DNA from: an uncultured Alphaproteobacteria bacterium
GTDB lineage: Bacteria; Pseudomonadota; Alphaproteobacteria; UBA7879; VGCX01
Length of the DNA: 47,894 bases
Assembly (NCBI GenBank): GCA_913061155.1
Contig: CAJXSI010000007.1
Span: 1-47,894 of the forward strand
Direction of reading: 5' to 3'
Shown: positions 1 to 47,894 of the stretch, piece by piece
Layout of the letters: each line of letters begins with the position of its first letter
Position numbering within the stretch: position 1 is the first letter of the stretch
Translations under genes and position numbers: made by a program
Notes under the pieces: generated by a model
What the model saw: the letters and a program-made list of their open reading frames with translations, nothing else
The model's database searches: none
Told to the model about the DNA's origin: nothing

Positions 1-47
1 CTACACTAGATCGCTCGTCGGCAGCGTCAGATGTGTATAAGAGACAG
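1..47. other. Illumina Nextera adapter left on the contig end
   Basis: Positions 1-6 are the tail of the P5 primer. Positions 7-14 read TAGATCGC, an i5 index of the Nextera set. Positions 15-28 are the Nextera read-1 adapter, and 29-47 are the 19-bp Tn5 mosaic end AGATGTGTATAAGAGACAG. The genome therefore begins at about base 48, and nothing before it should be interpreted biologically. The mosaic end is recognised from memory of the kit sequences and matches at every base. Confidence 0.97.
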
Positions 48-49
48 AT

Positions 50-1174
50 CAAGAATTTGAATTTTCACCAGAACTTTTGGATAACAAAAAATTCTTAATT
101 AAGTCTGTGCCAAGGAACTATGAAGTTGAGGTAATTTCTGATAAAAATTTGCAGAATTATTTTGAAAAAAGTTTTCTGAATTGTGATTCCTCTATCATTA
201 TAATTGATAAAAATATATATAACTTATATCCTTTTTTTAAACAATTTGATTCTAGATGTGAGGTCATTCAAATTGAGGCTATTGAAGAAAATAAAGTCAT
301 TGAAACCGCAATCCAGATAACTAAGAAATTTAAAAAAAATAATGTAACAAAGTCTTCCAAAATATATGTAATTGGTGGCGGTATCATCCAAGATGTGTCT
401 GCTTTTGCATGTGCCATGTATAAAAGAGGTGTGCCGTGGATATATTTACCTACAACCCTTCTTTCAATGTCTGACAGCTGCATAGGGGCCAAATGTGGTT
501 TAAACTTTGAAAATTCAAAAAATATGCATGCTTTGTTTTCTGCCCCTCAAAAGATTTTAATTCATAAAGATTTTTTAAAAACATTGGATGAAAAAGATAT
601 TTATTCAGGTATTGGGGAAATTATTAAGCTTCACATTACTGGCGGACCTTTTTTCACGCAATATTTTACAGACAATAAAGATAATGCTTATAAACAAGAC
701 CTTGAAACACTTGTAAACCTTAGTATAAGTTCCCTACTCGTGAAAAAGACAGTGGTTGAATTTGATGAATTTGAGCTTGATATTAGACGATCTATGAATT
801 ATGGCCATAGTTTAGGCCATGCAATAGAATCTATTGTAGATTATGAAATTCCACATGGGACAGCCGTACTTATGGGTATTTTAATAGAAAATGAATTAAG
901 CGTGCTTTTGAATTATCTTGATAGAGAGACTTGTCAAAATATGTTTGATTTTAGCAAGGCTTTCATACCAGTGAATAGCACTAAAAGACTACAGGAAGCT
1001 AACTTTGAAAACATTCTTCAACTTCTTAAAAATGACAAAAAAACCCAAGGAAAATATTTGTTTACACCGATAATTAAAACAATAGGTGAAATGGCATTTT
1101 TAAAATTAGAACTATCTAAAGAATCAGAAGAAAAGATCCTTCAATCTATAAAAAATGTATTAGATGAATTGTAA
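50..1174 (+). CDS. 3-dehydroquinate synthase-like sugar phosphate cyclase, 5' end missing
   Basis: This is a member of the NAD- and metal-dependent dehydroquinate synthase / sedoheptulose 7-phosphate cyclase superfamily. The frame is open to the adapter junction at 48, so the N-terminus is lost; a TTG at 77 is only an internal candidate. Counting from that TTG, the nucleotide-binding GGGIIQD is at about residues 100-106, followed by YKRGVPW and PTTLLSMSDS. The predicted metal ligands are E181 (GIGEIIK), H244 (NYGHSLGHA) and H260 (IPHG), all present, so it should be active. The variant motifs and the position among polysaccharide genes suggest a cyclase for a surface-sugar precursor rather than the housekeeping AroB. 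The exact product (dehydroquinate or a carbasugar such as an epi-valiolone) cannot be read from the sequence. The next gene is a convergent glycosyltransferase remnant. Confidence 0.85.
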   Translation, partial: QEFEFSPELLDNKKFLIKSVPRNYEVEVISDKNLQNYFEKSFLNCDSSIIIIDKNIYNLYPFFKQFDSRCEVIQIEAIEENKVIETAIQITKKFKKNNVTKSSKIYVIGGGIIQDVSAFACAMYKRGVPWIYLPTTLLSMSDSCIGAKCGLNFENSKNMHALFSAPQKILIHKDFLKTLDEKDIYSGIGEIIKLHITGGPFFTQYFTDNKDNAYKQDLETLVNLSISSLLVKKTVVEFDEFELDIRRSMNYGHSLGHAIESIVDYEIPHGTAVLMGILIENELSVLLNYLDRETCQNMFDFSKAFIPVNSTKRLQEANFENILQLLKNDKKTQGKYLFTPIIKTIGEMAFLKLELSKESEEKILQSIKNVLDEL

Positions 1175-1176
1175 TA

Positions 1177-1454
1177 CTAAATACTATTTGATTTAGATTT
1201 TTTTGAGATAAATAATAAATTATTTTCAAATCCTATATTTTTTCCTGTTTAAAAATACTTATGTTTCCACTATTCTTTGGGTTGTTTTTAAAATCTTCCA
1301 TTATTTTATAAGAATTATCTTTTGAGCTGTTATCTGAAATAATAATTTCTGTGTATGGATTTAGTTGATTTTCCAGTGATTTAAGTAGCTTAGGTAAATT
1401 AGCGGATTCATTAAAAACAGGAATCCCTATAGAAAGTTTTATTTTTTTATTCAT
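1177..1454 (-). pseudogene. glycosyltransferase family 2 remnant, frameshifted and truncated
   Basis: The frame opens with ATG at 1454 and the classic GT-A start IKLSIGIPVFNES, then EIIISDNSSKDNS, the nucleotide-binding part of family 2 glycosyltransferases. It stops after 73 codons. Adding one base to the six-T run at 1238-1243 joins it to another frame that continues EKNIGFENNLLFISKKSKSN, the normal next block of these enzymes, and ends at a stop at 1177-1179. The DxD block, the acceptor domain and everything beyond are absent, because the convergent cyclase gene ends at 1174. The gene is therefore a dead 5' fragment, probably left by recombination in the polysaccharide locus. A sequencing slip could explain the frameshift but not the missing 3' part. 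Confidence 0.75.
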
Positions 1455-1466
1455 ATGTTATCCAAT

Positions 1467-1600
1467 TTATTGTGGCAAAACGCCACAGTTTACATTTATA
1501 TTTTGACGTATAATAGCAGAAGCCCTTTCTGAAGCTAAGAACAAATAAACGTTTGCACATTCTTCTGCTGTTGGAAGCACTCCCTAGTGCAATATTTTTT
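1467..1600 (-). pseudogene. short-chain dehydrogenase C-terminal remnant
   Basis: Read on the minus strand, this stretch encodes LPTAEECANVYLFLASERAS and then a motif close to GQNINVNCG, ending at a stop at 1467-1469. That is the usual C-terminal end of classical short-chain dehydrogenases (xEExAxxxxFLAS..A..xTGxxxxVDGG). Upstream the same frame meets a TAG at 1584-1586, and the Rossmann domain and catalytic YxxxK are missing. It runs up to the glycosyltransferase remnant, with the two on the same strand, so both look like debris of one older operon. Identification rests on a short motif only. Confidence 0.6.
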
Positions 1601-1633
1601 GCCCCAATTCTTTAAGAATTCAGTGGAGACCAG

Positions 1634-2719
1634 TTATTGTTTGGGGAATGCATACAAGACAATATCAAACCCATTATATGCGTGATATCTTATAAAGAAA
1701 TTATATTCTTTGCAGATTTCATTTAAAAGCAAAGGAATTTCAATTAGGTCTTCTGGTTTATGATATAAAGATATCATTAGCATGGGTTTACAATTTTTAA
1801 TTGTATGGATACCCCCTTTAATTGCATCAATTTCTGCTCCTTCTATATCCATTTTTATTAAATTTATTTTTGAATCTTTTATAAATTCATCAATAGAAAG
1901 GCACTGGATTAATATGTCGCCTGTGTTTCCTATGCTGCTTCCTGCACTTATATCTTGACAGTTAAACCTTAATTGGGTTGTTTTAGACCAGAGTCCACAA
2001 GGGAGTAATAGTGTTTCAATAGGTGATTTTTCGTTTTTTACGAGTTGAACAAGCTTTTCATAGTTTTTAGGGTCAGGTTCCAGTCCTATATATTTATTTA
2101 TAATTGCGCCCTGGGATTTGAAGAAATCATAACTGTCTCCTATATACGCTCCAGCATCAAGAAAATAAAGATCTTTATCTAATATGAATTCCTTAAGGTT
2201 TTCTGGTAGATATTGTTCTTTTGGCGTGCTTAAATTTTCTTTTAGTTTAGAAAAATCTTTCTTTAGTCGACAGTCAACGGTTGAATCGAATATTGATTTT
2301 GATAAATCATCTCTTAATAAATTTCTTACTTCTTTTACTTTAGCTTCATTAGCTTGTTCATAAGGATGATTTGTTAGCCAGTAAAAAGTGTTTTCTACAT
2401 TAAAAATTCTAACCAGGTCATAGAGATCAAAGATATTTTTAAATCCTTTTTTTTGAATATCATTTTTAATATCTTTAATAGAAAAATTGGGACTATAGTT
2501 AGATATAAAAATAGGTAAATTCACTCTTTCTTCAGAAGGAACATCATCTAATATATAAACTTTTTTACCACGAAATTCATTTTTTGTTAGATATTTTTTA
2601 TGGCCAACGCAGTAAAATTTTATAAAAATATTATTTGCTTCTATGATTTCTGTAATGGCAGTAGCGTTTCCACCTGTTCCATATATTATTACACCATTTT
2701 TAAAATTCGAACTTACCAT
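1634..2719 (-). CDS. FkbM-family SAM-dependent methyltransferase with N-terminal nucleotide-binding-like domain
   Basis: The protein has about 361 residues. The start chosen is ATG 2719 because GTGGAG lies nine bases upstream; a GTG at 2734 would overlap the preceding gene. The C-terminal half carries the FkbM signature: YFLDAGAYIGDSYDFF (SAM-binding motif I), GLEPDP, and IKMDIEGAEIDAIKGG. FkbM enzymes usually O-methylate sugars or polyketides. The N-terminal part opens with VIIYGTGGNATAI, a Rossmann-like glycine loop also seen in PglD-type sugar-modifying proteins, so the protein appears to be a two-domain fusion. It follows the thiamine-diphosphate enzyme with only a few bases between them and is probably translated from the same message. 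The substrate is unknown, presumably a surface sugar or its precursor. Confidence 0.8.
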   Translation of the reverse strand: MVSSNFKNGVIIYGTGGNATAITEIIEANNIFIKFYCVGHKKYLTKNEFRGKKVYILDDVPSEERVNLPIFISNYSPNFSIKDIKNDIQKKGFKNIFDLYDLVRIFNVENTFYWLTNHPYEQANEAKVKEVRNLLRDDLSKSIFDSTVDCRLKKDFSKLKENLSTPKEQYLPENLKEFILDKDLYFLDAGAYIGDSYDFFKSQGAIINKYIGLEPDPKNYEKLVQLVKNEKSPIETLLLPCGLWSKTTQLRFNCQDISAGSSIGNTGDILIQCLSIDEFIKDSKINLIKMDIEGAEIDAIKGGIHTIKNCKPMLMISLYHKPEDLIEIPLLLNEICKEYNFFIRYHAYNGFDIVLYAFPKQ

Positions 2720-2723
2720 TTTA

Positions 2724-4547
2724 TTATTCTCCACTTAAAATATTCATCGATAATTCTTCTCTACTTAAGAATGGTGCCATGTCTTCTAAGGAAGAGGTTA
2801 CCATTGTGCCATCATCCAGTCTTCTTGAAGATAATTTCGGGGAAAACTGCTGTGCTTTATCTACAAAAACTTCACAGAAAAAAGGTTCATTTGAACTTAG
2901 GGTTTTTTGAATAGCTTTCACAGTATCTTCTTCAGTTTTACATGTAGCGGTTTCAAAATTAAAGGCATTTGCTATCTTAGTAAAGTCAGGAAAAGTTAGA
3001 TCACTTTCTGGACCACATCCAATGGGGTTATCTTTGAAGAAGTTTTGTTGTGTTTGCCGAATAGAGTGATACCCATCATTATTAAGTAAAAATACTTTTA
3101 TGGGTAATTTATTTCCTGTAATAATTTGTAATTCTTGAAGGTTCATCATAATGCTGCCATCCCCTGTAATACAGATAATCCTTTTTTCTGGATTAGCATA
3201 ATGTGCGCCAATTGCTGCGGGTAAATCATAACCCATTGATGCACTACCAGAGTTGGAATATAGCCGCTGATTTTTTTTTATATCTGCTGCTTGAGGTGTG
3301 CATACACCTGCCGTACCATCCCCTGTGACGATAATGTCGTCTTCCTTAAGTTCCCTAAATAATAAGTCTACAAAAACATAGGGATTAACAAAACCATTTT
3401 CTTTCTTATAATATTCCGGTAGCACAACAGGATATTTTTCTTTTCTTTCACGGCACCAATTGAGGTAGCTATGATGATCATCAGAACGCTTGTATTTATC
3501 TAATTTAGAATTCAGGCAATTTAAAAATTCAAACAAATCAGCGTGAAGGCTATGATCAATAGATAAGGTAGGCTTATTAAGTTCTTCTTTATCTATATCA
3601 ATCATAATTTTATAAGCATTGGGGGCAAAAGCTTTCCAATTATAACTGATTTGTCTTATATTTAACCTTGATCCTAGAACAATTAATAAATCTGAACTTT
3701 GAACAGAAAAATTTCCTGCTCTGTTGCCGACACTTCCTGGTCTGCCAACATATAGATTATGGTCATCCTCAATAACATCGTGGGCATTCCAAGCTGTTGT
3801 AACAGGGATTCCAAGCTTGTTTATAACTTCATGAAAAATAGTATAACTTTCTGATAGCCTAACTCCACTGCCAGCAAGTATAACAGGACGTTTTGACTGG
3901 TGTAATTTTTCAATTATTTTATCAATTTCTGTTGAAAGTTTATCACCTTCAAGGGCGCCGTATGCTTCAGTCCCTTCTTTATTTTTGGGCGGCACAAAAG
4001 AAAGTAATTTATTTTCATCAACATAAGCACCTTGGATATCCATGGGAACATCAATCCATACAGGCCCAGGCCTTCCAGTTTTTGCAATATATATTGCTTT
4101 TTCAACTTCATATATTGCTTTTTCAGGATCATCAAGAATGATTGAATGTTTGACGATAGGTTTAACTATATCAGTAATTCTGGCCTCTTGATCGCCCAGC
4201 TGACGCAAAGATTCAGAGGCATAGGCTGACATGGTTTCTCGTTTGACTTGACCAGAGATAACAACCATCGCACAAGAATCTGTATAGGCGCCAAACACAC
4301 CATTTAACGCATTGATCCCCCCGGGTCCAGTTGTCACATTTACAGCCGCAACTTTGCCCGATAGACGAAAGTAGCTTTCAGCTGCCATTGTCAAGGACTG
4401 TTCGTGGTGACAACATATAGTCTTAAGTTCTTTGTGGCGCCCAAAGGCATCATTAAGATGCATGGCCCCGCCACCTGTCACCATGAATACATCGTTAATT
4501 TGATTATTGGCAAGCACATTGGCTATTATATCAGCAACTCTTTTCAT
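2724..4547 (-). CDS. thiamine-diphosphate-dependent enzyme of the acetolactate synthase family
   Basis: At 607 residues this has the length of a full three-domain acetolactate synthase-type enzyme. The catalytic glutamate is E49 (CHHEQSLTMAA). The thiamine-binding motif starts with GDGS at about 462-465 and ends with NN at 489-490. GGGAMHLNDAFG replaces the usual GGAxxPxxD start of the PYR domain, and the C-terminus is a long SSRRLDDGTMVTSSLEDMAP block typical of copies in lipopolysaccharide clusters. Such copies probably make a carbon-carbon bond to, or remodel, a sugar precursor; YerE, which adds a two-carbon branch to a dideoxysugar, is the best-known case. It is likely not the biosynthetic IlvB, since no ilvN or ilvC lies nearby. 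AAGGAAAAG precedes the ATG. It leads the minus-strand pair with the FkbM gene. Confidence 0.85.
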   Translation of the reverse strand: MKRVADIIANVLANNQINDVFMVTGGGAMHLNDAFGRHKELKTICCHHEQSLTMAAESYFRLSGKVAAVNVTTGPGGINALNGVFGAYTDSCAMVVISGQVKRETMSAYASESLRQLGDQEARITDIVKPIVKHSIILDDPEKAIYEVEKAIYIAKTGRPGPVWIDVPMDIQGAYVDENKLLSFVPPKNKEGTEAYGALEGDKLSTEIDKIIEKLHQSKRPVILAGSGVRLSESYTIFHEVINKLGIPVTTAWNAHDVIEDDHNLYVGRPGSVGNRAGNFSVQSSDLLIVLGSRLNIRQISYNWKAFAPNAYKIMIDIDKEELNKPTLSIDHSLHADLFEFLNCLNSKLDKYKRSDDHHSYLNWCRERKEKYPVVLPEYYKKENGFVNPYVFVDLLFRELKEDDIIVTGDGTAGVCTPQAADIKKNQRLYSNSGSASMGYDLPAAIGAHYANPEKRIICITGDGSIMMNLQELQIITGNKLPIKVFLLNNDGYHSIRQTQQNFFKDNPIGCGPESDLTFPDFTKIANAFNFETATCKTEEDTVKAIQKTLSSNEPFFCEVFVDKAQQFSPKLSSRRLDDGTMVTSSLEDMAPFLSREELSMNILSGE

Positions 4548-4808
4548 TCTTTTCCTTAGTGTTTAATGGAAATTTTAATATCATAATTCTTACACTATAC
4601 TACAAAATAAAACAAATTAATTTGCAAGGTTTAAATGTATTTGACAGGGTGATAGAGTAAAAGGTGTGTTGATACATACAACTAAAACGTTAAAGAATAG
4701 GCTAAGATAGGACTTTCAAAATATTATATTATTAATTAAAATATAGACCTATTATAATTTAGATAATTATCTAACTTAATCAATAAATTACATAGAAAGG
4801 TTTTATTA

Positions 4809-5678
4809 GTGAAATTTATTTCAAATAAAAAAACTCTGCTTATTGGATCAAATGGATATATAGGAAGTGAGTTAGTTAATTATCTTGCTCAACTAAACTG
4901 TAATTTTACTACGGTTGATTATTTAAGTAGGCCTTATAACAACATGTTAAAACCTGATTATACATGTGATTATCGATCGCTGAATGCAAACTTTCTTAAT
5001 GCATTTGATAGTATAGTTTTCCTTGCAGGCCACTCCAGTGTGCCTCAATCAATAGCGGATCCAATTGGATGTATTCACAATAATCTCTTAGGTTTAATTG
5101 AGTTAAATGAAAAATATGATGGGTTATTGGTGTACGCAAGTAGCGGAAGTGTTTATAATTCTCCAGGTTATCACTACTCAGATGAAAATTCAGATTTGAC
5201 GAATCCCCTTAATTCTTATGATTTTTCTAAAGTTTCATTCGATAATTATATGTCTTTAGAGGGAAAAAATTTTGTTGGCTTAAGGTTTGGAACAGTGGTT
5301 GGGTCATCTCCTAATATGCGATGGGAGCTACTACTGAACAAAATGGTTAAAGATTCAATTACAAATGGAATTCTGAATCTTGGTAATCCTTGTGCAGCTA
5401 GGCCTGTTCTATTTATAAAGGATTTATGTCGTGCTATAAAAAAAATCATTGATAATGATAGGCCTGTTAATTGTTACTATAACTTGTGTAATGTTAATGG
5501 GTCTATGGAATATTTTGCCAACACTGTAAGTAGTTATTTTTCAAGTCAAATTAATCACTTAGAGTCATCCCCCACATATAATTTCATGATGAGTACAAAA
5601 AAATTCAAGAAAAATTATAATTTTGAATTTGAAAATTCCATGCATGTTATTTTAAAAGACATTAAAAGTGCTCTCTAA
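4809..5678 (+). CDS. NAD-dependent sugar epimerase/dehydratase
   Basis: This is a 289-residue extended short-chain dehydrogenase. The N-terminal NAD-binding loop is LLIGSNGYIGSELV (GxxGxxG), followed by VFLAGHSSV and YASSGSVY. The catalytic pair is YDFSK (YxxxK) near residue 139, with FGTVVG after it, so the core is intact. The start is GTG 4809, supported by GAAAGG nine bases before it. It is the first gene of a plus-strand run and is divergent from the thiamine enzyme. The 261-bp gap between them is very AT-rich and has a TATAAT at 4753-4758 without a convincing -35. It probably reduces, epimerises or dehydrates a nucleotide-linked sugar for the transferases downstream; the sugar is not identifiable. 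Confidence 0.85.
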   Translation: MKFISNKKTLLIGSNGYIGSELVNYLAQLNCNFTTVDYLSRPYNNMLKPDYTCDYRSLNANFLNAFDSIVFLAGHSSVPQSIADPIGCIHNNLLGLIELNEKYDGLLVYASSGSVYNSPGYHYSDENSDLTNPLNSYDFSKVSFDNYMSLEGKNFVGLRFGTVVGSSPNMRWELLLNKMVKDSITNGILNLGNPCAARPVLFIKDLCRAIKKIIDNDRPVNCYYNLCNVNGSMEYFANTVSSYFSSQINHLESSPTYNFMMSTKKFKKNYNFEFENSMHVILKDIKSAL

Positions 5679-6045
5679 AAAAGAAAGTGTGAAAATTATT
5701 AAGTTTCTTATTGTAGGTATGTTAAATACACTGATAAGTTTTTCTGCATTTTATTTTTTGACACTTTTTGAAATGAATATAAAAACTAGTAATATAATAT
5801 CTATTTTAACTGGCGCAATGGTTTCATATATATCCAATTCTATTTGGGTATTCCAAAAAACGTATAGTTTTAAATATTTTTTTAGATTTTTAATAACCGT
5901 AGCAATTTCATTAGGTTTAAATAGTTTAGTGTTTGCAATTTTATTAGGTATTGGTATAAGTGAGTATATTTGTTACGTTGTAGGAATGTCTATTTATACA
6001 AGTATATTTTATTTAATATCAAGATTTTATGTGTTTAAAGAATAG
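5668..6045 (+). CDS. GtrA-family membrane protein (polyprenyl-linked sugar flippase)
   Basis: This protein has 125 residues with four hydrophobic stretches. It opens with KFLIVGMLNTLISFSAFYFL and closes with SRFYVFK, both typical of GtrA (PF04138). GtrA proteins are thought to flip a lipid-linked sugar across the inner membrane for O-antigen modification. The start is GTG 5668, which overlaps the epimerase stop by 11 bases, so the two are probably translationally coupled. It lies upstream of a C-methyltransferase, a GtrB-type transferase and a polytopic transferase, forming a gtrA-gtrB-gtr cassette with a methyltransferase inserted. Confidence 0.85.
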   Translation: MLSKKESVKIIKFLIVGMLNTLISFSAFYFLTLFEMNIKTSNIISILTGAMVSYISNSIWVFQKTYSFKYFFRFLITVAISLGLNSLVFAILLGIGISEYICYVVGMSIYTSIFYLISRFYVFKE

Positions 6046-6077
6046 CCACTATTCGATCTAAGTAATATGGGAATTAA

Positions 6078-7307
6078 ATGATCTGTCTTTCATGTGCCTC
6101 GGGCAAACTTTTTGAAATTTATAATTTTGGTTCGGTGCCATTAGTCAATTCTTTTGATGTTGATAAAAGTATAACAGAAAAAACATATCCCCTATGTTTA
6201 TCTGTTTGCTTAGATTGTAAATCTTGTCAATTAGTTAACCCTCCTTTTGGTGATTTAATTTTTAGAAATTATAAACATTTTAGTAAAGCTTCGGTGGATA
6301 ATGTAGACCATTTAAAATCAGTCTCTAAATTTATAAAAGCCAATTTTAAAAATGCCAATAATATTCTTGAGGTAGGTTGCAATGATGGTACTTTAATGGA
6401 ATTTTTAGATAGGGAAGGTTTCAAGGTTGTAGGTATCGATCCTGCCAAAAATATGTCTTCTTTGCCAGTACACATTAAGCATAAAACTATTTTTAAGCAT
6501 TTTGGGGAAAAATCTTTGCAAGAGCTTCTAGATCGTTCTAATGGGAATGGCTATGATGTTATCATTGGATTGAATGTTTTTGCACATTTTCCGTCAGTTC
6601 AGGATGCATTTAATCACATAGCAGAATTACTCTCAGAAAGCGGATATTTTGTGTTTGAAGTGGCTTATGCTTTGGATACCGTTTTTTCAGGTAATTACGA
6701 TACGGTTTACCATGAACATGTTTTTAATCATACATTAGTATCTTTAACTAATATGCTGAAATTAGCTGGTTTGAATCCTATTTATGCTCGTAAAATAAAT
6801 ACACAAGGTGGGAGTTTAAGGATTATTTGTAATAAATGTGGTAATACTGGATTATATATTGAAAATAACGAATTTGAAGACCTTCTTAATAATGAGATGG
6901 CATTAGGAATGAATGGGTCAGATTTTTACTATAAACTCAATGAAAAAATTGCAATTTCTATAGAAAATATAAACAAAATGATTAAAATGCATATTCCCAA
7001 TCAGTCCACGCCAATTTTATTATTAGGTGCGCCGGCTAGAGGTGTTGTGTTAGTAAATACAACCGCTATCGCAGAATATAACAGATTAAAACCAGTTGAT
7101 GACACCCTGGCAAAAAGAGGGACATTCTTTCCCGGAACTGATGCTGTTGTGAATTATTGGAGTGATTTAGAAAAATCAAATATACCTGATGTTGCCATTT
7201 TGTTATCATGGAACTATAAAGAAGCAATGATTGATAAGTTAAAAAAGATTGGTTTTAAAGGTAAGGTTTTGAATTTTTTCCCTCATTTTGAAATAATTGA
7301 GATTTGA
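6078..7307 (+). CDS. deoxysugar C-methyltransferase (TylC3/NovU-type, zinc-binding)
   Basis: The 409 residues follow the order of sugar 3-C-methyltransferases. An N-terminal zinc-binding domain has C3, C6, C44 and C47 (CLSC and CLDC), then comes a SAM-binding domain with ILEVGCNDGT at 96-105, and a C-terminal domain (GAPARGVV) of the Methyltransf_14 type. The motif VYHEHVFNHT corresponds to the YHEHxxYYS block that carries the general base of this family. The expected reaction is SAM-dependent methylation of C-3 of a nucleotide-linked 4-keto deoxysugar, giving a branched sugar. A GGGA lies before ATG 6078. Its place between gtrA and gtrB suggests that the transferred sugar is the methylated one. 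Confidence 0.85.
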   Translation: MICLSCASGKLFEIYNFGSVPLVNSFDVDKSITEKTYPLCLSVCLDCKSCQLVNPPFGDLIFRNYKHFSKASVDNVDHLKSVSKFIKANFKNANNILEVGCNDGTLMEFLDREGFKVVGIDPAKNMSSLPVHIKHKTIFKHFGEKSLQELLDRSNGNGYDVIIGLNVFAHFPSVQDAFNHIAELLSESGYFVFEVAYALDTVFSGNYDTVYHEHVFNHTLVSLTNMLKLAGLNPIYARKINTQGGSLRIICNKCGNTGLYIENNEFEDLLNNEMALGMNGSDFYYKLNEKIAISIENINKMIKMHIPNQSTPILLLGAPARGVVLVNTTAIAEYNRLKPVDDTLAKRGTFFPGTDAVVNYWSDLEKSNIPDVAILLSWNYKEAMIDKLKKIGFKGKVLNFFPHFEIIEI

Positions 7308-7309
7308 TA

Positions 7310-8239
7310 ATGATTAAAATTTCTATTGTAGCCCCCTGTTTTAATGAGTTTGAAAGTATTCCTCTTTTTATACACAAAATTATTGTACTAAGAAGTAATT
7401 TAGGTGATCGTTTTTTAATTGATTTAATCATTGTTAATGATTTTTCTACTGATGGATCAGGTGAGTTATTACAGGAGTTTAATGAATTACATAATTGGAT
7501 AACTGTGATAGAAAATAAACGTAATTATGGGGTTTATAGATCTTCGTATATTGGCCTAAAATATGCGAAAGGGCAGTGGATTGTCCCTATGTTGCCAGTG
7601 GACATGCAGGATCCAATCGAAACTTTAGAAGAAATGATTGTTTTAAAAAGTAAATCTACTAAAACAGGTGTTTTTGGCAAAAAAACCGATAGGCAAGAAG
7701 GGTTTTTTACCAAGAATTTACGTTTAGCTTATTATCGCATATTAAATTTTACAAGCCCCCGCAAAACTAATCAAAATGTCGGGGAATTTGGAGTTATTGA
7801 TCGATGGGTAGTTGATGAATGTTTAATACGTAATGATTATTATCCATATTTAAGAGGCATGATTTCCAATATAACTGATGATATTCAGTTCCACGAATAT
7901 GTTTGGGAATCAAGGCTTTTTGGCATTTCAAAGCATAATTATATCAAATTATATGATCATGCAATAAATGGATTTATTTCCTCAGGAGCTCATTTTTTTA
8001 GACCATTAACTTTGGGTGGCTTTTTAATTAGCTTTTTTTCTATATTGTTTGCATTATTAAATATCGGTTTATATATCTTTAACAGGTCCTTATTTGAAAT
8101 TGATGGAATTGCTACAATAATTGTTTTTGGTTCTTTTAGTTTTGGTTTTTTATTCATTTTTCTTGGCTTGTTAGGAGAATATATTTTGGCTATTCATGCA
8201 CAGGTTAGGGGCTTGGATCGATATAATATCAAAAGCTAA
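7310..8239 (+). CDS. GtrB-type family 2 glycosyltransferase with C-terminal membrane anchor
   Basis: The N-terminal GT-A domain starts KISIVAPCFNEFESI and contains LIIVNDFSTDGS and PVDMQDPIE, the last standing in for the usual DADLQDPPE metal-binding block. Two hydrophobic segments at about 225-295 anchor the protein, as in dolichyl-phosphate or undecaprenyl-phosphate glycosyltransferases (GtrB, ArnC). The predicted job is to load a nucleotide-sugar onto undecaprenyl phosphate on the cytoplasmic side. ATG 7310 was chosen over an earlier TTG at 7304; it lies just behind the methyltransferase stop, so the two are coupled. Confidence 0.85.
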   Translation: MIKISIVAPCFNEFESIPLFIHKIIVLRSNLGDRFLIDLIIVNDFSTDGSGELLQEFNELHNWITVIENKRNYGVYRSSYIGLKYAKGQWIVPMLPVDMQDPIETLEEMIVLKSKSTKTGVFGKKTDRQEGFFTKNLRLAYYRILNFTSPRKTNQNVGEFGVIDRWVVDECLIRNDYYPYLRGMISNITDDIQFHEYVWESRLFGISKHNYIKLYDHAINGFISSGAHFFRPLTLGGFLISFFSILFALLNIGLYIFNRSLFEIDGIATIIVFGSFSFGFLFIFLGLLGEYILAIHAQVRGLDRYNIKS

Positions 8240-8260
8240 CTTTATATGTGGAGGTTTTTA

Positions 8261-9586
8261 ATGATCAATAAAATTTTAAATAAAAGTATACTTAATTATT
8301 TTTATATTTTATTTTTTTTGACACTTTTGAATGCAATGTTTAATTCATTGGCATCAGCGTATGGCATTGGATATCCCTTTAATACATTTTTATGTATACC
8401 ACAGGATCTACACGCAGATTTAATAAAATTTGCTTTATCTTTTGGTAATATTTCAGATTATGATTATTCTACATGGAATGAGTTGTATAAAAATTTCTTA
8501 CTACATAACCCTCATGGAAAAATCGAGGCTTTACACTCAAATAATCTAGCACATTTCGTTGCTCCCCCACTGTCAGCTGCCGCATATCTTCTTCTTGCAA
8601 AAATATTAACCTTTATAAACCCATCAGTATTGGTCTTTCTGTTTTATCTTATAACGTTCTCTTTGTTTTTTCTGCTTCTAGGTTATTTTATCAAATTCAA
8701 GTCAAAGGATTTTTTTAGAGTTTATACAGTAATAATGTTGAGCTATCCTATATTAGTTGTCTTGACGAGAGGACATTTATATTCGCTTACTATGGGAATC
8801 CTTTCCATTTTATTTATCTTTAAGATATTCAATAATGAAAAATATATTTATGTGTTACCACTTTTACTTGCAATAATGATTAATATTAGGCCCAATTCTA
8901 TTTTTCTTATGTTACTATTCCTTGTATTTGGGTTTAAAAAGTCAATTAAACTTTCTATGATATCAATACTTCTAGCAGGAATTATTTTTGTATCATTTTT
9001 AAATATAGTTAATTATTTATATTCCGACTATACATTTCTTAATTTTTTAAAGGGCGTAAAAATTTATTTTGATATATATGTACTAGGACTGGCAGGACAC
9101 GGTTATAATAACTCCTTGCTTGGACTGTTCACTATACCAGTAATGAGTTTTTGTAAGGGTAGTGCTTATCAAATTTTTAGCTTTTTAAATCCAGTAATTT
9201 TAATTACTGGAATATTACTATCTATTACATCATGCTGGCTCTATTATAAAAAAAGAATTGAGTCATATACATTTCTATTTTTAATAATTTCAATCTATGT
9301 ATTATGCTCAACAATTTTTACAACATATTATATGGTAGTTTTGTTTGTGTTTTTATTAATACCTATGAAAAAATCAGAATATAAAAAAACAAGACATTTC
9401 AAAATTATCACTTTGACAAGTACACTTCTTTTAGCTCCAAAAAATTATATTTTTTTTCAGGGATTTTCTTTAGAGATATTTATAAATCCTTTATTAATGC
9501 TATCTGTGATGCTATATATTCTATATTATTCCTTAACAAATAAATTAACCCAGAAAAAGACTAGTGTTACTAAAAGTACTTTTTAA
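8261..9586 (+). CDS. polytopic membrane protein, probable GT-C glycosyltransferase of the gtr cassette
   Basis: This is a strongly hydrophobic protein of 441 residues with about ten predicted membrane spans and an acidic, aromatic first periplasmic loop (roughly residues 45-90, containing LHADLIKFAL). The layout resembles serotype-specific Gtr proteins or GT87-type mannosyltransferases, which move a sugar from undecaprenyl phosphate onto O-antigen in the periplasm. ATG 8261 is preferred over ATG 8246 because TGGAGG sits seven bases before it. It ends the gtr cassette. No catalytic motif can be pinned down, so the assignment rests on topology and context. Confidence 0.65.
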   Translation: MINKILNKSILNYFYILFFLTLLNAMFNSLASAYGIGYPFNTFLCIPQDLHADLIKFALSFGNISDYDYSTWNELYKNFLLHNPHGKIEALHSNNLAHFVAPPLSAAAYLLLAKILTFINPSVLVFLFYLITFSLFFLLLGYFIKFKSKDFFRVYTVIMLSYPILVVLTRGHLYSLTMGILSILFIFKIFNNEKYIYVLPLLLAIMINIRPNSIFLMLLFLVFGFKKSIKLSMISILLAGIIFVSFLNIVNYLYSDYTFLNFLKGVKIYFDIYVLGLAGHGYNNSLLGLFTIPVMSFCKGSAYQIFSFLNPVILITGILLSITSCWLYYKKRIESYTFLFLIISIYVLCSTIFTTYYMVVLFVFLLIPMKKSEYKKTRHFKIITLTSTLLLAPKNYIFFQGFSLEIFINPLLMLSVMLYILYYSLTNKLTQKKTSVTKSTF

Positions 9587-9739
9587 TGTGATAGAAAATA
9601 ATAGTTTTTTCTGACTATTGGGGTTTGAAAGAAATAATTATAAATTCTCAGTAATTGATAAACCAGAATACGGATTAATTTTGGCCTTTGCAGAACCAAA
9701 ATAATAATAGATATAACGTAGTAGAAAAATCTACCTAAC

Positions 9740-10543
9740 TTATTTTCTTACAAGTTTTTGGATGATTTTAAAGCCCAATTCATTTCCGGAAATTATGGAT
9801 CCGTCAAAAATGGGGTCTACTTTTTTATCATAAGCTGAAATATGTCCGCCGGCTTCTTTAACTAAAATCACACCCGCAGCCATATCCCAAGGGGCAAGGC
9901 CTTCAACAAAAAAGCCATCAAAGCGTCCGGCGGCAACATAAGCAAGGTTCAAACAAGCCGAACCTGTTGTCCGAATACCAGATGAAATACTGGAAATTTC
10001 TTGGCAGACACTTTGGAAGTCAGAATAATCTTGCTTTGTCTTATGGGGACGCCCTGTTGCAAATAATAGGTCTCCAGATTTTTGACGTGCTGAGACGCGA
10101 AGGCGTTCATTATTAACGTAAGCCCCAAATCCATCAGCAGCCCAATACATATCATCATGAACTGGGTCATAAATTACGCCAGCAATAATTTGGCCACGTT
10201 TTTCATGGGCAATGCTGACGGCGAAATGGGGAATACCATGAAGGAAGTTTGTTGTGCCATCAAGGGGGTCAATGATCCAGCGATTTTCAGGATCTTTCCC
10301 TTTAACTTCGCCAGATTCTTCCATTAAAAAGCCAAAATCTGGGCGTGCATATTCCAATTCAGCTTGAATAATTTCTTCTGCATTTTTATCGGCAGTACTA
10401 ACGAAATCGCCAGGTCCCTTTTTTGATACTTGCAGGCGTTCAACTTCTTTGAAATCTTTAAGAAGTTTTGATCCAGCTTTATAAGCAGCCGCAATCATAA
10501 CGTTTACACTTGGGGAAGGGGTTGTTAGGCGTCTTTGATACAT
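9740..10543 (-). CDS. suhB: inositol monophosphatase family protein (SuhB-like)
   Basis: This 267-residue member of the lithium-sensitive, magnesium-dependent phosphatase family shows its three metal-site blocks. They are FLMEES at about 72-77, WIIDPLDGTTNF at 89-100, and APWDMAAGVILVKEAGG near 217-233. It should hydrolyse inositol-1-phosphate or a similar sugar phosphate; SuhB of E. coli also joins ribosomal RNA antitermination complexes. The ATG follows the efp stop directly, so the two genes are co-transcribed, as is common in Alphaproteobacteria. The C-terminal gene of the plus-strand gtr run converges on it across 150 bp. Confidence 0.9.
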   Translation of the reverse strand: MYQRRLTTPSPSVNVMIAAAYKAGSKLLKDFKEVERLQVSKKGPGDFVSTADKNAEEIIQAELEYARPDFGFLMEESGEVKGKDPENRWIIDPLDGTTNFLHGIPHFAVSIAHEKRGQIIAGVIYDPVHDDMYWAADGFGAYVNNERLRVSARQKSGDLLFATGRPHKTKQDYSDFQSVCQEISSISSGIRTTGSACLNLAYVAAGRFDGFFVEGLAPWDMAAGVILVKEAGGHISAYDKKVDPIFDGSIISGNELGFKIIQKLVRK

Positions 10544-11104
10544 TTATTTTGCTTTCTCTACATACGACCCATCAGCTGTATTCACAACAACTTTTGTGTC
10601 TGTCCCAATATGGGGGGGCACCATAATTCGGCGACCATTTTCTAAAATAGCTGGCTTGTAAGATGACGAAGCTGTCTGGCCTTTTACAACGCCGTCTGCC
10701 TCAATAATAGTCATAATGACGGTGTCAGGTAATTCAATGCTTATGACTTTTCCTTCATGGCTACAGACTTTGACGATCATACTTTCTTGAAGAAAATCAA
10801 CAGGGGCGCCAACCAATTCTTTGCTGACCATAATTTGGTCATAAGTATTTGTATCCATGAAAGTACAATCAGTACCATCTTCGAATAAAAATTGATGGGG
10901 CGCTTCATCAAAATACACACGTTCAATATCTTCGCTGGAACGAAAACGTTCATTTAATTTTGTCCCGTCCAGGCCTTTTAATTCAGCTTGAACATAAGCC
11001 CCGCCTTTGCCAGGTTGGGTGTGTTGAATTTTCACAACGACCCACAGTTTGTTTTTGTGTTGAATCACATTGCTTGGGCGAATTGTGTTTGCGTTAACTT
11101 TCAT
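10544..11104 (-). CDS. efp: translation elongation factor P
   Basis: This has 186 residues, the normal EF-P length, with the KOW-like N-terminal domain and two OB folds. The loop that enters the peptidyl-transferase centre reads QPGKGGAYVQ, with the modifiable lysine at position 33. The C-terminal signature KVVVNTADGSYVEKA is intact. EF-P rescues ribosomes stalled at consecutive prolines. No EpmA or deoxyhypusine-type modifier lies in the window. It sits between the aldolase (37 bp upstream) and the SuhB-like gene, all on the minus strand. Confidence 0.97.
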   Translation of the reverse strand: MKVNANTIRPSNVIQHKNKLWVVVKIQHTQPGKGGAYVQAELKGLDGTKLNERFRSSEDIERVYFDEAPHQFLFEDGTDCTFMDTNTYDQIMVSKELVGAPVDFLQESMIVKVCSHEGKVISIELPDTVIMTIIEADGVVKGQTASSSYKPAILENGRRIMVPPHIGTDTKVVVNTADGSYVEKAK

Positions 11105-11141
11105 TGCAAATTCCTTGTAAATTTATAGCTACAATCTATAA

Positions 11142-12059
11142 CTATGACTTATATATGTCTATCATTTTATTAAGCAAGTCCATTGCTTCATGATTTGGCC
11201 GTTGAAAAGCATTCCGCCCAATGATGGATCCAAAACCTTTTCCGTCTTTGATGGCTTGGGTGTCTTCCAGGACTGCTTCGGTATTTTTTGAAGACCCCCC
11301 TGAAAAAATAACAATTCGACGCCCGTTGAATGTACATTTTCTGACATAGCTGACTCGCTCTGCCAAGGTATCCAGTTTTACTTCTGCTGCTTGGAGGGCT
11401 TCGCGGTCGGCATCATTTTCAATATGCCCAGTTGGTAATTTCACTTTGATAATATGGGCCCCAAGTAAGGCCGCCATGTGCGCGCCATAACTAACAACAT
11501 CGATGGCTGTTTCGCCTTTTGTTGATACATTCCCGCGGGGGTATGACCATATAACGGTAAATAATCCTGCGGCTTTGGCTTCTTGGGATAAATATTGAAT
11601 TTGTTCCATCATTTCATAGGTATAGTCAGACCCTGGATAAATCGTAAATCCAATGCCTGCACATCCAAGTCGAACGGCGTCTTCAACAGAGGCTGTAATA
11701 GCTTGGTTATAAATGGCTGAATCAACCAAGCTGTTGGCACTGTTCATTTTTAAGATGGTGGGGATTTGCCCAGCAAAGGTTTTGACGCCAGATTCCAAGG
11801 CACCAAGGGGGGCCGCATAAGCAGACAGGCCGGATTCAATTGCCAGTTTAAAAAGGTAATGGGGATCATAAGCACTGGGATTACAGGCAAAACTGCGACT
11901 TGGCCCATGTTCAAACCCTTGGTCTACAGGCAGAATAATTAATTTCCCTGTTCCCCCCAGGGCCCCATGCATTAAAACTTTTTCAAGGTTTCCTAAGGTT
12001 TCCTTGTTATCACTTTCGTAGTTACTAAGAATTGATTTAACAGTTTCAGATACTTTCAT
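11142..12059 (-). CDS. fructose-bisphosphate aldolase class I, DhnA type
   Basis: This 305-residue protein of the archaeal/DhnA class I aldolase family cleaves fructose 1,6-bisphosphate through a Schiff base. Seen in order are LPVDQGFEHGPSRSF (residues 43-57), GFTIYPGS, WSYPRGN at 171-177, and IIKVKLPTGH at 203-212, which carries the candidate Schiff-base lysine (K205 or K207). SGGSSKNTE near the C-terminus is the phosphate site. ATG 12059 is chosen because AAAAGGA lies seven bases upstream; an ATG at 12095 would add twelve residues not typical of the family. It heads the aldolase-efp-suhB run. Confidence 0.92.
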   Translation of the reverse strand: MKVSETVKSILSNYESDNKETLGNLEKVLMHGALGGTGKLIILPVDQGFEHGPSRSFACNPSAYDPHYLFKLAIESGLSAYAAPLGALESGVKTFAGQIPTILKMNSANSLVDSAIYNQAITASVEDAVRLGCAGIGFTIYPGSDYTYEMMEQIQYLSQEAKAAGLFTVIWSYPRGNVSTKGETAIDVVSYGAHMAALLGAHIIKVKLPTGHIENDADREALQAAEVKLDTLAERVSYVRKCTFNGRRIVIFSGGSSKNTEAVLEDTQAIKDGKGFGSIIGRNAFQRPNHEAMDLLNKMIDIYKS

Positions 12060-12106
12060 TGAATTCCTTTTAACGGGCAAAAAGCCCTTTAACATTGATT
12101 ACATGT

Positions 12107-12136
12107 ATAATACAGTAGGAAGGCCTTAAATTGCAA
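12107..12136 (-). promoter_or_regulatory. candidate promoter of the aldolase-efp-suhB run
   Basis: On the minus strand TTGCAA (12131-12136) and TATTAT (12107-12112) are separated by 18 bases, with the aldolase ATG about 48 bases further on. The leader between them carries a small GGGCtttttGCCC hairpin. The call rests on a consensus match only. Confidence 0.4.
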
Positions 12137-12183
12137 TTGCAAAGAGGATAAAATAAAGTTATTTTCTTCCAGTGAGGATTAAA

Positions 12184-12212
12184 TTCACCCAAAAAGCACG
12201 TCTTGGGATAAT
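12184..12212 (+). promoter_or_regulatory. weak candidate promoter of alaS
   Basis: TTCACC (12184-12189) and GATAAT (12207-12212) are 17 bases apart, ending 23 bases before the alaS start codon, which is preceded by GAGGA. The -35 match is poor. Confidence 0.3.
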
Positions 12213-12235
12213 TTGGTAAAGGATATGAGGATATT

Positions 12236-14869
12236 ATGACTATAAGCACAGCAGAAATACGTAAAATTTTCTTAAACTATTTCAAAGAAAATGGGCACGA
12301 AGTTGTCGCGTCAAGTCCGTTGGTGCCGCATAACGATCCAACCTTAATGTTTACCAATGCCGGGATGAACCAATTCAAGAATGTTTTTACGGGTCTTGAA
12401 ACCCGTCCTTATAATCGGGCGGCGACATCCCAAAAATGTATTCGTGCGGGGGGAAAGCATAATGACCTTGAAAATGTCGGGTACACAGCCCGCCACCACA
12501 CCTTTTTTGAAATGCTGGGGAACTTTTCTTTTGGGGATTATTTCAAAGAACAGGCCATTGAATTTGCCTGGAATTTAATGACCAAAAAATATGGCCTGCC
12601 GAAAGAAAAACTGTGCGTTACAGTTTTTCATGAAGATGATGAGGCCGTCACTTTGTGGAAAAAGATTGCTGGGTTTTCAGACGATAAAATCATTCGTATT
12701 GCCACATCTGATAACTTTTGGTCAATGGGGGATACAGGGCCTTGCGGACCTTGTTCAGAGATTTTTTATGATCATGGGGCGCATATTCCAGGGGGCCCTC
12801 CGGGATCACCAGACGAAGACGGCGATCGCTTTGTTGAAATCTGGAATTTGGTTTTCATGCAGTATGAAAAAATGCCTGATGGGACCATGGTAAATTTGCC
12901 GAATCCTTGTATTGATACAGGCATGGGGATTGAACGCTTGTCAGCCATTTTACAAGGTGTGCACAATAATTATGATACCGATATTTTCCAAGATATTATT
13001 ATGGCAGCGGCTGATAAAGCCAAGGCTGATCCAAAAAGTGATCAAATTACATCCTTACGTGTGATTGCCGATCACCTACGTTCTTGCAGTTTTTTGGTGG
13101 CAGATGGGGTTTTGCCATCGAATGAAGGACGCGGATATGTGTTGCGTCGTATTATGCGCCGGGCCATGCGTCATGCCCATATTTTGGGGTGTAAGGATGC
13201 CTTGATGTGGCAGTTGGTTCCAACCTTAATTGAAAAAATGGGGGCAGCCTATCCAGAGCTTGGCCGCGCGGAAGAGCTTATTAAAGTGACGCTGAAAACC
13301 GAAGAAGAACGTTTCCAAAAAACATTGGGAACGGGGATGCGTTTGCTGGAACAAGAATCCACAAAAGTTGCAGATAAAGGAACATTGGCCGGCGACGTTG
13401 CCTTTAAACTTTATGATACCTATGGTTTTCCTTTGGACTTAACCCAAGACATTTTGCGTCATGAAAACAAGTTAGTTGACCTGGAAGGTTTTGCAACATG
13501 TATGAAAATACAACGTGATGTCGCCCGTGCGTCTTGGTCTGGATCTGGGCAACAAAAAGACGATGATATATGGTTTGATATTCGTGAAAAAGTTGGTGCG
13601 ACGGATTTCTTAGGCTACCAAACAGAATCTGCCGAAGGTCAGGTGATGGCGTTGGTTCAAAATGGCAAACAGGTATCTGACGTAACGTCAGGCGATGTTT
13701 TTGTTGTGACAAACCAAACCCCATTTTATGGGGAATCTGGTGGGCAAATGGGGGACGCGGGTGTCTTAATTTCAGATAATGCAAAATTGGAAGTCACAGA
13801 TACTTTGAAAGTTGTGGGGAATTTACATGTGCACAAGGCGACCCTTTTAAAGGGGACTTTGAAAGCTGGGGATGCTTTGCAAATGTATGTGGATGGGGAT
13901 CGCCGTCGTAAATTGCGGGCCAATCACTCTGCCACCCATATATTGCACGAAGCTTTGCGACGCCGTTTGGGTAAAAGCGTGACACAAAAAGGATCCTTGG
14001 TTAGTCCAGATCGTCTGCGTTTTGACTTTAGTTACCCAAGTGCTTTGACCGATGAAGATTTACGTATTGTTGAAAAGGATGTGAACCATCAAATTCGCAT
14101 GAATAACGAAGTTATGACAAAAGTGATGCATCCAGATGACGCGGTGAAAGCTGGGGCAATGGCCTTGTTTGGGGAAAAATATGGCGACGAAGTGCGCGTT
14201 GTTTCCATGGGCGCGCCGGAAGAAGAAAAAGTATTTTCCACAGAACTTTGTGGGGGCACGCACGTTGCCAGGCTGGGTGATATTGGATTCTTTAAAATTG
14301 TTAGTGAAAGTTCTGTATCATCAGGGGTCAGGCGTATCGAAGCCGTCACCCGCGAAGCAGCAGAAAACTTGGCAGCAGAAAATCAAGATATTTTAAATAA
14401 TTTGGCCCGCGTTTTAAAAGTAAGCCCGGGGCAGGTAAAATCCCGTGTGGAATCTTTGATTGAAGACCGTAAAAAATTGGAAAAAGAAGTTCAAAATGCA
14501 AGGCAACAAGCTTTTTCAACAGGTAAATCTGATGCAGATGATATCGAAGAAATTGCAGGAACAAAAGTATATGCCAAGGCATTAAAAGGGGTGCCCGCCA
14601 AAGATTTACGTCCGATGGTGGATGCGTTGAAAAAGAAATTGGGGTCTGCTGTTATTCTTTTGATTGCTGAAATTGATGACAAAGTTGCGGCAACAGTTGG
14701 GGTCACAGAAGATTTATTGGATCGTTTTGATGCCAAAAAATTAATTACGGTTGTAAGCGAAGCGCTTGGAAGTCAAGGGGGCGGTGGCCGTCCAGATATG
14801 GCCCAGTGCGGTGGAAATGATGCCAGTAAAATTGATGATACAATTGTGTCATTTAAAAATAATTTTTAA
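12236..14869 (+). CDS. alaS: alanine-tRNA ligase
   Basis: At 877 residues this is a full-length class II AlaRS. The N-terminal catalytic domain shows [29 protein letters not shown] and [16 protein letters not shown]. The editing domain carries the metal-binding HSATHILH and CGGTHV motifs that hydrolyse mischarged Ser- or Gly-tRNA(Ala). The C-Ala/DHHA1 end finishes with [20 protein letters not shown] precedes the ATG. It is divergent from the aldolase gene. No truncation or odd residue was seen. Confidence 0.98.
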
Positions 14870-14900
14870 CAAAAAATAGAATTTACGATATGATGCAGGC

Positions 14901-16208
14901 ATGAAATTGACTTATAAAAAATTACCGTATATATCCATTGGGATTTTATTTTCTTTGTCCCTAATTGTTTTCTGGCCGGGTGTGATGCGCCCTGACAGTT
15001 TATTTCAGCTTCAACAAGCTTTACAGGGTAATTACACTGATCACCATCCTCCATTGATGGCTTTTTATTGGGGTTTGCTGAATGCCATTTATCCAGGGCC
15101 AGGCCTTTTATTAATGACCCAAATGCTATTATTATGGGGATCGGCTTTAATCTTTGTTTGTCTTTTTAAAGATTCCAAATTAAAATGGTATTATGTTTTG
15201 GTTCCCTTGTTTCCCCCCATTTTTGGATATGCCTTTTTCATATTAAAAGATGTTGGTTTTACCCTTTGCTTTTTGATGTCTGTTGCAATTTTGGTTTACC
15301 ATGACTTGAAAAATAAAAGACTTTCTGTTTGGATCAATGCTGCTTTATTCATCCTTCTTTTTTATGGAACAGCTGTTAAGTTCCAGGCGAAATTTATTCT
15401 GCCTTTTATTATTTTGTGGTGGGCAGTTTTGCAAAATAATAAAAACATATATCACTTGATTCTTAAGACCGTCCTTGCAGGTTCTTTATTTTTCATCTCC
15501 ATTACAAGTTTTGAACGTTATTTAAATACAAAACAAGAACACAGTTGGCAGTATGTAAAGCTTTATGATTTGGCTGGCATCAGTTTAGATATTAATAAAA
15601 ATCTTATTCCCCAAAGCCATATTGGTACCCCAGGTTTTACCCTGGAAAATTTACGAAAAATATATGAAACCGATCGGGTGGATAGCATGGTCTTTGTGGG
15701 TAATCCAACTTTCTTAAAGCGTGGGGCAACTGAACAAGAACGGGAAAATTTGATGACCGTTTGGTATAAGGCGATTGCCAATTACCCTCTTTCTTACCTG
15801 AAACATCGATCTGCATTATTCAATCATCAAGTAAGTAAAAGCATGGCAAAGACCAGAAATGAAATTTTAAGCTATAAAGCAGGAGTTACCAATTCAGTCT
15901 TACAAGCCCTTGATTTTGCAGAAGAATATGGAATTATGGGATTGGCACGTTTGTTAACATCTTTTGTTTTATACCTGCCAATTTTATTGTTTTATATTTT
16001 TTACGGGGTTTTTCAATACAAAAAATCGCCATATGCAAGGCCTTTGTTAATGATGAATTTATCAGGAGGAGCGTTGATTGCTACCTTATTTATTTTTTCA
16101 ATGGCATCGGATGCACGATACATTTATTTTACGTCGTGCATGCTGCATTTTTCCCATCCGTTGGCTTATATGACTTGGAAGAAAAAATATAAATTAGGCG
16201 GCAAATAA
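14901..16208 (+). CDS. polytopic membrane protein, GT-C glycosyltransferase-like
   Basis: This 435-residue protein has around ten hydrophobic segments. Its first periplasmic loop reads PDSLFQLQQALQGNYTDHHP, a pattern (DSxxQ..A..G.Y.DxHPP) found in uncharacterised relatives of GT-C glycosyltransferases that use lipid-phosphate sugars. A second soluble stretch lies at about residues 210-300. It starts 31 bases after alaS with a weak GCAGG site, and its 3' end overlaps the convergent small secreted gene by 15 bases. The function is not recognised beyond the fold guess; no polysaccharide gene is adjacent. Confidence 0.6.
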   Translation: MKLTYKKLPYISIGILFSLSLIVFWPGVMRPDSLFQLQQALQGNYTDHHPPLMAFYWGLLNAIYPGPGLLLMTQMLLLWGSALIFVCLFKDSKLKWYYVLVPLFPPIFGYAFFILKDVGFTLCFLMSVAILVYHDLKNKRLSVWINAALFILLFYGTAVKFQAKFILPFIILWWAVLQNNKNIYHLILKTVLAGSLFFISITSFERYLNTKQEHSWQYVKLYDLAGISLDINKNLIPQSHIGTPGFTLENLRKIYETDRVDSMVFVGNPTFLKRGATEQERENLMTVWYKAIANYPLSYLKHRSALFNHQVSKSMAKTRNEILSYKAGVTNSVLQALDFAEEYGIMGLARLLTSFVLYLPILLFYIFYGVFQYKKSPYARPLLMMNLSGGALIATLFIFSMASDARYIYFTSCMLHFSHPLAYMTWKKKYKLGGK

Positions 16209-16556
16209 TAATCTTATAAAATTTTGCAAGGGGATTCCGCGGGAATATACTTGTTCCAGAACCCTATTTTCATCATTAACATATAAAAAACTTTCACCAA
16301 TTCTGACAAGGTTTTCAGAAATCCGTTCAATTTCAATCCCTTCACCAATATTTATGATATGGATTGTTTCAGTAGCGTATCCAAGATCCGGTGTGTTAAT
16401 AATATCTTCTGGATCAATTATTATGCGCAAAAGACCGTCAGCCATTTGGCGACAAAGACTGAGGGGTCTAAGGCTTTCATCTTCTGCAGAATGACTTGTT
16501 TGTGAAATGGACAAGGCTAACAAACATAATAATATAAATTTTTTGGTATATTTCAT
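16194..16556 (-). CDS. small secreted protein, unrecognised
   Basis: This protein has 120 residues. The N-terminus is a clear Sec signal: KYTKK, then a hydrophobic run ending ALSISQTSHSA, with cleavage expected near residue 23. The mature part is acidic and has a single cysteine (SLCRQMADG). Its middle and end (IGEGIEIERISENLVRIGES, SFLYVNDENRVLEQV) look like short beta strands. It lies 69 bp beyond the last gene of the B12 operon on the same strand and could belong to that message, although it has no weight as a transport gene. No family is recognised. Confidence 0.6.
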   Translation of the reverse strand: MKYTKKFILLCLLALSISQTSHSAEDESLRPLSLCRQMADGLLRIIIDPEDIINTPDLGYATETIHIINIGEGIEIERISENLVRIGESFLYVNDENRVLEQVYSRGIPLQNFIRLLFAA

Positions 16557-16625
16557 CTCAGTAATCTCAAAAATTAATACAAGACATATAAATACTTTAA
16601 AATATAAATCAAGATATATTTATAA

Positions 16626-17318
16626 TTATTTTCTATATATTACGGTATTTCCAAATTGGCCATACCTGCAATGTAGAGTATTCAAAGATTGGCCAGAATC
16701 AAGATTGTAAATAGAATCACAATATTCTTTTGCCATATCCATGTTATGGGTAATTAAAATGACAGCTTTACCTTTGGCTGCCAGGGCCTTTAAATAACGC
16801 ATAATTTTATGCTGATTATCTTGATGAAGGTTTGATAATATTTCATCGCCAAAAATATAATCAGGATTTGATATAAGCGCACGTGCCAGATAAACCATGG
16901 CTTTTTCCCCAGATGATAAAGTATTTATTTCCCGCCCTTTGAATTCAACTAACCCCAAATCAGATAGGATGTTATGGACCTTTAGGTGTTTTTCAGCCTT
17001 TGATTCTTTTGATTTAAGAAGGCCTAATTTAATAATATCTTCAATATATAAATCCCAATGACACAAAGAATTTGATGGAATATAACTTCTTAATTCCGCC
17101 AATCTTTTTACAGAGATATCAAAGACATTTTTATTGTAAAAATAAACTTGTCCGGCAGTTGGTTTTTGAAGGCCTGCAAGAATTCGGATTAAGGTTGTTT
17201 TGCCACTGCCATTTTTCCCTGTCACAGCAATGAATTTTCCAGGCGTGAATTCCCCACTGATATTTTCCAGGACAGAATTATGATCAAATGTCATTTTAAT
17301 ATTTTTAAATTCCAGCAT
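16626..17318 (-). CDS. btuD: vitamin B12 ABC transporter ATP-binding protein (BtuD-type)
   Basis: This is a 230-residue ABC ATPase of the FepC/BtuD group. Walker A is GKNGSGKTT at 34-42, the signature is LSSGE at 134-138 (one change from LSGGQ), Walker B ends FGDE at 156-159, and the switch histidine is H191. It energises the BtuC permease on the cytoplasmic side. The start overlaps the end of btuC by 14 bases, and the order with btuB, btuF and btuC behind a cobalamin riboswitch sets the substrate as a cobamide. Without that context it could equally be an iron-siderophore ATPase. Confidence 0.85.
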   Translation of the reverse strand: MLEFKNIKMTFDHNSVLENISGEFTPGKFIAVTGKNGSGKTTLIRILAGLQKPTAGQVYFYNKNVFDISVKRLAELRSYIPSNSLCHWDLYIEDIIKLGLLKSKESKAEKHLKVHNILSDLGLVEFKGREINTLSSGEKAMVYLARALISNPDYIFGDEILSNLHQDNQHKIMRYLKALAAKGKAVILITHNMDMAKEYCDSIYNLDSGQSLNTLHCRYGQFGNTVIYRK

Positions 17319-18297
17319 ATTTTTTCCTATATTTAAAAATTAAGTGTATGAAAAAGGGGGCCCCGATTAAAGATGTGACAACCCCAAGTTTTAATTCCGT
17401 ATCCCATAGGGGCAACCTTGTGATAATGTCTGAACTTAATACAATGATTCCCCCGCCAAGCATAGAAGGTACCAATAAATTACTGGGTTTTTGTCCAACC
17501 CATAGGCGGAGTATATGCGGTACAACCAATCCAACAAACCCGATAATTCCTGAAACAGCAACTGATGCCCCAATGCATAAGGCCACCCCCACAATAATTT
17601 TCTGGTATGTGTTTTTTACAGAATACCCCAGGCTTTGGGCCGTTTCTTCCCCCAAGGAAAGGGCGTCCAGACCTTGGCGTGTGTGCCACAATATACCCCA
17701 TCCAACTATTATAAAGGGCAGGCATAATATGACGTGATCCATAGTGCGTCCCTCTAATGATCCCAGCAGCCAGAAAATAATTTCCAAAGCAGAGTAGGGG
17801 TTTTTAGATATATTTAATATGACAGAAGTGAGAGAGCTTGCCAGGCTGTTAATGGCAATACCTACCAAAATAACGGTGTATACATTAAAATATTTTTTCA
17901 AAATAATGTAAAGAAAGCCTGCGGTTATGGTGGCACCTGCCATTCCAAATAAAGGAATTAAAAAAGAAAAATGAGCACTGACCCCCAAGCTGATGCATAA
18001 AACAGACCCCAAGGCTGCCCCCGAAGAAATACCAACGATACCGGATTCAGCCAAGGGGTTGCGTAAAAATCCCTGCAAAATTGCCCCTGACAAGCCCAAG
18101 CTTGCGCCGACCAAAAGGGCCAACAAAGTACGGGGCAGACGTATTTCAGACAGAATTATAAAAGCCATTTCATTGGATTTTGAATCGAATAATGAAGGAA
18201 AAATATTAACTTTTCCAATTAAAAGGGATCCAATAAAACAAACAAACATCATGGAAAATAAAATAAAGATGCTTTTTTGATACTTATTTTTTTGCAT
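17305..18297 (-). CDS. btuC: vitamin B12 ABC transporter permease (BtuC-type, FecCD family)
   Basis: This 330-residue FecCD permease has about ten membrane spans. Diagnostic blocks are LPRTLLALLVGASLGLSGAI, NPLAESGIVGISSGAALG and GFVGLVVPHILRLWVG, the last being the coupling region that contacts the ATPase. It forms the inner-membrane channel with BtuD and receives cobamide from BtuF. It overlaps btuF by 14 bases and btuD by 14 bases, so the three are translationally coupled. Confidence 0.88.
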   Translation of the reverse strand: MQKNKYQKSIFILFSMMFVCFIGSLLIGKVNIFPSLFDSKSNEMAFIILSEIRLPRTLLALLVGASLGLSGAILQGFLRNPLAESGIVGISSGAALGSVLCISLGVSAHFSFLIPLFGMAGATITAGFLYIILKKYFNVYTVILVGIAINSLASSLTSVILNISKNPYSALEIIFWLLGSLEGRTMDHVILCLPFIIVGWGILWHTRQGLDALSLGEETAQSLGYSVKNTYQKIIVGVALCIGASVAVSGIIGFVGLVVPHILRLWVGQKPSNLLVPSMLGGGIIVLSSDIITRLPLWDTELKLGVVTSLIGAPFFIHLIFKYRKKYAGI

Positions 18298-19039
18298 TTT
18301 TTAACACCTTTATAAAATCAACAAATGATTGGGGGCAGGCACAGACCGTATGATTTTGTGCAATGGGCATTATGGTTGATTTTGTTAGTTTGTCATAGGC
18401 AGGATGATTCACAAAAGCATAATTTTTTGTGCCAACCCCTGTTGTAAATATATAATCAGGATTTTGGGTGATAATGGATTCAATGCCCATATACCTCCAA
18501 CCTTTGGACGTATTAATATTTCTAAATCCTGCCAAGTTTATGGCTTGATCAACCAATGTTTCTGTCCCTGGGCTGGATCCCCCTATTCCAATATAAAGGG
18601 CAGTTTCAGTTGGGGGGGTGTCTTCTTTAACTGATTGTAATTTCAGTATAATTTCAGATTTACTAAGGGTTATTTTTTTGATTCTATTTGCCCAGAACAG
18701 AAGTTGATTAAGATTTTTTATGGGGGGAATCACAATAACTTTTATCCCTTGTTTTTCAAGCAGATGTTGAACAGATTTATTTATATAATTCGTTGCCAAA
18801 ACCACCGTTACATTTTCTGATAAAAGGGTTTCAATATTTGGTGACTGAATACGATAATTTTTTGCCTTAGAATGAAAATAAGAAACACTTGGGTCTTGGG
18901 ATAAAGGGGTTAAAAAGGCAACCTGGCCAGGTTCTGCAAAAGACAATAACCATTGGTCCGCACACAGATCAAAGCTGGCGATTTTCGCAAGGGAAAAATT
19001 TGATATAATCAGTAAATTAAAAAGTAAGAATCGTGCCAA
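18284..19039 (-). CDS. btuF: periplasmic cobalamin-binding protein (BtuF-type)
   Basis: The 251 residues form a periplasmic binding protein of the BtuF/helical-backbone class. A Sec signal ends at SLA (residue 18), and the mature part starts KIASFDLCADQWLLSF, the usual start of BtuF-like proteins. The LSENVTVVLATNYINK and ITQNPDYIFTTGVG blocks mark the two lobes. The start is TTG 19039: GGAGG stands seven bases before it, and the signal peptide begins directly there. It overlaps btuB by 23 bases. It should deliver cobamide from the TonB-dependent receptor to BtuC. Confidence 0.82.
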   Translation of the reverse strand: MARFLLFNLLIISNFSLAKIASFDLCADQWLLSFAEPGQVAFLTPLSQDPSVSYFHSKAKNYRIQSPNIETLLSENVTVVLATNYINKSVQHLLEKQGIKVIVIPPIKNLNQLLFWANRIKKITLSKSEIILKLQSVKEDTPPTETALYIGIGGSSPGTETLVDQAINLAGFRNINTSKGWRYMGIESIITQNPDYIFTTGVGTKNYAFVNHPAYDKLTKSTIMPIAQNHTVCACPQSFVDFIKVLKNAKK

Positions 19040-20789
19040 TATAAACCTCCTGCCTTGGGGTGCGATACCCTGGGGTAATTATATAACGTTCATCAAATAA
19101 GTTATTAATTTTTAAATATATTTGGGATGTTTTGCTTAGGTGTTGCGCTAAGTTAAAGTCAACTATTGTATAATTTCTTAAGTTATTTGACCCGCTTTTT
19201 CGATTGCCAACCCACTGTACAGATAAATGACTTTCTATTTCTTTTGTTATTTTCCAATTTAAATCACCATTAATTTTATGACGGGGAATGGCTGTGGTAA
19301 CCCCAGGTTCTTGTCTGTTCAAATTTACCAAGGAATACCCCAGGGAAAAACCCAAGGATTCATTCATATTAACTGTCTGCTGAAAATCAATACCATCGAT
19401 ACGGGTATCGTTCACCACATTATGGGTTTTCCATTTTCCATTACTTTGTTGTGTTTGTAACAGCCTATTTTTAAGGACGGTCCTGTAATAACTTAGGTGA
19501 ATTTTATAGTATTTATTTACAGGCGTCGTCACCCCTGTTTCAATCGAATAAGATTTTTCAGGACCCAAGTTATTATTTGATTCATAATAACCATCTTGCT
19601 TGTATAAATCAGTCAAACTGGGGGAACGAAAGCCAGTTCGATAAGATATAAAGAAAGTTGATTGCTTAACCTTATACCTGATTCCAGAAGAGTAAGTTTG
19701 ATGATTTTTATATGTTTTATGATAATCATTTCGAACCCCAATATCTAAGAAAAAATTCTGAAATATCATATGGTTATGGGATAATGCTGTGCCAATAACT
19801 GCCCCATCTTTTTTGAAATTATCTTGTTCTTTTAAAAATTCATTATCTGCTGTTAAAAGAACATTTGTATCTGAATTACGTTCCCCATAGTAAGTAAGTT
19901 TATAACTGCCATAGTATTTTGAATGATTTGAAAATGATGCCCCGGAATATTTTGAATAATCGTTAAATCGTGCCATCAAAAGTTCATGATGATAGTCATA
20001 TTTTTTGGAATCGCTGGTTAATTTTACCCCCATTAAGTTGGTTCGTCTGTATTGATTGTTTTGGGGTTTAGATGGAATATTAACTGTGCTGGCATCGTAC
20101 TTTAAATTCGATTCATTGCCCCGCAAGAACAAAGAAAGATTGGCCATTCGAAAGGCATGATTCAGATGGGCGCCCCCCCCACCATTTGACGTTTTATTAC
20201 GTTCCCCAAATTTACGATTTTTTTCATATTTTGGCAGGCCATCCGTTCTGTTTCCTTCTGCATAAAGGGTATAATTTCCTGAATCATATACACGGTCAAG
20301 ATTGGTATAGCCATTGAATGTGTTAAAGGATCCGCCTTCGATTTGTATTTTGTTTTGGTTCTGGGTTGCTTGATGACTTGTCATATCAACAACGCCACCA
20401 ATGGCATTGGCCCCATATAAAACAGAGGCTGACCCTGGAATTATTTTGACAGAATCAATGGATTTTGATTGCAATATGGATAAATCAAAAAGCCCACTTG
20501 ATGCATTGTTCAAAGGCACGCCATCCAGTAAAATTAAACTGTGTGTGGGGTTTAATCCCCGAAAGCTGACAGTTGCTGCCTGACCGGAAAATCCTGTTCT
20601 TTTAACGTAAACAGACGAATTTCTTTGCAGGACTTGGTCAATAAATTGTTTTTGCCGGGTGTCTGATTTCTTGTATATTTTTTTATTTTCATAGCTGTTG
20701 GGCACACATTTGGGATGCACCACAAGGCTGGCCTGTGATGACAAAGCAAAAGATGCAGCTATGGCTATAGCTATGAAATAAATAGCCAT
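19017..20789 (-). CDS. btuB: TonB-dependent vitamin B12 receptor (BtuB-type)
   Basis: The receptor has 590 residues. ATG 20789 is chosen because AAGGA is six bases upstream, while an ATG at 20795 would overlap that site. After a signal peptide (ending near SSQAS) comes a plug domain with VSFRGLNPTHSLILLDGVPL, SIDSVKIIPGSASVLYGANA and IGGVVD, then a 22-strand-type barrel ending PRQEVYIGTILTF. Only a weak TonB box is visible near the mature N-terminus. The receptor takes up cobamide across the outer membrane using TonB energy; no tonB, exbB or exbD is in the window. The substrate call rests on the riboswitch upstream and on the BtuF/C/D genes. A G8 run in the coding strand (near 20173-20180) encodes part of a poly-glycine loop. 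Confidence 0.88.
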   Translation of the reverse strand: MAIYFIAIAIAASFALSSQASLVVHPKCVPNSYENKKIYKKSDTRQKQFIDQVLQRNSSVYVKRTGFSGQAATVSFRGLNPTHSLILLDGVPLNNASSGLFDLSILQSKSIDSVKIIPGSASVLYGANAIGGVVDMTSHQATQNQNKIQIEGGSFNTFNGYTNLDRVYDSGNYTLYAEGNRTDGLPKYEKNRKFGERNKTSNGGGGAHLNHAFRMANLSLFLRGNESNLKYDASTVNIPSKPQNNQYRRTNLMGVKLTSDSKKYDYHHELLMARFNDYSKYSGASFSNHSKYYGSYKLTYYGERNSDTNVLLTADNEFLKEQDNFKKDGAVIGTALSHNHMIFQNFFLDIGVRNDYHKTYKNHQTYSSGIRYKVKQSTFFISYRTGFRSPSLTDLYKQDGYYESNNNLGPEKSYSIETGVTTPVNKYYKIHLSYYRTVLKNRLLQTQQSNGKWKTHNVVNDTRIDGIDFQQTVNMNESLGFSLGYSLVNLNRQEPGVTTAIPRHKINGDLNWKITKEIESHLSVQWVGNRKSGSNNLRNYTIVDFNLAQHLSKTSQIYLKINNLFDERYIITPGYRTPRQEVYIGTILTF

Positions 20790-20848
20790 TATCATTCCTT
20801 AAAATTTGTAAATCCTTTATGTTTCCTTGTCCCCCTCCGGAACAAAAG

Positions 20849-20941
20849 AAAAAAACTATAGCAAATATTTAACACTGGCACGGTATTATCATGTTCCTAA
20901 CCTACGGATTGTAAGCGTTGTCGCTGATAACTTGTGCTATA
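20849..20941 (-). terminator. candidate expression platform of the B12 riboswitch (attenuator)
   Basis: Between the riboswitch and btuB, the minus strand has TATAGCA (20935-20941) and its exact complement TGCTATA (20857-20863), followed by one base and a run of seven Ts (20849-20855). That can form a stem with a long loop and act as a terminator. The loop is about 70 bases, so pairing with the riboswitch region or another fold is also possible. Confidence 0.35.
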
Positions 20942-20977
20942 TTAATTATTTCCACTACGTAGCCTAGGCTATAAGAT

Positions 20978-21140
20978 GGCAGGTCTCCTGACTTGTAGAC
21001 GTCGTATAATTTGGTTGCCTTGCCTTCCCAGGATTAAACCCAGTGGCCGATGACTTGGATGACAACCAGTCTACTTACAGTTGCGGGGGCAGTTATGGAA
21101 TTTCACCACATTCCCTTTTAATATAGATAAACCATTTTTT
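20978..21140 (-). promoter_or_regulatory. cobalamin (vitamin B12) riboswitch
   Basis: The minus strand carries the conserved cobalamin aptamer elements in the right order. They are AATGGTTT and then GGGAATGTGGTGAAATTCC (about 21097-21118), CTGCCCCCGCAACTGTAAG (21074-21092), the B12 box with GCCACTGGG (21040-21048), GGGAAGGC, and the 3' end AGTCAGGAGACCTGCC (20978-20993). The btuB start lies about 190 bases downstream. Binding of adenosyl- or methylcobalamin should lower expression of the whole btuB-F-C-D run. The hairpin AGAAAG...CTTTCT just upstream of the aptamer is not part of the consensus. Confidence 0.95.
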
Positions 21141-21227
21141 TAGAAAGCTTCGTTAACTTTCTTAGTAATAATGAAGGGTTTATGCGGAAATGCAAGATTA
21201 TTTTCGCCTTTTTTTATATAACATGAA

Positions 21228-21246
21228 CCCCGTGTTAAACACGGGG
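21228..21246 (-). terminator. strong hairpin after the 78-residue ORF
   Basis: CCCCGTGT and ACACGGGG pair perfectly over eight base pairs with a three-base loop. It lies 15 bases past the stop of the small minus-strand gene and before the riboswitch. The U-tract on the minus strand is poor (TTCATGTT), so it may be a weak terminator, a processing signal or a block against read-through into the B12 leader. Confidence 0.5.
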
Positions 21247-21260
21247 GGCATTATTACAGG

Positions 21261-21497
21261 TTAATAAGACGACGGGTCTGTTCCCTTGGGGGCAGAGCCT
21301 ATATAATCACAGATTATATAAATAAGATCGATCGATAATTCAGCAATATCTTGTGTGCTTTGGGATATGGAATTTTTGATTGGGGGGACGGCGGCACTTA
21401 ATTCTTGCAACCTTTCGCCTTGTTCCAGGATGTTTTTAAGGATGCTTTTCATTTCTTGGGCTTTTTCCAGTTTTTGGTCTTTTAATATAGATGTCAT
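21261..21497 (-). CDS. small orphan protein, 78 residues
   Basis: The start is ATG 21497, seven bases behind AGGA; an earlier ATG at 21524 has no ribosome site. The first half is a charged helix likely to form a coiled coil (LKDQKLEKAQEMKSILKNIL then EQGERLQELSAA). The second half has a more hydrophobic helix (DIAELSIDLIYIICDYIGSA), and the tail is PKGTDPSSY. The pattern resembles small cytoplasmic or membrane-associated adaptor proteins, but no family is recognised. It stands alone between the B12 riboswitch and a plus-strand terminator, and is followed by a strong hairpin. Confidence 0.45.
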   Translation of the reverse strand: MTSILKDQKLEKAQEMKSILKNILEQGERLQELSAAVPPIKNSISQSTQDIAELSIDLIYIICDYIGSAPKGTDPSSY

Positions 21498-21559
21498 TAT
21501 TTTATTCCTAAATTTATTCCCCATGCTTAACGATGGAAAAAATTACATTTTGTCATTAA

Positions 21560-21667
21560 ATAGCTGGAAATTTAGGCCAGAACAGATTATGGTTAATCTG
21601 ACTAGGGTTACACAAAACTTCCAGTCGTGGGGCCTTGAAGTAGTTACTGCTACTTAGGTCCCTTTTT
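21560..21667 (+). ncRNA. candidate small structured RNA with its own terminator
   Basis: Three hairpins follow each other on the plus strand: CTGG/CCAG (21564-21567 with 21577-21580), the perfect CAGATTA-TGGT-TAATCTG (21583-21600), and a terminator at 21629-21667. No plus-strand gene lies upstream for over 5 kb, so the terminator has no coding gene to serve. No known family (6S, tmRNA, RNase P, SRP) is recognised. The 5' end is not defined and no convincing promoter was found. Confidence 0.4.
21629..21667 (+). terminator. strong intrinsic terminator, plus strand
   Basis: GGGGCC (21629-21634) pairs with GGTCCC (21657-21662). AAGTAG (21638-21643) pairs with CTACTT (21650-21655) around a six-base loop, with a TG bulge between the two stems. 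Five Ts follow at 21663-21667. On the minus strand there is no T run, so the direction is clear. It ends the candidate small RNA. Confidence 0.75.
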
Positions 21668-22200
21668 ATTTTAAGTTTTTCATTCAATAAATCCCTTCTG
21701 TTTTAAGTTATGCTGCCTTCTTCCCCTATTCATAATAAAGGTTAAAGAAATTCAAATAACTGTGGGGGAAAATTCTGATCCGTAATTGTAAAGTAATTGA
21801 CTGTGATGAGAATCCCTGCGGTTATTATTATATATCCCTTGTTTTTATACGGGATTAACCCTATATAAAAGAAGATGAAAGACATTCTGTACATATGCCT
21901 TTCATCAAGATAGGAAGCTCTTTCTTATATAAAGGGAGGCTTTTCTTTAGGGATAAAGAAAGCTGAAAGAGATCCGTCCCTATGGTTAGGCCTGGTTTGG
22001 CACCGCTTAAATCTCATCTCATCTTTAAAACCAGCCAGGTCTTGCCATTTTGTACTGCGGATTTGAACCGCATAATCTTGTTTCCTTAGCCTGTTAAGAA
22101 TGCTAAGGAATAAAAGTAGTCCCTTAAAAATAAATTTAGTGTTCCAAAAGATGAAAGTCAATGATTAATTTTTAAATTTTAAACATTTTTTTGTATATTT
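21668..22200. other. gene-free, hairpin-rich intergenic stretch
   Basis: No credible protein gene was found; the only long frame starts at a TTG and lacks a ribosome site. Paired elements include AGTTAT/ATAACT interleaved with TTCCCC/GGGGAA (21706-21770), GATGAAAG/CTTTCATC inside an imperfect outer stem (about 21860-21936), GCTTTTCTTTA/TAAAGAAAGC (21939-21963), TTCCTTAGC/GCTAAGGAA (22082-22110), and a tRNA T-arm-like GCGGTTCAAATCCGC on the minus strand (22056-22070). Their function is unknown; some may be terminators or remnants. Confidence 0.4.
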
Positions 22201-22251
22201 AAAATTGAATGTGACTTTTTTGTGTGTATAACTAAAGATAGAGGCCATAAA

Positions 22252-23199
22252 ATGAACAAAAATAAAATAAATTTTACAATCTTTGATGCACAAATATTTT
22301 GCGCCCTTTATGATTTGGGCAGCACCACTGAAGTCGCAAAGCAACTTGAAATAAATCCTTCCTTGGTTAGCATAGGATTGACCAGGTTTGAGAAAAAAAT
22401 AGGCGTTGGTAAATTGTTTACCAAACTTTCCAAGACGGGAAAGTATACACCGACGATGAATGCCAACAAAATTATTCAGTATATGAAATACGTCATTCAA
22501 TTTGCGGAACAGGGTCTTAAGCAAAATTCTTGTGCAGATAAAAATGTCATAATAACATCGACACACACAGTCCTTCATTATTACCTTGGGGATTATATTA
22601 AGGACTTTATTTTTGATAATCCTGATTTGTATATTGATTTTAAACAGTCCGAACGTGTTGATCCAAAAACTTTCGCTGTAAATGAAATAGGCCTTACCTT
22701 TTTTGTGGATAATATCCAAAATAGGAAATTTTTTCCTTACCACACCTTTAAGCAAAAACTTTGGGCCAGCCCAGAATACATAGAAAAATTTGGCGAGCCA
22801 ACATCTTATGAAGACTTAAAAAATCACCGGCTATTATTAAGAAAAGATATAGATGATCCCCGATGGCTTTTTGGATCTAATTACTTAAGATCCCAATTGG
22901 ATGAAAACGAACATTTTCATTTCCATAAGATATACAGTACAAGCTTAATTGGTAAATTATGTTCTGAAGGTTGTGGGATTATGGCAGCAGCAGAAGAATC
23001 AGTGAAACTTGAAAAAGGGAATTATATAAATGTATTCCCTGGTTTCAAAGGGGAAGAAGTTGATATGTATGTTTGTGTTGATAAAGAATTTTTAGAAACA
23101 AACTTATGTAAAAGAGTAATAAACTGGATTTTTGAGAAAAGAAATGAGGCTTTTAAAGGTATAGAAATAATACCTACTTATGATTTTTGCCCTGTATAA
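22252..23199 (+). CDS. LysR-type transcriptional regulator
   Basis: This has 315 residues, the standard length. The winged helix-turn-helix lies at about residues 8-65, with FDAQIFCALYDLGSTTEVAK then LEINPSLVSIGLTRFEKKIG. A periplasmic-binding-protein-like effector domain follows, with ENLxxH-type blocks such as SYEDLKNHRLLL and SEGCGIMAAAEESVKL. GAGG stands before ATG 22252. The gene is followed by a convergent 27-residue ORF, a fragment of a second lysR, a second tiny ORF and an MFS transporter, which is its most plausible target. The stop overlaps the terminator of the first tiny gene, so the two messages must overlap. The effector is unknown. Confidence 0.85.
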   Translation: MNKNKINFTIFDAQIFCALYDLGSTTEVAKQLEINPSLVSIGLTRFEKKIGVGKLFTKLSKTGKYTPTMNANKIIQYMKYVIQFAEQGLKQNSCADKNVIITSTHTVLHYYLGDYIKDFIFDNPDLYIDFKQSERVDPKTFAVNEIGLTFFVDNIQNRKFFPYHTFKQKLWASPEYIEKFGEPTSYEDLKNHRLLLRKDIDDPRWLFGSNYLRSQLDENEHFHFHKIYSTSLIGKLCSEGCGIMAAAEESVKLEKGNYINVFPGFKGEEVDMYVCVDKEFLETNLCKRVINWIFEKRNEAFKGIEIIPTYDFCPV

Positions 23200-23217
23200 A
23201 AAGGGAGGTTGCCCCCC
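23198..23217 (-). terminator. intrinsic terminator of the first tiny gene
   Basis: On the minus strand GGGGGG (23212-23217) pairs with CCTCCC (23203-23208) across the loop CAA, and five Ts follow at 23198-23202. It lies ten bases past the stop of the 27-residue ORF. It is part of a ten-base C run on the plus strand (23212-23221). Confidence 0.65.
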
Positions 23218-23226
23218 CCCCGCCGT

Positions 23227-23310
23227 TTAAGGGGATAAACAGCCAAATGCTAATAATGTTGACGCAACTACATAAACGTACTTAACAGATAAATTATATA
23301 ATTTACTCAT
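23227..23310 (-). CDS. 27-residue hydrophobic peptide, copy 1
   Basis: The peptide begins MSKLYNLSVKYVYVVASTLL and ends CLSP: a basic N-terminus, one hydrophobic stretch long enough to reach into a membrane, a cysteine and a C-terminal proline. AAAGGAG stands seven or eight bases before the ATG. A TATAAT lies about 52 bases upstream and a terminator ten bases after the stop, so the whole transcription unit is about 150 bases. Copy 2 at 23734-23817 has the same length and the same first half, with only two changes in the first 15 residues, while the second half differs. The size, hydrophobicity and antisense setting recall type I toxins, but it could also be a small membrane regulator of the neighbouring transporter. 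No family is recognised. Confidence 0.6.
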   Translation of the reverse strand: MSKLYNLSVKYVYVVASTLLAFGCLSP

Positions 23311-23405
23311 ATTATTCTCCTTTTGAATTTCCATGGTCGGAAACCATCTTAATATACATTTATTATACCAAATTAAAAGGTTAAAACCATATTTTGTTCT
23401 ATTAA
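23266..23405. repeat. 140-bp direct repeat, copy 1
   Basis: This stretch matches 23773-23912 with four differences in 140 bases and no indel. It covers the first half of the tiny ORF, its ribosome site, a leader hairpin (ATGGT/ACCAT, whose loop alone differs between copies) and the promoter. Its left edge falls inside the tiny ORF, where a further short match is offset by five bases. It is part of a larger tandem duplication. Confidence 0.95.
23362..23367 (-). promoter_or_regulatory. -10 box of tiny gene copy 1
   Basis: TATAAT on the minus strand, about 52 bases before the start codon and repeated exactly at copy 2. The -35 region (near TGGTTT) is weak. A small leader hairpin lies between the box and the ribosome site. 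Confidence 0.6.
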
Positions 23406-23458
23406 AGAGGATAAAAATCCTGGAATTTCAATGATATAAGGCTTTTGATCCTCTTTTT
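23404..23458 (+). terminator. hairpin with T run ending the lysR-side transcript
   Basis: AAAGAGGAT (23404-23412) pairs perfectly with ATCCTCTTT (23448-23456), and the pairing continues inward through AAAA/TTTT and CC/GG with two mismatches. Ts run from 23454 to 23458. On the plus strand it would end a transcript coming from lysR that is antisense to the whole first tiny gene. Confidence 0.6.
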
Positions 23459-23489
23459 AAGACGGTATTGATGTGTAATACCATGCAAA

Positions 23490-23697
23490 AATAATCAGTA
23501 AATTTGTAAAAGGAAACCATATAAATGTTTTTCCAGATTTTAAAGGAGAAGAAATGGACGTTTATGTTTGTGTTGATAAAGAATTTCTACAAACAGATGT
23601 ATGCAAAAAAATTGTGAACTGGATTTTTGAATGTAGAAAAAATTCATTTAGTAAGGCAGGAATTGAATCTTCATTTGCATTTACGCCATTACGCTAA
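23490..23697 (+). pseudogene. LysR regulator 3' fragment (duplicate)
   Basis: The frame reads KFVKGNHINVFPDFKGEEMD, then VYVCVDKEFLQTDVCKKIVN and WIFE, matching the last 60 or so residues of the intact LysR protein at about two identical residues in three. It stops at 23695-23697 after TPLR. The helix-turn-helix and most of the effector domain are missing, and there is no start codon with a ribosome site. Together with the tiny ORF behind it, it repeats the lysR-tiny ORF arrangement, so a unit was duplicated and the second lysR lost its 5' part. Confidence 0.85.
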
Positions 23698-23733
23698 TCA
23701 TTATGATACCCACAAACATAACCCTCCCATTTT

Positions 23734-23817
23734 TTATGGAAGCATTGCACCACTAATCATGCTAATAGCAATAACTACATAAACGTACTTAACAGATAAA
23801 TTATATAATTTATTCAT
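23734..23817 (-). CDS. 27-residue hydrophobic peptide, copy 2
   Basis: This copy begins MNKLYNLSVKYVYVVIAISM and ends GAMLP, with the same length, ribosome site (AAAGGAG) and promoter as copy 1. The second half shares almost no residues with copy 1 yet keeps its length, hydrophobicity and final proline, which suggests constraint on size and character rather than on exact sequence. Past the stop a small TTCCAT/ATGGGA hairpin occurs but no clear T run, so its terminator is weaker than that of copy 1. It lies between the lysR fragment and the MFS gene, on the opposite strand to both. Confidence 0.55.
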   Translation of the reverse strand: MNKLYNLSVKYVYVVIAISMISGAMLP

Positions 23818-23912
23818 ATTATTCTCCTTTTGAATTTCCATGGTCACAAACCATCTTAATATACATTTATTATACCAAATTAAAAGGTTAAAACCATATT
23901 TTATTCTATTAA
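23773..23912. repeat. 140-bp direct repeat, copy 2
   Basis: This is the partner of 23266-23405, offset by 507 bases and differing at four positions. Two of the differences fall in the loop of the leader hairpin, leaving its stem intact. Confidence 0.95.
23869..23874 (-). promoter_or_regulatory. -10 box of tiny gene copy 2
   Basis: TATAAT on the minus strand at the same distance from the start codon as in copy 1. Confidence 0.6.
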
Positions 23913-23942
23913 CCATTTGATTTAAGGGGCTTTTCTAAACTA

Positions 23943-23970
23943 TTACATTGGGTTATTTTTGTGATATGCT
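23943..23970 (+). promoter_or_regulatory. candidate promoter of the MFS gene
   Basis: TTACAT (23943-23948) and TATGCT (23965-23970) are 16 bases apart, 30 bases before the MFS start. The region just upstream is the promoter side of the tiny gene, so the two face away from each other and a LysR protein could act on both. Confidence 0.4.
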
Positions 23971-23999
23971 TAAGGTAATAAATTAAATAGTTAATAAAA

Positions 24000-25244
24000 A
24001 TGATACGCAAAACCAAATCTTTCGTTTATGCCCTTGCGGGCCACCTGTTTATTCATTATGAAAACACTTTGTTGGCTTTCATTGGGCCGCTTATTGCTGA
24101 TAAACTTTTTCCTGAAGGGCATCACAGTGTCTTTAATATCTATTTTGCTATTGCGGCTGGATACTGGCTTCGGCCATTTGGGGCTATTTTCTTTTCTTGG
24201 ATAGGCGACCGTTTTGGCCGGCGACCCGCGCTTTTATCTGGTTATCTTTTGCTTATTTTCCCCGCCATTATTGTGGGGGTATTACCCGAATATAAGTATT
24301 TTGGCTATATTACATCCATTATTGTTATTGCCAGTCGGGTTATTCAAGGGATCAGCCTTGAAGGCGTTTTTTACGGTAATATTACGTTTGTGGGTGAAAA
24401 CAGTTCGGATGCCCAAAGAAATTTAAATACAGGCCTTGTTATTTCTGTTGGTTTTGCGGGGGCTTTGATTGGCACGCTTTTAAGCATTATATTTTTGCAT
24501 GAAAGTATTATTGACTGGGGGTGGCGTGTTCCCTTTATCTTTGGGGGTGTGTATGGTTTATTCCTGTTTATCTTTAAAAACCATATTATTGAATCAAAAG
24601 AATGGCAAAAGTCGGATCATACGTCACACAAGTTTCCTTTTATCGATACGCTTAAAGATTATCCGCTTAATGTTTTTGTTGTCTTTATATATGGGTTAAC
24701 CTTGCTTGTGCCTTTTTATATTTCTGTAAGTTGGTTGCCGCCCTTTATAAAACAGTCTTATTTTGTTTCTAATTCTTTTAACTTAACCATAACGTCAATT
24801 TGCAGTTTGGTGTCTGGGGGCGCCATTATTCTGTTTTCTTGGCTTTCTGCCTATTGTGGGACAAAGCGTCTTATTAATATTGGCTGTATATTTGGAATTG
24901 GATTAAGTGTTCTTTTTTATTATCTGCCAACCATAGATTTATTGGGGGCTTATATTGCCTTTCAAATTTTATCAGCCTTTGCGATGGGTATTTATATAGG
25001 GCCCTCTTTTCTGCTTATTCAGACCCTGTTCCCGCCCGAATACAAATACTCTGGGTTTGCGGTTCCATCTTCGTTGGGGCAAGCCATTTTAATTGGATCC
25101 ACCCCCTGGATTGCAACAAAGATTACATTTAATTATGGAATATCTTATATTTCCTTTTTCTTGGCAGCCACATTTATCTTAACAATTGTTGGGACTTATT
25201 TGGCCAAAGAAATAAAAAAAGGGGTGCCAACGGCCCCCCTTTGA
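24000..25244 (+). CDS. MFS transporter, metabolite:proton symporter (MHS/ProP-like)
   Basis: This 414-residue protein has twelve predicted spans. The MHS-type motif WIGDRFGRRPALLSGY lies between spans 2 and 3, and GWRVPFIFGG lies near the middle loop. Members carry osmolytes, organic acids or amino acids with protons; the sequence does not tell which. It starts at ATG 24000 with only a weak ribosome site. The last codons (KKGVPTAPL) also form the terminator hairpin of the convergent ahpC. It stands next to a LysR gene, the likely regulator. Confidence 0.85.
   Translation: MIRKTKSFVYALAGHLFIHYENTLLAFIGPLIADKLFPEGHHSVFNIYFAIAAGYWLRPFGAIFFSWIGDRFGRRPALLSGYLLLIFPAIIVGVLPEYKYFGYITSIIVIASRVIQGISLEGVFYGNITFVGENSSDAQRNLNTGLVISVGFAGALIGTLLSIIFLHESIIDWGWRVPFIFGGVYGLFLFIFKNHIIESKEWQKSDHTSHKFPFIDTLKDYPLNVFVVFIYGLTLLVPFYISVSWLPPFIKQSYFVSNSFNLTITSICSLVSGGAIILFSWLSAYCGTKRLINIGCIFGIGLSVLFYYLPTIDLLGAYIAFQILSAFAMGIYIGPSFLLIQTLFPPEYKYSGFAVPSSLGQAILIGSTPWIATKITFNYGISYISFFLAATFILTIVGTYLAKEIKKGVPTAPL
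25214..25242 (-). terminator. ahpC terminator embedded in the MFS coding end
   Basis: On the minus strand CCCC/GGGG and GGC/GCC stems form a hairpin followed by seven Ts at 25214-25220. It starts 24 bases past the ahpC stop, inside the final codons of the convergent transporter gene. Confidence 0.75.
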
Positions 25245-25265
25245 TAATGAAATATAGATTAAGAA

Positions 25266-25868
25266 CTATAGTTTCGATGCATTCTTTTCAAGATATGTTG
25301 CAACACCTTCGGATGTGGCTTTCATCCCGTCATTGCCTTTATTCCAGCCAGCTGGGCATACTTCGCCATGTTCTTCGTGGAATTTCAACGCATCAACCAT
25401 CCGAATGGCTTCATCAACGTTACGTCCCAGTGGTAAATCATTAACGACTTGATGACGAACAACGCCTTTTTCATCAATCAAAAAGGTGCCACGGAAGGCC
25501 ACAGATTCATCAACCAAAACATCATAATCGCGGGCGATTTGTTTTGTAAGGTCTGCCACCAATGGGAATTGAATATCCCCAATGCCGCCTTTTTCAACAG
25601 GTGTGTTTTTCCAAGCAAGATGGGTAAAGTGGGAATCAACACTGATACCAACAACTTCAACATCACGGGCATGAAAGTCTTTTAAACGGTTTGCAAAAGC
25701 AATAATTTCAGATGGGCAAACAAACGTAAAATCCAATGGGTAAAAGAAAATGACACCAATACGTCCATTTAAATATGATTTTAAATTAAAGGATTCATTA
25801 ATTGAATTATCCCCCATAACGGCTGGGGCTGTGAAATCTGGGGCAACTTTTCCAACAAGTACACTCAT
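25266..25868 (-). CDS. ahpC: alkyl hydroperoxide reductase subunit C (2-Cys peroxiredoxin)
   Basis: This is a 200-residue Prx1/AhpC-type peroxiredoxin. The peroxidatic cysteine is C51 in FYPLDFTFVCPSE, and the resolving cysteine is C171 in HGEVCPAGW. The structural blocks GGIGDIQFPLVAD and FRGTFLID are intact. It reduces hydrogen peroxide, organic peroxides and peroxynitrite in the cytoplasm. No AhpF or thioredoxin reductase partner lies nearby. It is monocistronic, with its terminator inside the next gene. Confidence 0.96.
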   Translation of the reverse strand: MSVLVGKVAPDFTAPAVMGDNSINESFNLKSYLNGRIGVIFFYPLDFTFVCPSEIIAFANRLKDFHARDVEVVGISVDSHFTHLAWKNTPVEKGGIGDIQFPLVADLTKQIARDYDVLVDESVAFRGTFLIDEKGVVRHQVVNDLPLGRNVDEAIRMVDALKFHEEHGEVCPAGWNKGNDGMKATSEGVATYLEKNASKL

Positions 25869-25967
25869 AAGTATTCTCCTTACAGGGTTATGCGAATAAA
25901 TTTCATTCGCTTAATTATAATATTACCTTATAAAGTAAGGAAATCCCCCAAAAAAGCAAGGAAAGTT

Positions 25968-27230
25968 TTACTGGTCATACTCGGCAAGTAATCTATCAAG
26001 TTCTTGATCTGTAATGTCAGCTCCTCCCTTATCGTCTAAATCATCGCTTATTTCTACCAGAGGTTGTTTTTTATCAACTTTGATTTTGGCAATCTTTGCT
26101 TTGTTGAAAGCGTGGGCTTGCCTAATAAGCATTGTCATATTGAATTTATAGGCAGTTCCAACATCATTGGCCCGGGCCGCAGTTCCATAATTATTAAATA
26201 AATTCAGGCATTTCTCAATCTGTTTGCGGGATGTTGCGTATATACGGTTTTTTGCTGGATTAAGTTTGCTTAAGGCCTGTTCATTGTTTTTCCCAAAATC
26301 TTCTTTTGCGCGTGCGATATTATCGTAAGCCCCACAGAAAAATATGCCATAATCTTTAGGTTCACAGTTTTTTTGGCACCAGTACAATAATGTTTTTTCA
26401 GGTAGTTTTCCATCATGAACAACGTCTTTTGTAAAAGACGCTCCAGCATTTTTTCCTTGTCTAAAGGTGCTACAATTCCTGGCACAAGATCTTATGGGAA
26501 GAACTGAATACCACGCGCCTTTTGATGCCTTAGGCGTCCCAAGTTTATTTTCTTCTGCTGTTTGTCTCTGGAAATCTTTAAGGATATCTTTCTTGCTGAC
26601 GGTTATGTTTTGTCCAAACCGTTTGTCGGTGTCTGATTCAAATCTTGATAAAAGACCCCTGAATTTTTCCATGACAGCTTTTACAAGACGTTCCCCTGCC
26701 TCTTTATGCCGCGGGGTTGAAATAAGGTATTGCTTTATAGGTGTTTGATTTCTTACGGATTTTTCAAATTGATCCGGGTCAACATTTGGAAGGAATTCAC
26801 CGCCCATAAAAGAACTTTCTCTATTACCCTCAATTACCATGCCATAAGCCGGGACCTTAGTCAGAAGTTCAATCGCAAAATTTTCTGCAAACTTATTAAA
26901 AGTTAGGCCATTTGCAAAGTTGTCCCCCCCCAATCTTGATAAGGTGGAATCTATACCAGCTGTTTTTTCTAAGTCAACACGGGCTGTTTGATAAATGGCA
27001 TTGGCCAAAAGGGCATACCACATATTTTTTGTGGTTGAAAAACGACATGATTTTGCACAATCAAGAAAGGTTGCGTCACCGCTGGGGTCGCCCCCTGCTT
27101 TTAAAATATTTGGCAAAGCTTTTTGTGCCAAGGACGCCCCACAGGTTATCTGACACTTTGGAAATAACGATAACCCCATTGAGTTTGATGTTATAAAACA
27201 TAGGCAGGCCGCCAGTAAAATTTTTTTCAT
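25968..27230 (-). CDS. secreted cysteine-rich protein with two twin-CX3C modules, unrecognised
   Basis: The protein has 420 residues with a Sec signal peptide (KKILLAACLCFITSNSMG, cleavage near 19). The mature part has ten cysteines at 26, 30, 58, 62, 249, 253, 285, 289, 299 and 341. The first eight form four CX3C pairs in two groups with almost the same spacing (C26/30 with C58/62, C249/253 with C285/289), suggesting a duplicated disulfide-clamped helical hairpin. Between them lies a helical, lysine-rich middle, and the C-terminus is acidic (EISDDLDDKGGADITDQELD). AAGGGAG stands nine bases before the ATG. No enzyme motif is seen. It is probably exported to the periplasm or beyond and could act at the host interface. 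Confidence 0.7.
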   Translation of the reverse strand: MKKILLAACLCFITSNSMGLSLFPKCQITCGASLAQKALPNILKAGGDPSGDATFLDCAKSCRFSTTKNMWYALLANAIYQTARVDLEKTAGIDSTLSRLGGDNFANGLTFNKFAENFAIELLTKVPAYGMVIEGNRESSFMGGEFLPNVDPDQFEKSVRNQTPIKQYLISTPRHKEAGERLVKAVMEKFRGLLSRFESDTDKRFGQNITVSKKDILKDFQRQTAEENKLGTPKASKGAWYSVLPIRSCARNCSTFRQGKNAGASFTKDVVHDGKLPEKTLLYWCQKNCEPKDYGIFFCGAYDNIARAKEDFGKNNEQALSKLNPAKNRIYATSRKQIEKCLNLFNNYGTAARANDVGTAYKFNMTMLIRQAHAFNKAKIAKIKVDKKQPLVEISDDLDDKGGADITDQELDRLLAEYDQ

Positions 27231-27322
27231 AAATGAAAACTCCCTTATACATTATAAATTAACCCTACACTAGGAATTATCACAGTGCAATGAACACGAT
27301 TATAAGAAAGGAAAAACGGATC

Positions 27323-27351
27323 TTTTCATTTAAGTAAAGTCATAGTATGAT
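27323..27351 (+). promoter_or_regulatory. candidate promoter of the tatABC run
   Basis: TTTTCA (27323-27328) and TATGAT (27346-27351) are exactly 17 bases apart, 34 bases before the tatA start. Confidence 0.5.
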
Positions 27352-27385
27352 TTATGGAAATGTAGACAAATTGCAGAGGAAAAAA

Positions 27386-27700
27386 ATGGTTAGCTTTTGG
27401 AATATTTTATTAATACTTTTGATTATATTAATTATTTTTGGCGCGGGAAAGTTGCCGAAAGTAATGAAAGACCTTGGAAAAGGGGTCAACCAATTCAAAA
27501 AAGGCATGGGTGACGAATCGGATGAAGTTAAGAAAACAGTAAAAAAAGCTTTGCCGCCCAAAACAGCGGTGAAGAAAAAAGCCACCACAGCAAAGAAAAC
27601 CGTTAAAAAGAAAGTGACGACAGCAAAAAAGGCAGTTGTCAAAAAACCTGCTGTTAAAAAGAAAGCGCCAGCCAAGAAAAAGCCTGCTGTTAAAAAATAA
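27386..27700 (+). CDS. tatA: Tat translocase subunit TatA with lysine-rich tail
   Basis: The start is ATG 27386, with GAGG nine bases before it. The 104 residues open with the short membrane helix ([20 protein letters not shown]) and the amphipathic helix [16 protein letters not shown], both diagnostic of TatA, which forms the pore for folded proteins carrying twin-arginine signals. Beyond residue 50 the family's usual short acidic tail is replaced by about 50 residues made almost only of K, A, V, T and P (repeats such as [19 protein letters not shown]), like histone H1 or bacterial AlgP/Hc1 tails. This should stay cytoplasmic and could bind nucleic acid or acidic lipid. It overlaps tatB by one base. 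Confidence 0.93.
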
Positions 27701-27957
27701 TGTTTGACGTTGGGTTTTATGAATTATTGGTTGTGGCCTTAATTGCCTTGCTGGTCTTTGGCCCAAAAGAACTGGCAACCGTTATGTTTAAGATGGGGAA
27801 ATTCACAAAAAAGGTGAAAAACTTTCAAGAAACTTTTAAGGCCGATAACCAAAAAATATTTGATAAACTGGAACTGGAAGATTTCGAAGAAACCGCCAAA
27901 TCAAAAGCAGCCAAAAAACAACCTTTAACGGATTTGTCAAATCATGGCAAAAAATAA
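27700..27957 (+). CDS. tatB: Tat translocase subunit TatB
   Basis: This is an 85-residue protein starting [20 protein letters not shown] with the GPKELATVM bend that separates TatB from TatA. An amphipathic helix and a short charged tail follow. It forms the substrate-receptor complex with TatC in the inner membrane. The start overlaps the tatA stop (TAATG) and the end overlaps tatC by 14 bases. It is shorter than the E. coli protein, as is usual in reduced genomes. Confidence 0.92.
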   Translation: MFDVGFYELLVVALIALLVFGPKELATVMFKMGKFTKKVKNFQETFKADNQKIFDKLELEDFEETAKSKAAKKQPLTDLSNHGKK

Positions 27958-28690
27958 ACCCCAACCCATTCTTGGGCATTTGTCAGAATTAAAAACCCGC
28001 CTTATAAAAACCGCCCTTTTATTTTTAATTGTCTTTGGGCTTTGTTATTTGATTTCGGATCACCTATTTTTATGGCTGGCAGACCCCTTGAACAAAAGCC
28101 TTAAGGATATAGGAATTGAAAACCCAACCCTTGTTTATACGCATTTGGCCGAAGCCTTTTTGACTTATATCAAAGTATCTTTCTTTGCGGCTTTAATGAT
28201 TACTTTTCCTTTTTTGGAAGTTCAAGCATGGTTGTTTTTAAAACCTGGGTTACACAAGACGGAACAAAAATTTACCTTTATGATTTTTGTTATGGCGCCA
28301 GTATTTTTTATACTGGGGGCTGTGTTGGCCTATTATTACGTCTTTCCTTTAACGTGGAAATTCTTGGTGGGGTTCAGTATTCCCCAATCGCAAAACATTT
28401 CTATTCACCTGATGACAAAAATGGAAGATTATTTGGACCTGGCGACAAAGTTAATGTTTGCCTTTGGATTATGTTTTCAGTTGCCCCTTATTCTTATTAT
28501 TTTGGCCAAGTTGGGGGTGGTTTCTGTTGATGCTTTGATCCAAAGCCGTAAATTTGTCGTTGTGGGGATTTTTATTATTGCCGCATTTTTAACGCCTCCA
28601 GACGTGATCAGCCAAATTGCCCTGGCCATTCCCTTGCTTTTGTTGTATGAATTGTCCATTATTATTATTAAAAAACTGACTAAGAAATAG
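27944..28690 (+). CDS. tatC: Tat translocase subunit TatC
   Basis: This 248-residue, six-span protein recognises twin-arginine signal peptides. The conserved HLSELKTRL at the N-terminus, the first periplasmic loop with EAFLTYIKVSFF, and the LTPPDVISQIALAIPLLLLYE block in spans 5 and 6 are all present. It is coupled to tatB by overlap, and serS follows after nine bases. Confidence 0.97.
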   Translation: MAKNKPQPILGHLSELKTRLIKTALLFLIVFGLCYLISDHLFLWLADPLNKSLKDIGIENPTLVYTHLAEAFLTYIKVSFFAALMITFPFLEVQAWLFLKPGLHKTEQKFTFMIFVMAPVFFILGAVLAYYYVFPLTWKFLVGFSIPQSQNISIHLMTKMEDYLDLATKLMFAFGLCFQLPLILIILAKLGVVSVDALIQSRKFVVVGIFIIAAFLTPPDVISQIALAIPLLLLYELSIIIIKKLTKK

Positions 28691-28699
28691 AGGATACCT

Positions 28700-29992
28700 A
28701 TGCACGATATTCGTTGGATTCGCGAAAACCCAAAAGACTTTGATGCGGCCTTAAAGCGCAGGGGTATCGATGCGCACTCTGCTGTTATTCTTAAGTTAGA
28801 CGAAGATTATCGAAACTGTCTTACCCAAATTCAAGAATTGCAGCAAGAACGTAATGATGTTGCAAAGCAAATGGGCCAGTTGAAAAGGGAAGGCAAAGAT
28901 GCATCAGATTTAGTGGCAAAAGGGGCGAAGATAAAAGAATCGTTGCCAGAAATTGAAACGGAATCAAATAATTTAAAAGATAAATTAAAGGGGTTTTTGG
29001 CGACCCTTCCCAATATATTGGCAGATGACGTGCCTGATGGACAAGAAGAATCGGATAACCAAGAAATCAGAACACATCTGGATCCAACACAGTTTTCTTT
29101 TGATCCCAAAACCCATTTTGAAATCGGGGAAACAATGGGATTGATGGATTTTGAAACGGCAGCCAAAGTTGCCGGCAGTCGCTTTGTTATTTTAAAGGGG
29201 GCCTTAACGCGTTTAGAGCGTGCCTTGGCCCAGTTTATGCTTGATACGCACACAGAAAAATTTGGCTATACTGAAATTTCAACACCGTTACTTGTGAATG
29301 ATAATTCAATGTTTGGGACAACCCAGTTACCAAAATTTTCAGAGGATTCTTTTAAGACAACAGATGGATATTGGTTGATTCCAACCGCCGAAGTTTCAGT
29401 GACAAATACGGCGGCCGGGGAAATAGTTCCTGAAGATAAACTTCCCTTAAGATATGTTTGTCATTCCCCGTGTTTTAGGTCCGAGGCCGGATCGGCAGGG
29501 CGTGATACCCGTGGCATGTTACGCCAACATCAGTTTTACAAAGTTGAATTGGTTAGTATGACACTTCCTGAAAAATCAGCTGAGGAACATGAACGCATGA
29601 CAGGGGCTGCAGAAGAAATTCTAAAGCAACTTAAAATACCTTTCAGAACCATGAAGTTGTGTGCCGGCGATACCGGATTTGGGGCCCAAAGAACCTATGA
29701 CTTAGAAGCATGGTTACCAGGCCAAGATGCCTACCGTGAAATTTCCAGTTGTTCCGTTTGTGGGGATTTTCAGGCCCGTCGTATGAACGCCCGATTCAGA
29801 CCCCATCAACCAGAAAAAGCAAAGCCCCAATTTATTCATACATTGAATGGATCTGGGTTGGCTGTGGGCCGAACGTTAATTGCCGTTATGGAAAATTATC
29901 AAACAGCAGAAGGCGGGGTTGTCATCCCTGATGTATTGCGTCACTATATGAATAATGCAAGGGAAATTACAAAAGATGGAAAACTCCAATAA
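28700..29992 (+). CDS. serS: serine-tRNA ligase
   Basis: The 430 residues have the N-terminal antiparallel coiled coil (about 30-100) that reads the long variable arm of tRNA(Ser), and a class II catalytic domain. Motif 2 is FRSEAGSAGRDTRGMLRQHQ, and motif 3 is LNGSGLAVGRTLIAVMEN. It charges tRNA(Ser) and tRNA(Sec). GAGG precedes the ATG. It lies directly after tatC, a standard alphaproteobacterial order, and its end overlaps surE by 17 bases. Confidence 0.98.
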   Translation: MHDIRWIRENPKDFDAALKRRGIDAHSAVILKLDEDYRNCLTQIQELQQERNDVAKQMGQLKREGKDASDLVAKGAKIKESLPEIETESNNLKDKLKGFLATLPNILADDVPDGQEESDNQEIRTHLDPTQFSFDPKTHFEIGETMGLMDFETAAKVAGSRFVILKGALTRLERALAQFMLDTHTEKFGYTEISTPLLVNDNSMFGTTQLPKFSEDSFKTTDGYWLIPTAEVSVTNTAAGEIVPEDKLPLRYVCHSPCFRSEAGSAGRDTRGMLRQHQFYKVELVSMTLPEKSAEEHERMTGAAEEILKQLKIPFRTMKLCAGDTGFGAQRTYDLEAWLPGQDAYREISSCSVCGDFQARRMNARFRPHQPEKAKPQFIHTLNGSGLAVGRTLIAVMENYQTAEGGVVIPDVLRHYMNNAREITKDGKLQ

Positions 29993-30746
29993 TTTAAGAA
30001 TTCTTATTTCAAATGATGATGGTATTCATGCGCCAGGGATTAAAATTCTGGAAAAAATCGCCCGTGAATTAACGGATGATGTGTGGATCGTTGCGCCGGA
30101 TCAAGAACAAAGTGGGGCGGCCCATTCTTTAACATTGAATCATCCTTTGCGGGCAAAAAAACTTAAAGACAAAAAATTTGCTGTCTATGGCACCCCAACT
30201 GATTGTGTTTTGATGGCCGTGGAAGAATTAATGGAAGGCAAAAAACCGGATCTTGTTTTATCCGGAATTAACAACGGGGCAAACCTTGGGGATGATGTGA
30301 CTTATTCTGGAACAGTTGCCGCCGCGATTGAGGCCACTTTAATGAAAATTCCAGCGATTGCGTTAAGCCTTAATACTAAAATATCAGAACCCAATAAATG
30401 GCAAACAGCCGAAGATCATGCGCCAGCCCTGATTAAAAAATTAATTGATATAGGCTGGCCCAAAGACGTTCTTATTAATATAAATTTTCCTGATATTGAA
30501 TCTAAAAAAATTAAGGGTGTTAAGGTTTGTAAGATGGGATTCCGCCTGCCTTATAAATCAATCATTAAATCTTTGGATCCCCGTGGGAACCCTTATTATT
30601 GGTTTGGGGCCATTCCAGATCACTTGGAAAATGAAAAAGATACAGATTTATCTGTTATCAATGAAAATATGATTTCAATTACGCCGTTGCATTTAGATAT
30701 GACGCATACAAAAACATTAAGCCAATTGCAAAAGCATTTTGATTAA
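29976..30746 (+). CDS. surE: 5'/3'-nucleotidase SurE
   Basis: This 256-residue survival protein SurE is a divalent-metal nucleotidase and exopolyphosphatase. The metal-binding N-terminus LRILISNDDGIHAPGI, the WIVAPDQEQSGAAHS block and SGINNGANLGDDVTYSGTVA are all intact. ATG 29976 is chosen because it fits the family start; an ATG at 29955 would sit deep inside serS. It overlaps serS, and its stop shares a base with the next gene's start. Confidence 0.95.
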   Translation: MENSNNLRILISNDDGIHAPGIKILEKIARELTDDVWIVAPDQEQSGAAHSLTLNHPLRAKKLKDKKFAVYGTPTDCVLMAVEELMEGKKPDLVLSGINNGANLGDDVTYSGTVAAAIEATLMKIPAIALSLNTKISEPNKWQTAEDHAPALIKKLIDIGWPKDVLININFPDIESKKIKGVKVCKMGFRLPYKSIIKSLDPRGNPYYWFGAIPDHLENEKDTDLSVINENMISITPLHLDMTHTKTLSQLQKHFD

Positions 30747-31753
30747 TGATTCGGGTTTTTACATCCATTATTTTATTGTTGTTGTGTTCTTGCGAACAAG
30801 GCCCGCCCAAAGCCCCTTACGCTGTTGCAAATATTACCCTTGACCAGGTTGTTTTACCAACTTTAATCATTGCCACAAAAAACGGCATAAGGGAAATTAA
30901 GCCAGCCGTTTGGAATGAAAAATCCCGCACCTTTACCAAAGGGACAGACCTAAATATCACAGCAGAAAAAGATGATACGGTTTATAAGGTCTCTAGAAAA
31001 TATCACGTGCCCATTAAAACAATTATCGAAACAAACCATTTGATGGCACCATTTGGATTAAAGGAAAACCAAAAACTTTCTTTGGGAAGTCCCAAAGTTC
31101 ACATTGTGAAAAAGGGTGAAACAGTAAATTCAATTGCAGATTTACATAAAACAGATGCCCCGGCGCTGGTGAAATTAAATAAATTAAAATATCCATATGT
31201 TATCAAAGTTGGCCAGCAATTGTTGCTGCCAAGTAAAGTTTTATACTTGCCCCCTAAAGACAGCTTTATTACAGTAAAGCAAATTCCCAAGCAAAAAGGT
31301 CAAAAATTCTCTAAGAAAAAGACAGTCAAAAAATCCAAAGAAAAAGTTGTTTACGATAAACCAAACAGACGGACATCATCCATTTTCTTGCGTCCTGTTA
31401 CGGGGAAAATATTATCATATTTTGGCCCTAAGAAAGGGGGATTGCAAAATGATGGTATTAATATTTCTGCAAAAGCAGGATCCCCAGTCCAGTCAGCTGA
31501 AAATGGGGTGGTCGTTTATGTGGGGGATGAAATTGAAAGCTTTGGTAATATGATTTTGGTAAAACATAGTGATGGATGGATGTCAGCCTATGGGCACCTG
31601 GATGAAATAACTATTAAAAAAGGCCAGCATATTAAACGCGGGCAAAAAATAGGAACAGTTGGAACAACAGGGTATGTCAAAAATCCGCAACTACACTTTG
31701 AATTGCGCAAAGGCCGACGCCCGGTTAATCCAGGTCAATATATAACAAGGTAA
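30746..31753 (+). CDS. NlpD-type lipoprotein with LysM domains and degenerate M23 domain
   Basis: The protein has 335 residues. The signal peptide ends at a lipobox-like LCSC (acylated C16), then come two LysM-like segments (about 70-110 and 115-155, the second VHIVKKGETVNSIADLH) and a C-terminal LytM/M23 domain from about 215. The first zinc-ligand motif HxxxD is replaced by NDGINI, so it should not cut peptidoglycan. Like NlpD or EnvC, it more likely activates a cell-wall amidase during division. The SurE-NlpD neighbour order is shared by many Proteobacteria. Its start overlaps the surE stop (TAATG). Confidence 0.88.
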   Translation: MIRVFTSIILLLLCSCEQGPPKAPYAVANITLDQVVLPTLIIATKNGIREIKPAVWNEKSRTFTKGTDLNITAEKDDTVYKVSRKYHVPIKTIIETNHLMAPFGLKENQKLSLGSPKVHIVKKGETVNSIADLHKTDAPALVKLNKLKYPYVIKVGQQLLLPSKVLYLPPKDSFITVKQIPKQKGQKFSKKKTVKKSKEKVVYDKPNRRTSSIFLRPVTGKILSYFGPKKGGLQNDGINISAKAGSPVQSAENGVVVYVGDEIESFGNMILVKHSDGWMSAYGHLDEITIKKGQHIKRGQKIGTVGTTGYVKNPQLHFELRKGRRPVNPGQYITR

Positions 31754-31757
31754 TTAA

Positions 31758-32318
31758 ATGGATAAAAATATTTTTAACTTTATTAAGACCCCACAAGAAG
31801 ACACGCATTCTGTCAAAAGAAATACGAGATTTTACCTTTCCATATTTAAAAATAATAAGATAGGGGAATGGTTTCCCAGTTGGAACTGGGCGTGTTTTTT
31901 TGCTTCTTTCTTTGGTTTTGATATTGTATGGCTTTTTTATCGAAGAATGTATTTAAATGGTATTTTAATTGGTTTGGTGGGGGTGACCTTTTTTGAATTT
32001 ATTCGCATAAAATTGGGCCTATTTTTAGCTGCGGGTTTGGGCCTTGTTATTGGAAAAATTGTTATGTGGATTTTGAAAATTACCTGGGTTTTTACCTTTA
32101 CAGTCTATGGAAATTCTTTGTATGGAAAACATATAAGTCAACAGGTTGAAAAAGGGAAAACACAAAGTGGAACAGATCCATATACGTCGATGATGATGAT
32201 TATTTTGTTGTGTATAAACTTGGCTTATATCATCATGAAGATGATGCAAGCTGGCATAACTGACGTAGCCAGTATCCAGGATTTAATGAACCAATTAATG
32301 GAAAAAAATGCAAGATAA
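31758..32318 (+). CDS. DUF2628-type membrane protein
   Basis: This 186-residue protein has three or four hydrophobic segments. The block WNWACFFASFFGFDIVWLFY, then RRMYLNGILIG, is the hallmark of the DUF2628 family (unknown function, often next to cell-envelope genes). It begins five bases after the NlpD-type gene and overlaps nhaA by 11 bases. Confidence 0.7.
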   Translation: MDKNIFNFIKTPQEDTHSVKRNTRFYLSIFKNNKIGEWFPSWNWACFFASFFGFDIVWLFYRRMYLNGILIGLVGVTFFEFIRIKLGLFLAAGLGLVIGKIVMWILKITWVFTFTVYGNSLYGKHISQQVEKGKTQSGTDPYTSMMMIILLCINLAYIIMKMMQAGITDVASIQDLMNQLMEKNAR

Positions 32319-33477
32319 GTTAAAGAAATTTTTTCAAAACGAATCAAAAGAAGGTATTATTTTACTGTTGGCGGCCATTGCTGCCATAATTTCAAAAAAC
32401 TCTGTTTTTTCAGATATGTATAATACCTTTCTTGAAACCCATATCCAAGTTGCAGTTGGGGATGTTCATATTAACAAGCCATCTTTATTATGGATCAATG
32501 ATGGGTTAATGGCCGTTTTCTTTTTATTGGTTGGACTGGAAATAAAACGTGAATTTCTGCAAGGGGAACTTTCAAATATATCTAAAGCCAGCCTTCCTTT
32601 CATGGCTGCAATTGGGGGGATGATTTTCCCCGCCTTGGTTTATTTATACTTTAATATTGATAGTCCTAAAGACATCAAAGGATGGGCCATCCCAGCGGCA
32701 ACGGATATTGCCTTTGCCCTTGGTGTGCTTGCCTTGTTTGGGAAACGTATCCCCAATTCTTTAAAAGTTTTTTTACTGGCTTTGGCGATTATTGATGACC
32801 TTGGGGTCATTATTATTATTGCTTTCTTTTATACAGCAAATCTATCAGTTCTTTCTTTGTTGTGGGCCGCCCTGGGTATGTCGATACTTATTATTTTCAA
32901 CTCTTTAAATGTACGGCGCATTGCCCCCTATGTCCTGGTGGGCATTTTTATATGGGTCTGTGTTTTAAAGTCAGGCATTCATGCAACCTTGGCCGGGGTT
33001 TTGGTTGCCCTGGCGATTCCTTTAAGAACAAAAGGGGATAAAATATCGCCGGCTTTGAAATTGGAAAAAAATTTATATCCGTGGGTATCGCTTTTGATAC
33101 TTCCGTTATTTGCTTATGGTAACGCCGGGGTTTCTTTAGGTGATATAAAATTAACAAGCTTCACTCACGAAGTTTCTTTGGGAATTGCCCTGGGATTATT
33201 TTTAGGAAAACAATTTGGCGTTATGTTATTTGCTTGGTTAAGTATCAAACTTAAAATTGCTGAAATGCCAAGAAACGTTACATGGTTGCAAGTTTATGGA
33301 ACAGCTTTGCTGACAGGGATTGGCTTTACCATGAGTTTGTTTATAGGAACCCTGGCATTAGAAGGAACAGACTATGCTGTTTTAATTCGCTTGGGCGTGA
33401 TTTCGGGATCCTTACTTTCAGGCCTTGCAGGATATTTTGTTTTAAAATATAGTATGGATAAAATTAAAAGGACATAA
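32308..33477 (+). CDS. nhaA: sodium/proton antiporter NhaA
   Basis: At 389 residues this is a full-length NhaA. The twin-aspartate sodium site ALAIIDDLGVIIIIAFFY and the block AIPAATDIAFALG are present, along with SGIHATLAGVLVALAIP and GFTMSLFI near the end. It exchanges two protons for one sodium and so keeps internal pH and sodium in check. It overlaps DUF2628 and stands two bases before a sodium-dependent bicarbonate transporter, so it may supply that carrier's sodium gradient. Confidence 0.96.
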   Translation: MQDKLKKFFQNESKEGIILLLAAIAAIISKNSVFSDMYNTFLETHIQVAVGDVHINKPSLLWINDGLMAVFFLLVGLEIKREFLQGELSNISKASLPFMAAIGGMIFPALVYLYFNIDSPKDIKGWAIPAATDIAFALGVLALFGKRIPNSLKVFLLALAIIDDLGVIIIIAFFYTANLSVLSLLWAALGMSILIIFNSLNVRRIAPYVLVGIFIWVCVLKSGIHATLAGVLVALAIPLRTKGDKISPALKLEKNLYPWVSLLILPLFAYGNAGVSLGDIKLTSFTHEVSLGIALGLFLGKQFGVMLFAWLSIKLKIAEMPRNVTWLQVYGTALLTGIGFTMSLFIGTLALEGTDYAVLIRLGVISGSLLSGLAGYFVLKYSMDKIKRT

Positions 33478-33479
33478 GT

Positions 33480-34463
33480 ATGACCAATATTTTTTCTTTA
33501 GCCAGTTCAAATTTCTTATCCCCCGCCGTCCTAAGTTTTTTCTTAGGGGTGATTGCAGGTGGAACGAAATCAGACCTTCATATCCCTGAACAAATTGCCA
33601 AAGCCATTTCCCTATACCTAATGTTTGCAATCGGATTTAATGGGGGGGTTGGACTTCGCAGTTATGATATTGGTTCAGAAATTATTCTGGCCCTTGGGGT
33701 CGCCATGTGTCTAAGCTTTTTTGTACCATTTTTGGCAAATGGCATTTTGGGTAAAATGTGTCGACATTTAAATATAAATACCCGGGCGGCCATTGCCGCA
33801 CATTATGGTTCCATCAGTATTGTTACCTTTGCAACCGCCATGCAGTTTTTAAAAGTTCAAGAAATTGGATATGAAAAATATATTGTGGCGATGGCGGCAT
33901 TAATGGAAACCCCTGCCATTGTTGCGGGCATATATTTAATTAAAAAAGGGAACAGTAAATCTATTGATGATCAATCATCAAAACGGTTGCTACAGGAAGT
34001 CTTTTTCAATGGGTCAATAATATTATTATTGGGTGGTTTTATTATTGGTTTTATTTCTGATATAGCAGGGGTGAACGCAGTCGCCCCTTTCTTTTCAAAA
34101 CCGATTAAGGCCATTTTATGTTTTTTCTTATTGGATATGGGCATCTTGGTGGCCAGACGCTTTGTGGGCTTTAAAAAATTGGGCTGGTCTTTGGTTTTGT
34201 TCGGGTTTTACATGCCACTTATCGGTGGGGTAATTGGCGCCGTCACTGGAAATTTAATTGGCCTATCCATTGGGGGAACAGCGTTGCTTGCAACTTTGGT
34301 GGCAAGTGCCTCTTATATCGCGGTACCGGCAGCAATGCGTATTGCCGTCCCCGAAGTTAACCCTTCTATTTATATTTCTATGTCTTTAGGGATAACTTTT
34401 CCGTTCAATATTATTATTGGTATACCAACGTACTTAATTATTTCACAATATCTGGGGGGATAG
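33480..34463 (+). CDS. sbtA: sodium-dependent bicarbonate transporter (SbtA family)
   Basis: This 327-residue SbtA-type permease has about ten spans and two inverted halves. Family blocks seen are SPAVLSFFLGVIAGGTKSDL at the N-terminus, AIGFNGGVGLR, AAIAAHYGSISIVTFATA, LMETPAIVAGIYL and ASASYIAVPAAMRIAVPE. SbtA imports bicarbonate with sodium in cyanobacteria and is found in some proteobacteria. It is followed with no gap by an SbtB-like PII protein. In a heterotroph it could feed carboxylases; the substrate is inferred from the family. Confidence 0.88.
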   Translation: MTNIFSLASSNFLSPAVLSFFLGVIAGGTKSDLHIPEQIAKAISLYLMFAIGFNGGVGLRSYDIGSEIILALGVAMCLSFFVPFLANGILGKMCRHLNINTRAAIAAHYGSISIVTFATAMQFLKVQEIGYEKYIVAMAALMETPAIVAGIYLIKKGNSKSIDDQSSKRLLQEVFFNGSIILLLGGFIIGFISDIAGVNAVAPFFSKPIKAILCFFLLDMGILVARRFVGFKKLGWSLVLFGFYMPLIGGVIGAVTGNLIGLSIGGTALLATLVASASYIAVPAAMRIAVPEVNPSIYISMSLGITFPFNIIIGIPTYLIISQYLGG

Positions 34464-34766
34464 ATGAAAAATATAAAAAAGAAGAAATTAGAAATATTTA
34501 TCGAATCTACGTATGAAAGAAACTTACTGAAAATATTCAAAAAAAATGATGTATTAACTTATGCGTGTTTACCAACAGAGCATTATCACAGTAAACAAGT
34601 TAGTAGTATTGAAGACGATATTATCGATGTTTTTGAATTTTCAATGTGTATTGTGATTGTTAATATTGATCAATATAAAAAAATTGTTGATGAAGTTGGT
34701 AAAGTTTTATCCCGGGCAAATGGAATCATGTACTGTCAAGATATTGAAGAAATTGAAAACGATTGA
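34464..34766 (+). CDS. sbtB: SbtB-like PII signalling protein
   Basis: The 100 residues follow the beta-alpha-beta ferredoxin-like pattern of PII proteins (KLEIFIESTYERNLLKIF, FEFSMCIVIVNIDQYKK, GIMYCQDIEEIE) and start on the base after the SbtA stop. In cyanobacteria SbtB binds adenine nucleotides and blocks SbtA from the inside. Here the long T-loop and the C-terminal CGPEGC redox loop are short or absent, so the regulation may be simpler. The identification depends mostly on position and fold pattern. Confidence 0.7.
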   Translation: MKNIKKKKLEIFIESTYERNLLKIFKKNDVLTYACLPTEHYHSKQVSSIEDDIIDVFEFSMCIVIVNIDQYKKIVDEVGKVLSRANGIMYCQDIEEIEND

Positions 34767-35205
34767 AATTTTTTCAGATATTTTTATTCATATCGGCAGT
34801 TCTTATTTTATAGCTGCCATTTTCATAATGGGGCTGTTTTTTAAAAACCATAGGGGGTTGTGTGTGACCGCAATTCTATCTTTGGGGTTCAGCTTTTTCC
34901 TTAACCCAATTTTAAAAAACATTTGGCAACTTCCTTTGAAATTTTCTGCCCATACCTATGCTTTTCCAAGTGGTCATAGCCATGCAATTGCAGCCTTTTT
35001 CTCAGTTTTATTTTTTGGTGTGTCCAGGAATTATAAAATAGGTATTGGCGTAATTTTAATATGTTACGCTTGGGCAATAAACAGGCATGGTTACCATGAA
35101 TGGTTTGAAATCATAGGCGGGCAATATTTTGGCATTGTACAGGGATTAATTTTTTATCTAAGTTACAAAGCAATCCAAAAATATCTGCCCTATAAAAATA
35201 TATAA
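34720..35205 (+). CDS. PAP2-family membrane phosphatase, divergent
   Basis: This hydrophobic protein of about 160 residues contains the central PAP2 motif AFPSGHSHAIAAF. It also has a third block NRHGYHEWFEIIGG in place of SRxxxxxHxxxD, and a first block around LKNIWQLPLKF. It probably dephosphorylates a lipid such as undecaprenyl pyrophosphate or phosphatidylglycerophosphate on the outer face of the inner membrane. The ATG at 34720 lies within sbtB and has no good ribosome site; TTG codons at 34744 or 34753 are alternatives. Confidence 0.7.
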   Translation: MESCTVKILKKLKTIEIFSDIFIHIGSSYFIAAIFIMGLFFKNHRGLCVTAILSLGFSFFLNPILKNIWQLPLKFSAHTYAFPSGHSHAIAAFFSVLFFGVSRNYKIGIGVILICYAWAINRHGYHEWFEIIGGQYFGIVQGLIFYLSYKAIQKYLPYKNI

Positions 35206-35258
35206 AGGGACTGTTGCGTGCCCCAAGAAATACTTTTTATAACGATCTTATGAATTTA

Positions 35259-37505
35259 TTAACTCATATTCGCAGATAAAATCGCCAGGTTTACCAGATC
35301 GTTTGCTGTGGCGGTCATGTTGGCAATTTGCACAGGTTTTTCAAATCCCATTAACAAAGGACCAATTAAGGTTGCCTCCCCCATACATTGCAATAGTTTA
35401 TAAGATATATTTGCAGAGTGCAGGTCAGGCATAATAAGAATATTGGCAGGTCCTGTAAGCCGTGAAAATGGATAGAATTCTTTATTCTTTTCGTTTAAGG
35501 CCACATCAACTGACATTTCACCTTCATATTCAAAATCAACTTCTTTCTGATCTAAAGCCTTAACAGCCGCGCGTATATGATCGGCATGTTCACGCAAGGG
35601 GTTGCCAAAGTTTGAATAGGAAACAAAGGCAACGCGGGGTGTGTGACCCATGTCAAGTGCTTTCTTGGCACACTGGCAGGCCATCCTTGCCATCATTTCA
35701 GGGGTAAGTTTGTCATTGACGGTTGTATCGGCAATAAAGACAGTCCTATTCTTTAACACCAAAATAGACAGGCCAAAAATACAATCGCCTGGCTTTTGGT
35801 TGATAACTTTTGAAACGTTATCTAAGGCGCCAGAATAATTTCGTGTTAAACCTGTTACCATTGTATCGGCATGCCCCATGGCAACCATCATGGCCCCAAA
35901 AAAGTTCCGATCACGATTAATCAGGCGTTTACAATCACGGTATAAATAACCTTGCCTTTGAAGCCTTTCATGTAACAGGTTTGTATATTCTTCGTTATAT
36001 TCAGAAAGTTTGGCATTATGGATTTCAACTTTTTCAGGAAGGGAGAAACCACTTTCCTTAACTTTCTTTTTAATGATGTCTTCTTGGCCAATCAAAATGG
36101 CTGTACCCAGGCCATCCCCAGCAAAAGAAATGGCGGCCCGAATCATTTTATCTTCCTCGCCTTCAGCGAAGACAACTTTTTTATCCAATTTTTTTAATTC
36201 TTGGCAGACAGAAATTAGGTTTGAATAGGTAATATCACGTCTGGCACGTAGTTCTTGTTCATAGGCTTTTAAGTCCCGTTCTTTATCAAGGGCAACGCCT
36301 GATTTAATGGCTGCCTTTGCAACAGCAACAGGAATTGCTGAAATCAGACGGGGGTCCAACGGAACGGGAATAATATATTCAGGCCCATAAGATTTTTCAC
36401 GCCCACCATAAGCCGCGGTAACTTCCTCATGAACGCCTTCGCGGGCCAACTTTGCCATCGCTTGAGCAGCCGCAATTTTCATTTCATCATTAATTTCTGT
36501 TGCCTTGATATCCAAAGCCCCCCGAAAAATATAAGGAAAACAAACAGCATTATTAACTTGGTTTGGATAATCAGATCGCCCCGTGCCAATAATGGCATCA
36601 CTGCGAACTTCCCTCACATCATCTGGCGTTATTTCTGGGTTTGGATTGGCCATTCCAAAAATGATAGGTTTTTTATTCATGGATTTCACCATGGATTTTG
36701 TGAAGGCCCCTTTGACGGAAAGACCGATTAAAACGTCGGCACCTTTTGCGGCTTCTTCAAGGGTTCGCAATTCTGTTTCAACGGCAAATTTTTGTTTCCA
36801 TTCATTCAGGTTGGATCGCCTCTTATGAATAACACCTTTACTGTCCGCCATGATAAGATTTTGGGACTTAACCCCCATTTTTAATAAAAGATTTCCACAG
36901 GCAATGGCGGCAGCACCCGCCCCATTTATAACAATTTTTGCAGTTCCAAATTCGCGCTCTGTTAGGTGCAAAGCATTAATCATACCGGCCACAAGAACAA
37001 TCGCAGTACCATGTTGGTCATCATGCATGACAGGGATGTCTAATTCTTTTTTAAGACGTTCTTCAATAACGAAACAATCCGGTGCCTTGATATCTTCAAG
37101 ATTAATCCCTCCAAAAGTTGGGGCAATCAGTTTAATGGCATTAACAAATTCATCAACGTTTTCTGTATCAACCTCGATATCAAACCCATCAATGTCAGCA
37201 AACTTTTTGAAGAAAACGGCCTTCCCTTCCATCACGGGTTTGGAAGCCAACGCCCCAAGATTTCCAAGTCCAAGAACAGCCGTCCCATTGGATACAACAG
37301 CAACCAAATTTCCCTTTGCCGTATATTTATACGCATCTTGTGGGTTTTCTTTAATCTTAATACAGGGAATCGCAACACCAGGGGAATAGGCCAACGATAG
37401 ATCCTTCTGGGTTACCAGGGATTTTGTGGCATTAATTTCCAGTTTTCCTGGCTTGCCTTTAATGTGAAAGTCTAAGGCTTCTTGATCGAAATTTTGTTTT
37501 GTCAT
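35259..37505 (-). CDS. maeB: NADP-dependent malic enzyme with phosphotransacetylase-like domain
   Basis: The protein has 748 residues. The N-terminal malic enzyme (about 1-420) shows YSPGVAIPC, VVSNGTAVLGLGN, DIKAPDCFVIE, HDDQHGTAIV and the nucleotide fold KIVINGAGAAAIA. A C-terminal domain of about 320 residues belongs to the phosphotransacetylase family and regulates MaeB in response to acetyl-CoA rather than catalysing. The enzyme oxidatively decarboxylates malate to pyruvate and yields NADPH. It starts at ATG 37505, stands alone, and converges on the PAP2 gene. Confidence 0.96.
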   Translation of the reverse strand: MTKQNFDQEALDFHIKGKPGKLEINATKSLVTQKDLSLAYSPGVAIPCIKIKENPQDAYKYTAKGNLVAVVSNGTAVLGLGNLGALASKPVMEGKAVFFKKFADIDGFDIEVDTENVDEFVNAIKLIAPTFGGINLEDIKAPDCFVIEERLKKELDIPVMHDDQHGTAIVLVAGMINALHLTEREFGTAKIVINGAGAAAIACGNLLLKMGVKSQNLIMADSKGVIHKRRSNLNEWKQKFAVETELRTLEEAAKGADVLIGLSVKGAFTKSMVKSMNKKPIIFGMANPNPEITPDDVREVRSDAIIGTGRSDYPNQVNNAVCFPYIFRGALDIKATEINDEMKIAAAQAMAKLAREGVHEEVTAAYGGREKSYGPEYIIPVPLDPRLISAIPVAVAKAAIKSGVALDKERDLKAYEQELRARRDITYSNLISVCQELKKLDKKVVFAEGEEDKMIRAAISFAGDGLGTAILIGQEDIIKKKVKESGFSLPEKVEIHNAKLSEYNEEYTNLLHERLQRQGYLYRDCKRLINRDRNFFGAMMVAMGHADTMVTGLTRNYSGALDNVSKVINQKPGDCIFGLSILVLKNRTVFIADTTVNDKLTPEMMARMACQCAKKALDMGHTPRVAFVSYSNFGNPLREHADHIRAAVKALDQKEVDFEYEGEMSVDVALNEKNKEFYPFSRLTGPANILIMPDLHSANISYKLLQCMGEATLIGPLLMGFEKPVQIANMTATANDLVNLAILSANMS

Positions 37506-37611
37506 AATTTACTCTATTTGTTGACTTCATGATACCTAATTTTATCAAATATAGCTAGGATCAAAAGTGTATGCTATGGTATCAATAAACATGTAAACAA
37601 GGTTGGAAAAA

Positions 37612-38226
37612 ATGGACGCCATAGATTTAATATTTTTAGTTTTAACAATTTTTATTGCTTTTCGTTTATATAATACTTTTGGGCAAAAAAATGAATTGGA
37701 TGATACCAATGAAACTTTACAAAAATTACAACAAAGATTGCAATCCACAGGCGTTTCTAAGAAACCTCCGTTATTAACAGCTGAAAAGCAAATAAGACAA
37801 GCAGATCCGAAATTCACCCCTACCCGGTTTTTAGATGGCGCACAAAAAGCCTATGAAATAATTATTCAATCTTTTGTTAAGGGTGATATGGATAGTTTAA
37901 AGAACTTGGTCGCCCCCAATTTATATGAAAATTATGAAAATATTATTAAAGATAGGGCAAAGAAAAAACAGACAGTTGATTTACCTTTTTTCCGTTTGGT
38001 TCGGGCCGAAATCGACAAGATAGAGGTGGTTAAATCAAAGGCAAAAATTCATGTCTTATTTAAATCTGAACAAACACAAATAATAAAAGGCCCGAAAGGA
38101 AAAATAATTGAAGGGGACCCAGATGAACTTTCCCAAATCGAAGAAATTTGGGTGTTTGACAAATCTGTAAAATCCAGTAATCCAAACTGGCAGCTTGTTG
38201 AAATTAAACCTGTGGAAAATGACTAA
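37612..38226 (+). CDS. Tim44-like domain protein
   Basis: This protein of about 204 residues has one N-terminal membrane span (AIDLIFLVLTIFIAFRLY). A charged linker follows, then a C-terminal Tim44-like fold (about 80-204) with FLDGAQKAYEIIIQSFVKGD and LVAPNLYENYENII. It is the bacterial relative of the mitochondrial import motor anchor Tim44 and is typical of Alphaproteobacteria; its client is unknown, probably in the envelope. ATG 37612 is used; an upstream TTG at 37603 is possible. Its stop overlaps mltA. Confidence 0.9.
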   Translation: MDAIDLIFLVLTIFIAFRLYNTFGQKNELDDTNETLQKLQQRLQSTGVSKKPPLLTAEKQIRQADPKFTPTRFLDGAQKAYEIIIQSFVKGDMDSLKNLVAPNLYENYENIIKDRAKKKQTVDLPFFRLVRAEIDKIEVVKSKAKIHVLFKSEQTQIIKGPKGKIIEGDPDELSQIEEIWVFDKSVKSSNPNWQLVEIKPVEND

Positions 38227-39364
38227 TCAATTCTTTCGAAATATTTTTTTCATTGGAATTATTTTTCTATCTGGATGCCAGGGCTATATAAAAACGCACC
38301 CAAAAATAAAATTAATTCCCGCAGAAATTTCTGACCTTCCAGACTGGGAATACGATGATCATCGTTCTGCCTTTTCTGCCTTTAAAAAATCATGTCAGGC
38401 CTTGGAAAAAAAACCAGTTGGGCAAAGTTTAAAATTGGGTACAAAATCACAAGATTGGCATAAGGTTTGTTATGCCGCCACAAAAATAAAAGGGTCGGAC
38501 AAGGCATCGGTTCGTCATTTTTTTGAAAATAATTTCAAGATCTATAAAGCCACCAATGATGGGGGTCCCGATGGTCTGTTTACCGGGTATTATGAAAGTT
38601 CCCTTAAGGGGAGCAAAGTAAAAACCAGTAAATACCATTGCCCCCTTTATCGACGACCCAAAGATTTGATCGCCGTGCCAGGTATAAAATATGGTCGCAA
38701 GAAATTTCTGGGGGGTCACGAACCGCACTATAGTCGCAAAGAAATTAACCAAGGAAAATTGAATGGCCAGGACTTGGAAATTGTCTATGTAAGTTGTGCC
38801 GCCGATGCTTTCTTTCTACACATTCAAGGATCAGGTCGTGTTGAATTTGAAGATGGCACCTTTATGCGCGTTGGGTATGCTGGGGCAAATGGGCATCCTT
38901 ATACATCCATCGGGAAAATCTTGATTGATCGTGGGGAAATTCCAAAAGAATATATGTCAATGCAGGCCATTCGTCATTGGATAATCGCGAACCCAGATAA
39001 AGCTGGGGAATTAATGGAAGAAAATGCGTCCTATATCTTCTTTCGGATATTGGAAGGGGATGGGCCCATCGGGTCGCAAGGTGTTCCTGTTTCAACAGGG
39101 CGAACCTTGGCGGTGGATAAACGGTTTCATGAATTTGGTACGCCTATATATTTAAATGCCGTGACTGATGGAAACCAAGTGAACTTGCGACGCTTGTTAA
39201 TTGCCCAAGATACAGGTGGCGCGATTAAAGGTGTTGTGCGCGGGGATGTTTTTTGGGGCTATGGCGACAAAGCGGCTGAAATTGCAGGGACAATGAAATC
39301 AACAGGGCAATTTTATATCTTTTTACCAAAGGGTTCACAAATCCCCAGCCCTTATTTATTATAA
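38219..39364 (+). CDS. mltA: membrane-bound lytic murein transglycosylase A
   Basis: This 381-residue lipoprotein has a signal ending FLSGC (acylated C20), and the double-psi beta-barrel MltA core. The catalytic aspartate lies in LLIAQDTGGAIKG, followed by DVFWGYGDKAAEIAG, and the FTGYYES and LHIQGSGRV blocks of domain 1 are intact. It cleaves peptidoglycan glycan strands to 1,6-anhydro ends in the outer-membrane leaflet facing the periplasm. ATG 38219 overlaps the Tim44-like stop by eight bases. Confidence 0.96.
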   Translation: MTNQFFRNIFFIGIIFLSGCQGYIKTHPKIKLIPAEISDLPDWEYDDHRSAFSAFKKSCQALEKKPVGQSLKLGTKSQDWHKVCYAATKIKGSDKASVRHFFENNFKIYKATNDGGPDGLFTGYYESSLKGSKVKTSKYHCPLYRRPKDLIAVPGIKYGRKKFLGGHEPHYSRKEINQGKLNGQDLEIVYVSCAADAFFLHIQGSGRVEFEDGTFMRVGYAGANGHPYTSIGKILIDRGEIPKEYMSMQAIRHWIIANPDKAGELMEENASYIFFRILEGDGPIGSQGVPVSTGRTLAVDKRFHEFGTPIYLNAVTDGNQVNLRRLLIAQDTGGAIKGVVRGDVFWGYGDKAAEIAGTMKSTGQFYIFLPKGSQIPSPYLL

Positions 39365-39368
39365 AGAT

Positions 39369-39884
39369 ATGGTTAAAAAACGGGACTTAACAGATACGGA
39401 AAAAGATTTATGGCAAACCGCCATGAAGGATGTCAAAAAACTTGACCATTCCATCCATAAAACTTGCAAAAAAATTGAAAACAAGCCGGTGATTCAACCT
39501 CTGCCAAAATTGGAAGATATTGCTGAAAAGATTTCAGAGGTTAAAAAGCTTCAAACAATTGACCGGACTTTATTAAAAAAAATAAAACAAGGAAAGGTTC
39601 AGGTGGATGCCCGGTTGGATCTGCATGGGATGACCCAAGCCCAAGCCTATACAGCTTTGCGACAATTTATATCTTCGTGCCATACAAACGGAAAAAAAAT
39701 CTTGCTGGTTATAACAGGTAAGGGCGGAATGGACCTGGGCGAAAATGATCGTCCAAAAGGGGTCTTGAAACAAAATGTGCCAAAGTGGCTGCAGACCTTT
39801 TCAGAAGTTTTATCCACGACCGAAGCTTTAAAACACCATGGCGGAAATGGCGCCATGTATGTTATTTTACGCCGCCTAAGATAA
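39369..39884 (+). CDS. Smr domain protein (MutS2-type nuclease domain)
   Basis: This protein of 171 residues has a charged N-terminal helix (about 1-75) and a C-terminal Smr domain with LDLHGMTQAQA at about 80-90, LVITGKGG, and HGGNGAMYVILRR at the end. Smr domains nick DNA or RNA in several bacteria. It follows mltA by four bases, the usual alphaproteobacterial order, and ends before a bidirectional terminator. Confidence 0.9.
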   Translation: MVKKRDLTDTEKDLWQTAMKDVKKLDHSIHKTCKKIENKPVIQPLPKLEDIAEKISEVKKLQTIDRTLLKKIKQGKVQVDARLDLHGMTQAQAYTALRQFISSCHTNGKKILLVITGKGGMDLGENDRPKGVLKQNVPKWLQTFSEVLSTTEALKHHGGNGAMYVILRRLR

Positions 39885-39890
39885 ACATAA

Positions 39891-39911
39891 AAAAACCCGG
39901 CAGATGCCGGG
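39891..39911. terminator. bidirectional intrinsic terminator
   Basis: CCCGGC (39896-39901) and GCCGGG (39906-39911) pair with a four-base loop. On the minus strand a run of Ts follows (39889-39895), serving the convergent BI-1 gene; on the plus strand a weaker T tract follows after a few bases, serving smr. Confidence 0.8.
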
Positions 39912-39935
39912 CTTTAGAATTGTTTTTTCTATTTT

Positions 39936-40679
39936 TTACCTGCGTTCCCCAAGAAATCTTAGGAAAAATAAGAATAGGTTAATGAAGTCTAAGTACAGGC
40001 TTAGGGCCCCAATAACGGCTTTTTGGCCTTGGACTTCAGTTGAATCCCCTTCAAAGTAAATCAACTTAATTTTTTGGGTGTCATAGGCCGTCAACCCTGT
40101 AAATAACAACACACCAAAGGCAGATATGACAAAGTCCATGGCAGTGCTTTGCATGAAAATATTTACAACAGACGCGATGATTAACCCAAAAAGAGCCATC
40201 AAAAAGAAGGACCCAAAGGTCATCAAATTACGTTTTGTTGTATATCCGTACAAAGCCATTGTCCCGAAAGTGGCGGAAGATACCAAAAAAGTACGGTATA
40301 AACTTGCCCCTGTGTACACAATGAAAATGGTGGATAAACTTAATCCCATAATACCGGAATATACCCAGAACAAGGCCCGTGCCTTTGCGGCCGGCATCTG
40401 GAATACACGTGCAGATAAATAAAACACCATACCAAGTTGGGCAAATAACAGAACCCATGTAACACCACTTGGTTTAACAAATCCAGATTGATCAACAGTG
40501 AACAAAAGGTTTTGCAAGGCTGGCATTGTCGCGCCTAAATAAGCAACAACACCTGTTAAGGACAAGCCAATAAACATATAGCTAAAGACTTGAAGCATAT
40601 ATTTACGAAGCCCTTCATCAATTTGGGCACCTGCAACTGAATGTTCAATTGTTTTGTTGTTTTTATAATTATTAACCAT
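39936..40679 (-). CDS. BAX inhibitor-1 family membrane protein
   Basis: This protein of about 248 residues has seven predicted spans of the BI-1/YccA/TMBIM family, whose bacterial members are calcium-leak or proton-sensing channels linked to membrane-protein quality control. Typical segments are LRKYMLQVFSYMFIGLSLTG and ALSLYLDFINLFLFFLRFLG. ATG 40679 is chosen because AAGGAGG stands seven bases before it; longer frames upstream lack such a site. It is monocistronic. Confidence 0.92.
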   Translation of the reverse strand: MVNNYKNNKTIEHSVAGAQIDEGLRKYMLQVFSYMFIGLSLTGVVAYLGATMPALQNLLFTVDQSGFVKPSGVTWVLLFAQLGMVFYLSARVFQMPAAKARALFWVYSGIMGLSLSTIFIVYTGASLYRTFLVSSATFGTMALYGYTTKRNLMTFGSFFLMALFGLIIASVVNIFMQSTAMDFVISAFGVLLFTGLTAYDTQKIKLIYFEGDSTEVQGQKAVIGALSLYLDFINLFLFFLRFLGERR

Positions 40680-40830
40680 AGAATCCTCCTTCTTTATATA
40701 TATAGAGGTTATTATTACAATATTATTAGTACAAACCCCCCAGAAATACAAGGAGTATTTAGTTTGAAAAACCCTAGAGAAAATGTAAATATTAAATAAA
40801 AATTAAGAGAGAGCATGAAAAGGTATTAAA

Positions 40831-41223
40831 ATGAATGTTGATTCAAAGCTAAAAGGCTGTCTGTTTTGTCAAAATGAAAAACTTAAAGTCGTAAAAGAAA
40901 GCAATTTATTTTACATAATATATGATGAATTTCCTGTGACAAAATACCACACATTAATTATTCCAAAGCGTCATGTGAAAACATACTTTGATCTTAATAA
41001 GGAAGAAATTCTTGCATGTGATCGATACTTACGTGATATGAAGCAGGAAATTCAACAAGCAGATCCACTTGTCACAAGTTTTAATATTGGCATGAATTGT
41101 GGAGAAGAGTCCGGACAAACCATTATGCATTGTCATATTCATTTAATCCCAAGGCGCAAAGGAGATATGAAAATCCCCCGTGGGGGCGTTCGTGGGGTTA
41201 TTCCTGGCAAACAATCCTATTAA
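40831..41223 (+). CDS. HIT-family nucleotide-binding hydrolase
   Basis: This 130-residue histidine-triad protein has a CLFC pair (C10, C13) likely to bind zinc, and the triad HCHIHLIPRR at about 100-109. Family members hydrolyse dinucleoside polyphosphates or adenosine phosphoramidates. AAAAGG stands before the ATG. It converges on mutL, 18 bases away. Confidence 0.92.
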   Translation: MNVDSKLKGCLFCQNEKLKVVKESNLFYIIYDEFPVTKYHTLIIPKRHVKTYFDLNKEEILACDRYLRDMKQEIQQADPLVTSFNIGMNCGEESGQTIMHCHIHLIPRRKGDMKIPRGGVRGVIPGKQSY

Positions 41224-41241
41224 AATTGGAAATTAAAAGAC

Positions 41242-43047
41242 TTACCGCCGGCCGAATAATTTTTCCAAATCTTTTAATTCCAAATGGATATAGGTTGGAC
41301 GGCCATGGTTGCATTGGCCAGAACTGTTGGTCATTTCCATCTGGCGCAATAATTGATTCATTTCCAAAACAGTTAGTTTGCGTCCGGCCCGGATGCTGCC
41401 GTGACAGGCCATGGTTGAACAGATTTCTTCGATTTTTTCTTTCAGCAAAGACGCTGTCCCCCATTCTTGAATTTCGTCCGCCAGATCTTTTACAAGGCTG
41501 ATGATATCTGCCTGGCCGATAATATCAGGAATTTCCCGCACCAAAACAGCATCATTGCCAAAGGGTTCAATCACCAGACCAAGTTGGCCCAATTCATCCG
41601 CTTTTTTTAAAAGCAAAGTTAGACGTTTTTCATCCAAAGTAACAACTTCGGGAATTAAAAGCGCCTGCGTTTTAACCCCATTTTTCCCCAAGTCCGTTTT
41701 CATTTTTTCATAAACCAGACGTTCGTGGGCGGCATGTTGATCAACAACGATTAACCCTTTTTTTGCCTGGGCAATAATATACGTCCCATGAATTTGCGCG
41801 CAGGCTGCGCCCAACGGATAATCAATTAATTCTTGATCGGCCTCTTGAAAAGTTTCTGTTCGAACCTCTGGTTGGAAACTGGTTGGTTCTGCCACCCGAT
41901 GATGGGAAGGGGTATTGAAAGATTGCTGTTTCCACGAAGCTGTTATCGAGGGGTTGTTTTGCCCTGAAGGCGAAAAACCAGTTGGCCGTTGTTGGGGAAA
42001 AGTATTCGGTTGAAATGATGACAAAGCCTGATCCCCCACAGTTGTTGAGGCCTGATGCCCCATCCCAGCCAAAGCATTTCTTAATGAGCCAACCAATAAT
42101 CCACGCACCAAACCAGAATCACGAAAGCGAACTTCTGTCTTTGCAGGATGCACATTTACATCCACAGTCAGTGCAGGCAATGTTAAAAATAGACAAAGTA
42201 AAGGGTGCCGATCACGGGCCAAATAATCTTGATAGGCTGCGCGGACAGCGCCGGTTAAAACTTTGTCTTTGACGGGGCGGCCATTCACAAACAAAAATTG
42301 CATTTGCGCATTGCCCCGATTTAAAGTGGGAAGTCCGGCATAGCCAGAAACGGTAACACTGTCCCTGGTTGATGAAATTTCCAAAGCATTATCTGCAAAA
42401 TCTTGTCCCATAATATCGGCCAAACGATCCAATTGATTTTCCTTGGGAAGGTAATTAAAAATGGTGCGATTTTCCGTTTTTAATTTAAAGGCAATTTCAG
42501 GATAAGCCATGGCCAATTTTTGTAAAACGTCTGTTGCGTGGCCAACTTCAGTTCCAGACATTTTTAAAAATTTCAGACGGGCAGGGATGGCATAAAATAA
42601 ATCCCGAACTTCGATGGTGGTCCCTTTACGGTAAGGGGCAGGGCTTGGTTTTGATACATCGCCGCCTTCAACTTTTAAGGCCCATCCTTCTGAAGAATCT
42701 TTTTCAGAACTTGTGACGGAAAGGCGACTAACGGCCCCAATAGAGGGAAGGGCTTCCCCTCTGAATCCCAAACTTTGAATATTAAATAAATCTTCTGCGG
42801 GCAATTTTGATGTTGCGTGGCGTTCAACAGCCAAGGTCATATCTGCAGGTGACATGCCATCACCATTATCAATAATTTGGATAAAGCTGCGCCCGCCCTC
42901 GTGAAGGGTAACTTCAATATGGGTCGCGTGGGCGTCAATTGAATTTTCAACAAGTTCTTTAACGACAGAGGCAGGTCTTTCAACAACTTCTCCTGCTGCA
43001 ATTTGATTGATTAAATGGGAAGGTAATCGCCTGATTTTTTGGGTCAT
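41242..43047 (-). CDS. mutL: DNA mismatch repair protein MutL
   Basis: The protein has 601 residues. The N-terminal GHKL ATPase shows VVKELVENSIDAHA, DNGDGM, and GFRGEAL, in that order. A variable proline- and glutamine-rich linker lies at about 330-400. The C-terminal dimer domain has the metal-binding endonuclease motif DQHAAHERLVYE together with ACHGSIRAGRKL and CNHGRP, so this is the nicking type of MutL and not the E. coli type that needs MutH. It follows pgi by 15 bases and ends a five-gene minus-strand run. Confidence 0.97.
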   Translation of the reverse strand: MTQKIRRLPSHLINQIAAGEVVERPASVVKELVENSIDAHATHIEVTLHEGGRSFIQIIDNGDGMSPADMTLAVERHATSKLPAEDLFNIQSLGFRGEALPSIGAVSRLSVTSSEKDSSEGWALKVEGGDVSKPSPAPYRKGTTIEVRDLFYAIPARLKFLKMSGTEVGHATDVLQKLAMAYPEIAFKLKTENRTIFNYLPKENQLDRLADIMGQDFADNALEISSTRDSVTVSGYAGLPTLNRGNAQMQFLFVNGRPVKDKVLTGAVRAAYQDYLARDRHPLLCLFLTLPALTVDVNVHPAKTEVRFRDSGLVRGLLVGSLRNALAGMGHQASTTVGDQALSSFQPNTFPQQRPTGFSPSGQNNPSITASWKQQSFNTPSHHRVAEPTSFQPEVRTETFQEADQELIDYPLGAACAQIHGTYIIAQAKKGLIVVDQHAAHERLVYEKMKTDLGKNGVKTQALLIPEVVTLDEKRLTLLLKKADELGQLGLVIEPFGNDAVLVREIPDIIGQADIISLVKDLADEIQEWGTASLLKEKIEEICSTMACHGSIRAGRKLTVLEMNQLLRQMEMTNSSGQCNHGRPTYIHLELKDLEKLFGRR

Positions 43048-43062
43048 TTTTTTACCTTTGCC

Positions 43063-44352
43063 TTACATATCCTGTAAGTATTTTTTGGCCAATATTTTTC
43101 CTTGTTCAACAGCTGGTTGATCAAACGGATCAACGTCCAGTAGGTCCGCTGCAAAAAGTGTTTCAAAAATAAAGTGCATCATCAAAGCCCCCATCGATTT
43201 ATTATTAATTTCGGGAACAAAAATCACACGCGTGGGGCAATCGTTTTTTATTAGGGTATCAATGGTTGCCTGTTGTTCAGCTTCCATCAAATGTCCAATT
43301 GATTTATTGGCCAGGTATTCCAGGTCTTGATCTTTGATAATTTCAGGGGTCAAAGTCGGACACATATCGTCTTTGTGAATGGTTGAAAAAACACTAAATA
43401 ATTTATCTTTTGGCCCATCCAGATAAAGCTGTAATTGGCTGTGTTGATCTGTGGCGCCAATGGCTTGAACTGGAACAGATCCCTTGCCGTTTTTTCCCAA
43501 GCTTTCTGACCAAAGCTGGCCATGCCAACCCACAAAAAGTTTCAATCGATCACAATAAGGGAACATAACATTGATGTTTTTCTTATGAAGTGTGTTGAAA
43601 ATAAAGGTTGCGGTTGCGCCTTCAATTGGGGCAAATGTATGCAGAGTATCAGGGGTAAGATGTTTGAATTCTTCAATAACACTTGCCGCCCCTTCCCGAA
43701 TTTCATGAATATCCAGACCTGCAAGAAAAGCAGGAATCATCCCAACACAAGAAAAAACAGAATAGCGCCCACCCAAATTTTGGTCATGATCAACCGTTTG
43801 AATTTGCCACCGATCTGCCAAACGTTTCAAGGGGGAACTTTTGTTTTCTGTGATAATTAAAAAGTGGTGGGCGATGGATGCTTCGGTTGTGACCTCCATA
43901 TAACGACGAATGGTACATAAAAACTGTGTCAAAGTTTCAGCTGTTGAACCTGATTTTGAAATAACGATAAAGAATGTTTCCGCCAAGTTAACAGAGGTTA
44001 ATAATGTATTAAAACTGTGGGGATCAATATTATCAGCAAAATGAATATTCGGAGAAGATGTTTTTCTTAACGCCATCAACGCTTGGGCGCCAAGGCTTGA
44101 CCCGCCGGTTCCAAGAATAACAATATCTTTAAAATCATCCCTGATTTGATAAAGCAGACCTTCAATATCTTCAATATCTTTGCGCATGTAAGGATACGTA
44201 AAGTGGGGGATACGTTCTTCGAAAAATTTCTTTTGATATTTTTCAACAGATTCTATTAATTTTTTGGCATGAAGTTGGGTATATTCTTCGGGTAATCCTT
44301 TTTTGATTACCTTGTCCATACAGCCCTTCATTGATTGGGTATAAAGTGTCAT
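43063..44352 (-). CDS. pgi: glucose-6-phosphate isomerase
   Basis: The 429 residues match the shorter class of Pgi (about 430-450 residues) rather than the 550-residue E. coli form. The SIS-type sugar-phosphate site DIVILGTGGSSLGAQALMAL is present, with FFIVISKSGSTAETLTQF and NLGGRYSVFSCVGMIPAFLA. The C-terminal part has the AEQQATIDTL block. It links glucose 6-phosphate and fructose 6-phosphate for glycolysis and surface-sugar synthesis. It lies 24 bases after the DUF3035 gene and 15 before mutL. Confidence 0.93.
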   Translation of the reverse strand: MTLYTQSMKGCMDKVIKKGLPEEYTQLHAKKLIESVEKYQKKFFEERIPHFTYPYMRKDIEDIEGLLYQIRDDFKDIVILGTGGSSLGAQALMALRKTSSPNIHFADNIDPHSFNTLLTSVNLAETFFIVISKSGSTAETLTQFLCTIRRYMEVTTEASIAHHFLIITENKSSPLKRLADRWQIQTVDHDQNLGGRYSVFSCVGMIPAFLAGLDIHEIREGAASVIEEFKHLTPDTLHTFAPIEGATATFIFNTLHKKNINVMFPYCDRLKLFVGWHGQLWSESLGKNGKGSVPVQAIGATDQHSQLQLYLDGPKDKLFSVFSTIHKDDMCPTLTPEIIKDQDLEYLANKSIGHLMEAEQQATIDTLIKNDCPTRVIFVPEINNKSMGALMMHFIFETLFAADLLDVDPFDQPAVEQGKILAKKYLQDM

Positions 44353-44376
44353 TCTGTTTTCTCCAGCTTTCAGGAA

Positions 44377-44862
44377 TTAATTTTTTATATCTAGTCCAAG
44401 TTTTTTTGATTCTTCTGCGGCGTCAATAATCTTGGCTTTCTTTTTATTGGATTTTTTCCAAAACAGAACAGAATCTTTTACCTTACCCTGCCATTTTGCT
44501 TGTTGAATATCTTCTTTTTCTTGGTCGCCATTAAGATCTTTATAAATTTCTTTATGGGGTTTAATTTTTAATTCTTGAAGCAAAGCTTGTTCGGATTCGT
44601 GTAGCGGTATTTTTTTATTTTGTGGAATACCATGCAAGATTGAATTTGATTTATGCGTAACTTGTTTTTTTCTTTTTAAATTATCTTGGCTACCAGGTTG
44701 GGGTAAGGAAGATGTTTTTGGGATGCTTAATTTAGGATGTTTCACAACACGATATTCGTCAGGGACGGCCTTGAAAAACCCAAGACTTTGTTTGGTTTCG
44801 GGGGAACAACAGGTAAGTACGCCAAAAATTAATCCAAGAAATAAGAACTTAAATTTTTTCAT
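44377..44862 (-). CDS. DUF3035 lipoprotein-like protein (BamF-type)
   Basis: The protein has 161 residues: a signal-like N-terminus ending LTCCS (C18/C19; the lipobox is not canonical), and then FFKAVPDEYRVVKHPKLSIP, the DUF3035 signature (PDEFxVVxRxPLxxPP). The rest is basic and probably disordered. In Alphaproteobacteria the DUF3035 protein lies behind lspA and is annotated as a beta-barrel assembly accessory, BamF. It overlaps lspA by 14 bases. Confidence 0.75.
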   Translation of the reverse strand: MKKFKFLFLGLIFGVLTCCSPETKQSLGFFKAVPDEYRVVKHPKLSIPKTSSLPQPGSQDNLKRKKQVTHKSNSILHGIPQNKKIPLHESEQALLQELKIKPHKEIYKDLNGDQEKEDIQQAKWQGKVKDSVLFWKKSNKKKAKIIDAAEESKKLGLDIKN

Positions 44863-45328
44863 TTTTTTCCTTTATATAAGAAGTTGCAAGATATAAACAA
44901 ACGCCAATGACGATGAAGCTATCTGCAAAATTAAAAGCTGGCCAGTGATATCCAGAAAGATGAAAATCAAGAAAATCTATGACTGCCCCATGTTTAAATC
45001 GATCCATAATATTGCCAATGGCCCCCCCAATTATTAAAGCTAAAGGAATGGACTTTGCCAGACATTTTTCTTTTGCCATTAAAAACACAAGAAAGGCTGA
45101 TACCGCAATGGTGCCCCAACTGATGATATTAAAGACAAGGTCACCCCCATTATTAAACAGTCCAAAAGTAATACCAGAATTCCAGGCAAGAACAATATTA
45201 AAGAAAGAGGCCATTTGAACAGGCAACGTCGCGGCAAGTTCTAAGATTAATTCTTTGCTATATTGGTCTGCAAAAATTAACGTTAAAATAATGACTATGT
45301 GGATAAGATGAAGTCTAAGCCTTAACAT
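44849..45328 (-). CDS. lspA: lipoprotein signal peptidase (signal peptidase II)
   Basis: This 159-residue protein has four spans and the two catalytic aspartate blocks GNIMDRFKHGAVIDFLDF and WPAFNFADSFI, plus ADQYSKEL near the start. It cuts prolipoprotein signal peptides after acylation and would process the MltA- and NlpD-type lipoproteins of this window. It overlaps the ileS stop by seven bases. Confidence 0.95.
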   Translation of the reverse strand: MLRLRLHLIHIVIILTLIFADQYSKELILELAATLPVQMASFFNIVLAWNSGITFGLFNNGGDLVFNIISWGTIAVSAFLVFLMAKEKCLAKSIPLALIIGGAIGNIMDRFKHGAVIDFLDFHLSGYHWPAFNFADSFIVIGVCLYLATSYIKEKNEKI

Positions 45329-47894
45329 TTGTTCATAACCTTGTCACATCTTTTACAGAAAGTCTCTGATACTTCTTCTAAGATTTTCCAACACCTATCA
45401 CATTTATTGCCGTTTGCCAATTTTACATCAATTGAAATTTCTGCCAAAGCATCATGGGTATAAAGATTGTCTGCCCCTGGCTTGTCAATAATAGATACCC
45501 CAGATGTAATACACAATTCTGATACATCAATACTGTCCAAGATGTTTTTTATTTTTTTATCTGTCACATATATTTCAGGGGATGCCTGTAAACTGGATCC
45601 GATTTTGCCTTCTGCGCGGGCAAGTTCTAAGGCCCCTGTAATAACTTTGCGGGCCTGACGAATTACATCCCATTTTTCACCCAAATCAGACTGATGCCAT
45701 TCAGTTGGAATGGTTGGCATTTCTTGTAAATGCACACTGGACCCTTCGCCTTTACGGGTAATCCATGCTTCCTCAGCTGTAAATGAAATAACGGGGGATA
45801 ACCAAATGGTTAACATATCAAACAATTTTTTAAGAACGGTAATGCAGGATCGATAAGTTATATTATCGTCATCATCGCAATACAAAGCATCTTTGCGAAT
45901 GTCGAAATAGAACGAAGATAAATCCAAGGCACAAAAATTGTAAACTTCAATGAACAGGTCATGAAGGTCATAGGCCTTAATTTTATCACGCATCGTTGCA
46001 TCAATGGCGCTGACACGATGCAGAACCCATTTTTCCAATTCAGGTAATTGATCATAAGGAACGTCTTTAACATTTTCAGATGATTCTAAGTTGCCTAAAA
46101 TATACCTTAAGGTATTGCGTAAACGGCGATAGATATCTTGGTACCGTTTTAATAAGTCACGTCCCAGTTTTAAATCATCTGAAAAGTCCGACCCAATAAC
46201 CCATAAACGGAGTATATCAGCCCCATATTCGTTGACAATTTCATCAAGTGTAATGGCATTGCCCAATGATTTTGACATTTTACGGCCATTTTCATCCACC
46301 AAAAATCCATGGGTAAGAACCGTTTTAAAAGGGGCGCTGCCTTTATTGGCGCAAGCTGTCAACAAAGATGAATTAAACCATCCACGGTGTTGGTCGGATC
46401 CTTCCAGATAAAGATCAGCTGGATATCTTAAAGAAGGCGTATGGTTTAAAACAAATTCTTGGGTAACCCCAGATTCAAACCAAACATCCACAACGTCACG
46501 CACTTGATCATAATCTTCGACGGCATACTTGTTCCCCAAGAAATCCTGGGCAGGCCTTTTGAACCAAGCGTCTGATCCTTCTTTCATAAATATTTCTTGG
46601 ATACGCTGGTTGATTTCGTCATCTTTTAACGGTTGGCCCGTTTCTTTGCTTGTAAAGATGGCGATGGGAATTCCCCACGGCCGTTGACGGGAAATACACC
46701 AGTCTGGGCGTCCTTCGACCATTGATTTAATGCGGTTTTTACTTTGCTTTGGAATCCAATTTGTTTTTTCAATTTCAGCCATTGCCTTGTTTCTAAGGTT
46801 GTTTTCTTCCATAGAAATGAACCATTGGGATGTGCAACGATAGATCAAAGGGGCTTTGGACCGCCAAGAATGGGGATAGCTATGCTTAAGTTCTGACTTG
46901 TACAACAGGCCACTTGCCTTAATTAAGGCGTCGATAACCGTATCGTTGGCTTTGTAAATATGAAGGCCTGCAAATAGGGGGACATGCTTGTGGTAAATAC
47001 CATCTTCGCCAACCAATTCAGGAACTTCTAAATTATGTTTTTTGCCCAATTCAAAGTCTTCAAGACCATGGCTTGGGGCAGTGTGGACAAAACCTGTTCC
47101 TTGTTCAACTGTCACGTGATCTCCGTGGAACATTGGTACATCAAAGTCATATCCTTCGCCATTCAAAGGGTGATGACAGATAGATCCTTCAAGACCATTT
47201 CCTGGAATTTTTTCCAATACATTGTAATCAATGATGCCGCAGGCTTCTGTTACTTTCCCTACTAAGTCTTCAGCAATTAAAAGCCTATCATCAGGGGATG
47301 CAAAGACATTTTCTTTGTCGGTATCAACCTCTGTGACCTGGATTTGAACGTACATAACATCATCTGCATAAGCAATGGCCCGGTTGGCAGGAATGGTCCA
47401 AGGGGTTGTTGTCCAGATAACAACTTTTGTATCTTTCAGGGCCTCTATTGACGGTCTTACAATCGGGAACATAACGTAAATGGTTGGGGAAACCTTGTCA
47501 TAATATTCAACTTCGGCTTCGGCCAAGGCTGTTTTTTCAACAACAGACCACTGAACAGGTTTTGCCCCGCGGTATAAGCCGCCATTCATCAAAAACTTAT
47601 GAAGCTCTCCAACGATGCGGGCTTCGGATTCAGGGTTCATGGTTAAATAAGGCGTGTCCCATGCCCCAAAAATCCCCAATTTTTTCATGCTTTCCCGTTG
47701 GATATTTACCCAATGATCAGCATAATCACGACATTCTTGGCGGAATTCAGCAACAGGCACATCGTCTTTGCTTTGTCCCTTTTTGCGATAGCGTTCTTCG
47801 ACTTTCCATTCAATAGGCAATCCATGGCAATCCCACCCAGGGACAAACGGCACAAACTTTCCAGCCAAACGTTGATATTTCATGATCATATCTT
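45322..47894 (-). CDS. ileS: isoleucine-tRNA ligase, N-terminus cut by the window edge
   Basis: The 857 visible residues run off the right edge in an open frame, so the ATP-binding HIGH motif and roughly 70 N-terminal residues are missing. VPGWDCHGLPIEWKVEE follows immediately. Also present are the editing domain region, the WCISRQRPWGIPIA block, the catalytic GRKMSKSLGNAI loop, and the C-terminal zinc knuckle with CDRCW and CKRC. The stop overlaps lspA. It heads the ileS-lspA-bamF-like-pgi-mutL run. Confidence 0.97.
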   Translation of the reverse strand, partial: DMIMKYQRLAGKFVPFVPGWDCHGLPIEWKVEERYRKKGQSKDDVPVAEFRQECRDYADHWVNIQRESMKKLGIFGAWDTPYLTMNPESEARIVGELHKFLMNGGLYRGAKPVQWSVVEKTALAEAEVEYYDKVSPTIYVMFPIVRPSIEALKDTKVVIWTTTPWTIPANRAIAYADDVMYVQIQVTEVDTDKENVFASPDDRLLIAEDLVGKVTEACGIIDYNVLEKIPGNGLEGSICHHPLNGEGYDFDVPMFHGDHVTVEQGTGFVHTAPSHGLEDFELGKKHNLEVPELVGEDGIYHKHVPLFAGLHIYKANDTVIDALIKASGLLYKSELKHSYPHSWRSKAPLIYRCTSQWFISMEENNLRNKAMAEIEKTNWIPKQSKNRIKSMVEGRPDWCISRQRPWGIPIAIFTSKETGQPLKDDEINQRIQEIFMKEGSDAWFKRPAQDFLGNKYAVEDYDQVRDVVDVWFESGVTQEFVLNHTPSLRYPADLYLEGSDQHRGWFNSSLLTACANKGSAPFKTVLTHGFLVDENGRKMSKSLGNAITLDEIVNEYGADILRLWVIGSDFSDDLKLGRDLLKRYQDIYRRLRNTLRYILGNLESSENVKDVPYDQLPELEKWVLHRVSAIDATMRDKIKAYDLHDLFIEVYNFCALDLSSFYFDIRKDALYCDDDDNITYRSCITVLKKLFDMLTIWLSPVISFTAEEAWITRKGEGSSVHLQEMPTIPTEWHQSDLGEKWDVIRQARKVITGALELARAEGKIGSSLQASPEIYVTDKKIKNILDSIDVSELCITSGVSIIDKPGADNLYTHDALAEISIDVKLANGNKCDRCWKILEEVSETFCKRCDKVMNKC

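What the first reader, a model, noticed from the sequence alone, without database searches (positions are those of the whole stretch)
32308..34766. NhaA-SbtA-SbtB cassette in an AT-rich alphaproteobacterium
A sodium/proton antiporter gene is followed by a sodium-dependent bicarbonate transporter and its PII-like regulator, with two bases or none between genes. SbtA/SbtB are best known from cyanobacterial carbon concentration, and no carbon-fixation gene is here. NhaA could recycle the sodium that drives bicarbonate import, feeding carboxylases or pH control.
Basis: partly seen in the sequence, partly recalled or inferred. Interest (0 to 1): 0.5.

Follow-up and report, generated by a model that had tools for sequence, protein, structure and literature searches.

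The report
Probable bicarbonate-import genes with sodium antiporter
A small-genome bacterium carries side by side the genes for a sodium pump, a probable sodium-driven bicarbonate importer and a worn-down version of the importer's regulator; similar gene neighbourhoods recur in related bacteria, but the importer belongs to a branch whose cargo has not been proven.

Summary
Confirmed: nhaA (32308-33477), sbtA (33480-34463) and sbtB (34464-34766) lie 2 and 0 bases apart, inside a longer packed run. The transporter is not cyanobacterial SbtA1. It belongs to a second class (66 of 73 alphaproteobacterial loci), is 28% identical to SbtA1 and lacks two of four tested bicarbonate-site residues; a presumed relative, Labrenzia SbtA-like, failed an uptake test (PMC4275256). 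Neighbourhood still argues for bicarbonate: of 143 distinct class II loci, 30 have a beta-carbonic anhydrase nearby and 11 have NhaA. In the class-wide set NhaA is near in 9 of 73 loci, 0.19 expected. This genome shows no alpha-, beta- or gamma-carbonic anhydrase, RuBisCO or PEP carboxylase; the only bicarbonate user found is acetyl-CoA carboxylase. SbtB keeps the PII fold but lost 9 of 12 conserved positions, the most of 114. Small genomes have mostly lost SbtB: 4 of 24 loci keep it, against 38 of 42. New variant of a known kind; moderate interest.

The parts
31758..32318 (+). 186-aa ORF, membrane-like by eye, overlaps nhaA start by 11 bases; no Pfam or NCBIfam match at E 0.1
   Evidence: codon-usage score best in this frame of six
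32308..33477 (+). nhaA, Na+/H+ antiporter NhaA, 389 aa; D133, D163, D164 present (importance of these residues recalled)
   Evidence: PF06965 2.5e-144; TIGR00773; E. coli NhaA structures E ~1e-119; positions
33480..34463 (+). sbtA class II, Na+-dependent bicarbonate transporter family (PF05982), 327 aa; S113 and S278 kept, A139, Y279, A281 in place of Y140, D325, S327 of Synechocystis SbtA
   Evidence: model pLDDT 91.3, SbtA Z 33.4 against 21.2 for the best other family
34464..34766 (+). sbtB-like PII-family protein, 100 aa; glycines of the T-loop region and C-terminal R..F lost
   Evidence: codon-usage score best in this frame of six
34720..35205 (+). PAP2-superfamily-like ORF, overlaps sbtB by 47 bases; role in the unit unknown
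   Evidence: PF01569 E 1.2e-5, 25.5 bits, under the 27.2 cut-off (scanned from 34717); start read; codon-usage score 0.07 is below two antisense frames, so weaker support than the others

Best explanation
The run encodes a Na+-coupled inorganic-carbon uptake unit. Class II SbtA (an elevator-type 5+5 symporter) brings HCO3- in with Na+, and NhaA pumps that Na+ out again in exchange for protons, keeping the gradient. In this genome, where no alpha-, beta- or gamma-carbonic anhydrase was found, the imported HCO3- would feed acetyl-CoA carboxylase (AccBC). The SbtB-like protein folds like SbtB/CPII and would have been the adenylate-responsive plug of SbtA, but it has lost the family's glycine motif, so it is now either decaying or works without nucleotide. 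Shown: gene identities, spacing, predicted folds, recurrent linkage, enzymes not found. Inferred: HCO3- as cargo, NhaA as Na+ recycler, AccBC as consumer, loss of nucleotide sensing, transcription as one unit.
For: SbtA family and fold. G111, S114, S322 and S324 equivalents kept. Beta-carbonic anhydrase near 30 of 143 distinct class II sbtA, 27 within 500 bp and 25 of these on the same strand (one member of the cluster was scanned with Pfam); in the class-wide set 5 of 73 loci, one of them class I, against 0.167 expected. A class II sbtA lies one gene from form I RuBisCO in Cereibacter azotoformans. The partner's profile is closest to CPII of Thiomonas, solved with bicarbonate and ADP. NhaA linkage in 9 of 73 loci, 6 families, in differing orientations; the order nhaA-sbtA-sbtB recurs in L070 and L072. 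No match for alpha-CA (43), beta-CA (10), PEPC (82) or RuBisCO (83); hexapeptide proteins in three ORFs only, none gamma-CA-like; AccB-AccC present. A 2026 review reports a second SbtA family (SbtA2) active on HCO3- and paired with SbtB2 (PMC13249358, passages).
Against: Y140 and S327, whose Ala mutants cut transport to about 10-40% (PMC8352866), are Ala here and changed in all 66 class II loci. Labrenzia SbtA-like gave no HCO3- uptake, and only cyanobacterial SbtA complemented a CA-deficient E. coli (PMC4275256); the four Labrenzia/Roseibium genomes checked each have one Sbt_1 gene, class II. Class II may not be SbtA2: the protein called SbtA2 in Leptolyngbya boryana is said to keep the substrate-site residues (PMC10536570, passages). 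SbtA presence does not go with absence of beta-CA across the class (42/72 against 207/313 have it, p=0.22), and G003 of the same order has neither SbtA nor beta-CA. RuBisCO was found in none of the 153 loci. The two other SbtA loci of the order lack NhaA and SbtB beside them. No close relative was available to test selection on sbtB.
Confidence: 0.5

Rival explanations
1. Class II SbtA is a Na+ symporter for another small anion (for example a short carboxylate). The pocket residues that hold HCO3- in SbtA1 were replaced because the cargo differs; NhaA still recycles the Na+.
For: Class-wide replacement of Y140, D325 and S327; three genomes carry both classes, so they are unlikely to be redundant (G096, G153, G331); the Labrenzia protein was negative; the Nostoc/Microcystis SbtA-like protein (24% identity) is thought not to replace SbtA (PMC11890772, passages).
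Against: Carbonic anhydrase and, once, RuBisCO near class II genes; partner profile closest to bicarbonate-binding CPII; a negative heterologous assay can mean poor expression or a missing ion. Recurring clusters of AMP-binding and short-chain dehydrogenase genes are few (7 and 9 of 153 loci, one representative each scanned).
Confidence: 0.25
2. The unit mainly serves pH and Na+ homeostasis: HCO3- import buffers the cytoplasm while NhaA exports Na+ and admits protons; no carboxylase needs the supply.
For: NhaA linkage without carbonic anhydrase (no locus of the 153 has both nearby); in Synechocystis nhaS1 shares the NdhR regulon with sbtA/B and bicA (PMC13249358, passages).
Against: Does not explain the carbonic anhydrase and RuBisCO neighbours of the same class; nothing about the organism's pH is known.
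Confidence: 0.15
3. The three genes are merely parked in a housekeeping operon (tatC-serS-surE-M23 peptidase run, names recalled from the sequences); order reflects genome compaction, not shared function.
For: Genes are packed from 27944 to 35205 with tiny gaps or overlaps; the two other SbtA loci of the same order have neither NhaA nor SbtB beside them (L034, L036).
Against: sbtA-sbtB pairing in 42 of 66 class II loci of the class-wide set and NhaA linkage 9 observed against 0.185 expected.
Confidence: 0.1

Closest known systems
Cyanobacterial SbtA1-SbtB (Synechocystis slr1512-slr1513)
   Same: Same Pfam family and fold (Z 33.4 and 30.9 to 8zor and 7cye); G111, S114, S322, S324 equivalents kept; PII-like partner encoded next door
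   Different: 28% identity over 287 aligned positions; Y140, D325, S327 replaced; SbtB lacks the glycine motif and the CGPxGC R-loop; no RuBisCO found in the genome
SbtA2-SbtB2 of cyanobacteria (PMC13249358, PMC9477826, PMC10536570; passages read)
   Same: A second SbtA family with its own PII-like partner
   Different: Whether alphaproteobacterial class II is that family was not testable: no confirmed SbtA2 sequence could be fetched, and PMC10536570 says an SbtA2 keeps the substrate-site residues
CPII of Thiomonas intermedia (PDB 5D4L-P, 5DRK, 5DS7)
   Same: Best structure hit of the class II SbtB profile (2.4e-19) and among the top folds for the window protein
   Different: CPII keeps GYT...GKG; the window protein has TYACLPTEHYHSK; CPII is carboxysome-associated (title in the reference list of PMC6458275; the paper itself is not held)
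Labrenzia alexandrii SbtA-like (PMC4275256, passages read)
   Same: Presumed class II alphaproteobacterial relative
   Different: Tested without HCO3- uptake in E. coli; its own sequence was not seen here

Membership tests
NhaA Na+/H+ antiporter | Full-length family match and transport-site aspartates | tested here: met
   D133, D163, D164 present; their role is recalled
PF05982 Na+-dependent bicarbonate transporter superfamily | Family model over cut-off across the whole length, 5+5 fold | tested here: met
   367.6 bits, cut-off 27, positions 1-306 of 308; fold by predicted model
Cyanobacterial SbtA1 | Bicarbonate-site residues S114, Y140, S324, S327 | tested here: not met
   S113 and S278 kept, A139 and A281 instead of Tyr and Ser
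Cyanobacterial SbtA1 | High identity to characterised SbtA1 (64-75% in the six class I sequences compared) | tested here: not met
   28% over 287 aligned positions
SbtA2 | Groups with cyanobacterial SbtA2; Cl- dependent HCO3- uptake | not testable with these tools
   The two cyanobacterial sequences that came up (L198, L199) are class I
SbtB / CPII (PII-like) | PII ferredoxin-like fold, gene next to sbtA | tested here: met
   Mean pLDDT 86.4, 90-97 in blocks outside residues 31-60; top Foldseek rows SbtB and CPII; gap 0
SbtB / CPII (PII-like) | Conserved glycines and Thr in and before the T-loop region and C-terminal R..F | tested here: not met
   9 of 12 positions conserved in at least 80% are lost; median loss 1 in 114 sequences
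SbtB / CPII (PII-like) | Adenine nucleotide binding | not testable with these tools
   Needs a binding assay
SbtB of cyanobacteria with R-loop | C-terminal CGPxGC | tested here: not met
   Protein ends QDIEEIEND

The most novel reading that the evidence does not exclude
In a carbonic-anhydrase-less, shrunken alphaproteobacterial genome, a class II SbtA with a rebuilt pocket is the cell's only inorganic-carbon gate for fatty-acid synthesis, driven by a co-transcribed NhaA, and its PII partner has been rewired into a nucleotide-independent subunit, one stage in a repeated loss of SbtB control in small-genome lineages.
Probability: 0.2. Interest if true: 0.65.

Novelty: new variant of a known kind. 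Interest (0 to 1): 0.42.

Why it matters
The prevalent SbtA type of the alphaproteobacteria sampled here carries the family name 'sodium-dependent bicarbonate transport', yet it is a separate class with changed pocket residues and one negative uptake test on a presumed member. The linked NhaA, carbonic anhydrase and CPII-like genes make its cargo directly testable, and the repeated absence of SbtB in small genomes is a natural experiment on what that regulator is for.

Tried and rejected
Rejected: that SbtA replaces carbonic anhydrase as a rule. Across 385 genomes presence of one does not predict absence of the beta type. Of SbtA-bearing genomes, 15 of 24 small ones and 15 of 48 larger ones lack it, but the matching figures for SbtA-less genomes by size were not available, and G003 has neither.

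Rejected: a first SbtB count that included a false hit in L069. The first profile had been trained on all small ORFs behind sbtA, some of them chance ORFs. A profile rebuilt from 67 sequences chosen by score and length with that first profile, window left out, does not find L069; those numbers are used.

Tried without result: Pfam and NCBIfam on the 186-aa upstream ORF; phmmer of SbtB alone against PDB, which gave only a designed barrel; promoter and terminator scans, whose promoter-like count (33) is near the shuffled mean of 30.1 and whose terminator-like count (17, mean 10.9, sd 3.3) was not followed up; RuBisCO in the 153 loci, none found; two papers on SbtB and CPII, not held; searches for Na+-dependent bicarbonate transport in endosymbionts and for DUF897 found no paper.

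Rows dropped: of 72 class-draw genomes with Sbt_1, G024, G040, G072 and G132 were not fetched (fragmentary hits or contig ends); four genomes gave two loci each; G005 (L034) came, making 73. The 2.0-Mb size line was drawn after seeing the sizes. In one search the extraction of seven of eight extra loci (L189-L193, L195, L196) came back empty; the class of the four Labrenzia/Roseibium genes was read from L114, L117, L123 and L124 instead. The neighbour cluster of 33 loci was set aside: its representative is a radical-SAM, lipoyl-synthase-like protein, and many members are opposite-strand ORFs overlapping sbtA or sbtB.
Full report
What is there. Six-frame reading confirms three co-directional genes at the stated place, with 2 and 0 bases between them. 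NhaA is full length (PF06965 2.5e-144; E. coli NhaA structures at about 1e-119). SbtA matches PF05982 over positions 1-306 of 308. The third gene scores only 15.9 bits with Pfam P-II, under the cut-off. It is genuine all the same: a profile of 67 related SbtB proteins that excluded it gives 46.7 bits, its codon-usage score is best in its own frame, and its model has a confident PII core with a poorly predicted T-loop region, whose nearest solved folds are cyanobacterial SbtB and Thiomonas CPII. For scale, the same profile gives two cyanobacterial SbtB-like genes about 45 bits, so the window protein is as far from its alphaproteobacterial kin as those are. The unit is wider than the finding: a 186-aa ORF overlaps nhaA by 11 bases and a PAP2-like ORF overlaps sbtB by 47, within a packed co-directional run from 27944 (tatC-like; upstream gene names recalled from their sequences) to 35205.

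The transporter class. I compared the window SbtA with other alphaproteobacterial members: 72 of 385 genomes have a match to the family, and 73 loci were fetched (which were left out is told under Tried and rejected). They fall into two classes with no intermediates at positions 140, 325 and 327. Seven loci carry the cyanobacterial residues (Tyr140, Asp325, Ser327); three of the seven were measured and are 64-65% identical to Synechocystis SbtA. Sixty-six, the window included, have no Tyr140, have Tyr at 325 and Ala or Val at 327; those measured are 25-31% identical. Of four residues proposed to hold HCO3-, each shown by Ala mutation to matter (PMC8352866, whole text), the window keeps two. 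Three genomes have both classes. The predicted fold is that of SbtA (Z 33.4 to 8zor; best other family Z 21.2).

What it carries. Against bicarbonate: one alphaproteobacterial SbtA-like protein, from Labrenzia alexandrii, gave no uptake in E. coli (PMC4275256, passages). Its sequence was not seen here, but the four Labrenzia/Roseibium genomes checked each have a single Sbt_1 gene, class II. For bicarbonate: neighbours of 153 loci were clustered. After SbtA and SbtB the most frequent clear cluster is beta-carbonic anhydrase (representative PF00484 2.1e-44), in 32 loci. Counted on distinct class II sequences it is near 30 of 143, 27 within 500 bp and 25 of those on the same strand. The 80 named loci are biased to the query; in the class-wide set alone it is 5 of 73, one of them class I, against 0.167 expected. 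In Cereibacter azotoformans a class II gene sits one LysR gene away from form I RuBisCO, but RuBisCO was found in none of the 153 loci. A 2026 review tells of a second cyanobacterial family, SbtA2, that does move HCO3- but needs chloride, with its own SbtB2 (PMC13249358, passages). Whether class II is that family could not be tested; a protein called SbtA2 in Leptolyngbya boryana is said to keep the substrate-site residues (PMC10536570, passages), which speaks against it.

The antiporter link. NhaA lies within the fetched stretch in 9 of 73 loci of the class-wide set, from six families, against 0.185 expected if placed at random (one copy per genome and a 12-kb target assumed). Two more appear among the 80 named loci (L143, L169). 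Orientation varies: upstream same strand (window, L070, L072, L143), upstream opposite strand (L040, L056, L085), downstream opposite strand (L041, L045), downstream same strand (L087, L169). NhaA is also commoner in SbtA-bearing genomes (39/72 against 114/313, p=0.007), though relatedness was not corrected for. In cyanobacteria Na+/H+ antiporters are held to maintain the gradient for SbtA and BicA (PMC13249358, passages).

The demand. The window's genome (1.26 Mb, 100% complete by the tool's estimate) has no match to beta- or alpha-carbonic anhydrase. Its hexapeptide-repeat matches lie in three ORFs of 339, 267 and 452 aa; the first is LpxD-like, the third GlmU-like, and the second, whose sequence I did not read, lies about 0.6 kb from the first (names recalled), so none looks like gamma-carbonic anhydrase. 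There is no match to PEP carboxylase or RuBisCO. Of two ATP-grasp hits one is AccC behind AccB and the other a Ddl-like ligase (names recalled from sequence). Acetyl-CoA carboxylase is therefore the only HCO3- consumer seen; other consumers and rarer carbonic anhydrases were not searched. This does not make SbtA a general stand-in for carbonic anhydrase (G003).

The regulator. Class II sbtA has an sbtB-like gene beside it in 42 of 66 loci of the class-wide set and in 72 of 80 named loci. Its absence follows genome size: 4 of 24 loci in genomes of 2.0 Mb or less keep it, 38 of 42 in larger ones (p=1.9e-9, loci not corrected for relatedness, size line drawn afterwards). The window is one of the four, and its protein is the most eroded of 114: 9 of 12 positions conserved in at least 80% are lost (median 1), including the three glycines of the T-loop region and the C-terminal Arg and Phe. 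Measured against its SbtA it is the third-lowest outlier (z -2.75; L180 and L038 are lower). The gene is also AT-richer (26% GC) than nhaA (38%) and sbtA (40%). Decay under way, or a partner that no longer reads nucleotides, fit equally; without a close relative selection cannot be measured.

Verdict. A known kind of module, but not the textbook SbtA-SbtB: class II transporter, eroded regulator, and an antiporter link that recurs. Bicarbonate is the best guess for the cargo (about 0.5 to 0.6). No statement of the NhaA-SbtA-SbtB link in alphaproteobacteria came up in my searches (mostly listings and passages); they cover open-licence papers only.

Noticed in passing
L096, L099, L100, L101, L102, L103: In six of the seven alphaproteobacterial class I loci the SbtB-like ORF lies downstream on the opposite strand (convergent), whereas in class II it is co-directional.
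   Followed up: no
L034:6946-7815; also L084, L086, L108, L111, L122: A DUF6671 (PF20376, scanned in L034) protein follows class II sbtA where sbtB is missing, directly (3-17 bases) in three loci and about 0.5 kb away in three; five of the six also have an opposite-strand LysR gene about 100 bases upstream.
   Followed up: partly
L198 (Acaryochloris plasmid pMB01): A class I sbtA with an SbtB-like gene is followed by cation:proton antiporter genes including a subunit C, another antiporter-transporter neighbourhood.
   Followed up: partly
L116 (Candidatus Bandiella numerosa, Rickettsiales): A member of the Midichloriaceae carries class II sbtA without a detected SbtB in the 6.4-kb contig held.
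   Followed up: no
window 16626-20795, - strand: TonB-type receptor, binding protein, permease and ATPase ORFs in one run, resembling a vitamin B12 or iron uptake unit (read, names recalled).
   Followed up: no
window 35259-37505, - strand: Malic enzyme fused to a phosphotransacetylase domain (PF00390, PF03949, PF01515), convergent with the PAP2-like ORF.
   Followed up: no
L083 and L094, both from genome G138: One genome holds two class II sbtA genes, one with and one without a clear SbtB-like gene.
   Followed up: no
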